In this document: positions 1 through 48,932 of the stretch, piece by piece
How the letters are laid out: the number at the start of each line of letters is the position of its first letter
How positions within the stretch are numbered: position 1 is the first letter of the stretch
Assembly: GCA_009379825.1 (NCBI GenBank)
Contig: WHTA01000041.1
Coordinates: forward strand, 1 to 48,932
DNA: 48,932 nt
From: Streptosporangiales bacterium
GTDB taxonomy: Bacteria; Actinomycetota; Actinomycetes; Streptosporangiales; WHST01
Reading direction: 5' to 3'
Notes under the pieces: generated by a model
Databases searched by the model: none
What the model was told of the DNA's origin: nothing
Seen by the model: only the letters and a program-made list of their open reading frames with translations
Position numbers and translations under genes: made by a program

Positions 1-22
1 CCGACCACCCGCAGGAGAGGAC

Positions 23-973
23 ATGCCGCTGACACCCGCGGACGTGCGTAACAAGCAGTTCAATACCACGCGCCTCCGCCCCGGATACGACGAGGAAGAG
101 GTGGACTCTTTCCTCGACGAGGTCGAGGCGGAACTCGATCGACTCATCACGGAGAACGACGAGCTACGCCGTCGCCTCGCTGAAGTTACTGGCGACCAGT
201 CCTACCTGTCGGGTCCGCTCACCCAACAACAAGGTGCAGCGGCTTACCAGCAGGGTCAGCGTCAAGGGGGACAACACAGCCAGGTAGGCAGCAACGGCGC
301 CGGCCCCGGCGTCGAGCACGCCTCGACCAACGGTCAGCCTGGGCACGTCCCCGAGCCGATCCAGCAGGTGCCGCAGCCGCGGGGGGGACCGGACCAGCAG
401 GGACCAGGACCGCAGCACAACCCGCAGCACGGCGGCGCGCCGATGCAGCAGGCGCCGGTCGAGGCGCCTTACCCGGTCGCCGAGGCCGTGCAGCCCGCCC
501 CGGAGGAGGTGCCGGCGGTCGCGAGCAACGACAGCTACTCGGCCGTGGCCGGCACGCACGCTGCTGCTCCCGGCACGAACAGCCTGGCCAGCGGCCTGAT
601 GGCGGCCGCCGGCGGCGGCCAGGTGCCGGACTCGGCAGCGCGACTGCTCGCCCTGGCGCAGCAGGTGCACGACGAGCACGTGGCGACCGCACAGCAGAAG
701 ACGGACGAGGTGCTGCGCAAGGCGCGGGCGGAGGCCGACAAGATCGTGTCCGACGCACGTCGCCGGGCCGAGGACCTCGACCGCGACTCGCAGGAGAAGC
801 ACCGGGCTGCGATGGGCTCGCTCATCACCGAGCGGGAGAAGCTCGAGCAGCGCATCGAGGTGCTTCGTACCTTCGAGCGGGAGTACCGCAGCCGGCTGAA
901 GTCGTACCTGACCGGGGAGCTGGAGAAGCTGGAGAAGACCGCTTCGCACGCTCCGCCGCGGATGGGCGAGTAA
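23..973 (+). CDS. wag31: DivIVA/Wag31 polar growth scaffold protein
   Basis: Predicted 316-residue cytoplasmic scaffold that binds curved membrane at the cell poles and recruits the wall-synthesis machinery for apical growth. Residues 2-60 form the DivIVA lipid-binding domain with the family motif RPGYDEEEVDSFLD, followed by a heptad-rich segment. Residues about 62-190 are a low-complexity Gln/Pro/Gly linker, common in actinobacterial members. Residues about 200-310 are a charged coiled coil (AARLLALAQQ onward) expected to oligomerise. ATG 23 is preceded by a good ribosome site (GGAGAGG). In this phylum the gene normally closes the division cluster (ftsZ-sepF-yggT), which would lie just left of the window. 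Family assignment is very firm; the polar role is inferred from characterised homologues. Confidence 0.95.
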   Translation: MPLTPADVRNKQFNTTRLRPGYDEEEVDSFLDEVEAELDRLITENDELRRRLAEVTGDQSYLSGPLTQQQGAAAYQQGQRQGGQHSQVGSNGAGPGVEHASTNGQPGHVPEPIQQVPQPRGGPDQQGPGPQHNPQHGGAPMQQAPVEAPYPVAEAVQPAPEEVPAVASNDSYSAVAGTHAAAPGTNSLASGLMAAAGGGQVPDSAARLLALAQQVHDEHVATAQQKTDEVLRKARAEADKIVSDARRRAEDLDRDSQEKHRAAMGSLITEREKLEQRIEVLRTFEREYRSRLKSYLTGELEKLEKTASHAPPRMGE

Positions 974-1095
974 CCGGAAAGATCGGACGAGCCGACGTCG
1001 AGGGGTCTCGTGGTGCGCGTCAGTGCTGCGCAGGACCCTGGACGCGGGATCTCGTCGTGCACTGAGCCAACGGTGGCAGCGGCAGGAGTCGGGGC

Positions 1096-1854
1096 ATGAT
1101 CGCGATCAGCGGCGTACTCGTGATCGTCGCGATCGGCCTGCTCGTCACCGGGGTGCTGTTGACGTCGGACATCTATCTGTGGTTCATCGTCGCCTCCATC
1201 GTGGTGAGCCTGGCCTCGGCCGTCTGTCTGGTGGTCGGTGTGTTCATCGGCCGAGGCCACGGTCCCACCCGGGGGCGTGCGGCGAAGGGCTCGAGCAAGG
1301 CGGCGAGCAGCAAGGAGAAACGCAAGGGCAGCGGTAAGTCGGCGGCGAAGCGGCCGGCGGGTGCGAAGAAGGCGGAGGCGCCGGCCGCGGCGGACGAGTC
1401 CGGCGAGGTGGTCGTCGTGCCCGGCCGGTTGCGGTACCATCTGGCGTCCTGTCGCCAGGTGGCCGGCCGCGAGACCGAGGCGAGGACCGTAGGGGAGGCC
1501 CGCGGCGAGGGCTACGCGGCCTGCACCGCCTGCCGCCCGGACTCGGTGCTCGCCGCCCGCGCCGAAGCCGCCGAGTCGGCATCCGACGACGCGGAAGCGG
1601 ACGCCGACACCGAACCGGCCGAGGACGACTCGGCCGCCGAACCCGCCGCGGAGGACGACGACGGGGAACCGGTAGCGGTCGCGACCACGCGCGTGCTGGT
1701 CGTCGAGGGCCAGCGCCGTTACCACCTGGCCACCTGCCAGGTGATCGAAGACGCCAAGGAAGACGCCGCCGAGACGACCGAGCACACGGTCACCGAAGCC
1801 CGCGAAGACGGCCTAACCCCCTGCACCGTCTGCGGCGCACCCACCGAGGACTGA
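1096..1854 (+). CDS. Membrane-anchored protein with two HxxxC...CxxC motifs
   Basis: A 252-residue protein of unknown function. Two hydrophobic helices at about 5-22 and 28-52 anchor it. A Lys/Ala/Ser-rich stretch (60-95) follows, and then two copies of a small domain. Copy 1 has RYHLASC with H115 and C119, then C143-x2-C146. Copy 2 has RYHLATC with H210 and C214, then C243-x2-C246. Each copy has a conserved EAR-x-x-G before the CxxC pair. An acidic linker (about 157-192) joins them. The four ligands per copy look like a small zinc site related to the Ada/ComE-type HxxxC...CxxC fold; that is an inference. It sits between wag31 and ileS, 122 bp after wag31, with ribosome site AGGAG before ATG 1096. 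No enzymatic motif is visible. Confidence 0.75.
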   Translation: MIAISGVLVIVAIGLLVTGVLLTSDIYLWFIVASIVVSLASAVCLVVGVFIGRGHGPTRGRAAKGSSKAASSKEKRKGSGKSAAKRPAGAKKAEAPAAADESGEVVVVPGRLRYHLASCRQVAGRETEARTVGEARGEGYAACTACRPDSVLAARAEAAESASDDAEADADTEPAEDDSAAEPAAEDDDGEPVAVATTRVLVVEGQRRYHLATCQVIEDAKEDAAETTEHTVTEAREDGLTPCTVCGAPTED

Positions 1855-1866
1855 CCCACCCGTCTG

Positions 1867-4800
1867 TCAGAGCTTGCGTAGCCAGGTGGTCAGGCCGAGC
1901 GTCTCGTCACGGTTGTGGTGGCCGTCGGGGGCGGAGCCGTCGTGTTCGGTGCTGGTTTCGGCCAGCACCTCCTGCGCTACGGCCGTCGCGGCGTTGCGCA
2001 GGGCTTGCTGGAGGTCGGCGTCGTCCGCCTGCCAGACGAGGGCGATCCGGTCCGAGACCTCGAAGCCCGCAGCCTTCCGCGCCTCCTGGATCGCCCGTAC
2101 CGACTCGCGCACGAGCCCGGCGCGGCGTAGCTGCGGGGTGATCTCCAGGTCGAGCGCGACCGTGCAGCCGTGCTCGCTGGCGACGGCCCAGCCGGCCCGC
2201 GGTGCCTCGGTGACGATCAGGTCGTCGACGTCGAGCTGAACCTGCTCGCCGTCGACCGGTACGGTCGCCGCGCCGGAGCGGGACGCCGCCACCAAGCCGG
2301 CCGGGTCCGCGGCGCTGATCGCGTAAGCGACCCGCGGGGTCTGCTTGCCGAACCGTCGGCCGAGCGTACGGAAGTTCGGCTTGACGAGGTAATCCACCAG
2401 CTCCGCCTGCTGGTCGCCGAGGCTCTGCACCTCGGCGACGTTGAGCTCCGCGGCGACCTCCGCCCGCAGCGGCTCCGGCAGGTCGGCCCATCCCGGCCCG
2501 CTGACCAGCGCCCGGCCGAGCGGCTGCCTGGTACGTACCCCGGAGCTGGACCGGGTCGACCGGCCGAGCTCGACCAGCCGCCGGACCAGCGCCATCTGCG
2601 CGGACAGCTGCTCGTCGACGAGCTCCTGCCGCGGTGCCGGCCAGCTCGCCAGGTGGACGGAGTCCGCCGCGTCGGTACGGTCTCCGCGCAGCGCCTCCCA
2701 CACCTGGTCGGTGATGAACGGCACGAACGGCGCGAGCAGCCGGGTGACCGTCTCCACGCACTCGTACAGCGTCGCGAACGCCGAGGCGCACTCCGGGCTG
2801 CTGAAGCCCTGCCAGAACCGCCGACGGGAACGGCGCACGTACCAGTTGGAGAGGTCGTCGACGAACTCGGTCAGCCGCCGGCCCGCCCGCACCGAGTCGA
2901 ACTCGGCCAGCGCGGCCGTCACCTCGTCGACGGTGCGGTACAGCTCGCTGAGCGCCCACCGGTCGAGTAGCGGCCGGTCGGCCGGCGCCGACGCGTCCGC
3001 CGCGAGCTCGGGCGTCCAGGCCCGGCCGTCCGGTCCGTCCGCGGCGGCGTTCGCGTACAGCACGAGGAACGAGGCGGTGTTCCAGTACGTGAGCAGCACC
3101 CGCCGCACCACGTCGTCGATCAGCTCGTGCCCGACCCGCCGGGTCGACCAGGGGTTGCCGACGCACAGCATTAGCCAGCGCAGCCCGTCCGCGCCGTGCT
3201 GCTCCATCAGCGTCATCGGGTCGAGGACGTTGCCGAGGTGCTTGCTCATCTTCCGGCCCTCGGCGTCCACGATGTGCCCGAGGCAGAGCACGGTCTGGTA
3301 CGACGACTTGTCGAACACCAGCGTGCCGACCGCCATCAGGCTGTAGAACCAGCCGCGGGTCTGGTCGATGGCCTCGCAGATGTAGTTCGCCGGGTACGTG
3401 CGGTCGAGGTCGGTGTCGCTGCCCGGCAGGTGCGGGTAGCCCCACTGGGCGAACGCCATCGAGCCGGAGTCGTACCACGCGTCGATCACCTGCGGCACCC
3501 GCGTGGCCGTCTCGCCGCACTGCGGGCAGGCGAACGTGACCTCGTCGATGTACGGCCGGTGCGGGTCCAGGTCGGTGAGGTCGCGGCCGACCAGCTCGCC
3601 CAGCTCGGCCCTGGACGCGACGCAGGTGAGGTGCTCGCCCCGGCAGGTCCAGATCGGCAGCGGGGTGCCCCAGTACCTGTCCCGCGACAGCGCCCAGTCG
3701 ACGTTGTTGCGCAGCCACTCGCCGTACCTGCCGTGCTTGATGCTGTCCGGGTGCCAGTCGGTCAGCTCGTTCTCGGCGAGCAGTCGGTCCTTGACGGCCG
3801 TGGTGCGGATGTACCAGGCGGGCAGCGCGTAGTAGATCAGCGCCGTGTGGCAGCGCCAGCAGTGCGGGTACGAGTGGTCGTACGGCTCCTCCTTGAACAG
3901 CGCGCCGGCCTCGCGCAGCGCCTGCAGCAAGGTGGCGTCGGCCTCCTTGAAGTACATGCCACCGACGAGCGGCACGTGGGGCAGGAACCTGGCGGTCAGG
4001 TCGATCGGGTTGACCACGGGGATCCCGTACGCCCGGCAGAGCGCGAAGTCGTCGGCGCCGAACGACGGCGAGCAGTGCACCAGGCCGGTGGTGCCCTCCT
4101 CGGCGGTGACGAAGTCACCGACCGCGACGAAGTGCGCGTTCGGCACCTCGAACAGGTCGAGCGGCCTGCGGTACGCGCTGCGCTCCAGCTCCGCGCCGGT
4201 GTACGTCTCCACGACCTCCCAGTCCTCGCCGAGCAGGCTGGGCACGAGCGACTCTGCGACCAGCACCGGGCGCTGGCCGGTGTCCGCCTTGGGACGGGCA
4301 ACCGCGTAGCTCAGCTCCGGGTCCACCGCGACCAGGGCGTTGCTCACCAGCGTCCACGGCGTGGTGGTCCAGATCAGCAGGTCGACGGCGTCCGCGCCGT
4401 GCCTGTCGGCGACCGGGCCGGACAGCAGCGGGAACCGCACGGTGATCCCGGGGTCGGTGACCTGCTGGTAGACGCCTGGCTGGCCGAGCTCGTGGTCCGA
4501 CAGCCCGGTGCCGCAGCGCGGGCAGTACGGCGTGATGCGGAAGTCCTTCTCCAGCAGCCCCCGGTCGAAGATCTGCTTCAGCGACCACCAGACGCTCTCC
4601 ACGTACGAGACGTCCATCGTGCGGTACGGGTCGGACAGGTCCGTCCAGTACGCCATCCTGGTGGTCAGCTGCTCCCACGAGTCCACGTGCCGCAGCACGG
4701 ACTCCCGGCACTTCGCGTTGAACTCGGCGATGCCGTACCGCTCGATGTCCGGCTTGCCGGAGAAGCCGAGCTCCCGCTCCACGGCGATCTCGACCGGTAG

Positions 4801-5079
4801 CCCGTGGCAGTCCCAGCCGGCCTTCCTCGGGACGTGGTAGCCCTGCATGGTCTTGAACCGCGGGTACAGGTCCTTGAACGCGCGCGCTTCCACGTGGTGG
4901 ACGCCGGGCAGGCCGTTGGCGGTCGGCGGGCCCTCGTTGAACACCCACCGCGTCCCGTCCGCGGTCTGCTCGAGCGACCGCTCGAAGATCCGCCGCTTCT
5001 CCCACCGCTCGAGCACCTCGTGCTCGATTGCGGGCAGGTCGACCTGTGTCGGCAGCGGGCGGAAGTGCTGCGTTCCCAT
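1867..5079 (-). CDS. ileS: Isoleucyl-tRNA synthetase
   Basis: A 1070-residue cytoplasmic class I synthetase that charges tRNA-Ile. The N-terminal HIGH region is GLPGVHH (about residues 55-61), in the actinobacterial form. A long CP1 editing insertion follows. KMSKH (K610-H614) is the ATP-binding KMSKS loop. A CPQC cysteine pair lies before the VIDAWYDSGS segment, and the anticodon-binding helical domain is C-terminal. The length fits the long, eukaryote-like IleS type of Actinobacteria. The frame stays open far upstream, but ATG 5079 (MGTQHF) is chosen because it lies 8 nt after GGAGG and directly follows a T-box leader on the same strand; the upstream extension is low-complexity antisense of the traR/dksA repeat. 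It is convergent with the membrane-protein gene at 1854. Confidence 0.97.
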   Translation of the reverse strand: MGTQHFRPLPTQVDLPAIEHEVLERWEKRRIFERSLEQTADGTRWVFNEGPPTANGLPGVHHVEARAFKDLYPRFKTMQGYHVPRKAGWDCHGLPVEIAVERELGFSGKPDIERYGIAEFNAKCRESVLRHVDSWEQLTTRMAYWTDLSDPYRTMDVSYVESVWWSLKQIFDRGLLEKDFRITPYCPRCGTGLSDHELGQPGVYQQVTDPGITVRFPLLSGPVADRHGADAVDLLIWTTTPWTLVSNALVAVDPELSYAVARPKADTGQRPVLVAESLVPSLLGEDWEVVETYTGAELERSAYRRPLDLFEVPNAHFVAVGDFVTAEEGTTGLVHCSPSFGADDFALCRAYGIPVVNPIDLTARFLPHVPLVGGMYFKEADATLLQALREAGALFKEEPYDHSYPHCWRCHTALIYYALPAWYIRTTAVKDRLLAENELTDWHPDSIKHGRYGEWLRNNVDWALSRDRYWGTPLPIWTCRGEHLTCVASRAELGELVGRDLTDLDPHRPYIDEVTFACPQCGETATRVPQVIDAWYDSGSMAFAQWGYPHLPGSDTDLDRTYPANYICEAIDQTRGWFYSLMAVGTLVFDKSSYQTVLCLGHIVDAEGRKMSKHLGNVLDPMTLMEQHGADGLRWLMLCVGNPWSTRRVGHELIDDVVRRVLLTYWNTASFLVLYANAAADGPDGRAWTPELAADASAPADRPLLDRWALSELYRTVDEVTAALAEFDSVRAGRRLTEFVDDLSNWYVRRSRRRFWQGFSSPECASAFATLYECVETVTRLLAPFVPFITDQVWEALRGDRTDAADSVHLASWPAPRQELVDEQLSAQMALVRRLVELGRSTRSSSGVRTRQPLGRALVSGPGWADLPEPLRAEVAAELNVAEVQSLGDQQAELVDYLVKPNFRTLGRRFGKQTPRVAYAISAADPAGLVAASRSGAATVPVDGEQVQLDVDDLIVTEAPRAGWAVASEHGCTVALDLEITPQLRRAGLVRESVRAIQEARKAAGFEVSDRIALVWQADDADLQQALRNAATAVAQEVLAETSTEHDGSAPDGHHNRDETLGLTTWLRKL

Positions 5080-5372
5080 CGAGGTGGCCTCCGGGACGTC
5101 GTACGTGGGCGGATCAGTACGAAGGGACGACGTGCCCGGTTCGGCCCGGGTGCCGCGGTACCACCCTTCTTGATCCACGACCGGGGCCGGGATCCACCTC
5201 AATTCTGGCGCCGGTTCTACTCTGGACCTACCGAAATGTCCGATAGTTTCGTTTCTTCCGGCTGCTCCGGAGTGATGGTCGGCGGTGTGCTCGCCCTCGG
5301 GCTCCCACCGTCCCCGAGTCGCTCTGGGCTGCCTGCACCGGACCTTGTCCCCATCGATGCAGGTGACAGGGT
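5080..5372 (-). promoter_or_regulatory. T-box riboswitch leader of ileS
   Basis: Reading the minus strand, the invariant T-box core AAGGGTGGTACCGCGG is present exactly (positions 5168-5153), preceded by GTGGATCAAG. Upstream is the conserved actinobacterial segment GGGGACGGTGGGAGCCC (about 5316-5298). At the 5' end a short hairpin is formed by CCTGCA (5363-5358) with TGCAGG (5337-5332), with an inner GGAC/GTCC helix. An ATC triplet at 5358-5356, next to this internal loop, could be the Ile specifier. The short Stem I and the ileS ribosome site GGAGG (5092-5088) downstream fit the class II, translation-type T-boxes known for actinobacterial ileS, in which uncharged tRNA-Ile exposes the ribosome site. 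The core is certain; stem limits and specifier are inferred. Confidence 0.92.
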
Positions 5373-5549
5373 AGCGCGCGGAGCAGGCGGCCGGACACCC
5401 GGTTTCCGGTCCACCGGGCCGTTGGGCGTGCAGATCCCGTCGATCGGCCGTTCGGCGCGGTACATTGTCGCAACCTTGTCGGCCACTTACCATGCGGCCA
5501 GCGCAGGGCGCCTGTGTGTGTGGTACGAGCCAGGGTGGAGGGGACCTGC

Positions 5550-6605
5550 ATGGCGCGGAAGAACACGAAGGCCGCGACGTCAACCAAGTCAGGCGGCCGG
5601 ACGGCGGCGAGCGCGCGCTCATCGGCCGCCTCGACCGGCGTCTCCGCCAAACCAGCTGCCGCGAAACAGGCAGCCGCGAAGAAGGCCGCTCCACCTGCGA
5701 AGAAGGCGGCGGCGAAGAAGGCTGCGCCGCCTGCGAAGAAGGCTGCGGCGAAGAAGCAGGCACCGGCCAAGAAGGCGGCGGCGAAGAAGGCCGCTCCACC
5801 TGCGAAGAAGGCGGCGGCGAAGAAGGCGGCGCCGCCTGCGAAGAAGGCTGCGGCGAAGAAGCAGGCACCGGCCAAGAAGATCGCTGCCAAGCAGGCGCCG
5901 GCCAAGAGGACTGCTGCCAAGGAGGCGCCGGCGAAGAAGGCGGCTCCGGCCAAGGCGACGGCGAAGAAGGCTGCGCCGCCTGCGAAGAAGGCGGCGGCCA
6001 AGAAGGCGCAAGCGAAGAAGGCGCAAGCGAAGAAGGCGGCGGCCAAGAAGGCGCAAGCGAAGAAGAAGGCGCCAGCGAAGAAGCAGGCGCCAGCCAAGAA
6101 GACCGCGGCGAAGAAGGCCGCACCCGCCAAGAAGGCGATGGCCGCGGCCAAGGCGGCGCCGGCCGAGCCGGCCGCTGAGAAGGCGGCGCCCGCGAAGAAG
6201 GCGCCGGCCAAGAAGGCGGGCCCGGCGCCGGATCGGGTGTCGGGGTTCTCCGCCGCGGAGTTGGCTGAGATCCGGCGGCGGTTGGCGGCGGAGAGCGAGG
6301 CGCTGACCGGTGAGGTCAGCAAGGCCGAGTCCGAGCTTGCCGACCGGTTGCGGGATGGTGGCGACAGCGTCGGGGAGGACCAGGCGGACCAGGGCAGCAA
6401 GGCGTCCGAGCGGGAGCACGAGATCTCGCTGGCGAACAATGCGCGCGACCTGATCGCGCAGAACGAGCGGGCCATCCAGCGCATCGACGTCGGGGAGTAC
6501 GGGGTCTGCGAGAGCTGCGGCGGCCCGATCGGCAAGGAGCGGCTGCGGGTGTTCCCGCGCGCCACGTTGTGTGTCGCCTGCAAGCAGCGCGAGGAGCGCC
6601 GGTAG
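5550..6605 (+). CDS. TraR/DksA zinc-finger protein with Lys/Ala-rich N-terminal tail
   Basis: A 351-residue protein. Residues about 1-230 are an extremely Lys/Ala/Pro-rich tail built from AAKKA and PAKKA units, resembling histone H1 and mycobacterial HupB tails. Residues about 235-351 are a TraR/DksA-type domain: a helical hairpin (AELAEIRRRLAAE) and a C-terminal zinc finger CESCGG...CVAC near the end. DksA relatives bind RNA polymerase through the secondary channel; the basic tail would favour nucleic-acid binding. Both roles are inferred here. ATG 5550 is used, preceded by GGTGGAGGGG, in preference to an in-frame start at 5514 with a poorer ribosome site. The tail DNA contains a near-exact 105-bp tandem duplication. 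It lies directly upstream of lspA, as in many actinobacteria. Confidence 0.88.
   Translation: MARKNTKAATSTKSGGRTAASARSSAASTGVSAKPAAAKQAAAKKAAPPAKKAAAKKAAPPAKKAAAKKQAPAKKAAAKKAAPPAKKAAAKKAAPPAKKAAAKKQAPAKKIAAKQAPAKRTAAKEAPAKKAAPAKATAKKAAPPAKKAAAKKAQAKKAQAKKAAAKKAQAKKKAPAKKQAPAKKTAAKKAAPAKKAMAAAKAAPAEPAAEKAAPAKKAPAKKAGPAPDRVSGFSAAELAEIRRRLAAESEALTGEVSKAESELADRLRDGGDSVGEDQADQGSKASEREHEISLANNARDLIAQNERAIQRIDVGEYGVCESCGGPIGKERLRVFPRATLCVACKQREERR
5686..5895 (+). repeat. 105-bp tandem repeat inside the Lys/Ala-rich tail
   Basis: Two head-to-tail units, 5686-5790 and 5791-5895, both starting CCGCTCCACCTGCGAAGAAG. About the first 90 bp are identical apart from one base; the ends then diverge. The period is 35 codons, so the reading frame is kept and the basic tail is lengthened. 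Confidence 0.85.
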
Positions 6606-6720
6606 CCTGGAGGCCGAGCGTGGGCGGCGACTGTTGCCGGCGACGTCTTGCACGCGCAGACACGACCTGGCCGCGAGCCGCCGCCGCGGCGGAACCTGGG
6701 AGCGGGCCACATCGGGCCGC

Positions 6721-6868
6721 AGCGTGGAGGTCGAGCTGACTGCTGAGGAGACGCCGGGACGTGGAGCCGGCCACAGCAGGCCGCAGCGTGGAGGTCGAGC
6801 TGACTGCTGAGGAGACGCCGGGACGTGGAGCCGGCCGGAGCGTGGAGGTCGAGCTGACTGCTGAGGAA
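6721..6868 (+). repeat. Three direct repeats at the lspA 5' end (periods 64 and 54 bp)
   Basis: The 20-mer AGCGTGGAGGTCGAGCTGAC, extended to about 29 bp, begins at 6721, 6785 and 6839. Copy 1 to copy 2 is 64 bp, which is not a multiple of three, so copy 1 encodes [10 protein letters not shown] in a different frame. Copy 2 to copy 3 is 54 bp and stays in frame, so [10 protein letters not shown] occurs twice in the LspA N-terminus. Copy 2 lacks the CCACAGCAGG-type tail present after copy 1. Confidence 0.85.
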
Positions 6869-7417
6869 GCGCCGGGGGCGCAACGTCCGCGGCGTACCGC
6901 CGTACTTGCGATCGTGGCGGTCGTCGCGTACGGGATCGACCTGCTGACCAAGGTGATCGTGGTCGCCGAGCTGGAAGGCGCCCCGAGCATCGAGCTGCTC
7001 GGCGGGCTGCTGACGCTGCGCGTGATCAGGAACCCGGGCGCCGCGTTCGGCATCGCCGGTGGCTTCACCATCGTGCTTTCGCTGATCATGGCCGCGGTCA
7101 TCGTCGTGATCGTGCGCGCCGCGCGGCGGCTGCGCAGCCTCGGCTGGGCGGTGGCGCTCGGGCTGATCCTCGGCGGTGCGCTCGGCAACCTCACCGACCG
7201 GCTGCTACGCGCGCCCGGCCCGCTCGCCGGCCACGTGGTCGACTGGATCGAGGTGCCGTACTGGCCGGTCTTCAACCTCGCCGACTCCGCCATCGTGTGC
7301 GGTGGCCTGCTGGCCGTCGTCCTCGCGTTCCGCGGCATCGGCCTGGACGGGCACCGGGCGACGAAGCGCACCGACGAGCAACTCGCTGCCGACTCCGGCG
7401 AGGGCGGCCGTGAGTGA
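6761..7417 (+). CDS. lspA: Lipoprotein signal peptidase (signal peptidase II)
   Basis: Up to 218 residues, an integral membrane aspartic protease that cleaves prolipoproteins before the lipidated cysteine. Four hydrophobic segments are visible at about 46-66, 78-90, 101-120 and 130-142 or later. The motif NPGAAFG (91-97) and the two catalytic-site motifs NLTDR (D146) and FNLAD (D175) are intact. The start is uncertain because the 5' end lies in direct repeats. GTG 6761 has a well-placed GAGGAG and is used here. In-frame GTG codons at 6788 and 6842 sit in repeat copies 2 and 3 and give proteins of 209 and 191 residues, the latter nearer the family norm. The last 8 bp overlap the RluA-family gene. 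Confidence 0.93.
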
Positions 7418-8339
7418 CCGCCGTACCCTTCCGGTGCCCGACGGGCTGACCGGGGAGCGCGTCGACACCGCGCTGGCGCGGATGTTCGGGCTGTCGCGCA
7501 CCGCGGCGGCCGAGCTGGTCACCGAGGGTCGGGTGTTCGTGGACGGCGCGGACGTCAGCAAGTCGACGAGGGTCAGCGGCGGGCAGTGGCTGGACGTCGA
7601 GCTGCCGCCACCACCGACGCCCGTACGTACGGCTCCTGAGCCGGTGCCCGGCATGCGCATCATCCACGACGACGAGGACATCCTCGTGCTCGACAAGCCG
7701 ATCGGGGTCGCCGTGCACGCGGCGCCCGGCTGGACCGGCCCCACCGTCGTTGGTGGTCTCGCCGCGGCCGGTTACCAGCTGACGCTGGCCGGCGCGGCCG
7801 AGCGGCAGGGCATCGTGCACCGGCTGGACGCCGGCACCAGCGGCGTGATGGTCGTCGCGCGGTCGGAACGGGCGTACGTTGCGCTGAAGCGCGCGTTCCG
7901 CGACCGCACCGTCGACAAGACGTACCACGCGCTCGTGCAGGGCCATCCCGACCCGCTCCGCGGCACGGTCGACGCACCCCTCGACCGGCACCCGAAGGAG
8001 GAGTACAAGTGGGCGGTCGTCGCGGACGGTAAGCCGAGCGTGACGCACTACGAGACGCTCGAGGCGTTCCGTTACGCGACGCTGCTCGAGGTGGTGCTCG
8101 AGACCGGCAGGACGCACCAGATCCGCGTGCACATGGCCGCCATCAAGCACCCGTGCGTCGGCGACCTGATGTACGGCGCCGACCCGGTGCTGGGGGAGCG
8201 GCTGGGGCTGCGCAGGCAGTGGCTGCACGCCGTCCAGCTGGGGTTCGTCCACCCCGGCTCGGGCAAGCAGGTGGAGTTCGAGAGCACGTACCCCGACGAC
8301 CTGAAGCACGCGCTCGAGCTGGTGGCCGCCGAGTCCTGA
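7410..8339 (+). CDS. RluA-family pseudouridine synthase (RluD-like)
   Basis: A 309-residue enzyme that isomerises uridines in RNA, most likely 23S rRNA. An S4 RNA-binding domain occupies about residues 14-75 ([19 protein letters not shown]). The catalytic RluA signature HRLDAGTSG begins at H137, with the nucleophilic Asp at 140. The later motif [10 protein letters not shown] is the conserved C-terminal element of the fold. GTG 7410 overlaps the end of lspA by 8 bp, and the lspA-rluA pairing is common. The S4 domain plus RluA domain points to an RluD-type enzyme, but the exact target uridines cannot be read from the sequence. Confidence 0.92.
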
Positions 8340-8394
8340 GCACCACCGTCTCGGTCGCTGAGACACGCGCTTCCTCGTTCTGGGACCGGTCCGC

Positions 8395-8406
8395 TAAGCT
8401 GGCGTC
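8395..8406 (+). promoter_or_regulatory. Leaderless-type promoter -10 element
   Basis: TAAGCT (8395-8400) fits the actinobacterial TANNNT -10 box and ends 6 nt before GTG 8407, so transcription would start at or next to that GTG. No strong -35 box is seen. This spacing is the usual mark of a leaderless mRNA and is the main support for translating the short ORF at 8407. Confidence 0.55.
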
Positions 8407-8463
8407 GTGGCCAAGGTGTATTTCGCGTTTACCGAGCCGGTTCGACCCGGCGCGGTCACGTGA
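8407..8463 (+). CDS. Putative aromatic-rich leader peptide (18 aa)
   Basis: An 18-codon ORF, VAKVYFAFTEPVRPGAVT, beginning with GTG at a predicted transcription start (TAAGCT ends 6 nt upstream) and ending TGA 8461-8463. Codons 5-8 are Tyr-Phe-Ala-Phe: three aromatic codons in four, highly unusual for so short a peptide. A strong hairpin (8499-8521) followed by a T-rich run lies 36 nt downstream, and the next gene encodes a chorismate-mutase fusion. The arrangement matches a classical transcription attenuator that senses charged tRNA-Tyr or tRNA-Phe. GCCGGTTCG (8436-8444) can pair with CGAACCGGC (8487-8495), and a ribosome stalled at the aromatic codons would cover the first arm. I could not find a convincing antiterminator, so the mechanism is inferred. 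Confidence 0.55.
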   Translation: MAKVYFAFTEPVRPGAVT

Positions 8464-8498
8464 GCATGCGCTGACCCGCGAACGGCCGAACCGGCAGA

Positions 8499-8526
8499 AG
8501 CCAGAGGGCGCTCCTCTGGCTTTCTT
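8499..8526 (+). terminator. Hairpin with T-rich tail, possible attenuator terminator
   Basis: AGCCAGAGG (8499-8507) pairs perfectly with CCTCTGGCT (8513-8521) around a 5-nt loop, followed by TTCTTC. It lies between the 18-codon leader ORF and the gene starting at 8590, on the plus strand. It could be an attenuator terminator for 8590, or a plain terminator for the upstream lspA-rluA transcript. Confidence 0.6.
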
Positions 8527-8589
8527 CATGAGATCGGTCGGTTTCGCCATGGTGGGCCACGGAACCGGCCCCGGTAACGAGGAGGGACC

Positions 8590-9522
8590 GTGACCCACGA
8601 GGTTCGTATAGGAGATGTCCGGGTAGGCGCTGGCGCCGTGCCCGTGTTCGCGGGCGCAGGCACCGGGGCGACGGTGACCGTCGTCAGCCTGCGCCGCCAC
8701 CACGGCACGCGCCCGGCGGCCGAGGAGCTGCGCCGCACCAGGGCGCACGTGACCGGGCCGCTGTTGGTCGAGCCGTTCTCCGCGCGCGACCTGCCGGCCA
8801 TCGCGGCGCACGCCGACGGTGTGCTCGTCGGCGCCGGGTGGATGCAGGACTTCCAGCTGCTGCGGGCGATCGGCCGGTTGCGGATGCCGGTACTCCTACA
8901 GCGCGGCACGTACGCCACCTCGGACGAGTGGCTCGCCGCCGCCGAGTACTGCACGGCCGAGGACGACGACCAGGTCATGCTCTGCGAGGGCGGCAGCCGC
9001 AGCAGCACCGTGGACCACCTGGTGGTCGACCTGCGGCTGGTCAGCCAGACCCGGGCGAAGACGTCCAGGCCGGTGGTGGTGGACGTGAGCAGCGACCCGC
9101 AGCTCGCCGCGGCCGCCGTCGCCGCCGGCGCGGACGGGCTGTTCCTCGGCGAGAGCGTGGACGCGGCCACCGTGGCGCGGATCACCGAGCAGGCGACCGT
9201 GCTCGCGCCGCTGCTCCGCGACGAGGAGCCGACCAACCTGGTTGACGGCCGCGCGGCCATCGACCGCGCGGACGCCGCGATCGCCACCGTGCTCGAGCAC
9301 CGGGCGAAGGTCGCGGCGGCGATCCAGCGGATCAAGCCGGTCGGCGGCCGCGCCGGGCGCGACATGACGAGGGAGCGCGCGATCGTCGAGGCGATGGCGA
9401 GGCGCGCGCCGCGGCTGGGATCTGACCGGCTGGCGCCGGTCGTGCAGGCAATGATCCTCGCCGGTCTGGACGCGGCCGCGGACGAGGAGGAGCACGCCGC
9501 CGAGGACGTCGCCCAGCCGTAG
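8590..9522 (+). CDS. DAHP-synthase-like domain fused to AroQ-type chorismate mutase
   Basis: A 310-residue fusion. Residues about 15-205 resemble the second half of a DAHP synthase barrel: VLVGAGWMQDFQLLRAIG, VLLQRG, EWLAAAEY, VMLCEGGSR and AAGADGL match the usual order. Key catalytic positions are changed, however. The GPCS metal-ligand motif is absent, GARNMQN reads GAGWMQD, KRG reads QRG, CERG reads CEGG, and the DPSH metal histidine reads DVSS. The barrel is therefore probably inactive. Residues about 217-300 are an AroQ chorismate mutase in which R221, R238, K249, D258, R261 and E262 align with the active-site residues of the E. coli enzyme. Chorismate to prephenate is the likely reaction, toward Phe and Tyr. 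GTG 8590 follows GAGGAGGG. A putative Tyr/Phe attenuator lies upstream. Confidence 0.8.
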   Translation: MTHEVRIGDVRVGAGAVPVFAGAGTGATVTVVSLRRHHGTRPAAEELRRTRAHVTGPLLVEPFSARDLPAIAAHADGVLVGAGWMQDFQLLRAIGRLRMPVLLQRGTYATSDEWLAAAEYCTAEDDDQVMLCEGGSRSSTVDHLVVDLRLVSQTRAKTSRPVVVDVSSDPQLAAAAVAAGADGLFLGESVDAATVARITEQATVLAPLLRDEEPTNLVDGRAAIDRADAAIATVLEHRAKVAAAIQRIKPVGGRAGRDMTRERAIVEAMARRAPRLGSDRLAPVVQAMILAGLDAAADEEEHAAEDVAQP

Positions 9523-9642
9523 GCGCGGAATGCAACCGTCGTACACCCCCTTTTGGTCCGCATCCCGGATAGCCGCCAGGCAACAATCGGGTGGCACCCG
9601 CGCACTTCCTCTTGCGAAGCGGGGGAAAGTCCGCGAGGTTAA

Positions 9643-9660
9643 GTGCGTGTCTCGACGCAC
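9643..9660. promoter_or_regulatory. Palindrome upstream of the TRAP operon
   Basis: GTGCGT (9643-9648) and ACGCAC (9655-9660) form an inverted repeat with a 6-nt spacer in the 201-bp gap before the TRAP binding-protein gene. It could be an operator for an unseen regulator. There is no second copy nearby to support this. Confidence 0.3.
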
Positions 9661-9723
9661 CACGTGCGATATCCCATGTGGCGGGACGTCGGGTTCGGCA
9701 CCTACGACGATGTGGGAGCAGCA

Positions 9724-10782
9724 ATGGTCGGTAAGCGACTGCTCGGCGCATTCGGTGCGCTGGCACTTGGGTTGTCTCTGACGGGCTGCGGTCTGGCCGA
9801 AGAAGGTGGTGGGGGCGGCGACAAGGTCGTCCTGCGGCTGTCGCACCAGTGGCCGGCAGTGAACAAGAAGGGCGAGGGCGACTTCCGCTCCGTCATCGCG
9901 CAACGCTTCGCCGACGACGTGAAGAAGCGCACCGACGGCGAGGTCGTGGTCAAGATCCACGCGGCGAACTCGCTGATCGAGGACCCGATCCAGCAGTACA
10001 CGGCCATCAACAAGGGCACCGCCGACATGTCCGTCTACCCGCTCGACTACGCGGCGGGTGACGTGCCGGCGTTCAGCGTCACGCTGATGCCGGCCATGGT
10101 CCGCAACCACGAGCAGGCGCGGAAGTGGCAGAACGCGCAGATCGGCAAGGAAGTCGAGAAGCTCACCGAGGACAACGGCATCAAGGTCCTCACCTGGATC
10201 TGGAACGCCGGCGCGATCGGCAGCCGGAGCGCGGAGCCGATCGTCGCGCCTGACGACGTGAAGAAGGGCAACGTCACCAGGGCGGCCGGGCCGCGGATCG
10301 AGCAGATGCTGAAGAGCGTCGGGTTCGGCCTGTCGAGCATGCCGTCCTCGGAGATCTACAACGGCATGCAGACCGGCGTCCTGGACAGTGCGATCACCTC
10401 TACCTCGTCGTTCGGTTCCTACCGGCTGCATGAGCAGGTCAAGTCGTTCACTACGCCGACCGGTGGCAACACGTTCTGGTTCATGTTCGAGCCGCTCATC
10501 ATCGGTACGGAGCAGTTCGACGAGCTGACCAAGGAACAGCAGCAGGCCGTGGAGAAGGCGGGCGCGAACCTGCAGCAGTACGCGTACGAGGCGTCCGAGA
10601 AGGACGACACGCGGGTCGAGCAGCAGTTCAAGAAGGCCGGCGTGAAGGTCGTGCCGATGGACGACGCGTCGTACGAGAAGTGGCGGGAGAAGTCCGAGCC
10701 GGTCTGGGACGACTTCGCCAAGGAGGTCGAAGGCGGCCAGCGGCTCATCGACGAGGCGAAGAAGGTCGCCGACGAAGGCTAG
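9724..10782 (+). CDS. TRAP transporter substrate-binding lipoprotein (DctP family)
   Basis: A 352-residue extracytoplasmic receptor for a TRAP-type, ion-gradient-driven importer, usually of carboxylates. A lipoprotein signal peptide ends in the lipobox LTGC with the acylated Cys near residue 20. The mature part starts KVVLRLSHQWP, the usual first strand of the family, and has a DctP-like middle section (VTRAAGPRIEQMLKSVGF) where an Arg normally contacts the substrate carboxylate. ATG 9724, after GGGAG, is chosen because it yields a proper signal peptide; an in-frame start 81 bp upstream would bury it. The two membrane subunits follow at once. The ligand cannot be deduced. Confidence 0.92.
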   Translation: MVGKRLLGAFGALALGLSLTGCGLAEEGGGGGDKVVLRLSHQWPAVNKKGEGDFRSVIAQRFADDVKKRTDGEVVVKIHAANSLIEDPIQQYTAINKGTADMSVYPLDYAAGDVPAFSVTLMPAMVRNHEQARKWQNAQIGKEVEKLTEDNGIKVLTWIWNAGAIGSRSAEPIVAPDDVKKGNVTRAAGPRIEQMLKSVGFGLSSMPSSEIYNGMQTGVLDSAITSTSSFGSYRLHEQVKSFTTPTGGNTFWFMFEPLIIGTEQFDELTKEQQQAVEKAGANLQQYAYEASEKDDTRVEQQFKKAGVKVVPMDDASYEKWREKSEPVWDDFAKEVEGGQRLIDEAKKVADEG

Positions 10783-10793
10783 GGTGCTGCGCG

Positions 10794-11339
10794 TTGAGCG
10801 AATCCGGGCAGCGACGCCGAGCGTGGCCGCTGCGCGTCGTGGAGCGACTGTCGGAGCTGGCCGGCTACACGAGCGCGGTCTTCATCCTCGCCGCGGTGCT
10901 CGTCGTCTGCTACGGCGTGCTGTTGCGCTACTTCATCGGCGCGTCGACCGTCTGGCAGACCGAGCTCTCCATCTACCTGCTGATCTACGCCGCATTCGTC
11001 GGTGCGGCTTACGGCCTGAAGCACGGTGACCACGTCGCGATGGAGATCGTCGCGTCGCGGTTCTCCGGGCGCGCCCGCGACGTGATCAGGCTGGTGGTCG
11101 GGGTGCTCGGCCTCGGCCTTGCGGTGGTCATCCTCGTGGTGGCGTGGGGGTTCTGGTGGGAGGTCGTGGAGAGCGGCCGGCGGTCGGGCACGGCGTGGAA
11201 CCCGCCGCTCGCGGTGCCGTACGCGATCCTGCCGCTCGGCATGTTGCTGGTCTCGCTGCAGTACCTGGTGATCCTCACGGACACCGTCGGGCGGCTCGGG
11301 AAGGGTAACCGGGCCGACGGGGCGGAGGCCGGCCGGTGA
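10794..11339 (+). CDS. TRAP transporter small permease (DctQ family)
   Basis: A protein of about 181 residues with four predicted transmembrane helices, for example SAVFILAAVLVVCYGVLLRY and the AVPYAILPLGMLLVSL stretch, as in the DctQ small subunit that clamps the large permease. The WQTELSIYLLIYAAF segment is a family hallmark. TTG 10794 is used: it follows AGGG with suitable spacing and lies 11 bp after the binding-protein stop. A downstream GTG in RVVERL is an alternative. The end overlaps the large permease start by GTGA, so the two are translationally coupled. Confidence 0.88.
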   Translation: MSESGQRRRAWPLRVVERLSELAGYTSAVFILAAVLVVCYGVLLRYFIGASTVWQTELSIYLLIYAAFVGAAYGLKHGDHVAMEIVASRFSGRARDVIRLVVGVLGLGLAVVILVVAWGFWWEVVESGRRSGTAWNPPLAVPYAILPLGMLLVSLQYLVILTDTVGRLGKGNRADGAEAGR

Positions 11340-12694
11340 GTGTCGTCCTGATCGCGCTCATCGTCGGCGCCGTGCTGCTCGTGCTGCTGGTGCTCGGGGT
11401 GCCGGTCGCGTTCGCCCTCGGGCTCACCGCGGTGATCTCCATCGCGCTCTTCCTCACCGGCGACGAGTTCGGCTACCTGGCCGACCTGACGTTCGAGTCG
11501 CTGAACAGCTTCTCGCTGCTCGCCATCCCGCTGTTCGTCCTGATGGGTGCGATCTTCGGGCAGTCGAAGGCGAGCCGCGACCTGCTCGAGGCGGCGCACG
11601 CCTGGATCGGCCGGGTGCGCGGCGGTCTCGGCATCAGCTCGGTGCTCTCCTGCGCCGCGTTCGCCGCGCTGACCGGGTCGAGCCCGGCGACGTCCGCGGC
11701 GATCGGCCGGATCGCGATCCCCGAGATGGTGCGGCGCGGCTACCCGAACGGGGTGGCGACGGGCGCGATCGTCGCCGGCGGCACCCTCGGCATCCTGATC
11801 CCGCCCAGCGTGACCCTGATCCTGTACGGCGTCGCCACCGAGACCTCCGTCGGGCGGCTGTTCCTCGCCGGCGTCGGGCCCGGCCTGCTGGTCACGGCGT
11901 TATTCTGCGTCTGGATCGTGGTGGCGCTCGGGCTGTCGCGCGGGCGTACGACGCCCGCCGCCGCCACACCCACCGGCTCGGCGGGGGAGCTGCCCGCAGT
12001 GACCGAGGTCGAGGCGTACGCGTGGCGGCGCAGGTTCGGGCTGCTGACCAAGACGCTGCCGTTCATCCTGCTGATCGCTGGCGTGCTGTTCGTGCTCTAC
12101 GCGGGGGTGGCGACGCCGAGCGAGGCGGCCGCCATGGGGTGCCTGTTCGCCGTCGTGCTGGTTGCCGTGATCTACCGCTCCGTGACCGTGCGCAGCCTGC
12201 TCCAGGCGGCCCTGGAGACGACCCGCACGAGCACGATGATCCTGATGATCGTGGCGTTCTCCGCCGTGCTCGGGCAGGTGCTGAGCTTCCTCGGCATCCC
12301 GCAGGAGCTGGCCGCCGTGGTCGCAGACCTGGAGGTGAACAAGTGGGTCATCTTCCTGGCGATGAACCTGCTGTTCCTCGTGCTCGGCCTGTTCATCCCA
12401 CCGGTGGCCATCATCCTCATCACCATGCCGGTGCTGTTCCCGATCATCACCGAGCTGGGCTTCGACCCGGTCTGGTTCGGCGTGGTGATGACGCTGAACA
12501 TGGAGATGGGGCTGATCACACCGCCGGTTGGCCTGAACCTCTACGTCGTGCAGGGCATCGCACCCGAGATCCCGGCCAGGGACGTGCTGACCGGGGCGCT
12601 GCCTTACGTGGCGGTACTTGCGGTGGGCATCGTGCTGCTCGTCGTGTTCCCCGACATCGTCACCTGGTTGCCCAACCAGATCCACGGCGGCTGA
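11336..12694 (+). CDS. TRAP transporter large permease (DctM family)
   Basis: A 452-residue polytopic membrane protein that forms the transport path of the TRAP system. It has the DctM pattern: an N-terminal helix with GVPVAFALG, the motif ALTGSSPATSAAIG near residue 110 followed by GILIPPSVTLILYG, and the C-terminal counterpart EMGLITPPVGLNLYV. The two halves with repeated GxxxPPS/PPVG motifs are typical of this elevator-type family. GTG 11336 overlaps the dctQ-like stop by 4 bp. It completes the three-gene set 9724-12694; no regulator is adjacent. Confidence 0.93.
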   Translation: MSVVLIALIVGAVLLVLLVLGVPVAFALGLTAVISIALFLTGDEFGYLADLTFESLNSFSLLAIPLFVLMGAIFGQSKASRDLLEAAHAWIGRVRGGLGISSVLSCAAFAALTGSSPATSAAIGRIAIPEMVRRGYPNGVATGAIVAGGTLGILIPPSVTLILYGVATETSVGRLFLAGVGPGLLVTALFCVWIVVALGLSRGRTTPAAATPTGSAGELPAVTEVEAYAWRRRFGLLTKTLPFILLIAGVLFVLYAGVATPSEAAAMGCLFAVVLVAVIYRSVTVRSLLQAALETTRTSTMILMIVAFSAVLGQVLSFLGIPQELAAVVADLEVNKWVIFLAMNLLFLVLGLFIPPVAIILITMPVLFPIITELGFDPVWFGVVMTLNMEMGLITPPVGLNLYVVQGIAPEIPARDVLTGALPYVAVLAVGIVLLVVFPDIVTWLPNQIHGG

Positions 12695-12751
12695 CCGCCG
12701 CCGGCCCGGTCGCGGCGGCGGGTCCTCCCGGCCGGTGTCGGCACCGGCTAC

Positions 12752-12912
12752 TAAGCTCGTCCGTGGCGAGTACGACCCGCTTCGGCAGCGTCGTACGGCA
12801 CGTCGGGAGGCAGCCCCAACCCGCCCGTCGCGTGCGTCGATGCCTGCCGCCTCCTTCCCCGCGGAGGCTCGCCGCCAGGATGTTCGCCACGAGGTGCCAG
12901 GAGGGCAAGTGA
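12752..12912 (+). promoter_or_regulatory. Promoter and possible upstream ORF before dnaE
   Basis: TAAGCT (12752-12757) looks like a -10 box. GTG 12763, 5 nt later, opens a 49-codon Arg-rich frame whose TGA (12910-12912) overlaps the dnaE GTG (12909-12911). This could be a leaderless, translationally coupled upstream ORF or just the 5' leader of dnaE. The predicted peptide has no recognisable domain. Confidence 0.35.
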
Positions 12913-15900
12913 GCGGGTCGGCAGGTGGCGACAGCTTCGTCCATCTCCACGTGCACACCGAGTACTCGATGCTCGACGGGGCCGCGCGGCTGCCCGACCT
13001 GTTCGCCGAGGCGAAGCGCATGGAGATGCCGGCGCTCGCGATGACCGACCACGGCAACGTGTTCGGTGCCTACGAGTTCTTCCACGGCGCGACCCAGGCC
13101 GGCGTCAAACCGATCGTCGGCATCGAGGCGTACGTCGCGCCCGGCAGCAGGTACCAGAAGACCAGGGTGCGCTGGGCCGAGGGCGGCGAGGACGACATCT
13201 CCGGCGGCGGCGCGTACACCCACATGACGATGCTGGCCGAGAACCTCGACGGCCTGTACAACCTGTTCCGGCTGGCCTCGCGGGCCAGCCTGGAGGGCTA
13301 CTACTACAAGCCGCGGATGGACAAGGAGCTGCTCGCCGAGTACGGCAGCGGCATCATCGCCACCACCGGGTGTCCGAGCAGCGAGATCCAGACGCTGCTG
13401 CGGCAGGGCAACTACGAGGGCGCGAAGCGGTCCGCCGGCGAGTTCAGGGAGATCTTCGGTGCGGAGAACTTCTACTGCGAGCTGATGGACCACGGGCTGC
13501 CGATCGAGCAGCGCGCGCAGAAGGACCTGATCCGGCTGGCCCGCGAGCTCGACCTGCCGTTCGTCGCGACCAACGACCTGCACTACACGCACGCCGACGA
13601 CGCGAAGACGCACGAGGCGCTGTTGTGTGTCCAGTCGGGCAAGACCCTCGCCGACCCGACCAGGTTCAAGTTCGACGCGCAGGACTTCTACCTGAAGTCG
13701 CCGGCGGAGATGCGCAACCTGTGGCGGGAGATCCCCGAGGCGTGCGACAACACGCTGGTCATCGCCGAGCGCTGCGGCGGCTACGAGCCGGCGTTCTCGC
13801 ACCGCGACCTGATGCCGCGCTCGCCGGTGCCCGAGGGGGAGACCGAGGCGTCCTGGCTGCGGGTCCAGGTCTGGGAGGGGCTGGGCCACCGGTTCCCCGC
13901 CGGCATCCCGAGCACGTACGAGGAGCGGGCCGAGTACGAGCTCGGCATCGTGAACCAGATGGGCTTCCCCGGCTACTTCCTCGTGGTGGCCGACCTGGTC
14001 AACCACGCGATGGAGAGCGGCATCAGGGTCGGGCCCGGCCGGGGGTCAGCGGCCGGCGCGGTGATCGCCTGGGCACTCGGCATCACCGACCTCGACCCGA
14101 TCGAGCACGGGCTGCTGTTCGAGCGCTTCCTGAACCCGGAGCGGGTGTCCATGCCGGACATCGACCTGGACTTCGACGAGCGCAGGCGCGGCGACATGAT
14201 CCGCTACGCCACGGAGAAGTACGGCGAAGACCGGGTCTCGCAGATCGTCACCTACGGCACCATCAAGGCCAAGCAGGCCGTGAAGGACTCGTCCAGGGTG
14301 CTCGGCCACCCGTTCTCCATGGGCGACCGCATCACCAAGGCGATGCCGCCCGCGGTGATGGGCAAGGACATCCCGCTGTCCGGCATCTTCGACGCGGAGC
14401 ACCCGCGGTACGCGGAGGCCCAGGAGTTCCGGCAGCTGTACGAGGCCGAGGCCGAGGTGCGCAGCGTCGTCGACACCGCGCGCGGGCTCGAGGGCCTGAA
14501 GCGGCAGTGGGGCGTGCACGCGGCCGGCGTGATCCTGTCCAGCGAGCGGCTGCTCGACGTCATCCCCATCCAGCGCCGCGAGCAGGACGGCGCCATCATC
14601 ACCCAGTTCGACATGGGCGCCTGCGAGTCGCTCGGCCTGTTGAAGATGGACTTCCTCGGGCTGCGCAACCTCACCGTCCTCGACGACTGCGTCCGGCACA
14701 TCTCGGGGAACAAGGACACCCAGTTCAGCCTGGACAACGTGCCGCTCGACGACAAGGCGACGTTCGAGCTGCTCGCCAGGAGCGACACGCTCGGTGTGTT
14801 CCAGCTGGACGGCGGGCCGATGCGGTCGCTGCTGCGGTCGATGCGGCCGACCAGGTTCGAGGACATCACCGCGGTCGGCGCGCTGTACCGGCCGGGCCCG
14901 ATGGGCGCCAACGCGCACAACGACTACGCGGACAGGAAGAACGGGCGCAAGCCCGTCGTGCCGCTGCACGCGGAGCTCGAGGAACCGCTCGCCGAGATCC
15001 TCGGCGAGACGTACGGCCTGATCGTCTACCAAGAGCAGGTCATGGCCATCGCGCAGAAGGTCGCTGGCTACACGCTGGGCAAAGCGGATCTGCTCCGGCG
15101 GGCGATGGGCAAGAAGAAGAAGGAGATCCTCGACAAGGAGTACGTCGGCTTCGAGGCCGGCATGAAGGCCAACGGCTACTCCAAGGACGCCATCGACACG
15201 CTCTGGGAGATCCTGCTCCCGTTCGCCGGCTACGCGTTCAACAAGTCGCACGCGGCCGCGTACGCGCTGGTGTCGTACTGGACCGCGTACCTGAAGGCGA
15301 ACTACCCCGCGGAGTACATGTCCGGGCTGCTCACCAGCGTCCGCGACGACAAGGACAAGTCCGCGGTCTACCTGCACGAGTGCCGCCGGATGGGGGTGAA
15401 GGTACTCCCGCCGGACGTGAACGAGTCCGAGGCCGACTTCGCCCCCCGCGGCACGGACATCAGGTTCGGGCTCGCTGCGATCCGCAACGTCGGCAACAAC
15501 GTGGTGAGCGAGATCATCGCTGCGCGCCAGTCGCAGGGCAGGTTCGAGAGCTTCCAGGACTTCCTCCGCAAGGTGCCGGCCCAGGTCTGCAACAAGCGGG
15601 TCATCGAGTCGCTGGTCAAGGCCGGGGCGTTCGACTCGCTCGGGCACACCAGGCGTGGCCTGCACGAGGTGCACGAGCGCGCGGTCGACGCGGTCATCGA
15701 GGTCAAGCGCAACGAGGCCATCGGCCAGGACTCGCTGTTCGGCGGCGGCACCGAGGACGCCGTCGACTTCACCCTGCAGCTGAACATCTCGCCGGAGGAG
15801 TGGGACAAGCCCGGGCTGCTCGCGTACGAGCGGGAGATGCTCGGCCTGTACGTCTCCGACCACCCGCTGTTCGGGCTGGAGCACGTCCTCGCGTCGGTCG

Positions 15901-16439
15901 CGGACTGCTCGATGGCCTCGCTCGTCGACGACAGCCACGCCAACGGCGCGATGGTGACTTGCGCCGGCCTGGTGACCGGGCTGACCAGACGGATCACCAA
16001 GCAGGGCGCGCCGTGGGCGGTCGCGCAGCTGGAGGACCTGGAAGGCTCCGTCGAGGTGCTGTTCTTCCCGCAGACCTACCAGCAGTACGGCACGCTGCTG
16101 GCCGAGGACGCGGTGATCGCGGTCAAGGGGCGGCTGGACAAGCGCGAGGACGCCCCGCGGCTGCGCGCGCAGGACGTGACCGTCCCCGACCTGGGTGAGC
16201 CGCAGGCCGGTCCGGTCGTGCTCACCCTGCCGGTCGCGCGCTGCACCCCGCCGGTGGTGGACCGGTTGAAGAACGTGCTCGGCACCCACCCGGGCGTCAC
16301 CGAGGTGCGGCTGCACCTCTCCGGCGGCCACGGGGAGAAGGTCGTCCGGCTGGACGACAGGTTCCGGGTCACCCCGTCGTCGGCGCTGATGGGCGACCTG
16401 AAGCAGCTGCTCGGCGCCGGCGCCGTCAGCTTCGGCTAG
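12909..16439 (+). CDS. dnaE: DNA polymerase III alpha subunit
   Basis: A replicative DNA polymerase of 1176 residues, the normal DnaE1 size. The N-terminal PHP domain begins HLHVHTEYSMLDG and contains AMTDHGNVFG. The polymerase active site PDIDLDFDERRR carries the catalytic pair D419/D421. GPGRGSAAGA and YRPGPMG are family signatures. The helix-hairpin-helix and the C-terminal OB-fold (CAGLVTGLTRRITKQG) are present. GTG 12909 follows AGGAGGG at 6 nt and gives the standard N-terminus; the frame is open upstream but without homology. It stands alone between the TRAP operon and an amidohydrolase gene, in the usual actinobacterial place between the rluA gene and the his genes. Confidence 0.97.
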   Translation: MSGSAGGDSFVHLHVHTEYSMLDGAARLPDLFAEAKRMEMPALAMTDHGNVFGAYEFFHGATQAGVKPIVGIEAYVAPGSRYQKTRVRWAEGGEDDISGGGAYTHMTMLAENLDGLYNLFRLASRASLEGYYYKPRMDKELLAEYGSGIIATTGCPSSEIQTLLRQGNYEGAKRSAGEFREIFGAENFYCELMDHGLPIEQRAQKDLIRLARELDLPFVATNDLHYTHADDAKTHEALLCVQSGKTLADPTRFKFDAQDFYLKSPAEMRNLWREIPEACDNTLVIAERCGGYEPAFSHRDLMPRSPVPEGETEASWLRVQVWEGLGHRFPAGIPSTYEERAEYELGIVNQMGFPGYFLVVADLVNHAMESGIRVGPGRGSAAGAVIAWALGITDLDPIEHGLLFERFLNPERVSMPDIDLDFDERRRGDMIRYATEKYGEDRVSQIVTYGTIKAKQAVKDSSRVLGHPFSMGDRITKAMPPAVMGKDIPLSGIFDAEHPRYAEAQEFRQLYEAEAEVRSVVDTARGLEGLKRQWGVHAAGVILSSERLLDVIPIQRREQDGAIITQFDMGACESLGLLKMDFLGLRNLTVLDDCVRHISGNKDTQFSLDNVPLDDKATFELLARSDTLGVFQLDGGPMRSLLRSMRPTRFEDITAVGALYRPGPMGANAHNDYADRKNGRKPVVPLHAELEEPLAEILGETYGLIVYQEQVMAIAQKVAGYTLGKADLLRRAMGKKKKEILDKEYVGFEAGMKANGYSKDAIDTLWEILLPFAGYAFNKSHAAAYALVSYWTAYLKANYPAEYMSGLLTSVRDDKDKSAVYLHECRRMGVKVLPPDVNESEADFAPRGTDIRFGLAAIRNVGNNVVSEIIAARQSQGRFESFQDFLRKVPAQVCNKRVIESLVKAGAFDSLGHTRRGLHEVHERAVDAVIEVKRNEAIGQDSLFGGGTEDAVDFTLQLNISPEEWDKPGLLAYEREMLGLYVSDHPLFGLEHVLASVADCSMASLVDDSHANGAMVTCAGLVTGLTRRITKQGAPWAVAQLEDLEGSVEVLFFPQTYQQYGTLLAEDAVIAVKGRLDKREDAPRLRAQDVTVPDLGEPQAGPVVLTLPVARCTPPVVDRLKNVLGTHPGVTEVRLHLSGGHGEKVVRLDDRFRVTPSSALMGDLKQLLGAGAVSFG

Positions 16440-16500
16440 CCGCCGCCAGATGCCCGCGCCGGAGGCGGCCGCCGCATCCGCCGGCGCCCGCTCGGACCGT

Positions 16501-16506
16501 TAGGCT
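16501..16506 (+). promoter_or_regulatory. -10 box before the amidohydrolase gene
   Basis: TAGGCT lies 9 nt before ATG 16516, so the mRNA would have almost no leader. No Shine-Dalgarno sequence precedes the gene, in line with near-leaderless translation. Confidence 0.4.
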
Positions 16507-16515
16507 GTGGGTCCG

Positions 16516-17613
16516 ATGACGTCCGCCGAGCCCTCCGCCAGCGTGCAGACCCGCACCCGTGGTTACGTGCTGCGCGGCCGCCTGTGGCCGGGCGGTGACG
16601 AGCCCGCGGTCGACGACGCGGTGGTGGTCGTCGACGTCGACGGGGTGGTGGCGGCGTACGGCCCGGCACACCTGGTGGACCTCCCCGAGGGCGCGCCGGT
16701 GGTCGAGGGCGGCTGGGTCGGTCCCGGCGTCGTCGACGCGCACGTGCACCTGGCGTTCGGCTCGGTCGAGGGGATGGTCCGCGGCGGGGTCGTCGGGATG
16801 CGCGACCTGGGCGCACCGCTGGAGGACGCCACGAGCTGGCGGGTCGGCGGGGCCGTCGGTGGGGTAGCGGTGGCCGGTCCGATCCTGACCGCGCCCGGCG
16901 GGTACCCGTCGCGGTCGTGGGGCGCCCGCGGGTTCGCGCGGTTCCTCGGCTCGCCGGCCGAGGCGCGCCGCGCCGTAGAGTCGCTCGCTGCCGCCGGCGT
17001 GGACGTGGTGAAGGTCGCGCTCGAACCGGCGGACGGCCTGCCGGTGCCACCGCTCGACGTGGTCAGCGCCGTGGTTGCGGCGGCCCACGACGAGGGTCTG
17101 GGCGTCGTCTGCCACGCGCTCACCGCGGAGCTCGTCGCGCGGGCGCTCGACGCGGGGGTGGACGAGCTCGCGCACATGCCGGTGGAGCGGTTGCCCACCC
17201 ACCTGGTGGCGCAGCTGGCGCTGGCCGGCACACCGGTCGTCGGCACGCTCCACACGCTCACCGCCGCAGGCGGCGACCAGGAGCTCGGCGTGCTCGCGAA
17301 CGCGCGCGCACTGGTCGGCGCGGGCGTGCCCGTGCTGTACGGCACGGATCTAGGCAACGAGGCCACGAGCACTGGGGTGGACCCGGTCGAGCTGACCCTG
17401 CTCGCGGAGGCGGGCCTGGGCGCCGAAGGCGCGCTGCGCGCCGCGGTGGAGGGCGCGGCCACCGTACACGGCCTCCGCGGCCGCTACCCGACGACGATCC
17501 GAGTAGGTCAGCCGGCCCAGGCCGTCGTGCTGGGCGCCGACCCGTTGGCACAACCCCAGGCGTGGGCGTCCCCGGTGGCCTGGGTGGTGGGCACCGAGGT
17601 GGCGCGCCCGTGA
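16516..17613 (+). CDS. Amidohydrolase-family metal-dependent hydrolase
   Basis: A protein of about 365 residues from the amidohydrolase superfamily. An N-terminal beta-sandwich (VLRGRLWPGGD...) precedes a TIM barrel with the metal motif DAHVHLAF, a Lys in VVKVAL that may be the carbamylated bridging residue, His in VCHALT and ELAHMP, and the catalytic Asp in YGTDLG. The C-terminal sandwich strand has the usual GQPAQAVVLGADPL. Such enzymes hydrolyse amide, ester or ring C-N bonds; imidazolonepropionase-like or prolidase-like relatives are closest in style, but the substrate is unknown. ATG 16516 is taken; GTG 16507 is in frame but sits directly against the -10 box. Confidence 0.85.
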   Translation: MTSAEPSASVQTRTRGYVLRGRLWPGGDEPAVDDAVVVVDVDGVVAAYGPAHLVDLPEGAPVVEGGWVGPGVVDAHVHLAFGSVEGMVRGGVVGMRDLGAPLEDATSWRVGGAVGGVAVAGPILTAPGGYPSRSWGARGFARFLGSPAEARRAVESLAAAGVDVVKVALEPADGLPVPPLDVVSAVVAAAHDEGLGVVCHALTAELVARALDAGVDELAHMPVERLPTHLVAQLALAGTPVVGTLHTLTAAGGDQELGVLANARALVGAGVPVLYGTDLGNEATSTGVDPVELTLLAEAGLGAEGALRAAVEGAATVHGLRGRYPTTIRVGQPAQAVVLGADPLAQPQAWASPVAWVVGTEVARP

Positions 17614-17689
17614 CCGAGTATCCCGTCGAAGCCCCGCACCCCGCCGCCGGTCGGGTGCTGGCCGCAGGGCGAGCGCGGGAGGTCCGCAC

Positions 17690-18331
17690 GTGACCGCGTC
17701 GCCGTCACCGCGGGCTGGCGCGGAGCGGTCCGTTCTCGCGGACCTGGGTACGGGCGCGGCGGTGGTAGTCGTGCTCGGGGTCCTCGGCGGCGCTGGCGGG
17801 TTCGTCTGGCATCTGGTGGCGCCGCGTACCGAGTACGTGGTCACCGACGGTGGGCGGCTGTTCGCCGAGCAGATACCGCAGGCGCCGATCGCTGCGGACG
17901 GCTGGTTCGCGATCATCGCGCTGGTGGCCGGTATCGCCACCGGCAGCCTGGTGCAGACCTTCTGCTACCGGCGGATGCTCGGCGCGGTGCTCGGGCTGGG
18001 GGTCGGCGCCGTGCTCGCGGCCGTGGTGATGTGGCGGGTCGGGCACTGGTTCGGCGTCGCCGACTACGCCGCCGCTGTGGCGTCCGCGTCCGACGGTACG
18101 AAGGTGCTCGCGCCGCTGGACGTGCGGGCCAAGGGCGTGCTGACGCTGTGGCCGCTGGCCGCGACGCTGACCGTCTTCCTCGGCCGGTTCATCGAGGAGG
18201 TCCAGCGGCTGCTCAGCCGGCCCAGGCCGCGGGCCGCGCCGGCGCCACCGCAGGAGCTGCCGCCGATCCGGCAGGAGGGCAACCACACGTCCTCGTACCC
18301 GTATGCGAACCCCGCCGACTCCGAGTCCTAG
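17690..18331 (+). CDS. Polytopic membrane protein of unknown function (DUF2567-like)
   Basis: A 213-residue protein with four likely transmembrane helices at about 20-45, 72-95, 98-118 and 148-166. The first external loop carries WHLVAPRTEY and a short soluble segment, and the C-terminal tail (about 175-213) is Pro-rich and polar. The pattern resembles actinobacterial DUF2567 proteins; I am only moderately sure of that label. GTG 17690 follows GGGAGG. It lies 76 bp after the amidohydrolase and may share its transcript. No catalytic or ligand-binding motif is visible. Confidence 0.7.
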   Translation: MTASPSPRAGAERSVLADLGTGAAVVVVLGVLGGAGGFVWHLVAPRTEYVVTDGGRLFAEQIPQAPIAADGWFAIIALVAGIATGSLVQTFCYRRMLGAVLGLGVGAVLAAVVMWRVGHWFGVADYAAAVASASDGTKVLAPLDVRAKGVLTLWPLAATLTVFLGRFIEEVQRLLSRPRPRAAPAPPQELPPIRQEGNHTSSYPYANPADSES

Positions 18332-18411
18332 CGTGCGTTGCCCGGGAATGGGCGATATGTGCTGGACATTGCTGGTCATCGGTGGTTCACTGCCCAGTCC
18401 CTTGGACACCG

Positions 18412-18417
18412 TAATGT
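18412..18417 (+). promoter_or_regulatory. -10 box before the inositol-monophosphatase-family gene
   Basis: TAATGT ends 8 nt before ATG 18426. No Shine-Dalgarno sequence is present in between, so the transcript is probably leaderless or nearly so. Confidence 0.45.
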
Positions 18418-18425
18418 GAGACGAG

Positions 18426-19199
18426 ATGAACAACGACGCTTACCTCGCTGACCTTGCCCTCGTCTCGGCCCAGCTCGGTGCGGACGCGATCCGCTCGGCG
18501 CTGCGCAACGGTGACATGGACGTCAGCACGAAGAGCAATCCCAGCGACTTCGTCACGACGGCCGACCACGCCGCCGACGCGGCCATCGTCGGCGCGCTCG
18601 CGGCCGCCCGTCCCGACGACGCCGTGCTCTCCGAGGAGTCCGGCGGCCGCGCCGGCACGTCCGGAGTGACCTGGGTGATCGACCCACTCGACGGCACGCT
18701 GAACTTCGTGCACCGCAGGGAGGACTACGCGGTGTCGGTCGGCGCGAAGCGCGGCGACGACTACGTCGCAGGCGCGCTGGTACGGCCGACGTCCGGTGCC
18801 TGGATCGCTGCCGGCGGCGGGGAGGTCCGCGCACGCGACGGCAAGCCGGCGGTGACCGGCACCACCGAGCTGAGCTCCGTGATGTTCTCGGTCGGCCTGT
18901 TCGGCGACGACGAGCTACGGGTACGGATGCTGGACGTGATCGCCGACCTGCTGCCGCACGTGCGGGACTTCCGGCGGTCCGGCTCGTCGGCGTGCGACCT
19001 GATGGCCGTCGCCCTCGGCCAGCTCGACGTCTACGTCGGGTTCGGCGTGAACGACTGGGACGTCGCCGCGGGCATCGCCGTCGTGCAGGCGGCCGGTGGG
19101 GTCGCGGAGTGGTTCGAGACGGCCAGCGGACTGCCGCTGATCGCCGCCGGCAGCCCCGCCGTGCTCGACCCGATCGCGGAGCGCGCAGCGAAGGTCTGA
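18426..19199 (+). CDS. Inositol monophosphatase family phosphatase
   Basis: A 257-residue Mg-dependent, Li-sensitive-type phosphatase. Metal-site motifs are intact: SEESGG (Glu), DPLDGTLNFVH (the family signature, near residue 85) and the C-terminal NDWDVAAG (Asp). Substrates in the family include inositol-1-phosphate, fructose-1,6-bisphosphate, PAP and histidinol phosphate (HisN). Since the his operon begins 3.3 kb downstream and no other histidinol phosphatase is in the window, HisN is possible, but nothing in the sequence decides this. ATG 18426 follows a TAATGT -10 box. Confidence 0.9.
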   Translation: MNNDAYLADLALVSAQLGADAIRSALRNGDMDVSTKSNPSDFVTTADHAADAAIVGALAAARPDDAVLSEESGGRAGTSGVTWVIDPLDGTLNFVHRREDYAVSVGAKRGDDYVAGALVRPTSGAWIAAGGGEVRARDGKPAVTGTTELSSVMFSVGLFGDDELRVRMLDVIADLLPHVRDFRRSGSSACDLMAVALGQLDVYVGFGVNDWDVAAGIAVVQAAGGVAEWFETASGLPLIAAGSPAVLDPIAERAAKV

Positions 19200-19309
19200 C
19201 GCCCGGCGACCGACCCGGCGGCGTTTCGGTCTCGTGCCTCGCCGTGGGTTGGTGCCAAGCTGTTCCCCGATCGCGGTACCGCATGGTCACCGATAAGGGG
19301 TGAACAGGG

Positions 19310-20710
19310 ATGAGTCAGGACAACTCGGGGCTGACCCGGGTACTTGGACGCTGGGACGTGGTCGTGGTCGCCTTCGGCGCCATGATCGGTTTCGGCTGGG
19401 TCGTTCGTACGGGCGAGTTCTTGGAGGGCGCGGGCACGCTCGGTGCGGTGCTGGCGTTCGTCATCGGCGGTGTGATCATCGCCCTTGTCGGTCTGACGTA
19501 CGCCGAGCTGGTGGCCGCGATGCCGAAGGTGGGCGGCGAACACAACTACTCGTTACGCGCGATGGGCTCGCGGCCCGCGTTCGTCACGTCGTGGGCGCTG
19601 GTGCTCGGCTACGTCACGGTGTGCTCGTTCGAGGCGGTGGCGCTCCCGCAGACGCTGCTCTACCTGTTCCCCGACATGCTTGCCGGCCGGATGTGGAGCG
19701 TCGCGGAGTTCGACGTCTACGGCACCTGGGTCGTGGTCGGTGTGGCCGGTGCGATCGTGATGACCGTGCTGAACTACGTCGGGGTGCGCCCGGCCGCCAC
19801 CTTCCAGGCCATCGCGGTGGTGATCCTCGCGATCGTCGGCCTCGGCCTGGTGACCGGATCGTTCGTCGGTGGCGAGGCCGGGCACATGGAGCCGTGGTTC
19901 ACCGGGGGAGCGGCGGGTGTGATCGGAGTGCTCGTCGCCACCCCGTTCTTCTTCGTCGGGTTCGACGTGATCCCGCAGTCCGCCGAGGAGATCAACGTGC
20001 CGCCGAAGAAGATCGGGCAGCTGTTGATCGTGTCGGTCCTGCTGGCCGTCGCGTGGTACGCGATGATCTGGCTGACGGTGAGCTCGTCGATGTCCGCTGG
20101 CGACCTCGCGTCCGCGGACCTGGCGTCCGCGGACGGCATGGCGGCCCTGTGGGACAGCCAGCTGATGGGGCACGTCCTGGTGATCGGCGGCATCGCCGGC
20201 ATCCTGACGAGCTGGAACGGGTTCCTCATCGGCGCGAGCCGGTTGGTGTTCGCGATGGCGAACTCGGGCATGCTGCCGCGCTGGTTCGCCCGGGTACACC
20301 CGAGGTTCCGCACACCGAGCAACGCGATCCTGTTCATCGGTGGCCTGTCGATGATCTCGCCGCTCTTCGGCGAGGCGACGCTTGGCTGGCTGATCAACGC
20401 CGGCGGCCTGAACATCGTGGTGGCGTTCTTCATGGTGGCGGTGTCGTTCGTCGTACTGCGGGTGCGCGAACCCGAGATGCCGCGGCCGTTCCGGCTGCGC
20501 GGTGGCAAGCCGGTGGGCGTCGTCGCCGCGTTGCTCGCGGTCGGCCTCGGCGTGCTGTACATGCCGGGCATGCCGGCAGCGCTGGTCTGGCCGTACGAGT
20601 GGATCATCGTCGGCGTGTGGTGGGTGCTCGGCATCGTGTTCGTGCTCCGCGTGCCGTCCGTGCGCGGTGGTCCGGACGCCGAGGAACGCCTGCTCGCCAG
20701 CCGCAGCTGA
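19310..20710 (+). CDS. APC-family amino acid permease
   Basis: A 466-residue permease of the amino acid-polyamine-organocation superfamily with about 12 transmembrane helices. Helix 1 has the broken-helix motif GAMIGFGWV, and TYAELVAAMPKVGGEHNYSLRAMG is cut between helix 2 and the loop as in family members; PFFFVGFDVIPQSAEEI is the helix 6 region. Substrate specificity is unknown. A 12-bp sequence GCGTCCGCGGAC is repeated 15 bp apart (20108, 20123), giving a duplicated DLASA in an outer loop. ATG 19310 follows AGGGGTGAACAGG. The gene is convergent with the secreted beta-propeller gene. Confidence 0.9.
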   Translation: MSQDNSGLTRVLGRWDVVVVAFGAMIGFGWVVRTGEFLEGAGTLGAVLAFVIGGVIIALVGLTYAELVAAMPKVGGEHNYSLRAMGSRPAFVTSWALVLGYVTVCSFEAVALPQTLLYLFPDMLAGRMWSVAEFDVYGTWVVVGVAGAIVMTVLNYVGVRPAATFQAIAVVILAIVGLGLVTGSFVGGEAGHMEPWFTGGAAGVIGVLVATPFFFVGFDVIPQSAEEINVPPKKIGQLLIVSVLLAVAWYAMIWLTVSSSMSAGDLASADLASADGMAALWDSQLMGHVLVIGGIAGILTSWNGFLIGASRLVFAMANSGMLPRWFARVHPRFRTPSNAILFIGGLSMISPLFGEATLGWLINAGGLNIVVAFFMVAVSFVVLRVREPEMPRPFRLRGGKPVGVVAALLAVGLGVLYMPGMPAALVWPYEWIIVGVWWVLGIVFVLRVPSVRGGPDAEERLLASRS

Positions 20711-20714
20711 CGCC

Positions 20715-20748
20715 CCGCGCGTCACGTCACGTGGGACGGAACGCGCGG
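20715..20748. terminator. Hairpin between convergent genes
   Basis: CCGCGCGT (20715-20722) pairs with ACGCGCGG (20741-20748) between and over the ends of the permease and beta-propeller genes. There is no T-run on either side, as often in actinobacteria; a bidirectional terminator role is inferred. Confidence 0.4.
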
Positions 20749-21902
20749 AGCTGGTCGCCGGCCACGAGGTAGAGCCAGCCGTCCGCAACCACCGGATGCT
20801 GGCCGAAACCGGACCGGTCGATCCGGTACGTCCACACCTTCTCGCCGCTTTCGGCACGGTACGCCGACAGCTGCCGGTCGGAGCCGGACGACGCGGTCAG
20901 GTACACCAGCCCGCCGGCCACGACCGGGTCGGTCAGGTCGGCGTCCTCTGGCACCGGTGCGCGCCAGCTCACCTCGCCGGTGGACAGGTCGCGTGCGGTC
21001 AGCGCGTCGGCGTGCCGCTCGGCCAGGTACGCGTGGCTGTCGTCGGCGGCCATGGCCCGTGCGGTGGCGTAGTGCGACGTGGCGACGTCCCACTCGGTGG
21101 CGCCGTCGGTGCTGGACAGCGAGTGCAGGCGATGCGTGACGACGCCCTTGTCCTCCATCGCCACCACGGAGCCGTCCACCGCGGCACGTGGCTGCAGCGC
21201 CTTGTCGGCGCGCCAGCGCACCTCGCCGCTGTCGAGCGCGACGGCGAGCGTCGCGTCGGCGGGGCTGGTCTCGTCCCACGGCTGCAGGAAGACCTGGCCG
21301 TGCCCGTCGACGAGCGTGGACCGCTCGGTGAGCGTGTGGCCCTCCTTCGTCCAGGCGACGCTGCCGTTGCCGCGGAAGGCGAGCGTGCGCTTCGCCGTGT
21401 AGTCCCTGTTGGTCCCGGAGACCGCCACCCGGCCGTCGCCGACCGCGAGGGTGTCGAGCTGGATGTCGTCGACCGTGTGCGTCCAGCGCGCGCGCCCGTC
21501 ACTGGTCAGCGCGGTGAGCCTGCTCGGCGTCTGCAGGCTGCCGGACGCCACGTAGAGCGCGCCGTCCTGCCACGCCAGCTCGGGCACGGAGTCGACGTGG
21601 TGCGTCCAGAGCTTCCTGCCGCCGTCGGCGGAGTACGCGGTGACGCCGTCGTCGTGCGGCAGGTAGATCGTGCCGTCCACGACGAGTGGGTCGCCCAGGG
21701 CAGTGGTGCCGGTGGTGACCCGGAACTGTTCCTTCAGGTCTGCGACGGTGTCCGCGGTGATCGCCGTCTCGTGCTCGTTCCAGTACCGGTTGCTCTGGCT
21801 GCCGCCGTCGGACGTCCAGTCGCCGGCAGCGGTGGCGGCGGACGCCGGCGCGCCGAGCGCGAGTGTCAGGCCGGTCGCCGCGGCGATGGCTGCGATACGC
21901 AT
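20727..21902 (-). CDS. Secreted PQQ-type beta-propeller repeat protein
   Basis: A 391-residue protein with a clean Sec signal peptide (about residues 1-22, ending ASAATAA) and no lipobox, so it is probably secreted. The mature part is a run of PQQ/YWTD-like blades with repeated motifs such as GTIYLPHDDGVTAYSADGG, GALYVASGS, GEVRWRA and GLVYLTASSGSDRQL; about seven to eight blades fit the length. Such propellers act as scaffolds or sugar and cofactor binders. No tryptophan-docking enzyme motifs for a quinoprotein dehydrogenase were recognised, so enzymatic activity is doubtful. It is convergent with the permease and 96 bp from the ybaK gene. Confidence 0.85.
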   Translation of the reverse strand: MRIAAIAAATGLTLALGAPASAATAAGDWTSDGGSQSNRYWNEHETAITADTVADLKEQFRVTTGTTALGDPLVVDGTIYLPHDDGVTAYSADGGRKLWTHHVDSVPELAWQDGALYVASGSLQTPSRLTALTSDGRARWTHTVDDIQLDTLAVGDGRVAVSGTNRDYTAKRTLAFRGNGSVAWTKEGHTLTERSTLVDGHGQVFLQPWDETSPADATLAVALDSGEVRWRADKALQPRAAVDGSVVAMEDKGVVTHRLHSLSSTDGATEWDVATSHYATARAMAADDSHAYLAERHADALTARDLSTGEVSWRAPVPEDADLTDPVVAGGLVYLTASSGSDRQLSAYRAESGEKVWTYRIDRSGFGQHPVVADGWLYLVAGDQLRAFRPT

Positions 21903-21998
21903 CGAAATCGATTCCTCCCCCGGTGTGCGCGGACAGCGTAGCGGTCGTGCGTCGACCGTTGGGGGATGGACGCGGCGAGGAGCCGGTCGGTTGAGCGG

Positions 21999-22499
21999 CT
22001 ACCGCGCGCCGTGTTCGCGTCGGGCGGCGACCGGTGCGTACGTCCCTGCGGTGAGGTGGAGCAGGTCGGCGGGGGCGAGCTCGATGTCCAGCCCGCGACG
22101 GCCCGCCGAGACGTACACGGTGGCGAACTCCGCGGCGGACTCGTCCACGTAGGTCGGCAGCCGGCGCTTCTGCCCGAGCGGGCTGATGCCGCCGACCACG
22201 TAGCCGGTGGCGCGCTCGGCGTCCTTGCTGTCGGCGAGCGTGGCCTTCTTCCCGCCCGCGGCGGCGGCGAGCGCCTTCAGGTCGAGCGCCGTGGACACCG
22301 GCACCACGGCGACCGACAGGGTGCCGTCGACGGTCGCGAGGAGGGTCTTGAACACCTGGTCGGCGGGCACGCCGAGCGCAGCGGCCGCCTCCTCCCCGTA
22401 CGAGACGCCGCTGCGTGGGTCGTGGTCGTACGTGTGCAGTGTGTAGGCCACCTTCGCGCGCTTCGCCGCGACCGTGGCCGGCGTACCTGTGCCACTCAT
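21999..22499 (-). CDS. ybaK: Cys-tRNA(Pro) deacylase, YbaK/EbsC family
   Basis: A 166-residue trans-editing hydrolase that removes Cys mis-attached to tRNA-Pro. Family features are [17 protein letters not shown] (with the conserved active-site Lys), [14 protein letters not shown], and the [13 protein letters not shown] loop followed by the YVDES segment. The start is set at ATG 22499 because TATGCT on the minus strand (22512-22507) ends exactly 7 nt before it, a leaderless layout; an alternative ATG at 22511 overlaps that -10 box. It is divergent from hisD, 34 bp away. Confidence 0.92.
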
Positions 22500-22506
22500 C
22501 GTGCTC

Positions 22507-22526
22507 AGCATAGGGGTGCCTAGACT
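22507..22526. promoter_or_regulatory. Back-to-back leaderless promoters of ybaK and hisD
   Basis: Plus strand: TAGACT (22521-22526) then 7 nt to the hisD GTG 22534. Minus strand: TATGCT (22512-22507) then 7 nt to the ybaK ATG 22499. The start codons are only 34 bp apart, so each -35 region would lie over the other promoter or gene start, and the two promoters probably compete. Confidence 0.6.
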
Positions 22527-22533
22527 TGACCTC

Positions 22534-23823
22534 GTGATCCGACAGCTGGACCTGCGCACCAGGCCGGCCCGCGACGTACGCACCGAGGTGCCGCGGGCCG
22601 AGCTGGACGTCGACGCGGCGCTCGACGCCGTGCGGCCGGTGTGCGCCGACGTCCGGCAGCGCGGCCGCGCGGGCGTGCTCGACGCCACCGAGCGGTTCGA
22701 CGGCGTGCGGCTGGCCGCCGCCCGGGTGCCGGCCGAGGCGCTGGAGAAGGCGCTCGTCGACCTCGACGGCGAGGTGCGCGCGGCGCTCGAGGAGGCGATC
22801 CGCCGCTCGCGGATCGTGCACCGGGCCCAGCTGCCGTCCGATGTCACCACCGAGGTGGCGCCAGGCGGCACCGTCACCGAGCGCTGGGTGCCGGTCGGCC
22901 GGGTCGGGCTGTACGCGCCTGCCGGGCTCGCCCCACTGCCGTCGAGCGTCCTGATGAACGCGGTGCCGGCCCAGGTCGCCGGCGTCGAGTCGATCGCCGT
23001 CGCGTCGCCGCCGCAGCGCGACACCGGGCTGCCCGACCCCACCGTCCTCGCCACCTGCGCACTGCTCGGGATCACGGAGTTCTACGCCGTAGGCGGCGCC
23101 CAGGCGATCGCCATGTTCGGCTACGGCACGGACGAGTGCGAACCGGTCGACTTCGTCGCCGGGCCGGGCAACCCCTACGTCACGGCGGCCAAGCGGCACC
23201 TGAAGGGCGTGATCGGCACCGACGCCGAGGCCGGCCCGAGCGAGGTGCTGGTACTCGCCGACGACAGCGCCGACCCGCGCTACGTGGCGGTCGACCTGAT
23301 GGCCCAGGCCGAGCACGCGGAGACGTCCGCGGTCGTGCTCGTCACCGACTCCGCGCAGCTGTGCGACGCGGTACGCGCGGAGCTGGCCGAGCGGGTGCCT
23401 GCGACGCCGAAACGCGCGGTGGTGGAGCGCTCGCTCGCCGACCAGTCCGCGTTGGTGCTCGTGCGCGACCTGGAGCAGGGCCTCGCCGTCACCGACGCGT
23501 GGGCGGCGGAGCACGTCGAGGTGCTCACCCGCGACGCACGTGCGGTCGCGGCGCGGATCAGCAACGCCGGAGCGATCTTCGTCGGTGCGTACTCACCGGT
23601 GCCGCTCGGCGACTACCTGGCCGGCTCGAACCACGTGCTGCCGACCGGCGGCACGGCGAGGCACACCGCCGGGCTGTCCGTGCAGTCGTTCCTGCGCGGC
23701 ATCCACGTCGTGGAGTACAGCGAGCATGCCCTCGCCGAGGTCGCGGACCATATCGACGCGCTCGGCACCGCGGAGACACTGCATGCTCACGTGGCCGCCG
23801 TGCGCGAACGCTCAGCCCGGTGA
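22534..23823 (+). CDS. hisD: Histidinol dehydrogenase
   Basis: A 429-residue Zn- and NAD-dependent enzyme performing the last two steps of histidine synthesis, histidinol to histidine. Visible motifs are [21 protein letters not shown], the [10 protein letters not shown] signature, QAEHAE with the metal/catalytic His, and [15 protein letters not shown] near the end. GTG 22534 is chosen because it lies 7 nt after a TAGACT -10 box, the layout of a leaderless gene; the frame remains open upstream without homology. It is the first gene of the his cluster hisD-C-B-orf-H-A-adk-F. Confidence 0.97.
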
Positions 23824-23848
23824 CCCGACGTCCCCCGAGGGGATTGCC

Positions 23849-24922
23849 TTGACACTCGATGACCTACCCATCCGCGACGACCTGCGCGGCCTCTCGCCGT
23901 ACGGCGCACCGCAGCTGGACGTGCCCGTCTGCCTGAACACCAACGAGAACCCGCACCCGCCGTCGCGCAGCCTGGTAGCCGAGCTCGCGACGGAGGTGGC
24001 GAACGCAGCCGCCGCGCTCAACCGCTACCCGGACCGCGACGCGATGGCGTTGCGTGCCGACCTCGCCGCGTACCTCGGGCACGGTCTGGAAGCGAGCCAG
24101 GTGTGGGCGGCGAACGGCTCCAACGAGGTGATCCAGCAGCTGCTGCTCGCGTTCGCCGGGCCAGGCCGCACGGCGCTCGGCTTCGAGCCGTCCTACACCA
24201 TGCACCGGCTGATCTCGCTGGCGACGAGCACGCAGTGGCACAACGCCTGGCGTGAGGACGACTTCGGCATCGACCCCGACCGTGCGGTGGCGGTGATCGC
24301 CGAAGAGCAGCCGGACGTCGTGTTCCTCACCTCGCCGAACAACCCGACGGGTACGGCGTTGCCACTTTCGACCATCGAGCGGGTGCTCGCCGTCGCACCC
24401 GGCATGGTGGTCGTCGACGAGGCGTACGAGGAGTTCGCCAGGGCGGGCACGCTGAGCGCGCTCAGCCTGCTGCCCGACCACCCGCGGCTGGTGGTGACGC
24501 GCACCATGTCGAAGGCGTTCGCGCTCGCCGGCGCCAGGCTCGGCTACCTCGCCGCGGCGCCCGCCGTGGTCGACGCCCTGCAGCTGGTGCGGCTGCCGTA
24601 CCACCTGTCCGCCGTGACCCAGGCCGTCGCGCGGGTGGCCGTGAAGCACGCCAGCGAGCTGCTCGGCACCGTCGACGAGGTGCGCGCGCAGCGCGACCGG
24701 ATGGTCGAGGAGCTGCGTGGCATGGGCTTCGAGGTGGTCGACTCGGACGCCAACTTCGTGCTCGTCGGACGCTTCGCCGACCAGCAGCACACCTGGCAGC
24801 AGCTGCTCGACCGCGGCGTGCTGGTCCGCGACGTCGGACTGTCCGGGTGGCTGCGGGTGACCGCAGGCACCGCCGCCGAGGTGGACGCGTTCCTCACCGC
24901 GCTCAAGGAGGTCGAGAGATGA
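23849..24922 (+). CDS. hisC: Histidinol-phosphate aminotransferase
   Basis: A 357-residue PLP enzyme of fold type I that converts imidazole acetol phosphate to histidinol phosphate. It begins [27 protein letters not shown] is the family's substrate-side motif, [12 protein letters not shown] the PLP/Asn segment, VVDEAYEEF the Asp-Tyr pair, and [15 protein letters not shown] carries the PLP Schiff-base Lys. TTG 23849 follows GAGGGG at a good distance and lies 25 bp after hisD. The stop overlaps the hisB start by ATGA. Confidence 0.96.
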
Positions 24923-25536
24923 CGTACGACGCAGCCGACACCGCCCGCACGGCGGTCGTGGAGCGGGCGACCAAGGAGACCCAGGTCCACCTCGAGCTGA
25001 GCCTCGACGGCGCGGGCGCCGCCGACGTCGAGACCGGGGTGCCGTTCTACGACCACATGCTCAGCCAGCTCGGCAAGCACGGCGGCTTCGACCTGACCGT
25101 ACGTACCAAGGGCGACATCGAGATCGACGCGCACCACACGGTGGAGGACACCGCGATCGCGTTCGGGCAGGCGCTGGCGCAGGCGCTCGGCGACCGGTCC
25201 GGCATCCGCAGGTTCGGGGACGCGCTCGTGCCGCTCGACGAGGCGCTCGTGCAGACCGCGGTGGACCTGTCCGGCCGGCCGTACCTCGTGCACAAGGAGC
25301 TGGAGACCCGCACGCCGGTCATCGGCACGTACGACGTCACGCTGACCCAGCACGTCTGGGAGTCGATCGTCGCGCACGCGCAGATCTGCCTGCACGTGCG
25401 CGTGCTCGAGGGGCGCAACGCGCACCACGTGCACGAGGCGCAGTTCAAGTCCGTCGCCCGCGCCCTGCGCGACGCGGCGAGCCGCGACCCGCGCGTGGTC
25501 GGCGTGCCGAGCACGAAGGGCGTGCTCGGCGCGTGA
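24919..25536 (+). CDS. hisB: Imidazoleglycerol-phosphate dehydratase
   Basis: A 205-residue Mn-dependent dehydratase, the monofunctional type without the HAD phosphatase domain found in enterobacteria. Metal-binding motifs are [45 protein letters not shown] and the paired earlier HMLSQ. Because HisB lacks a phosphatase, histidinol phosphate must be dephosphorylated by a separate enzyme. ATG 24919 overlaps hisC by 4 bp. A GTGA overlap leads into the next, unknown gene. Confidence 0.97.
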
Positions 25537-26297
25537 GCACGTACGTGAACCTCGCGGTGCGAGCACCGGTCGACGAGGCGCTCGGTGTGCTCGAGGTCGC
25601 CGGCGTGCCCGGCGTCGTCGGGCCGCAGGCCGGCGAGTGGTGCGGCGTCTTCGTCGCGGGCGACGGGTACGGGCTGGTCGGCGCCGAGCGCCGGCCGCTG
25701 TCCGCGATCGCGCTGCGGCTGTCCGACCGGGTGGACTCGACCGTGCTCATGGTGAGCCTGTTCGAGGGCAAGGTGCTCGGCTACGACGTGTTCGACCGCG
25801 GCAAGGCGATCGGCTACTACGTCTCCCGTCCCGGCCACTGGACCGACGAGGACCTGCCGTCCGAGGGTGGCGAGCCGGACGTGCTGGCGACGGCCTGCGG
25901 CCTGCCAGGCGTGCAGGACGAGCTGGCGCCGTTGCTGGACCGCGACGCGGAGGACGACGAGGTGCGCAGGCATGCCCGGCTGACCGAGCTGCTCGCGCTG
26001 CCGCCGTACCTCGTCGGCACCGGCACCGGTGACGTTCGCAGCGACGGCATCGACTACGTCGCGCTGCAGCCACAGCCGGTGCCGCGCAAGGACATGGGCA
26101 GGATGGCGAAGGTCGCCGCGCTCGGGCTGCTCTGCTTCGCGCTGTTCGCCTGGGTGCAGGCGTTCCACGAGGCGTCCTGGGGCAACGCGGTGCTCGCCGG
26201 CTTCGTGACGGTCGTGGCACTGGTGACCGGCTGGTTCGCGACCGGCGACCTGCGGGCCCGTACGCGTCGACAGGATCGGGAAGGTGAGACGGCATGA
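25533..26297 (+). CDS. Unknown protein with two C-terminal membrane helices, inside the his operon
   Basis: A 254-residue protein I do not recognise. Residues 1-180 are soluble and acidic, with a beta-rich start ([20 protein letters not shown]) and the segment [15 protein letters not shown]. Two hydrophobic helices follow at about 191-207 and 213-229, with a short basic tail. It overlaps hisB (GTGA) and hisH (ATGA), so it is translated with the his enzymes. Streptomycetes often have a small unrelated membrane protein at this position; here the soluble domain is much larger. No catalytic motif is visible. Confidence 0.75.
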
Positions 26298-26923
26298 CGC
26301 GCGTGGTCGTACTCGACTACGGCTCGGGCAACCTGCGGTCGGCAGAACGCGCGCTCACCCGTGCGGGTGCCGACGTCGAGGTCACCGCAGACCGGCAGGC
26401 GGCGATGGACGCCGACGGCCTCGTGGTGCCTGGCGTCGGTGCGTTCGCCGCGTGCATGGACGGGCTGCGGTCCGTCTACGGCGACCAGATCGTCGGCCGC
26501 CGGCTGGCCGGCGGCCGACCGGTGCTCGGCATCTGCGTCGGCATGCAGATCCTGTTCGAGCGCGGCGTGGAACACGGCGTGGAGACCGAGGGCTGCGCGG
26601 AGTGGCCCGGTGTCGTAGAACGCCTGCACGCCCAGGTGCTCCCGCACATGGGCTGGAACCAGGTGCAGGCGCCGGACGACTCGCAGCTGTTCGCCGGCAT
26701 CGACCCGGCCGAGCGGTTCTACTTCGTGCACTCGTACGCCCTGCGCAAGTTCGACCTCGTCGGCGAGCGGTTCACGTCGCCGGCGGTGACCTGGGCGGAG
26801 CACGGCGAGCCGTTCGTCGCCGCGGTGGAGAACGGGCCGCTGTCCGCGGTGCAGTTCCACCCGGAGAAGTCCGGCGACGCGGGGGCGCAGCTGTTGTCGA
26901 ACTGGCTGCGTCAGCTGAACTGA
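26294..26923 (+). CDS. hisH: Imidazole glycerol phosphate synthase glutaminase subunit
   Basis: A 209-residue class I glutamine amidotransferase that feeds ammonia to HisF. The oxyanion and nucleophile region is [11 protein letters not shown], with the catalytic Cys; the catalytic His/Glu pair lies in VQFHPEKSG. The N-terminus [13 protein letters not shown] is typical. ATG 26294 overlaps the preceding gene by 4 bp; hisA follows after 21 bp. Its partner hisF is two genes downstream, separated by hisA and an adenylate kinase homologue. Confidence 0.97.
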
Positions 26924-26944
26924 CGACGAGGAAGGGTTTGCAGC

Positions 26945-27673
26945 GTGGCCATTGATCTGCTGCCTGCGGTGGACGTCGCCGACGGCAATGCAGTGCGGCT
27001 CGTCCAGGGCGAGGCCGGCACCGAGACGGCGTACGGCGAACCGTTGCTGGCCGCCCAGACCTGGCAGGAGCAGGGCGCCGAGTGGCTGCACCTGGTCGAC
27101 CTGGACGCCGCGTTCGGCCGCGGCGACAACCGCGAGCTGCTCGCAGAGGTCGTCGGCCGGATGGACATCGACGTCGAGCTGTCCGGCGGCATCCGCGACG
27201 ACGACTCGCTACGTGCGGCGCTGGCGACCGGCTGCACCCGGGTGAACCTCGGTACTGCCGCGCTGGAACAGCCGGAGTGGTGCGCGCGGGCGATCGCCGA
27301 GCACGGCGACCGCATCGCCATCGGGCTGGACGTGCGCGGCCGCACGCTGGCTGCGCGCGGGTGGACGAAGGAGGGCGGCGACCTCTACGAGGTGCTCGAG
27401 CGGCTGGAGAAGGACGGCTGCGCCCGGTACGTCGTGACCGACGTGACCAAGGACGGCACGTTGGGTGGCCCGAACCTGGAGCTGCTGCGTGACGTGTGCC
27501 GCGCCACCGGCAAGCCGGTGGTGGCCAGCGGCGGCATCGCCAGCCTCGACGACCTGCGCGCCGTGGCCGCGCTCGCCGGTGACGGCGTCGAGGGCGTCAT
27601 CGTCGGCAAGGCGCTCTACGCGAACGCGTTCACCCTGCCCGAGGCGCTCGAGGCTGTCAGCGAAGGGGCCTGA
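26945..27673 (+). CDS. hisA: ProFAR isomerase, HisA/PriA
   Basis: A 242-residue (beta/alpha)8 barrel isomerase. The N-terminal catalytic Asp is in LPAVDVADG and the second in the [15 protein letters not shown] segment; phosphate-binding turns are SGGIR and ASGGIAS. In actinobacteria this protein is often the bifunctional PriA, which also does the TrpF reaction; that depends on whether the genome has a separate trpF, not visible here. GTG 26945 follows GAGGAAGG. Confidence 0.95.
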
Positions 27674-27675
27674 CG

Positions 27676-28320
27676 ATGCGCAAGTACGTCATCATGGGCG
27701 TGCAGGGCAGCGGCAAGGGTACGCAGGCCGGGTTGCTGGTACGCGACTTCGACCTGGTCCACATCAGCGTCGGTGACATCTTCCGCTGGCACGTGCAGAA
27801 CCACACGAAGCTCGGCGCACAGGTACGGCGGATCATGGCGGCCGGTGAGCTGGTCGACGACGAGCTCGTCGAGCGGGTGGTGCGTGGTCGCCTGGAGGAG
27901 CACGACTGGAACTACGGCTTCGTCGTGGACGGCTTCCCCCGCAACCGGCGGCAGGCCGAGTTCTTCCTGGAGAGCTACGACATCGACGCGGTGATCCACC
28001 TCGAGCTGCCCGACGACGAGGTGCGCCGCCGGGTGCTCGCCCGCCGGCTGTGCTCGCAGTGCGGCCTGGACTACAACCTGATCGCGCACCGGCCCGGGGT
28101 GGAGGACACCTGCGACGTCTGCGGCGGCGAGCTGGTCAGCCGGGAGGACGACACCGAGGAGGCGCTGGCCGCACGCCTGCGCGACTACCACGAGAAGACC
28201 AACCCGGTGCTCGAGCTGTTCCAGCGCAAGGAGTACGTCGTCGGCGTCGACGCGCGCGCCCCGATCCCCGACGTACAGCAACAGATCCGCACCGCACTCG
28301 GACTGGAGGTTGCGCCGTGA
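27676..28320 (+). CDS. Adenylate kinase homologue with zinc-type lid
   Basis: A 214-residue nucleoside monophosphate kinase. The Walker A loop is [10 protein letters not shown] (residues 8-17), the NMP-binding motif is [11 protein letters not shown], and the lid has two CxxC pairs (CSQC and CDVC) with VSREDDTEE, a zinc-type adenylate kinase lid. The final [11 protein letters not shown] region is usual. Catalytic Arg positions in ARRLC and ARLRDY are present. The typical essential adk is with secY and ribosomal genes, so this is probably a paralogue. It lies 2 bp after hisA and overlaps hisF by GTGA, making it a true his-operon member. Confidence 0.88.
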
Positions 28321-29078
28321 CCGTAGCCGTGCGGGTGATCCCGTGCCTGGACGTGGACGCAGGGCGCGTCGTGAAGGGCGTGAAGTTCACCGACCTGCGC
28401 GACGCCGGCGACCCGGTGGAGCTGGCCCGCACGTACGACGCGGAGGGCGCCGACGAGCTGGTGTTCTTCGACATCACGGCGAGCGCGCAGGACCGCGGGA
28501 CGACGTACGACGTGGTGCGGCGTACCGCGGAACAGGTGTTCATCCCGTTGACCGTGGGCGGGGGAGTGCGCGAGGTCGACGACGTCGACCGGCTGCTGCG
28601 CGCAGGCGCGGACAAGGTGACCGTCAACACCGGCGCGGTCGCCAGGCCCGAGCTGGTACGCGAGGCAGCGCAACGGTTCGGGTCGCAGTGCATCGTGCTG
28701 TCGATGGACGTACGGCGCGCCGAGGGCACACCGTCCGGCTTCGAGGTCACCACACACGGCGGCCGCACCGGCACCGGCATCGACGCGCTGGAGTGGGCGG
28801 CGCGCGGCGCCGAGCTCGGCGCCGGCGAGGTGACGCTGAACTCGATGGACGCCGACGGCACCGCCGAGGGCTACGACCTCGAGCTGATCGCCGTCATCCG
28901 CCGTACCGTCTCGGTGCCCATCGTCGCCAGCGGCGGCGCCGGCAAGCTCGCCGACTTCGTCCCCGCGGTGGACGCCGGCGCCGACGCGGTACTCGCCGCC
29001 ACCGTCTTCCACTTCGGCCAACTACGCATCGCGGACGTGAAGCGCACCCTGGACACCGCCGGCCACCCCGTCCGCTGA
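28317..29078 (+). CDS. hisF: Imidazole glycerol phosphate synthase cyclase subunit
   Basis: A 253-residue (beta/alpha)8 barrel that, with HisH, makes imidazole glycerol phosphate and AICAR. Catalytic Asp residues are in [14 protein letters not shown] (the second residue group) and in the LNSMDADGT segment; phosphate loops are VGGGVRE and ASGGAG. GTG 28317 overlaps the adenylate kinase homologue by 4 bp. It is the last gene of the cluster; hisG and hisI/hisE, usually nearby, are absent from the window. Confidence 0.97.
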
Positions 29079-29253
29079 CCGCGCGTCAGTTCCCGTCGGC
29101 ACCTGCGGCCAGCGGTGCCGGCGGCGTCGGACTTGTCCAGGCCGTTGCCGGCGCGCAGGAGAACGCCACCGTGAGCACCGCCGGCGCGATGTACGTTGTC
29201 GCCGCCACCTGGCGCGCCAACCGTCAGCGTGCCCCTACCGGGATCGCCGCGGG
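29079..29253. other. Intergenic gap between hisF and rhaB ends
   Basis: 175 bp between two convergent gene ends. It stays GC-rich and coding-like in composition but holds no start with a ribosome site, no domain and no clear hairpin with a T-run. I see nothing annotatable here. Confidence 0.5.
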
Positions 29254-30735
29254 TCAGCCTTCGCCGGTGCCGGTGTGGCGGGGGACCGCGGCGTCGACGG
29301 CGGCCCAGCTGGCGGCCGGCTCCCGCCGCGGTTCGTAGCGGGTGGTGTGCTCGCTCCCGACGACCAGGCGGCGCAGCTCGCCGAGCCCGCGGCCGCCGAC
29401 CCCGAGCGCTGCGGCCTGGACGAGCACGTTGCCGAGCGCGGTGGCCTCCACCGGCCCGGCGACGACCGGGCGGTCGCAGGCGTCGGCGGTGAGCTGGCAG
29501 AGCAGGGCGTTGCGTGCGCCGCCGCCGACCACGTGGACGACGTCGATGTCGCGACCGGACAGGCGCAGCGCGTCGTGGACCGCCCGCCGGTGGGCGAGGG
29601 CCAGGCTGTCGAGGACGCACCGCGTCGTCGCGGCGGGCGTGGCCGGCACCTGCACACCGGTACGGCGGCAGGCGTCGCCGATCCTCGCCGGCATGTCGCC
29701 AGGCGGCAGGAACGCGGGGTCGTCGGCGTCGACGACGGCGGCGAACGCAGGTTCGTCGGCCGCGGCCCGCAACAGTGACTCGAGCTCGCTGCCCGGCCAG
29801 TGCGCGAGGCACTCCTGCAGCAGCCACAGGCCCATCACGTTGCGCAGGTACCTGGTCGTGCCGTCGACGCCGCGTTCGTTGGTGAAGTTCGCGGCCAGGC
29901 TCGCCGCGTTCCTTACCGGCGCCGTGAGCTCGACGCCGACAAGCGACCAGGTGCCGCAGGAGATGTACGCGAACCGCTCGTCGACGGCAGGCACCGCGGC
30001 CACCGCGGACGCCGTGTCGTGCGAGCCGACGGCGAGCAGCTCCACCCCGTCGGCCAGGCCGAGGTCCGCGGCAAGCGCGGGACGGATACCGCCGATGCGG
30101 CTGCCCGGTTGCCGCAGGGCAGGGAAGACGCGCCGGGGTAGGCCCAGGCGGTCGATCAGCGGCCAGCACCAGTCTCCGGTGTCGGCGTCGAGCAGCGCGG
30201 TGGTCGACGCGTTGGTGATCTCGACGCCGCGGTGCCCGGCGAGCCAGTAGCCGACCAGGTCGGGCACGAGCAGCATGGTGTGGGCGTCGCCGAGTCGGTC
30301 GCCGGCCCGCTCCGCGGTCAGTTGGTAGACCGTGTTGATCGGCATGAACTGGATGCCCGTACGGCCGTAGTGCTCGTCCGGCGGCACGACCGCGGCCACC
30401 TGGTCGATGCGGCCGCCGGTGCGGTCGTCGCGGTAGTGCACCACGTCGCCGAGCAGGTGTCCGTCGGCGTCGAGCAGGCCGTAGTCCACCCCCCACGAGT
30501 CGACGCCGACGCCGTCCACGTCACCCCACCGGGCGGTCGTGCGCAGCCCGTCGAGCACTCCCGCGTAGAGGCCGGGCAGGTCCCAGCACAGCGTGCCGTC
30601 GCGGCGCACCGGCCGGTTGGGCACCCGCAGCACCTCGTCGAGCCGGACGCGGTCGCGTCCCACCCGGCCGAGCACCACCCGTGCATTGGACGCGCCGAGG
30701 TCGACCGCCACGCAGCTGACCTCGCCGGCCGACAT
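29254..30735 (-). CDS. rhaB: Rhamnulokinase
   Basis: A 493-residue FGGY-family sugar kinase that phosphorylates L-rhamnulose at C1. The N-terminal ATPase segment is VAVDLGASNARVVLG. The family's conserved elements VDSWGVDYGLLD, GIQFMPINTVYQL, GSHDTASAVAAVP and SCGTWSLVG are all present and are specifically rhamnulokinase-like. The C-terminal VVGGGARNALLCQ forms the ATP site. It stands alone, 10 kb from rhaI and rhaD, but shares the same operator sequence upstream (30763-30774). ATG 30735 is supported by the N-terminal homology. Confidence 0.94.
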   Translation of the reverse strand: MSAGEVSCVAVDLGASNARVVLGRVGRDRVRLDEVLRVPNRPVRRDGTLCWDLPGLYAGVLDGLRTTARWGDVDGVGVDSWGVDYGLLDADGHLLGDVVHYRDDRTGGRIDQVAAVVPPDEHYGRTGIQFMPINTVYQLTAERAGDRLGDAHTMLLVPDLVGYWLAGHRGVEITNASTTALLDADTGDWCWPLIDRLGLPRRVFPALRQPGSRIGGIRPALAADLGLADGVELLAVGSHDTASAVAAVPAVDERFAYISCGTWSLVGVELTAPVRNAASLAANFTNERGVDGTTRYLRNVMGLWLLQECLAHWPGSELESLLRAAADEPAFAAVVDADDPAFLPPGDMPARIGDACRRTGVQVPATPAATTRCVLDSLALAHRRAVHDALRLSGRDIDVVHVVGGGARNALLCQLTADACDRPVVAGPVEATALGNVLVQAAALGVGGRGLGELRRLVVGSEHTTRYEPRREPAASWAAVDAAVPRHTGTGEG

Positions 30736-30762
30736 GTCGAACGAGCCGCCCTTTCACCGCCA

Positions 30763-30774
30763 TGAATCGTTTCA
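30763..30774. promoter_or_regulatory. LacI-type operator upstream of rhaB
   Basis: TGAATCGTTTCA, a near-palindrome, 28 bp upstream of the rhaB start. The identical 12-mer occurs between rhaI and the LacI-regulator gene (43663), and a close relative occurs at 48355. Recurrence beside rhamnose genes is strong support for an operator of the regulator at 43737. Confidence 0.72.
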
Positions 30775-30790
30775 GGGATCCTCGCAAGAA

Positions 30791-30803
30791 CCCGGCGGCC
30801 GGG
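30791..30803 (-). terminator. Possible terminator of the liv/catabolic operon
   Basis: On the minus strand CCCGG and CCGGG flank a 3-nt loop and are followed by TTCTT, just after the DUF1028 stop and before the rhaB promoter region. The stem is short, so this is a weak call. Confidence 0.35.
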
Positions 30804-30837
30804 CAAGAGGCATGGGCGCCCGGTCGGCCCACAGGGG

Positions 30838-31512
30838 TCACTCGTCGCCTGGCACGCCGTAACTCGGCGCGGCGCGGGGGTCGACTGCCCGCGCCACGTA
30901 GTCGTCGGCCTGCGGCCGCCACACCTCGAAGATCCGCGCCAGCTCGGCAACGGGGGAGTCGGACCAGTCCACGCGCAGGTCCGTCACCGGCCACGACACG
31001 GCGTCCACGATGACCATGCCGCACGAGCGCACCGGTCCCTCTTCGCCGCCGGCCCGCTCACCCGCAGCGAGTGCGGCGAGCAGCCGCTCGCCGAGATCCG
31101 CATCGGACATCGAGGCGAAGGCGGCCACCATGGCGGCGGGCACCTGGTCGCTGGCGAGCAGGTTGCCGGCCGCGACGCAGCCGTCACCCTCGGCCGTGGT
31201 GTGCCGGCCGAGGGTGTTCGCCCCGGAGAACGCCGCCGTCCGCCCTGCCGCGTCGACGACGGTGAGCTGCCGGAAGTCGACGTGGTCCGCCTCCGCGACG
31301 ACGGCAGCGAGCGCGTCCTCGGCCGGGTGGCCGTCCGCGAGCCGGGCGAGCAGCTTCGGGCCGAGGCTCGGGTCGGTGACGTTCTGCGTGCAGGTGGCGC
31401 CGACACCGGCCTCGGCCCACGCACAGCGCGCGGCCACCGCGGGACTCGACGAGGTGACGATGGCGCCGAACTTGCCGGTGCGGGCGCACCTGCCGGCGAG
31501 CGAGAACGTCAT
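30838..31512 (-). CDS. DUF1028 family protein (Ntn-hydrolase-like)
   Basis: A 224-residue DUF1028 protein. It starts MTFSLAGRCARTGKFG and has the family pattern AVAARCAWAEAGVGATCTQN and GRHTTAEGDGCVAAGNLL. DUF1028 members have an Ntn-hydrolase-like fold and are often found with RidA and peptidase genes in catabolic clusters; activity is not established. ATG 31512 overlaps the RidA stop by 4 bp. It is the last gene of the operon that begins at 39105. Confidence 0.87.
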   Translation of the reverse strand: MTFSLAGRCARTGKFGAIVTSSSPAVAARCAWAEAGVGATCTQNVTDPSLGPKLLARLADGHPAEDALAAVVAEADHVDFRQLTVVDAAGRTAAFSGANTLGRHTTAEGDGCVAAGNLLASDQVPAAMVAAFASMSDADLGERLLAALAAGERAGGEEGPVRSCGMVIVDAVSWPVTDLRVDWSDSPVAELARIFEVWRPQADDYVARAVDPRAAPSYGVPGDE

Positions 31513-31937
31513 GGCTGCACCGCCGTCACGGTCAGCTCCACGACCCACTCGGGCCGGGCGAGCGCGTCCACGACGAGGCCGGTGGAGACGGGGAACACAC
31601 CTTTCAGCCGCTCGCCGAGAACGCGGTAGACGGGTTCGCGGTAACGGATGTCGGTGAGGTAGACGTGGCACGACACGATGTGCTCCAAGCCCGCACCGGC
31701 CTCGTGGAGAAGCAGCTCGATGTTGTCGACGGCCTTCTCCGTCTGCGCCGCGGCGTCGCCGACGGCGACGCTCTCCCTGGTGTCGAGGTCCTGGGCGACC
31801 TGGCCGCGCAGGTAGATGGTGTTGCCGGCGACGACCGCCTGGCACAGGTCGTTGGCGATCTGCTGTTCGGGGTAGGTGTCCGCCGTGTTGAACGGCCGGA
31901 TCCGCACGTGCCCGCCTACTTCGATGCGATCGCTCAT
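31509..31937 (-). CDS. RidA (YjgF/YER057c/UK114) family protein
   Basis: A 142-residue Rid-family protein; canonical RidA hydrolyses reactive imines and enamines from PLP enzymes or amine oxidations. Family segments are AVVAGNTIYLRGQV, AQTEKAVDNIELLL, HIVSCHVYLTDI and ARPEWVVELTVTAV. The ARPEWVVE region occupies the usual substrate-pocket position. It overlaps both neighbours by ATGA. In this operon, next to a flavin monooxygenase, it may clear an imine intermediate; that is inference. Confidence 0.9.
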   Translation of the reverse strand: MSDRIEVGGHVRIRPFNTADTYPEQQIANDLCQAVVAGNTIYLRGQVAQDLDTRESVAVGDAAAQTEKAVDNIELLLHEAGAGLEHIVSCHVYLTDIRYREPVYRVLGERLKGVFPVSTGLVVDALARPEWVVELTVTAVQP

Positions 31938-33388
31938 CGGTTGCTCCCTACGGTGTCGTCGATGCGCGCGGACCTCTTGGCTACGTCCGCGGCGTGGGTG
32001 AAGTCGTAGTTGTTGTAGACGGCGAGCAGGTGCGAGAACGGTGGTGACTGGGCGAACAGCTGGAACGTTAGGCGGTGACCCGCGTAGTCCGAGTTGAGCA
32101 GGTCCCGCGCGAACACCAGCATCTTCCTGCGCTCTTCCGCTTCGATGTCGCCGATACGGAAGTACTTGTCCAGCAGGGCACCGGGCCGCGGGTCGGCGAA
32201 CGTCGCCGCGCTGGGCGCGAGGCTGATCTGGCAGCCGCAGAGGTCGCGCACCAGGTGCATCATCTGCGGTAGCTGGCTGCACGCTAGCACCCGTCCCGTG
32301 TACAGCGACTCCTGGTTGGGCATCAACAGCCCGCCCGGACTCGGCTGCGCCAGCTCGAGGGCGGCGGTGAGATGCGCATTGATGCCTTCGCGGTAGCAGG
32401 CGAGCTGTGCGATCTTCTCGCGCACGCCCTGGTGCATCTTCACGCCTGTCTGCTGGGCGTTGAGGTAGGCGAGGCCGAGCAGCAGGTCGGCGAACCGCAG
32501 GTGCCGCTGGACGAACGCGTACATGCTGTAGCGGTGCAGCGTCGCGCGGATGAACGCAGCCGCACGCACGTGCCGGTAGAAGAAGACGTTCTCCCACGGG
32601 ATCAGCACGTCGTCGAACACGATCATGGTGTCGACTTCGTCGAACCGGTTGGTCAGCGGGTAGTCGTCTGTCGGCAGTCGCCCGGCGAAGCCCGATCGGC
32701 AGATGTGCGTCATCCCCGGTGCGCCCATGTCGGCGAGGAAGCCGACGGCGTAGTCGGACAGCGTGTCGCTGCCCCAGTCCGCGATCGTCGGTTTGACGAA
32801 CGCCTGGTTGGCGTACGCGGCCGCCGTCTCGAACTTCGCGCCGCGCACGACGATGCCTTCGTCGGTCTCGCGGACGACGTGCAATAGCACGTCGGGGTCC
32901 TGCTCCTGTGGCCGGCTGGCGCGGTCGCCCTTCGGGTCGGTGTTGGCCGAGACGTGGAACGGGTCGAGCAGTGCTGCGAGGCGTACGTGGTTCTGGATGT
33001 TCTCCGAGAACGTCGGGTCGATCTCGTTGAGGACGTCCTGACCGTCGTACAGCGACCACATCTCGCCGACGGTCTCGTCGCCCACCCGGGTCACTACGCC
33101 GCCGACGTCGTCGAGCACCGTGTCGACGGCGTCGCGCTTCGCGTACCAGTCGTCCTTCGTGACCGGCGGCTTCGCGCCGACGGGACACAGCTCGCCGGTG
33201 TCCGGGTCCTTGTAGGTCATCCGCTCGCTGGTCGCCTCGTCGTGCGCGAGGTCGTAGATGCGAGCCCGGACGTCGACGATGGGTTTGAACGCCGGGTGCG
33301 TGGTCACGTCGTCGACGCGTTCACCGTCGATCCAGACCTCGCGCCCGTCGCGGAGCGACTCCCTGTACTCGTCACCGGTGCGTATCAT
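31934..33388 (-). CDS. HpaB-family flavin-dependent monooxygenase
   Basis: A 484-residue protein of the 4-hydroxyphenylacetate 3-monooxygenase / PvcC / 4-hydroxybutyryl-CoA dehydratase family, with the acyl-CoA-dehydrogenase-like fold. It begins MIRTGDEYRESLRDGREVWIDG in two overlapping family blocks, has ALLDPFHVSANTDPKGDR and VIPWENVFFYRH-type segments (here VLIPWENVFFYRH) and HGVREKIAQLACY near residue 340. No iron-sulphur ligands of the dehydratase branch were recognised, so a reduced-flavin monooxygenase acting on an aromatic or phenolic compound is likelier. Its flavin reductase partner (HpaC) is not in the window. ATG 33388 overlaps the M20 gene. Confidence 0.82.
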   Translation of the reverse strand: MIRTGDEYRESLRDGREVWIDGERVDDVTTHPAFKPIVDVRARIYDLAHDEATSERMTYKDPDTGELCPVGAKPPVTKDDWYAKRDAVDTVLDDVGGVVTRVGDETVGEMWSLYDGQDVLNEIDPTFSENIQNHVRLAALLDPFHVSANTDPKGDRASRPQEQDPDVLLHVVRETDEGIVVRGAKFETAAAYANQAFVKPTIADWGSDTLSDYAVGFLADMGAPGMTHICRSGFAGRLPTDDYPLTNRFDEVDTMIVFDDVLIPWENVFFYRHVRAAAFIRATLHRYSMYAFVQRHLRFADLLLGLAYLNAQQTGVKMHQGVREKIAQLACYREGINAHLTAALELAQPSPGGLLMPNQESLYTGRVLACSQLPQMMHLVRDLCGCQISLAPSAATFADPRPGALLDKYFRIGDIEAEERRKMLVFARDLLNSDYAGHRLTFQLFAQSPPFSHLLAVYNNYDFTHAADVAKRSARIDDTVGSNR

Positions 33389-34442
33389 CGGTCACCCTCC
33401 AACAGGCGGCGCAGCACGCAGTCGAGCTGCGCGACGCCGAGTGCTATCGAACTGATCTCCACGCGCTCGCTCCGCGAATGCATGTCGGCGCCGCGTGCGC
33501 ACCCCAGTGCGAGTGCGGGTATGCCGCGGGCGAGCGCCGCGTTCGCATCCGTGGAACCGTCCGCGAGCCGGTCGTCGAGGCCGAGCGCGGTGCGCTCCAG
33601 CCGGACGGCCGCGAGCAACGGATGGTCGGGGTCGAGTCGCCCGCACGGCCGACGGTCGAGCGGTGTGCGGACTACGTCGAGGCCGGGGGAGGCACGCAAC
33701 GCTGCCAGGTGGGCGTCGAACTGCGCGAGTGGTTCCTCGCGCACCGAACGCCCTTCGAGCACGGCACCGGCGTGCGTCGCGAGTGCGTTGACGGCGTGGC
33801 CGCCCTCGATGTGCCCGACGTTCACCGACAGGTCCGCAGGTGCGCCGTCGAGCAGCTCGTCGAGCGCAGGCCGTGCACGGCACTTGGCCGGTCCTTGTCC
33901 CACCAGGAGTGGCCGCCTGGCCCGGTCACCTCGAGCCGGGCCCTTACCGAGCCGACCGCGTCGGTGTACACGGTGTCGAGGCCATGGCCCTCGAGCGCGA
34001 TGACCTGCCTGGGCCGCAGCGTCTCGCAGGCGTGCTTCGCGCCTCGCAGGGCACCCAGCCCCTCCTCGCCGACGGTGAACACCGTCACCAGCGAACCTCG
34101 CATGCCGGCGTTGAGCCGTTCGACCACGGCCACCGTGACGGCGAGCGCGAGCGAGTTGTCGCCGATACCTGGGCCGTGTAGCCAGCCGTCCTGCTCGTAC
34201 GCGTCGTGGTCGACACTCTCGTCGAACACCGTGTCGAGATGCGTGAGGAGCGCGAGCTCGTACGGTGGTTCGCCGAGGCGCCATACCAGGTTGCCGACGG
34301 CGTCCTGGCTGAGTTGGCCGGGAGCGTCGTCCAGCCGGCGCTGCAGCCACGCCGCTCTCGCGGCTTCGCCGCCGGTGGGTGCGGGGATACGGGCGATCGT
34401 GATCGTGTCGGCGACGACCGCTTCGGTGGCGATCGCGGTCAC
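33385..34442 (-). pseudogene. M20-family metallopeptidase/amidohydrolase, frame broken
   Basis: The intact sequence would be about 352 residues. The first part (GTG 34442 to about 33868) has the M20 metal sites HLDTVFD, GPGIGDNS and VGEEGLGALRG, then GGHSW. At 33872-33867 the frame is lost; the matching second part continues one base out, from ALDELLDG through VNVGHIEGGHAVNALA and the GSTDANAALARG site to the stop at 33385. A single missing base restores one continuous protein. Genes on both sides overlap by ATGA/GTGA, showing the original limits. It may be a real pseudogene or a sequence error. M20 members cleave small peptides or N-acyl amino acids. Confidence 0.8.
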
Positions 34443-35494
34443 TTCGGCCGCGTTTCCGCGCCGGTCGCGAGCTCGGCCTCAGGAGCCGGCGTCGTGTTCC
34501 GCGGTACGGACGAACGCTCGCGGCGGGAGCGCCGCGCGGCCGCGAGGTCATGCACTGCCCGTGCGAGCCCGCCAGGGTAGACGACGGTGATCAGGATCAA
34601 CAGCAGGCCGAACAGGATGTTGTTCATGCCGGGCAGATCCTGGAGTGTGCTCTGCAGCGACTGGGAGAGGATGGCGACGACGATGCCGCCGACCACCGGC
34701 CCCCACAGCGAGCCGAGCCCGCCGATCATCACCGCGAGCAGCACCTGCACGGTGATGGTGATGCTCATGACGCTCGGGGTGAGCACGCCGTAGTAGTACG
34801 CGTAGAAGGCGCCGAGCCAGCCGGCGAACGCGCACGATATCGCGTAGTTGGCGATGCGGTACCGCGCGGGCCTGATGCCGGACGCCCGCGCTGCTTCGAG
34901 GTTCTGCCCGATCGCGCGCGACGCCAGGCCGATCCGCGTACGGGCGAGCGTGGTCAGCACGAGGAACGTGACGGCGAGCATCGCCAGCGCCGTGTAGTAG
35001 TACGGCAGGTTAGAGATGCCGGTGAAGAGCGTCGGTGTGCTCAGGCCCATGCTGCCGTTGGTGAGGTCGGTCAGGTTCGACGCGAGGCCCATGATGGCCA
35101 GGCTCAGGAACCACGACGTGAGTGCCGCGTAGATGCCGCGGAAGCGCAACGTCACTGCGCCGCAGCCGACGCCGAGCAGTGCGCCCATCGCCATGCCCAC
35201 GAACATCGCGAGCCAGGGAGACATCCCGGTGCGGATGCTCACAATGGCGGCCGCGTAGCCACCGGAGCCGACGAACGCGGCGTAGCCGAGGTTGGCGACG
35301 TTGATGTAGCCGGCGGAGAAGTCGAACGCGACTGCGGCCGCGGCGAACCACACCCCGTAGACCAACCAGGTGACGATGAACGGTTGGTTGAACGGCGGGA
35401 TCAGCGGGAGCACGCCGAGCACCAGCACGATGGGGATGATCGTCTTCGCCGGCGGGACGCCGCTGCTTCGCTGTTGCAGGAAGGTGAGTTTCAC
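34439..35494 (-). CDS. livM: Branched-chain amino acid-type ABC permease LivM
   Basis: A 351-residue integral membrane subunit with about eight to nine helices; FSAGYINVANLGYAAFVG is the LivM signature near residue 60, and IGGLGSLWGPVVGGIVV is the C-terminal counterpart where the ATPase couples. A polar tail of about 45 residues ends the protein. GTG 35494 overlaps livH by 4 bp and its stop overlaps the M20 gene. The family name reflects homology only; such importers also carry aromatic acids, amides and urea. Confidence 0.92.
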   Translation of the reverse strand: MKLTFLQQRSSGVPPAKTIIPIVLVLGVLPLIPPFNQPFIVTWLVYGVWFAAAAVAFDFSAGYINVANLGYAAFVGSGGYAAAIVSIRTGMSPWLAMFVGMAMGALLGVGCGAVTLRFRGIYAALTSWFLSLAIMGLASNLTDLTNGSMGLSTPTLFTGISNLPYYYTALAMLAVTFLVLTTLARTRIGLASRAIGQNLEAARASGIRPARYRIANYAISCAFAGWLGAFYAYYYGVLTPSVMSITITVQVLLAVMIGGLGSLWGPVVGGIVVAILSQSLQSTLQDLPGMNNILFGLLLILITVVYPGGLARAVHDLAAARRSRRERSSVPRNTTPAPEAELATGAETRPK

Positions 35495-36495
35495 TGTTCC
35501 CAGACCCCTCGCACTTGGCGGCCGAAGAGTCCCTGTGGCCGGAAGATGAGGATCACCACGATCAGCGCGAACGTCACGACGGGCTGCCAGGTGGCGCCGA
35601 GGAACGAGTCGGAGAGCGTCTGCAGGAGAGCGACCACGAACCCGGCGCCGATCGCGCCGACCACGTTGCCGAGATCGGCGAGGATGACCACCGTGAAGGC
35701 GATCGCCAGCGGCTCGTCGCCCACCGTCGGGGTAGAAGGGAAGCGGTACAACAGAGCCGCGCCGGCGAGCGCGGCTACCGCGCACCCGATGCCCAGGGTG
35801 ACCATGTGGATGCGGCTGATGTCGATGCCGGCCAACTGCGCGCCGCGCTCGTCCTGCGCCACCGCGCGTACTGCCCGGCCGAGCCTGGTCGCCTTCAACC
35901 CGATGCCCAACACGGCGATGGCGACGAGCGAGATGAGCACGGTGGCGAGCTGGTCCCAGGTGACCCTCGTGTCGAGGAACGTGATCGGTGGCTGCGACCA
36001 GTAATGGCCGATGCCTTTCGTGTTCGGTCCCCAGACGAGCTGGTGCAGGCCGATGAGCACCACGGAGATGCCCATGGTGAGCACGAACGTGTTCATCATC
36101 CACCGCTCGTCGGAGCGTCGGCGCAACACGCGGAACAGGGACACGTCCGCCAGTACGCCGAGCAGGAAGCCGACGCACATTGCCGCGAGGATGGCGAGCA
36201 ACGGGCTGAGCGCGCCGAGTACTGGGACGTCGAGCGACTGGGCGAGCCAGCCGTAGGTGAGGTAGCTGGTGAGCGTGCCGACCATGAAGAACGCGCCCTG
36301 CGCGAAGTTGAGCACGTTCATCACGCCGAACACCAGCGACAGGCCGACGGCCATCAACGCCCAGGTGCTGCCGGTGACGAGCGTGCCGACGACGATGAAC
36401 GTGCCGCGGTAGTACGACGCCACGGCGAGCACCACCAGCACGCCGACCGCGATGGCGAGGTTCGTCGGCGGGACCCGCCGGAGCGCGCTAGACAC
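35491..36495 (-). CDS. livH: Branched-chain amino acid-type ABC permease LivH
   Basis: A 334-residue membrane subunit paired with LivM. Helical segments include ALMAVGLSLVFGVMNVLN, where NFAQGAFFMVG is the LivH signature, and ADLGNVVGAIGAGFVVAL near the end. GTG 36495 (VSSALRRVPPTN) overlaps the upstream ATPase stop by 8 bp and is chosen over a distal upstream start that would add 30 residues without homology. FRPQGLFG at the C-terminus is typical of the family. Confidence 0.91.
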   Translation of the reverse strand: MSSALRRVPPTNLAIAVGVLVVLAVASYYRGTFIVVGTLVTGSTWALMAVGLSLVFGVMNVLNFAQGAFFMVGTLTSYLTYGWLAQSLDVPVLGALSPLLAILAAMCVGFLLGVLADVSLFRVLRRRSDERWMMNTFVLTMGISVVLIGLHQLVWGPNTKGIGHYWSQPPITFLDTRVTWDQLATVLISLVAIAVLGIGLKATRLGRAVRAVAQDERGAQLAGIDISRIHMVTLGIGCAVAALAGAALLYRFPSTPTVGDEPLAIAFTVVILADLGNVVGAIGAGFVVALLQTLSDSFLGATWQPVVTFALIVVILIFRPQGLFGRQVRGVWEQ

Positions 36496-37192
36496 CAAGG
36501 TAGGCCTCCCGGCCGTATGGGTTGTCGCGTAGTTCGTCCGCCGTACCTTCGAGGCGGAGGACGCCGCCCTCGAGGACCCAGGCATGGTCGGCGAGGCCGA
36601 GCGACTGCTGTACGTGCTGCTCGACGAGGAGCACGGTGAGACCCCTGCGGTGCAGCTCCCGTAGCGCGGTGAAGACCGTGGTGACGATCGTGGGGGCGAG
36701 GCCGCTCGACGGCTCGTCGACGAGGAGCAGCCGCGGATCGCCCATCAGCGCGCGGCCGAGCGCGAGCATCTTGCGCTGCCCACCGCTGAGTGTGCCGGCC
36801 GCCTGCGTACCGCGTTCGGCGAGCCAGGGAAAGAGCTCGTGCACGGTGTCGAGCCGGCGGGCGAGGTCGTTACGCGGAGCGTGGAACCCGCCGACGAGCA
36901 GGTTCTCCCTGATGCTCATGTTCGGGAACAGGTTGAGCTGCTCGGAGACGAGCCCGATCCCGTGCCGGACACGTGCATGGGCGGGCAGCTCGTGCAGCCG
37001 CTCGCCTTCGAACGTCACCGTGCCCGCGGGTACGCGAACCAGGCCGGCCAGCGCCAGCAGGAGCGTCGACTTGCCGGCGCCGTTCGGGCCGAGCACGACG
37101 CCGAACCGAGCGGCGTCGACGGAGAGCGAGACGCCGTGCAGCACCTCGATGGATCCGTACGCGGCACGCAGATCCTGCACTTCTAGCGTCAT
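36488..37192 (-). CDS. livF: Branched-chain amino acid-type ABC ATPase LivF
   Basis: A 234-residue ATPase: Walker A GPNGAGKST, Q-loop VSEQLNLFPN, ABC signature LSGGQRKML, Walker B LLLVDEPSSGLAP and a switch His in VEQHVQ. The short length and the LNLFPNMSIRENLL region are LivF-like. ATG 37192 overlaps livG by 4 bp. It energises LivH/LivM together with LivG. Confidence 0.93.
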   Translation of the reverse strand: MTLEVQDLRAAYGSIEVLHGVSLSVDAARFGVVLGPNGAGKSTLLLALAGLVRVPAGTVTFEGERLHELPAHARVRHGIGLVSEQLNLFPNMSIRENLLVGGFHAPRNDLARRLDTVHELFPWLAERGTQAAGTLSGGQRKMLALGRALMGDPRLLLVDEPSSGLAPTIVTTVFTALRELHRRGLTVLLVEQHVQQSLGLADHAWVLEGGVLRLEGTADELRDNPYGREAYLGV

Positions 37193-37923
37193 GCGGCAGC
37201 CACCTCGGTACCCAGGTACGCCTCGACGACGCGCGGGTTGCGCATCACCTCGTGTGTCGCTCCGTCGTCGAGCACCTCGCCGCGGTCGAGCACCACCAGC
37301 CGCGGACACAGTGAGGTGATGGTCTCGATGACGTGCTCGACGATGATCACCGTGAGGCCATCGGCCGCGAGGCCGCGTACGGTCTCGATGAAGCCGCCGA
37401 GCTGGCCGGTCACCAGACCTGCGGCGAGCTCGTCGAGCAGCAGGATCCGTGGCTGCGAGCCGAGAGCGCGGGCCAGGTCGACGATCTTCAGGTCCAGCGT
37501 GTTGAGCGTGGCGATCGGCGTTTCCGGGTCCTTGTCGAAGCCGGCACGGACGAGCGCGGCGCCGGCGCGTTCTCGCGGTGTAGCCGCCCTGTCGGTCGTA
37601 CCGCCGAACGTCGTCGCGACCAACACGCTCTCCAGGGCGGTCATCGCGGTGAACGGCTGCGGCACCTGGAACGTACGCGCGACGCCGAGCCGGCAGAGCC
37701 GTTCCGGCGGTGCGTTGATGGTGTCCACGCCGTGCACACGCACCCGTCCCGACGTGGGCCGCAGGGCACCGGCGATACAGCTCAGGAACACCGTCTTGCC
37801 CGCACCGTTGGGCCCGACCAACCCGACGACCTCACCATCGGCGACCTCGAGCGATACGCCGCCGAGTGCCACGTGTCCGCCGAACCGCTTGGTCAGCTGC
37901 TCCACCGCGACCGCGTTCGTCAT
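37189..37923 (-). CDS. livG: Branched-chain amino acid-type ABC ATPase LivG
   Basis: A 244-residue ATPase: Walker A GPNGAGKTV (Val instead of the usual Thr/Ser after KT), RTFQVPQPF as the Q-loop of LivG, Walker B RILLLDELAAGL and a switch His in VEHVIE. The ABC signature is unusual, LNTLDLKIVDLARAL, with no LSGGQ; the family form is normally LSYGQQR. This substitution may weaken ATPase function in this subunit. ATG 37923 lies directly after the livK stop. Confidence 0.9.
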   Translation of the reverse strand: MTNAVAVEQLTKRFGGHVALGGVSLEVADGEVVGLVGPNGAGKTVFLSCIAGALRPTSGRVRVHGVDTINAPPERLCRLGVARTFQVPQPFTAMTALESVLVATTFGGTTDRAATPRERAGAALVRAGFDKDPETPIATLNTLDLKIVDLARALGSQPRILLLDELAAGLVTGQLGGFIETVRGLAADGLTVIIVEHVIETITSLCPRLVVLDRGEVLDDGATHEVMRNPRVVEAYLGTEVAAA

Positions 37924-37924
37924 C

Positions 37925-39105
37925 TCACCCTCCCTGCGCGAGCCGGATCTCGCTCGTCGCGAGCCGGCGGGGATAGGTGATGGACGGCTTGCCGTCCCAG
38001 TACTGGACGACCGGCGCGAGGTAGCCGTCGTCACCGGAGACCGGGACCGGCCAGCTCGCCGAGGTGAAGCGGTACTCCTTCATCATCATGCCGTCGTACG
38101 AGATCTTTCCCGTCATCAGCTCGTCGGTGCCGACCTTGGTGAGCGTCTCGGTCGTGATCTCGCCGTGCTTCTCTTGTACGCGGCCTCGAACTTCTTCGCC
38201 TCCTCGGTCGCGTACAGCACGTTGAGGTCCATCACGCCGTCGGAGGCGGCACCCGTCGCCTTGTGCCAGTCGCCGGTGTACGAGAGGCCGTCGCAGATGA
38301 TCAGCCCTTCGAAGCCCAGGCTGCGGGTCTGCTTGAGCAGGCTCGCGATGCCCTGCAGCGCGGTACCCGTGCCCGCGATGACGGAGGCGTCCTGGCGCAG
38401 GAACGTGTTGACCATCGCGTTGTGCTCGGTCTCGTCCATGGCGAAGAACTGCTTGCCCTTCACCTGCCAGCCGTCGTCCTTGAACTCCTTGGCGAGCGTC
38501 TGCACCACACCGCGCCCGAAGTCGGTGTCCTCACCGAACAGGGCGACCGTCTTGCCGTTCGGCAGCTCCAGCCCGTTGTCGAGCGCTTCGTCGAGCGCAG
38601 CGACGTACGCCGCCTGCTGCTCCCCGGGCGGCGGGTACTGCTTGCCGAAGAAGTACTTGGGTTTGGTCTTCTCGACCTTGTCGTCGACCGCCTGGCCGAG
38701 CGCGCCGTAGAAGAAGTGCGGCATCTGGTAGCGCTCGGACAGCGGCATCACGCCGAGCGTGACGTCGGTGTTCCAGTTGCCGAACATCGCCTGCACGCCG
38801 TCGCGGTTGATCGCGTACGTGTAGGCGCTGACCGCCGCGGCCGGGTCGGCCTTGTCGTCGACGGGGACGAGCTCGATCTGCGTGTCGCCGATCTTGTTGT
38901 CCACTTCGGCGAACGCCATCTTCGTCGCGTTGAGGATGGCCTGGCCGCTCTCCGCGTCGGGACCGGTCAACGGGGCCTCGACGCCGAGCTTGAAGGTGCC
39001 GGAATCCTCACCGCCGCCCGTCGCACCGCAACCGGTGGCCGCGGCGACACCGGTGAGGACGAGGCTGGCGAGTAGTGCTGCTGTCCTGGAGAATCGGGCA
39101 GGCAT
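37925..39105 (-). pseudogene. livK: ABC substrate-binding lipoprotein LivK, frame broken near the 3' end
   Basis: Encodes a periplasmic-type receptor for the Liv importer. ATG 39105 follows GGAGG (7 nt spacing) and opens a lipoprotein signal peptide with lipobox ATGC. The mature part has GVEAPLTGPDAESGQ and the usual type I binding-protein order. Near 38172 the frame shifts: KKFEAAYK is followed by nonsense in the original frame, while one base away the sequence continues KHGEITTETLTKVGTDEL and ends at 37925 after MTGKISYDGMMM. One missing base restores about 393 residues. As found, the C-terminal lobe is lost. It could be a sequence error or early decay. Confidence 0.82.
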
Positions 39106-39148
39106 GCGACACACCTCCACGAGGCCCCCGTACCAATGAACTAGACTG
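39106..39148. promoter_or_regulatory. Divergent promoter region of livK and the XRE-cupin regulator
   Basis: The gap and the first codons of the regulator hold TAGACT (39142-39147, plus strand) and TATAGT (39161-39156, minus strand). An imperfect palindrome TAGACTGATGGACTA (39142-39156) overlaps both and is a candidate operator. Confidence 0.4.
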
Positions 39149-39739
39149 ATGGACTACTATAATCGCATGAAGGCGTTTGGCAAGACCCTTGCGGCGAACC
39201 TGCGACGAGTGCGGTCGGAACGCGGCTACTCGTTGGCGGCGCTGGCCGACCGATCGGGCGTGGCCAAGGCGACGCTGGCCAACCTGGAGCAGGGGCGGGG
39301 AAACCCGACGATCGAGACGGTGTGGTCGCTGGCGATCGCCCTCGGCGTCGCCTTCAGCGACCTGTTCGAGCAGGCGGACCTGGTCGACACCCGGTTGGTG
39401 CGCGCGGACGAGGGCTCGCACGTACTGAGCCACACCGATGCGCCGCCGCTCGACCTACGGCTGGTGGACCGCATCGAGTCGCCGTCGGGGTTGACCGAGA
39501 TCTTCGAGATGACGCTGGCCGCCGGCGGCGAGCAACAGGGGAAGCCGCACGGCGACGGCGTGGTCGAGCGGATGTTCGTGTACTCCGGCCGGGTGCTCGC
39601 CGGGCCGGTCGACGACCCGGTCGAGCTGGGGCCGGGAGACTTCCTCAGGTACCCGGGGGATCGGCCACACATCTACAAGGCCGTCGACGGACCGTGCCGG
39701 GGCATGTTGATCGTCGGCTATCCGTCGATGCGGCGGTGA
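39149..39739 (+). CDS. XRE-family regulator with C-terminal cupin domain
   Basis: A 196-residue transcription factor: an XRE helix-turn-helix at about residues 13-68 (SLAALADRSGVAKATLANLEQG) in two parts, GYSLAALADRSG then KATLANLEQG, followed by a cupin sensor domain (about 100-190) with LAAGGEQQGKPHGDG and GPGDFLRYPGDRPH. Cupin regulators bind small ligands. It is divergent from the livK operon and probably controls it. ATG 39149 is the longest frame; ATG 39167 (MKAFGKTL) is likely because the first ATG lies within a palindrome and lacks a ribosome site. Confidence 0.88.
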   Translation: MDYYNRMKAFGKTLAANLRRVRSERGYSLAALADRSGVAKATLANLEQGRGNPTIETVWSLAIALGVAFSDLFEQADLVDTRLVRADEGSHVLSHTDAPPLDLRLVDRIESPSGLTEIFEMTLAAGGEQQGKPHGDGVVERMFVYSGRVLAGPVDDPVELGPGDFLRYPGDRPHIYKAVDGPCRGMLIVGYPSMRR

Positions 39740-39743
39740 CCGG

Positions 39744-40220
39744 TCAGCTCCCTTCGTACGCTGCGCGTAGTTCGTCGATGTCGAGCTTGGACATCTGCAG
39801 CATGGCTGCCATGGCCCGGGCCGACTTCGTCTCGTCCGGGTCGCTGAGGTACTCGAGCATGACGCGGGGGACGATCTGCCACGACAGCCCGTACTTGTCC
39901 TTCAGCCAGCCGCACGGGCCGTGTTCACCGCCGTCCGCGGCGAGCTTCTCCCACAGCTCGTCGACCTCGGCCTGGGTGTTGCAGTCGACGCACAGCGAGA
40001 TCGCCTCGGTGAACTTGAACTGCGGGCCGCCGTTGAGCGCGATGAACTCCAGGCCCTCCAGCTGGAAGGTCACGAGCAGCACCGTGCCCTCCTCGCCCGG
40101 TCCGGCCTTGCCGGAGTACTTGATGTCGAGGATCTTCGCGTCGTTGAACAGTGAGACGTAGAAGTTGGCCGCCTCCTCGGCCTGGTCGTCGAACCACAGG
40201 TAGGTCTTTATCCGCTGCAT
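39744..40220 (-). CDS. VOC-superfamily PhnB-like protein
   Basis: A 158-residue protein of the glyoxalase/vicinal-oxygen-chelate superfamily, PhnB/3-demethylubiquinone-methyltransferase-like branch. It begins [24 protein letters not shown] in two family blocks and has [19 protein letters not shown] and [16 protein letters not shown]. Metal-binding activity and substrate are unknown. ATG 40220 follows GGAAGGACC and is preferred to a 20-residue upstream extension. Its stop codon, with that of the regulator, forms the palindrome TGACCGGTCA. Confidence 0.86.
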
Positions 40221-40307
40221 GGTCGGTCCTTCCGTGACGCATCGATGAGCAGGTAGACCTGGTCGTACGCCGGAACTCATCGGTGGCCCGGCAGGAATCT
40301 CGCGGGT

Positions 40308-42461
40308 TCAGCGCAGGAACGCCGCGGCGACGCCGGAGTCGACGGGCACCAGCAGCCCGGTCGTCTGGCCGAGCTCGTCACCGGCGAGCACGCAGACGGC
40401 CGCGGCCACGTGCTCGGGCAGCACCTCGCGCTTCAGCAGCGTGCGGCGTGCGTAGAACTCGCCCAGCTCGTCCTCCGGTACGCCGTACAGCGCCGCGCGC
40501 TGTGCGCCCCAGCCGGACGCGAAGATCCCCGAGCCGCGCACCACGGCGTCGGGGTTCACGCCGTTCACCCTGATGCCGTGCGCGCCGAGCTCTGCGGCGA
40601 GCAGCCGCACCTGGTGTGCCTGGTCGGCCTTGGCGGCGCCGTACGCGACGTTGTTCGCGCCGGCGAACACGCCGTTCACCCTGATGCCGTGCGCGCCGAG
40701 CTCTGCGGCGAGCAGCCGCACCTGGTGTGCCTGGTCGGCCTTGGCGGCGCCGTACGCGACGTTGTTCGCGCCGGCGAACACGCCGTTCTTGCTGACCACG
40801 TAGACGATGTCGCCGCCCATGCCCTGCTCGGTGAGGACCCGCGCGGCCGCCCTGCTGACCAGGAACGAGCCGCGCGCCATCACCCGGTGCTGGAGGTCCC
40901 AGTCGTCGACGCTGGTCTCGGTCAGCGGTGCGGACCTGGAGAGACCGGCGTTGTTGACCACCAGGTCGAGGCCGCCGAACGCCAGCGTCGCGTCGCGTAC
41001 GGCGGTGTCCACGGCCTGCTCGTCGCCGACGTCGACCTGCACTGCGACGGCGCGGTCGGTGTCGCCGATGCTACGCGCGGTCTCCTCGGCCGCGGCGAGG
41101 TCCAGGTCGGCGACGGCGACGCACGCGCCCTCGGCGGCGAGCCGTCGTGCCGTCGCCCGGCCGATGCCGGAGCCGCCGCCGGTGACGAGCGCGATCCGGG
41201 TAGCCAGCGGCTTGGGCGGTGGTTGCCTGCGCAGCTTCGCCTCCTCCAGCTCCCAGTACTCGATGCGGAACTTCTCCGCCTCGCTGATCGGCTCGTACGT
41301 GGAGATGATCTCCGCGCCGCGCATCACGTTGATCGCGTTCAGGTAGAACTCCGCGGCGACCCGTGCGGTCTGCTTGTCCTTGCCGAACGAGAACATGCCC
41401 ACGCCCGGCACGAGCACGACGGCCGGGTCGGCGCCGCGCATCGCCGGGCTGCCGGGCGAGGCATGGCGCCGGTAGCACGCGGTGTACTCGGTGCGGTACT
41501 CGGTATGCAGCTCGCGCAGCCGCGCGACGGCGTCGGGGAGCGCGGCGTCACCGGGCAGGTCGAGGAGCAGTGGGCGCACCTTCGTGCGCAGGAAGTGGTC
41601 CGGGCACGACGTGCCCAGCTGCACCAGGCGCGGGTGCTCGGCGCCGGCCAGGAAGGTGAGCACGGCTTCGTCGTCGGTGAAGTGCCCGACCTGTCGCTGG
41701 TCCGTGGACGCCAGCCCGCGCAGCACGGGCGCCAGCGCCGCCGCCCGTGCCCGCCGCTGCGTTGCCGGCAGCGGTCGACGGTCCGCCAGGGCTGGCCCGA
41801 ACGGCTCGCGCCCGCTCGCCTCCGCGCGCGTCGATGTAGCGCTGCGCGGTGTGGATGATCTCCAGCGAGTTGTCGCGACACTCCTCGGACGTGGCCCCCC
41901 ACGCGGTGATGCCGTGCCCGCCGAGGATGCAGCCGATCGCGTCCGGGTGCGCGGCGTGGATCGCCGCGATGTCCAGGCCGAGCTGGAAACCCGGCCGTCG
42001 CCAGGGCACCCAGACCACCGGTCCCCGAAACAGTCGGCGGTCAGCGGCTCGCCGTCGGCAGCGGCGGCGAACGCGATGCCGGCGTCCGGGTGCAGGTGGT
42101 CGACGTGTGCGCTCGGCAGCAGGCCGTGCATGGCGGTGTCGATGGACGGCGCGGCGCCGCCCCTGCCGTGCAGGCAGTAGTCGAACAGCCCGACCATCTC
42201 GTCCTCGCGGTCGACGCCCGGGTAGCCGTCGACGAGCGCGCGGAGCCGGTCCAGCCGGAGCACGGCCAACCCCTGCTCCCTGAGGGTGCCGAGGTCGCCG
42301 CCCGAGCCCTTGACCCACAGCAGCTCCGTCGGCTGCCCGGTGACCGGGTCGGCCACCTCGGCCTTGGCGGACGCGTTGCCGCCGGCGTAGTTGGTGTTGC
42401 GTGGGTCCGCGCCCAGCTCGTGCGACCGGTCGAGCAGCTGGCGTACAACGTCGTGCATCAC
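40308..42461 (-). pseudogene. rhaD: Rhamnulose-1-phosphate aldolase/dehydrogenase fusion, disrupted
   Basis: A bifunctional protein: N-terminal class II aldolase (about residues 1-320) with zinc motif AHVDHLHPDAG, and C-terminal short-chain dehydrogenase with GGGSGIG and YGAAK. Three lesions are seen. One base is missing at about 42018, so a stretch including the third aldolase His (LGGHGITAWG) is read out of frame. One base is gained near 41826, which restores the frame after about 64 codons. A 111-bp in-frame duplication near the 3' end doubles the YxxxK catalytic segment. The frame is open throughout, but as read the aldolase site would be destroyed. GTG 42461 overlaps rhaI by 4 bp. Confidence 0.82.
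40557..40788 (-). repeat. Exact 111-bp tandem duplication in rhaD
   Basis: Units 40557-40667 and 40668-40778 are identical, and each is bordered by the 10-mer CACGCCGTTC (40557, 40668 and again 40779). The duplication keeps the frame (37 codons) and repeats the dehydrogenase segment ending GIRVNG. The 10-mer also encodes NGV in both flanking positions, so slippage between the two NGV codon runs explains the event. Confidence 0.9.
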
Positions 42462-43624
42462 GCACCCCAGCCGGCCCGGGCGCCGCCGACCCGTTCAGCA
42501 GCGATGCGTTCAGCGTAACCGGATCCCGCGTACGCCGCCATCGGGTCCTGCGCGAGCCCCCACTCCTTGCGCAGCTCGGCGAGCAACGGGCGTACGTCGG
42601 TGTTGTAGGCGTCCATCAGCACGGCGTTCGCGCCGAGCACGTCACCGCTTCGCTGGGCCCGGTCGAGCGCGGCCTGGTCGACGAGCAGCGCCTTGGCGGT
42701 GGCCTCCTGGACGTTGAGCACCGACCGGATCTGGCCGGGTATCTTCGGCTCGATGTTGTGGCACTCGTCGAGCATGAACGCGATCTCCGTGTCCGCGCCG
42801 AAGCCGCCGCCGCGCACCACCTCGTACATGATGCGGAACAGCTGGAACGGGTCGGCCGCGCCGGCCATCAGGTCGTCGTCGGCGTAGAACCTGGAGTTGA
42901 AGTCGAAGCCGCCGAGGCGGCGCTCGCGCAGCAGCATGGCGACGATGAACTCGATGTTCGTGCTCGGCGCGTGGTGCCCGGTGTCGACGACGACCTGCGC
43001 GCGCTCGCCGAGCCGGAGGCAGTGCAGCAGCGCGGTGCCCCAGTCAGGCACGTCGGTGGCGTAGAACGCCGGCTCGAACAGCTTGTACTCCAACAGCATC
43101 CGCTGGTCGCCGGCGAGCCGTTCGTAGGTGCGGGTGAGCGAGTCGGCGAGCCGTGCCTGGCGGTCGCGGAGGTCGTCCTGGCCCGGGTAGTTGGTGCCGT
43201 CGGCGAACCAGAGCTTCAGGTCGCGTGAACCGGTCGCGTCCATCACGTCCACGCATTCGAGCAGCCGGTCGACGGCTTTGTGCCTGATTGCGTCGTCCGG
43301 GTTCGTCACGCTGCCGAGCCGGAAGTCGTCGTCCTGGAAGACGTTGGCGTTGATGGTGCCGATGCGCAGTCCCTGGTCCGCCGCGTACCTGGCGAGGTCG
43401 GCGTAGTCGTCGACGGTGTCCCACGGGATGTGCAGCGCCACGCTCGGCGCGATCCCCGTGAAGCGGTGCACAGTGGCGGCGTCGTCGACCTTCTTGTACG
43501 GCGTGCGCGGCACGCCCGGCTGGGCGAAGACCTTGAACCGGGTACCCGAGTTGCCGTAGCCCCACGACGGCGTCTCGATCCGTTGTGTTCGCAGCAGTTC
43601 CTTGACGTTTCCGATGCCGGTCAT
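42458..43624 (-). CDS. rhaI: L-rhamnose isomerase
   Basis: A 388-residue enzyme converting L-rhamnose to L-rhamnulose, of the RhaI type found in actinobacteria and pseudomonads. Sequence landmarks include WGYGNSGTRFKVF, TNYPGQDD, LEYKLFEPAFYATDVPDWG, VVVDTGHHAPSTNIEF with the metal His/Asp pair and FDFNSRFYADDDL. ATG 43624 follows GAGAGG. The stop overlaps rhaD by GTGA. Expression is probably repressed by the LacI-type regulator at 43737 through the operator at 43663. Confidence 0.93.
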   Translation of the reverse strand: MTGIGNVKELLRTQRIETPSWGYGNSGTRFKVFAQPGVPRTPYKKVDDAATVHRFTGIAPSVALHIPWDTVDDYADLARYAADQGLRIGTINANVFQDDDFRLGSVTNPDDAIRHKAVDRLLECVDVMDATGSRDLKLWFADGTNYPGQDDLRDRQARLADSLTRTYERLAGDQRMLLEYKLFEPAFYATDVPDWGTALLHCLRLGERAQVVVDTGHHAPSTNIEFIVAMLLRERRLGGFDFNSRFYADDDLMAGAADPFQLFRIMYEVVRGGGFGADTEIAFMLDECHNIEPKIPGQIRSVLNVQEATAKALLVDQAALDRAQRSGDVLGANAVLMDAYNTDVRPLLAELRKEWGLAQDPMAAYAGSGYAERIAAERVGGARAGWGA

Positions 43625-43662
43625 CGGCGGCTCACCTCTCCCAGGCCGTGCGGCAGGCCGCG

Positions 43663-43674
43663 TGAATCGTTTCA
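43663..43674. promoter_or_regulatory. LacI-type operator between rhaI and the regulator gene
   Basis: TGAATCGTTTCA, identical to the site upstream of rhaB. It lies 39 bp upstream of rhaI (minus) and just upstream of TAGGAT (43693-43698), the likely -10 box of the regulator, so the regulator probably controls itself and rhaI-rhaD. Confidence 0.75.
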
Positions 43675-43736
43675 AATGACCGCTTGTGAGGATAGGATCG
43701 GCACACCTGACTGTCAAGTGCGGACGAGAGGACCAA

Positions 43737-44741
43737 GTGGCGCCCACGACCAGCATCCGTGAGGTCGCCGCGCACGCGGGTGTGTCGGTGGGCACGGTGT
43801 CGAACGTGCTGAACCGTCCCGAGTTGGTGACGCCGGCGACCAGGCAGCGCGTGCACCAGGCGATCGAGGCGCTGGGCTTCGTGCGCAACGAGTCGGCGCG
43901 ACAGCTGCGCGCCGGTCATAGCCGCACGATCGGGCTGATGGTCCTCGACGTCGCCAACCCGTTCTTCACCGACCTTGCGCGGGGCGTCGAGGACGCCGCG
44001 AACGACGCGGGGCTCGCCGTCATCCTTTGCAACTCCGACGAGTCGGCGGCGAAGGAGACCGCCTACTTCGACGTGCTCGAGGAGCAGCGCGTGCGCGGCG
44101 TCCTGGTGAGCCCGGTGCGCGGCGTGCGCAACCAGGTGGTGAAGATGCGGGCGCGCGGCATCCCCATCGTCCTCGTCGACCGGAAGGCGACCCGCCGCGA
44201 CCAGTGCTCGGTCTCCGTGGACGACGTGGCCGGCGGCGATCTCGCGGCCAGCCACCTGCTCGACCGCGGCCACGATCGCATCGGCTACGTCTCCGGGCCG
44301 CTGACCATCCGGCAGTGCAGGGACCGCCGGGTGGGCGCGCTGCACGCCCTGGAGCGCACGGGTCGGAAGGCCGACGAGCTGCTGGTGTTCGAGGCCGCGG
44401 CGCTGAACGTGGCGTCCGGTCGGGCGCAGACCAGGCTGCTGCTCGAACAGCCTGAACCACCAAGTGCGGTGTTCTGTGCCAACGACCTGCTCGCCCTCGG
44501 CGCGCTGCAGGAGGCCGTACGGGCGGAGAAGCGGGTGCCGGACGACCTCGCGATCGTCGGGTACGACGACATCGAGTTCGCGTCCGCCGCGGCTGTGCCG
44601 CTGACGTCGGTGCGCCAGCCCCGCTACGAGCTCGGCGTCGCCGCGGCGCGGCTGCTGATCGAGGAAGCGGACGAGCCGGAGACGCACCTGCACCAGCGGC
44701 TGGTGTTCGAGCCAGAGCTCGTCGTCCGGGAGTCCACCTGA
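43737..44741 (+). CDS. LacI-family transcriptional regulator, rhamnose regulon
   Basis: A 334-residue repressor: LacI helix-turn-helix at residues 4-50 (SIREVAAHAGVSVGTVSNVLN) in two parts, IREVAAHAGVS and GTVSNVLNRP, with the hinge-helix pattern ARQLRAG, then a periplasmic-binding-protein-like effector domain (TIGLMVLDVANPFF, VGYDDIEFAS). The operator 63 bp upstream and its copy at rhaB suggest rhamnose, rhamnulose or a derivative as the ligand. GTG 43737 follows GAGAGG at 5 nt and gives the standard N-terminus; an in-frame ATG 51 bp upstream is rejected. Confidence 0.92.
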   Translation: MAPTTSIREVAAHAGVSVGTVSNVLNRPELVTPATRQRVHQAIEALGFVRNESARQLRAGHSRTIGLMVLDVANPFFTDLARGVEDAANDAGLAVILCNSDESAAKETAYFDVLEEQRVRGVLVSPVRGVRNQVVKMRARGIPIVLVDRKATRRDQCSVSVDDVAGGDLAASHLLDRGHDRIGYVSGPLTIRQCRDRRVGALHALERTGRKADELLVFEAAALNVASGRAQTRLLLEQPEPPSAVFCANDLLALGALQEAVRAEKRVPDDLAIVGYDDIEFASAAAVPLTSVRQPRYELGVAAARLLIEEADEPETHLHQRLVFEPELVVREST

Positions 44742-45058
44742 CGCCGTCGCGGCCGTCGTAACGGGATGTAGGTTCACCGGCTACGGACGGTAGCGCGCTC
44801 GGTTCGTGGGGCGGTCCCGGCGCGGGAGCATCCGGGCATACCCGGACGACCGGCGTGCAGCGCTGGCACGGGCGGAAATCGGCGCAGTTGACGGCACCCG
44901 CCGCCGTCACGTACCCCCTACGCTTGCGTTGCTGTCGGGCGTCGGGAAAACCATCTCGACCGCCAAGGAACTATCGCAGCGTCGTCGACATCGAAGAACG
45001 CAACCGTGCGCAGAGCACGACTGTCACGAGCATGACCCAACCTGCAAGAGGGGAGCCC
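44742..45058. other. 317-bp gap upstream of the unknown gene pair
   Basis: No gene is supported. TTGACG (near 44887) followed after 18 nt by TACCCC and then TACGCT could be promoter elements for the downstream gene pair. The region contains no hairpin with a T-run and no clear operator. Confidence 0.4.
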
Positions 45059-45682
45059 ATGTCCCAGGTAATCGTGCCGGCTGGCCTGATGTTGGGGGAG
45101 TTCCACGCCGCGGACGCTTCCGATGAACAGCCCGAGTACTGGCACCTCAACGTCGGCGGTTACGCCGAGCAGCTCACGGCACTCGAAACGACCGTGTGGG
45201 CCGCGGCCATGGCCGACCCGGAGAAGCAGTCGAAGCTGAAGGGCACCAGGGAGGCGTTGCGCCTGGCGTTGCGTACCCGGTCCGAGGCGCCGATCTCCGA
45301 CCCGGAGCCGGTCATCGACGACTTGCTGAGCCGGCGTGCGCTCGCGCAGTTCGACCCGACCGCCGACAACCTCGAGTCGTTCGGCTCGAGCCACCGGTTG
45401 CTGCCGCTGGGGATCGGCCTCGGCAACACCCACGACGACCCGGAGAACTACCGCATCGCCGTCGCCGGCGAGGCCCGGGTGTCGGTGAACGGCGACATCT
45501 ACGCGCTCTGGTCCAACAGCCAGCACTACCCGAACCTGTGGGAGTCGTGCGCCGCGTTCGCGAAAGAAGCGTTCGGCGACGGCCCGCAGCCCGACACCAA
45601 CAGCGTCCTGCAGGCGCTCGCGGTGAACATCCCGCTCCTGGTGGCCACCGAGGTCGCCATCCTCGCCCCGATCCTCGACTGA
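45059..45682 (+). CDS. Unknown soluble protein
   Basis: A 207-residue protein I cannot assign. It is acidic and soluble with no signal peptide. Segments include VIVPAGLMLGEF, EALRLALRTRSEAPI (helical), LLSRRALAQFDPT, HRLLPLGIGLGNTHDDPENY, SVNGDIYALWSN and a hydrophobic tail ALAVNIPLLVATEVAILAP. The mixture suggests a compact alpha/beta or winged-helix protein. ATG 45059 follows GAGGGGAG. It lies 35 bp upstream of another unknown gene, and the two are probably one operon. No catalytic residues are recognisable. Confidence 0.7.
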   Translation: MSQVIVPAGLMLGEFHAADASDEQPEYWHLNVGGYAEQLTALETTVWAAAMADPEKQSKLKGTREALRLALRTRSEAPISDPEPVIDDLLSRRALAQFDPTADNLESFGSSHRLLPLGIGLGNTHDDPENYRIAVAGEARVSVNGDIYALWSNSQHYPNLWESCAAFAKEAFGDGPQPDTNSVLQALAVNIPLLVATEVAILAPILD

Positions 45683-45717
45683 CCCGCTGACCTACGCGTG
45701 ATTCGGAGATAGAGAAC

Positions 45718-46281
45718 ATGGCAGAAGCCGGATACAGAGCGCGCCGCGCCCAGGCGGTACGTGACAGCGTCACGAACAACTGGCGGGAGACAGCTGGGCT
45801 CGGTTCGGGTGGCGCGGCGACGCTTGCGGCAACCGCTGGTGCGGGCGCTCCGGCGGGCGTGGTCGGGACGGTTGCCGCCCTCGCTGCCGTAACCACCGTT
45901 GGCAAGATGGCGAGGGATGCGGTGCGGGCCGTACGCCAGCAGCCGAGGGAGTCGGTAAGCACGCTGGAGACCAGCATCCGTACCGCTGGTGAGAACCCCT
46001 CGCGGGAGAACATCCAGGGTCTCGGGCGGCTCGCCGGAGACATCAAGCGGCTGGGTAACGCGCACGGCGCGGTGGATGCAGCGACCCAGAACTACGACGC
46101 CAAGGTCACCACCGCAGGTGAAAAGCGCGACACGAAGGTCAACAAGGCGCAGCGGAAGTTCGGGCGCAAGACCGAGAAGGCTGCGTCTGCTCGCGACAAT
46201 GAGACCAGGGGAGTGCGGGGTTACCTCGGTCAGGACCGTGCCGGAGGGAGTTCCGGCGGCCGTGACCAGGGCGGTCGATGA
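45718..46281 (+). CDS. Unknown protein with small hydrophobic domain and basic coiled tail
   Basis: A 187-residue protein with no recognised family. Residues 28-62 are Gly/Ala-rich and hydrophobic (AATLAATAGAGAPAGVVG then TVAALAAVTTVG) and may insert in a membrane as one or two helices. The rest (65-187) is charged and helical, Lys/Arg-rich toward the end (KVNKAQRKFGRKTEKA) and finishes in a Gly/Arg-rich tail. ATG 45718 has AGATAGAGAA upstream, a weak ribosome site. It is next to the preceding unknown gene and convergent with the DUF624 gene, ends 12 bp apart. Confidence 0.6.
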   Translation: MAEAGYRARRAQAVRDSVTNNWRETAGLGSGGAATLAATAGAGAPAGVVGTVAALAAVTTVGKMARDAVRAVRQQPRESVSTLETSIRTAGENPSRENIQGLGRLAGDIKRLGNAHGAVDAATQNYDAKVTTAGEKRDTKVNKAQRKFGRKTEKAASARDNETRGVRGYLGQDRAGGSSGGRDQGGR

Positions 46282-46293
46282 GCCACAGCGCAG

Positions 46294-46923
46294 TCAGGTG
46301 AGTTTGCCGAACGCGTAGAGCGCTGCTTTCAAGCCCACGTAGCCGGGCACGCTCGCCGCGTAGAAGACCAGCGCCGCCGGTACGGCCCAGAGCATGAGGA
46401 CGAGCAGGCCGGCGTTGGTCACGGCGATGGCGAGGGAGAGCAGCGGTTGCCGCCAGGCGGCAACCGCTGCCACCCGCCAGCTCGCGGTCGCCCCGAGGTC
46501 GAAGTGCACGAGGGCGGCCGGCAGGAGCGTGCCGAGGTAGCCGGCGAGGACGATCGCGAGCCCGCCGGCAACCGGCCGCAGGCCAGGCTGTTGGTATGCG
46601 GCCGCCAGGTAGAACGCGTGCACGAACACGGTGGCCAGCGGTAACCCGAGCCGCAGCTGCGACCGGCCGAGCTCGGCGCGCCACTGCATCCAGAAGCCCC
46701 GCACCGCCTGCGGTTGCCGGCCGCGGTCGTACTCCCGGAGCAACCAGAACATCGCCACCGTCGCCGGTGCGACGCCGAACACGCCGAGGCCGGCGATCGT
46801 GCCTGCCGCCCACAGCCGGTTGGCCAGAGCCAGTCGCGCCGGCCAGCGCAGCAGCCGGTAAAGCGGCGCGAGCCGGCCGGACAGTTCGACGTCCGCCCGC
46901 TCCGCCGGTTTGCCGGCTGTCAC
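46294..46923 (-). CDS. DUF624 (YesL-like) membrane protein
   Basis: A 209-residue membrane protein with five to six helices. It resembles the DUF624/YesL family: an N-terminal GRLAPLYRLLRWPARLALAN segment, the polar loop FWLLREYDRGRQPQAVRGFW, and alternating helices. YesL-like proteins are found next to carbohydrate ABC transporter genes and may assist uptake. GTG 46923 overlaps the sulfatase stop by GTGA, so it is coupled to it. Confidence 0.78.
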   Translation of the reverse strand: MTAGKPAERADVELSGRLAPLYRLLRWPARLALANRLWAAGTIAGLGVFGVAPATVAMFWLLREYDRGRQPQAVRGFWMQWRAELGRSQLRLGLPLATVFVHAFYLAAAYQQPGLRPVAGGLAIVLAGYLGTLLPAALVHFDLGATASWRVAAVAAWRQPLLSLAIAVTNAGLLVLMLWAVPAALVFYAASVPGYVGLKAALYAFGKLT

Positions 46924-48275
46924 GGGATGGCCCCCATCTCGCGTTCCCTGATCTCCCACAGTTCGGTGAGGCCGAGCAGCTCGACCATACTGGCGGTGGG
47001 GACGAACGGGTCGCCCGTCCGGTGCAGGTGCTCCTCGATGCGCGCAGCCAGGTCAGAACGGACGTCCGCGTGGCCGGGGTCGGCCACCAGGTTCCGCTCC
47101 TGCAGCGGGTCGGCGTCGTTGTCGAACAACAGCCACGGCAGGCGGCCGACGGCCTCGGCGTACGTCCAACGCGTGGTGCGTATCCCGCGCCACTCCGGCT
47201 TGCCGGCAGCCACCGACTCGTCGAACCTGGTGAGTCCCTCGAGGTACACCTCCTCGGCGCCGGGCGCGCCGTCGCGCAGCAGGTCCGCGCGGCCGGTGCC
47301 GTCGGTGGCGAAGCCGGCCGGCACACCGGTGAGGTCGAGGAGCGTCGCCGCGACGTCGACGGTGGAGAGCAGCCCGTCGCGTCGCTCGCCGGCAGGCAGA
47401 CCGCTCGGCCAGGACACCACGAACGGCACGTGTACCGCCTCCTCGCACGGCAGCTGCTTCTTCGTCCAGCCGCCGGCGCCGAGCATGTCGCCGTGGTCGG
47501 AGGTGACGACGATGATGGTGTCGTCGAGCCGGCCGAGCTCGTCCAGGGCGGCCGTCAGCCGGCCCATCTCGGTGTCGAGTGCCGTGATCGCGGCGAGGTA
47601 GTCCGCGTAGATGTCCTCGATGTCGGGGATGGTCGTGTCGGTGTTGGCCGGCAGCGTCGGTCGGTGCTCGCGGTAGTGCGCGCGGAACTCCTCCGGCACC
47701 TGGTCGTACGGGTCGTGCGGCGGTCCCCACGTCAGCACGAGGCAGAACGGGTCGTCTGCCGGCAGTGTGTTCAGGAAGTCGACGGCCAGGTCGGTCTGCA
47801 CGACGGGTTCGTAGCCCTCGGCGGTGACGAGCTCGTCGGTGTCGCGGTAGTAGCGCGGGTTGAAGTAGTCGTGGTGGCAGTTGTACGCGGCCCAGAAGTC
47901 GAACCCGTGGCGTCGCGGGCCCGGTGGCGTGAACTTCGACCGCGGCATGCCGTCCAGGTGCCACTTGCCGATGTAGCCGGTGTGGTAGCCGGCGTCGCGC
48001 AGCGGCTGCGCGAAGAACGGCACGTCGTCGGGGATCGGGAGGTCGTTGTCGATCACCCGGTGCTGCATCGAGTAGCGGCCGGAGAAGATCGTCGCCCGGC
48101 TCGGGCAGCACACCGGTGCGTTCGCGTAGCAGCGCTCGGCGACGACGCCGCGGGCCGCGAGGGCGTCGATATGTGGCGTTGCCACCGATTCGTTGCCCGT
48201 GCAGTGCAGATCCCGACCACGCAGCTGGTCGGCGATCAACAACAGGACGCTGGGTCGGCGGGATGTGTTGGTCAT
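46920..48275 (-). CDS. Type I sulfatase (arylsulfatase family)
   Basis: A 451-residue sulfatase. The formylglycine motif C-x-P-S-R is present as CCPSR (C56 would be converted), followed by ATIFSGRYS. Metal ligands include D16 in LLIADQLRG and the pair in TSDHGDMLGAGG. The sequence order of GYHTGYIGKWHLDG and SDHGD is typical of the S1 family. There is no signal peptide, so it is probably cytoplasmic and acts on an imported sulfated compound, perhaps a sugar or oligosaccharide. It needs a formylglycine-generating enzyme, not in the window. A LacI-type operator lies between it and the ABC solute-binding gene. Confidence 0.92.
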   Translation of the reverse strand: MTNTSRRPSVLLLIADQLRGRDLHCTGNESVATPHIDALAARGVVAERCYANAPVCCPSRATIFSGRYSMQHRVIDNDLPIPDDVPFFAQPLRDAGYHTGYIGKWHLDGMPRSKFTPPGPRRHGFDFWAAYNCHHDYFNPRYYRDTDELVTAEGYEPVVQTDLAVDFLNTLPADDPFCLVLTWGPPHDPYDQVPEEFRAHYREHRPTLPANTDTTIPDIEDIYADYLAAITALDTEMGRLTAALDELGRLDDTIIVVTSDHGDMLGAGGWTKKQLPCEEAVHVPFVVSWPSGLPAGERRDGLLSTVDVAATLLDLTGVPAGFATDGTGRADLLRDGAPGAEEVYLEGLTRFDESVAAGKPEWRGIRTTRWTYAEAVGRLPWLLFDNDADPLQERNLVADPGHADVRSDLAARIEEHLHRTGDPFVPTASMVELLGLTELWEIREREMGAIP

Positions 48276-48453
48276 GCCCGATGCACCTCACGGTCCGGGG
48301 AGTTGCGAACGGATGCCTTGACAACCTGTCGCGGGCACACGACGGTCGGATGATTGAAACGTTACAAGCCATCCTCGTGGCCACGCAAGGACGCGCGAGG
48401 GGCTGGACCCGCGCCTCGGAGGCGCGGCCCCCGGTGACGCCCAGGAGGTTGCG
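48276..48453. promoter_or_regulatory. Divergent promoter region with LacI-type site
   Basis: 178 bp between sulfatase and solute-binding protein. It contains TTGACA (48318-48323), a perfect -35 hexamer on the plus strand, and the site TGAAACGTTACA (48355-48366), similar to the rha operators. The site lies downstream of the -35, so binding would block transcription of the plus-strand gene. Confidence 0.5.
48355..48366. promoter_or_regulatory. LacI-type operator-like site
   Basis: TGAAACGTTACA matches TGAATCGTTTCA at 10 of 12 positions and keeps the TGAA...CGTT..CA frame. It is the third such site in 18 kb, beside a carbohydrate-linked sulfatase and binding-protein pair. Confidence 0.5.
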
Positions 48454-48932
48454 GTGAGCAAGTCCAAGGTGATCAGTCGGCGATCGATGCTGGGGTACAT
48501 GGGGACGGCGGGTAGCCTCGCCGCGCTCACCCCGCTCGGCATGTGCGGTACGAGCGGCAGCCAGAGTTCGGACAAGCTCGTCCTGGCTACCGTCACCGAG
48601 GCAGGACAGGTCGACTCGGACGCGTACCAAGAACGACGGATGAAGAAGTTCACCGAGCAGACCGGGATCGAGGTGGAGCTACGCACGTACCCGATCGACC
48701 AGTACGCCAACTCGATCCAGCTGTTGTTCTCGCAGAACAACCCGCCGGACGTCTTCAGGTCCGCGGGTACCGAGATCGCACATCCGGTGCCGTACGTGCG
48801 TGGCTGGGAGGCGTCGCTGCAGGAGTACGTGACCGACGACTTCATGAGCAGGTGGCCGAAGAACTCGTTCGAGCCGGGGATCAGTGGGCTGCACGTCGGC
48901 GACGAGCTCTACGCCACTCCGTTCGGCTCGAA
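48454..48932 (+). CDS. Carbohydrate ABC transporter solute-binding protein (partial)
   Basis: The first 159 codons of an extracellular solute-binding protein family 1 member, cut off by the window's end. The N-terminus SKVISRRSMLGYMGTAGSL has an RR pair before a hydrophobic stretch, as in Tat-exported proteins, and LGMC gives a possible lipobox. The mature start DKLVLATVTEAGQVDSD, then TEQTGIEVELRTYPIDQY, fits ABC sugar-binding proteins. GTG 48454 follows AGGAGG. The permeases and other parts should lie to the right. Confidence 0.83.
   Translation, partial: MSKSKVISRRSMLGYMGTAGSLAALTPLGMCGTSGSQSSDKLVLATVTEAGQVDSDAYQERRMKKFTEQTGIEVELRTYPIDQYANSIQLLFSQNNPPDVFRSAGTEIAHPVPYVRGWEASLQEYVTDDFMSRWPKNSFEPGISGLHVGDELYATPFGS

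Follow-up and report, generated by a model that had tools for sequence, protein, structure and literature searches.

A chorismate mutase joined to a degenerate type I-beta DAHP-synthase barrel behind an attenuator-like leader in Streptosporangiales

The window, meaning the whole 48,932-nucleotide stretch of Streptosporangiales DNA that was analysed, contains a fusion gene in which a DAHP-synthase-like barrel is followed by a chorismate mutase (CM). The gene and its two domains are as follows.

8590..9522, + strand: pseudo-DAHP-synthase/chorismate mutase fusion gene, GTG start at 8590, stop at 9522, 310 aa
8590..9219, + strand: degenerate type I-beta DAHP-synthase barrel, residues 1-210, delimited by AlphaFold2 model, structure alignment and motif table
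9232..9486, + strand: AroQ chorismate mutase domain, residues 215-299, delimited by Pfam CM_2, alignment to 1ECM and the long-short-long helix pattern in the model

The GTG start is preceded by the stretch GAGGAGGG. Both Pfam and the AlphaFold2 model place the barrel first and the CM second in one chain, which shares 78% and 79% identity with the orthologues from the genus's two other genomes. Pfam DAHP_synth_1 matched residues 52-186 with 68.9 bits (cut-off 25.5) and CM_2 matched residues 221-281 with 33.9 bits (cut-off 27). Among NCBIfam models, those for bifunctional and type I-beta DAHP synthases ranked highest, yet all stayed below their cut-offs, as did the NCBIfam CM models that also matched. 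Of the solved sequences, type I-beta synthases came closest, the CM-synthase fusions of Listeria and Geobacillus among them. Between the fusion gene and the gene for DNA polymerase III alpha lies an operon for a TRAP transporter (DctP, DctQ, DctM; 9643-12694). The window also encodes, at 5514-6605, a DksA/TraR zinc-finger protein whose N-terminal stretch is long, histone-like and rich in Lys, Ala and Pro.

The AlphaFold2 model of the fusion protein, made as a single chain from a 22-sequence orthologue alignment, had a pLDDT of 90.1 and a pTM of 0.84. VIA-align superposed residues 1-210 on 1vr6_B with Z 25.4 over 210 residues at 2.2 A, a comparison that scarcely probed the CM part, and Foldseek also put these residues on the type I-beta synthase fold. 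Eight barrel strands were counted by hand in the secondary structure of the model; helix alpha-1 is absent. The synthase motifs of the window barrel are altered throughout, with GPCS reading GAGT, KRG reading QRG, CERG reading CEGG and DPSH reading DVSS, and the KPRTS segment is deleted. The positions of the metal-ligand Cys, His and Glu are thus occupied by G, S and G, and the segment with the Asp ligand is deleted relative to the intact fusion L113 described below, the only sequence against which the Asp column is informative. In an alignment of 30 pseudo-barrels and 12 intact type I-beta sequences, the ligand Cys was found in none of the pseudo-barrels and the DPSH His and the Glu in one each, both in L013. 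The KRG Lys and the CERG Arg were gone from all 30, and the KRG Arg and the CERG Glu were retained in all 30. The intact sequences had the Cys and both Lys in 12/12 and the His and the Glu in 11/12.

From these losses, the window barrel is very likely unable to make DAHP any longer. As its synthase half is without the catalytic residues, the protein does not, by sequence, belong with bifunctional DAHP synthase-CM enzymes in which both halves are catalytic. The original prediction, a DAHP-synthase pseudo-domain and a CM in a single chain, is borne out by the motif loss, the fold and the kept CM residues. Its missing metal-ligand Cys and His and its altered KRG and CERG were all confirmed, with the KPRTS deletion as an addition, and two of the checks that it proposed agreed as well: both families matched above the Pfam cut-offs, and the modelled barrel has an aligned sequence devoid of metal ligands. 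That the barrel still catalyses, through a non-canonical aldol reaction or metal-free DAHP synthesis, is scarcely credible; the fold is kept and L013 alone has His and Glu at ligand positions, but the window lacks the Cys, His and Glu ligands, the KRG lysine and KPRTS, and the ligands are as rare in the other pseudo-barrels as counted above. Besides the fusion, the own genome encodes a type II DAHP synthase and a type I-beta one that is intact, so the dead barrel is unneeded for DAHP, which these two genes would supply.

The pattern of loss also bears on whether the barrel is an allosteric sensor, where PEP, E4P, Phe, Tyr or prephenate, bound at the old active site or its rim, would alter CM activity. 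The uniform retention of the KRG Arg and the CERG Glu beside the uniform loss of the KRG Lys and the CERG Arg would fit such a role, and cross-talk is known in synthase-CM fusions, according to the available text of PMC12202928. Even so, a sensor is distinctly unlikely, given that the barrel has lost KPRTS and most of its catalytic motifs and that the retained residues might be structural.

The CM half is better preserved. A profile of 30 CM domains aligned with 1ECM placed R221, R238, K249, D258, R261 and E262 of the window CM on the columns of Arg11, Arg28, Lys39, Asp48, Arg51 and Glu52 of the E. coli enzyme (EcCM), all of them invariant in 30/30 domains. In a register extended by hand, EcCM Ser84 and Gln88 fell on G292 and A296, and the CM site is therefore not fully EcCM-like. 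In the same register, the Ser84 column was invariably Gly and the Gln88 column nearly always Ala across the 30 CM domains; the Listeria fusion has Gln at the latter column. Of the intact AroQ domain originally predicted, the six catalytic residues do align, but the absence of Ser84 and Gln88 equivalents had been overlooked, as had the wider family with its reduced forms, the want of an AroH enzyme in this genus and the leader. The CM part of the model has three helices, as an AroQ domain should, with a long third helix; a single chain was modelled, and the AroQ domain probably dimerises. In the E. coli enzyme, Gln88Ala costs CM a factor of 2x10^4, as given in the available part of PMC4281200. 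On sequence grounds it is likely, with good confidence, that the window protein is a working chorismate mutase; its activity is still unproven because the Ser84 and Gln88 equivalents are missing.

The M. tuberculosis CM, an AroQ-delta enzyme, is likewise without Ser84 and Gln88 equivalents and has Arg in place of the Lys (PMC4281200 and PMC7762937, as far as their accessible text goes). The AroQ-delta CMs of M. tuberculosis and C. glutamicum thus resemble the window CM in being actinobacterial and in lacking these two residues, but, in the same accessible text, they differ from it in that CM and synthase are separate proteins, the barrel is type II, Arg replaces Lys39, Val replaces Asp48 and there is a C-terminal Arg-Gly dyad. 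Two of these AroQ-delta marks are absent from the window CM, which keeps the Lys (K249, not Arg) and has no Arg-Gly dyad near its C-terminus; carrying Lys and Asp and lacking the dyad, it is not AroQ-delta by these marks. The suggested likeness to the actinobacterial complexes of CM with type II DAHP synthase did not hold up: the barrel is type I-beta, both AroQ-delta marks are absent and, among intact relatives that carry a CM, the nearest is the single-chain fusion L113. A related reading, that the window CM acts chiefly in complex with the separate type II synthase in AroQ-delta style and that its own barrel is incidental, is unlikely. It would account for the missing Ser84 and Gln88 equivalents, which the synthase-dependent CM of M. 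tuberculosis lacks too (available text of PMC4281200 and PMC7762937), and the genome has a type II synthase that scores 542 bits against the solved AroG of M. tuberculosis. Against it, the Lys and Asp that are replaced in AroQ-delta are present, the dyad is absent, the third helix is long, and the type II synthase, although it keeps residues 396 and 399 (Glu, Arg), has Gln-Gln at 461-462 (ungapped extension) for the CM-contacting Arg-Asp of the M. tuberculosis enzyme and a tail five residues longer.

In all, 61 genomes were compared, the own genome and 60 relatives. In the own genome, the Pfam CM_2 search, NF005894 (E <= 0.001) and TIGR01808 (E <= 1) each matched the fusion gene only. An AroH-type CM was found in 57 of the 61 genomes, the exceptions being G039 and the three genomes of the window's genus (G000, G001 and G002, with completeness of 100, 97 and 77%), none of which gave an AroH match. 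Both the fusion family and AroH were present in 44 genomes, AroH without the family in 13 (G036 and G056 of these hold another CM_2 match), the family without AroH in 4 and neither in 0; further CM_2 genes are present in some genomes. In the window's genus, the fusion family is thus the only CM found by CM_2 and AroH searches of the three genomes, and the window protein would be the CM of Phe/Tyr synthesis. The same claim from Pfam CM_2 alone was rejected as weak, since 11/61 genomes have no CM_2 match; the AroH search then found this enzyme in each of the 11 but not in the window's genus. The A3 re-search of 12 genomes at E <= 10 gave matches in 4, with a best E of 0.06. G002 has part of the CM end a second time, 75% identical and at a contig edge (C314:1-366).

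CMs of the window type occur in 48 of the 61 genomes, 22 with barrel sequence and 26 without a barrel match, by our own reading of the matches and with ORFs read for part of the 26 barrel-less genomes only. Named members with barrel sequence belong to Actinoallomurus, Streptosporangium, Microbispora, Microtetraspora, Planobispora, Nonomuraea and Herbidospora; three Actinomadura have CM-only forms. As 26 of 48 family genomes have the CM and gave no match to a barrel, a barrel is not a fixed part of the CM family. In a collection search with an alignment as query, 80 of 426 matches were kept; the single window protein as query to the collection gave 100 pattern matches, none of them a relative. 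Across 296 genomes of the class, a further search found a match in 75 and added two groups, f21 and f28. The group f21 is taken as Jiangellaceae because the L211 ORF is identical in reading to the L114 ORF from Haloactinopolyspora alba. Among its 13 ORFs read, L218 has a full pseudo-barrel and the rest have a shorter remnant, by eye mostly of about 100 residues. In L206-L212, L214-L217 and L219, the remnant before the CM looks by eye like the first strand plus the last two beta-alpha units; a model of the f21 remnant had a mean pLDDT of 54 and a pTM of 0.33, and a folded half-barrel is not claimed on these values. In the ten f28 ORFs read (L220-L229), a GNAT-like domain precedes the CM where the barrel would be. 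Pfam, run on two of these, verified GNAT and CM for L225 and matched nothing at the coordinates used for L224. An rluD gene lies close upstream of the CM gene in the window, L003 and L004, in L114, L206, L211, L218 and L219 of f21 and in 10/10 f28 loci; for the Streptosporangiaceae fusions, the 1.5-4 kb of flanking sequence retrieved contained no rluD.

This range of forms raises the main rival to a supporting role, namely that the barrel is a decaying relic with no role beyond sparing the mutase harm, lost lineage by lineage. We regard this as possible, if doubtful. Full pseudo-barrels, a truncated 256-residue form (L018, L019), the f21 remnant and CM-only forms coexist among the relatives, as decay would predict, some pseudo-barrels carry an insert of about 100 residues or large deletions, and AroH is also present in 44 of the 48 family genomes. 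Selection was assessed in 16 sequence pairs, which share sequences and are not independent. The dN/dS of the barrel was 0.17-0.54, with the upper 95% bootstrap bound below 1 in 15/16, and that of the CM 0.08-0.24, the barrel exceeding the CM in 16/16. For the window and L004 the values were 0.23 (pseudo-barrel) and 0.20 (CM), and the intact type I-beta barrel of the same genome pair (G000-G001, one pair) gave 0.18. The barrel is under purifying selection, looser than that on the CM. The excess over the CM would suit a relic, but dN/dS well below 1 in most pairs would not, nor would the confidently predicted fold, the invariance in 22/22 of barrel positions such as E61, R105, E133, D147, P161 and A178-L184, or the genus's own record: the big insertions and deletions lie outside the window's genus, in whose three genomes the barrel is kept and aligns without internal gaps. 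A dN/dS below 1 indicates constraint on the barrel and is no proof of a scaffold role, nor of the regulating or localising role originally suggested.

A tree of 89 barrels was built with a quick search; it included 10 pseudo-barrel rows of unusual composition and left out L009, L012, L015, L016, L018, L019, L021, L109, L112 and the f21 remnants. All 23 pseudo-barrels in this unrooted tree fell on one side of a branch with SH-aLRT 100, and the 23 together with L113 and L158 formed one side of another branch with SH-aLRT 97. L113 (3950-5056), known from one 14 kb contig of a Dormibacterota MAG, encodes a 368-residue synthase-CM fusion with the same domain order as the window protein, a linker alignable with that of the window family (VLAPMLR / VLAPLLR) and a barrel on the same side of the 97-supported branch; it differs in that its motifs are intact (GPC, KPRT, LKRG, CERG, DPSH, ESHP). 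The barrel of the window family would have begun as the synthase part of an enzyme that joined type I-beta DAHP synthase and chorismate mutase activities. In the CM tree, which has 85 columns and carries a long-branch warning, the L113 CM was a long branch away from the base of the family, and the tree was used solely for the finding that barrel-bearing and barrel-less forms are interspersed. The simplest history is a single bifunctional ancestor in which the synthase died once, with repeated reduction or loss; horizontal transfer is possible. A second intact synthase-CM fusion was found in L123 (Paradesulfitobacterium). When 296 genomes of the phylum were searched for more fusions of the L113 kind, 63 gave matches at E <= 1e-70; those listed end by residue 282 of 368, and therefore none of them spans the CM. 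The intact fusions L113 and L123 lie beyond the periodontal pathogens to which PMC12202928, in its available text, ties the active form.

Upstream of the fusion gene, a leader was identified with the following features.

8395..8400, + strand: promoter-like -10 hexamer TAAGCT, 6 nt ahead of the start codon of the leader; TAnnnT conserved in the loci
8407..8463, + strand: leader peptide ORF MAKVYFAFTEPVRPGAVT, conserved; the transcript is probably leaderless, with this ORF at its 5' end
8436..8444, + strand: leader RNA segment 1, able to pair with 8487-8495 (9 bp when 8434-8500 is folded)
8487..8495, + strand: leader RNA segment 3, partner of 8436-8444 (fold and consensus helix 1)
8497..8527, + strand: intrinsic-terminator-like hairpin (11 bp; consensus helix 2), then a T-rich stretch

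An ORF of 16-21 residues containing F-x-x-P, the motif used as search criterion, was present in 49 of 64 upstream regions and missing at L017, L018, L019, L112, L219 and ten GNAT-CM loci. Scoring was done on 48 leader loci, L109 and L112 having been dropped as duplicates of L009 and L019. In all 48, TAnnnT, which was not a criterion, stands 6 or 7 nt ahead of the leader start codon (background 0.010 per position), and the motif Phe codon is TTT; length differences ahead of this codon preserve the frame. Tyr and Phe make up 51 of 257 leader residues ahead of the motif Phe, compared with 1.4% in the set's ORFs, a share inflated by an ORF choice that favoured Tyr/Phe. Besides the motif Phe, 35/48 leaders contain Tyr or Phe and 13/48 contain none. 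A consensus promoter scan, which also demands a -35, found no promoter at the leader, and a simple terminator scan did not flag the hairpin at 8497-8527.

The two leader helices covary. In an alignment (A5) of 35 sequences that leaves out 14 of the 49 leaders, and on which the structure was both derived and counted, 93.8% of cells were paired, with 67 both-side changes compared with 20.9 in shuffles and at most 15 in slid versions. Consensus helix 1 had 6/11 pairs changed on both sides and 95.0% of cells paired, and consensus helix 2, which is terminator-like, had 6/8 pairs changed on both sides. Stem 1:3 stops beside the terminator and does not overlap it. In the window, this stem is absent from the minimum-energy fold of 8407-8535, where a competing pairing is seen, and the L206 leader folded alone is no stabler than its shuffles (z -1.2). 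An RNA model, R1, built from the 35 sequences was searched against 25 sources (144,775 bases). Strong matches were the window, itself in the model, and the held-out L008, L021 and L157 (E 2e-28 to 3e-20). Weaker matches were obtained at L219 (E 0.002), on the opposite strand of leaders and at L038 (0.04), L002 (0.14), L113 (0.3) and L041 (0.9); L017-L019, L220, L221, L225 and the AroH loci L248-L251 gave no match at E <= 1. Two weak Rfam matches to the leader, below gathering scores, were judged to be chance.

The leader appears, from these sequence features, to be a conserved attenuator-like element with a Tyr/Phe-containing peptide, covarying stems and a terminator. Expression of the fusion gene may then be set by ribosome-dependent attenuation reading the leader Tyr/Phe codons. 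Like the actinobacterial trp and ilvB leader-peptide attenuators described in the available text of PMC1262725, it combines a short ORF, stems and a terminator; it differs from them in preceding a chorismate mutase, in its Tyr/Phe codons and in a start 6-7 nt past the -10 hexamer. That survey, from 2005, reports in its available text that no RNA structures are conserved ahead of the Phe and Tyr operons of actinobacteria, so the leader adds a candidate RNA control of Phe/Tyr synthesis where the survey found none. Our literature search, with most subscription journals outside its coverage, returned no work on leaderless attenuation for this order.

Fusions of synthase and CM are already known, and the dead-synthase version described here is a variant of them. 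The Bacillus/Listeria-type CM-DAHP synthases (3nvt, 5j6f) likewise have AroQ and a type I-beta barrel in one chain, but their CM is N-terminal and their barrel active. The DAH7PS-CM of P. gingivalis and P. nigrescens shares with the window protein the order of barrel then AroQ in one chain; by comparison, the window synthase is to all appearances dead, and helix alpha-1 and KPRTS are deleted. The window family spans an actinobacterial order, whereas the active DAH7PS-CM is tied to periodontal pathogens in the accessible text of PMC12202928. A literature search of titles and abstract openings, again with most subscription journals outside its coverage, found no description of a dead DAHP synthase-CM.

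When the domains of the P. gingivalis DAH7PS-CM are separated, the Km of the CM rises from 19.1 to 207 uM (about tenfold) and kcat is little altered (available text of PMC12202928). By analogy, this would be a precedent for a scaffold role, the barrel having been retained since it packs against the CM and aids stability or substrate binding. Taken by itself, such a supporting role has about even odds, the relic described above being its main rival. The reading that we prefer, a pathway CM of Phe/Tyr synthesis with the dead barrel kept as scaffold and with expression under attenuation control, seems to us evenly balanced between right and wrong. More tentatively, and with less than even confidence, the pseudo-synthase barrel may complete or gate a CM missing two standard active-site residues, in a family whose relatives span intact fusion, dead barrel, remnant and CM alone, and behind an aromatic attenuator of a kind not found at actinobacterial Phe/Tyr operons in the available text of the 2005 survey. 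The family offers a traceable case in which a catalytic domain of a bifunctional enzyme dies, persists and vanishes, which makes the retention of a dead domain testable, and it bears on how actinobacterial CMs function without the partnership of AroQ-delta and type II synthase.

The R1 match at L002 (E 0.14) points to the own intact type I-beta DAHP synthase gene, where the ORF upstream reads VLGRWYFLYDVGSESAGAARRFGPAPR. This region (L002:885-1037) contains a leader ORF whose codons include a Trp-Tyr-Phe-Leu-Tyr run, together with inverted repeats and a hairpin that has a T-run. A leader ORF like that of L002 was seen at L240, and a similar ORF in G001 has, by eye, Trp, Phe and Tyr codons.
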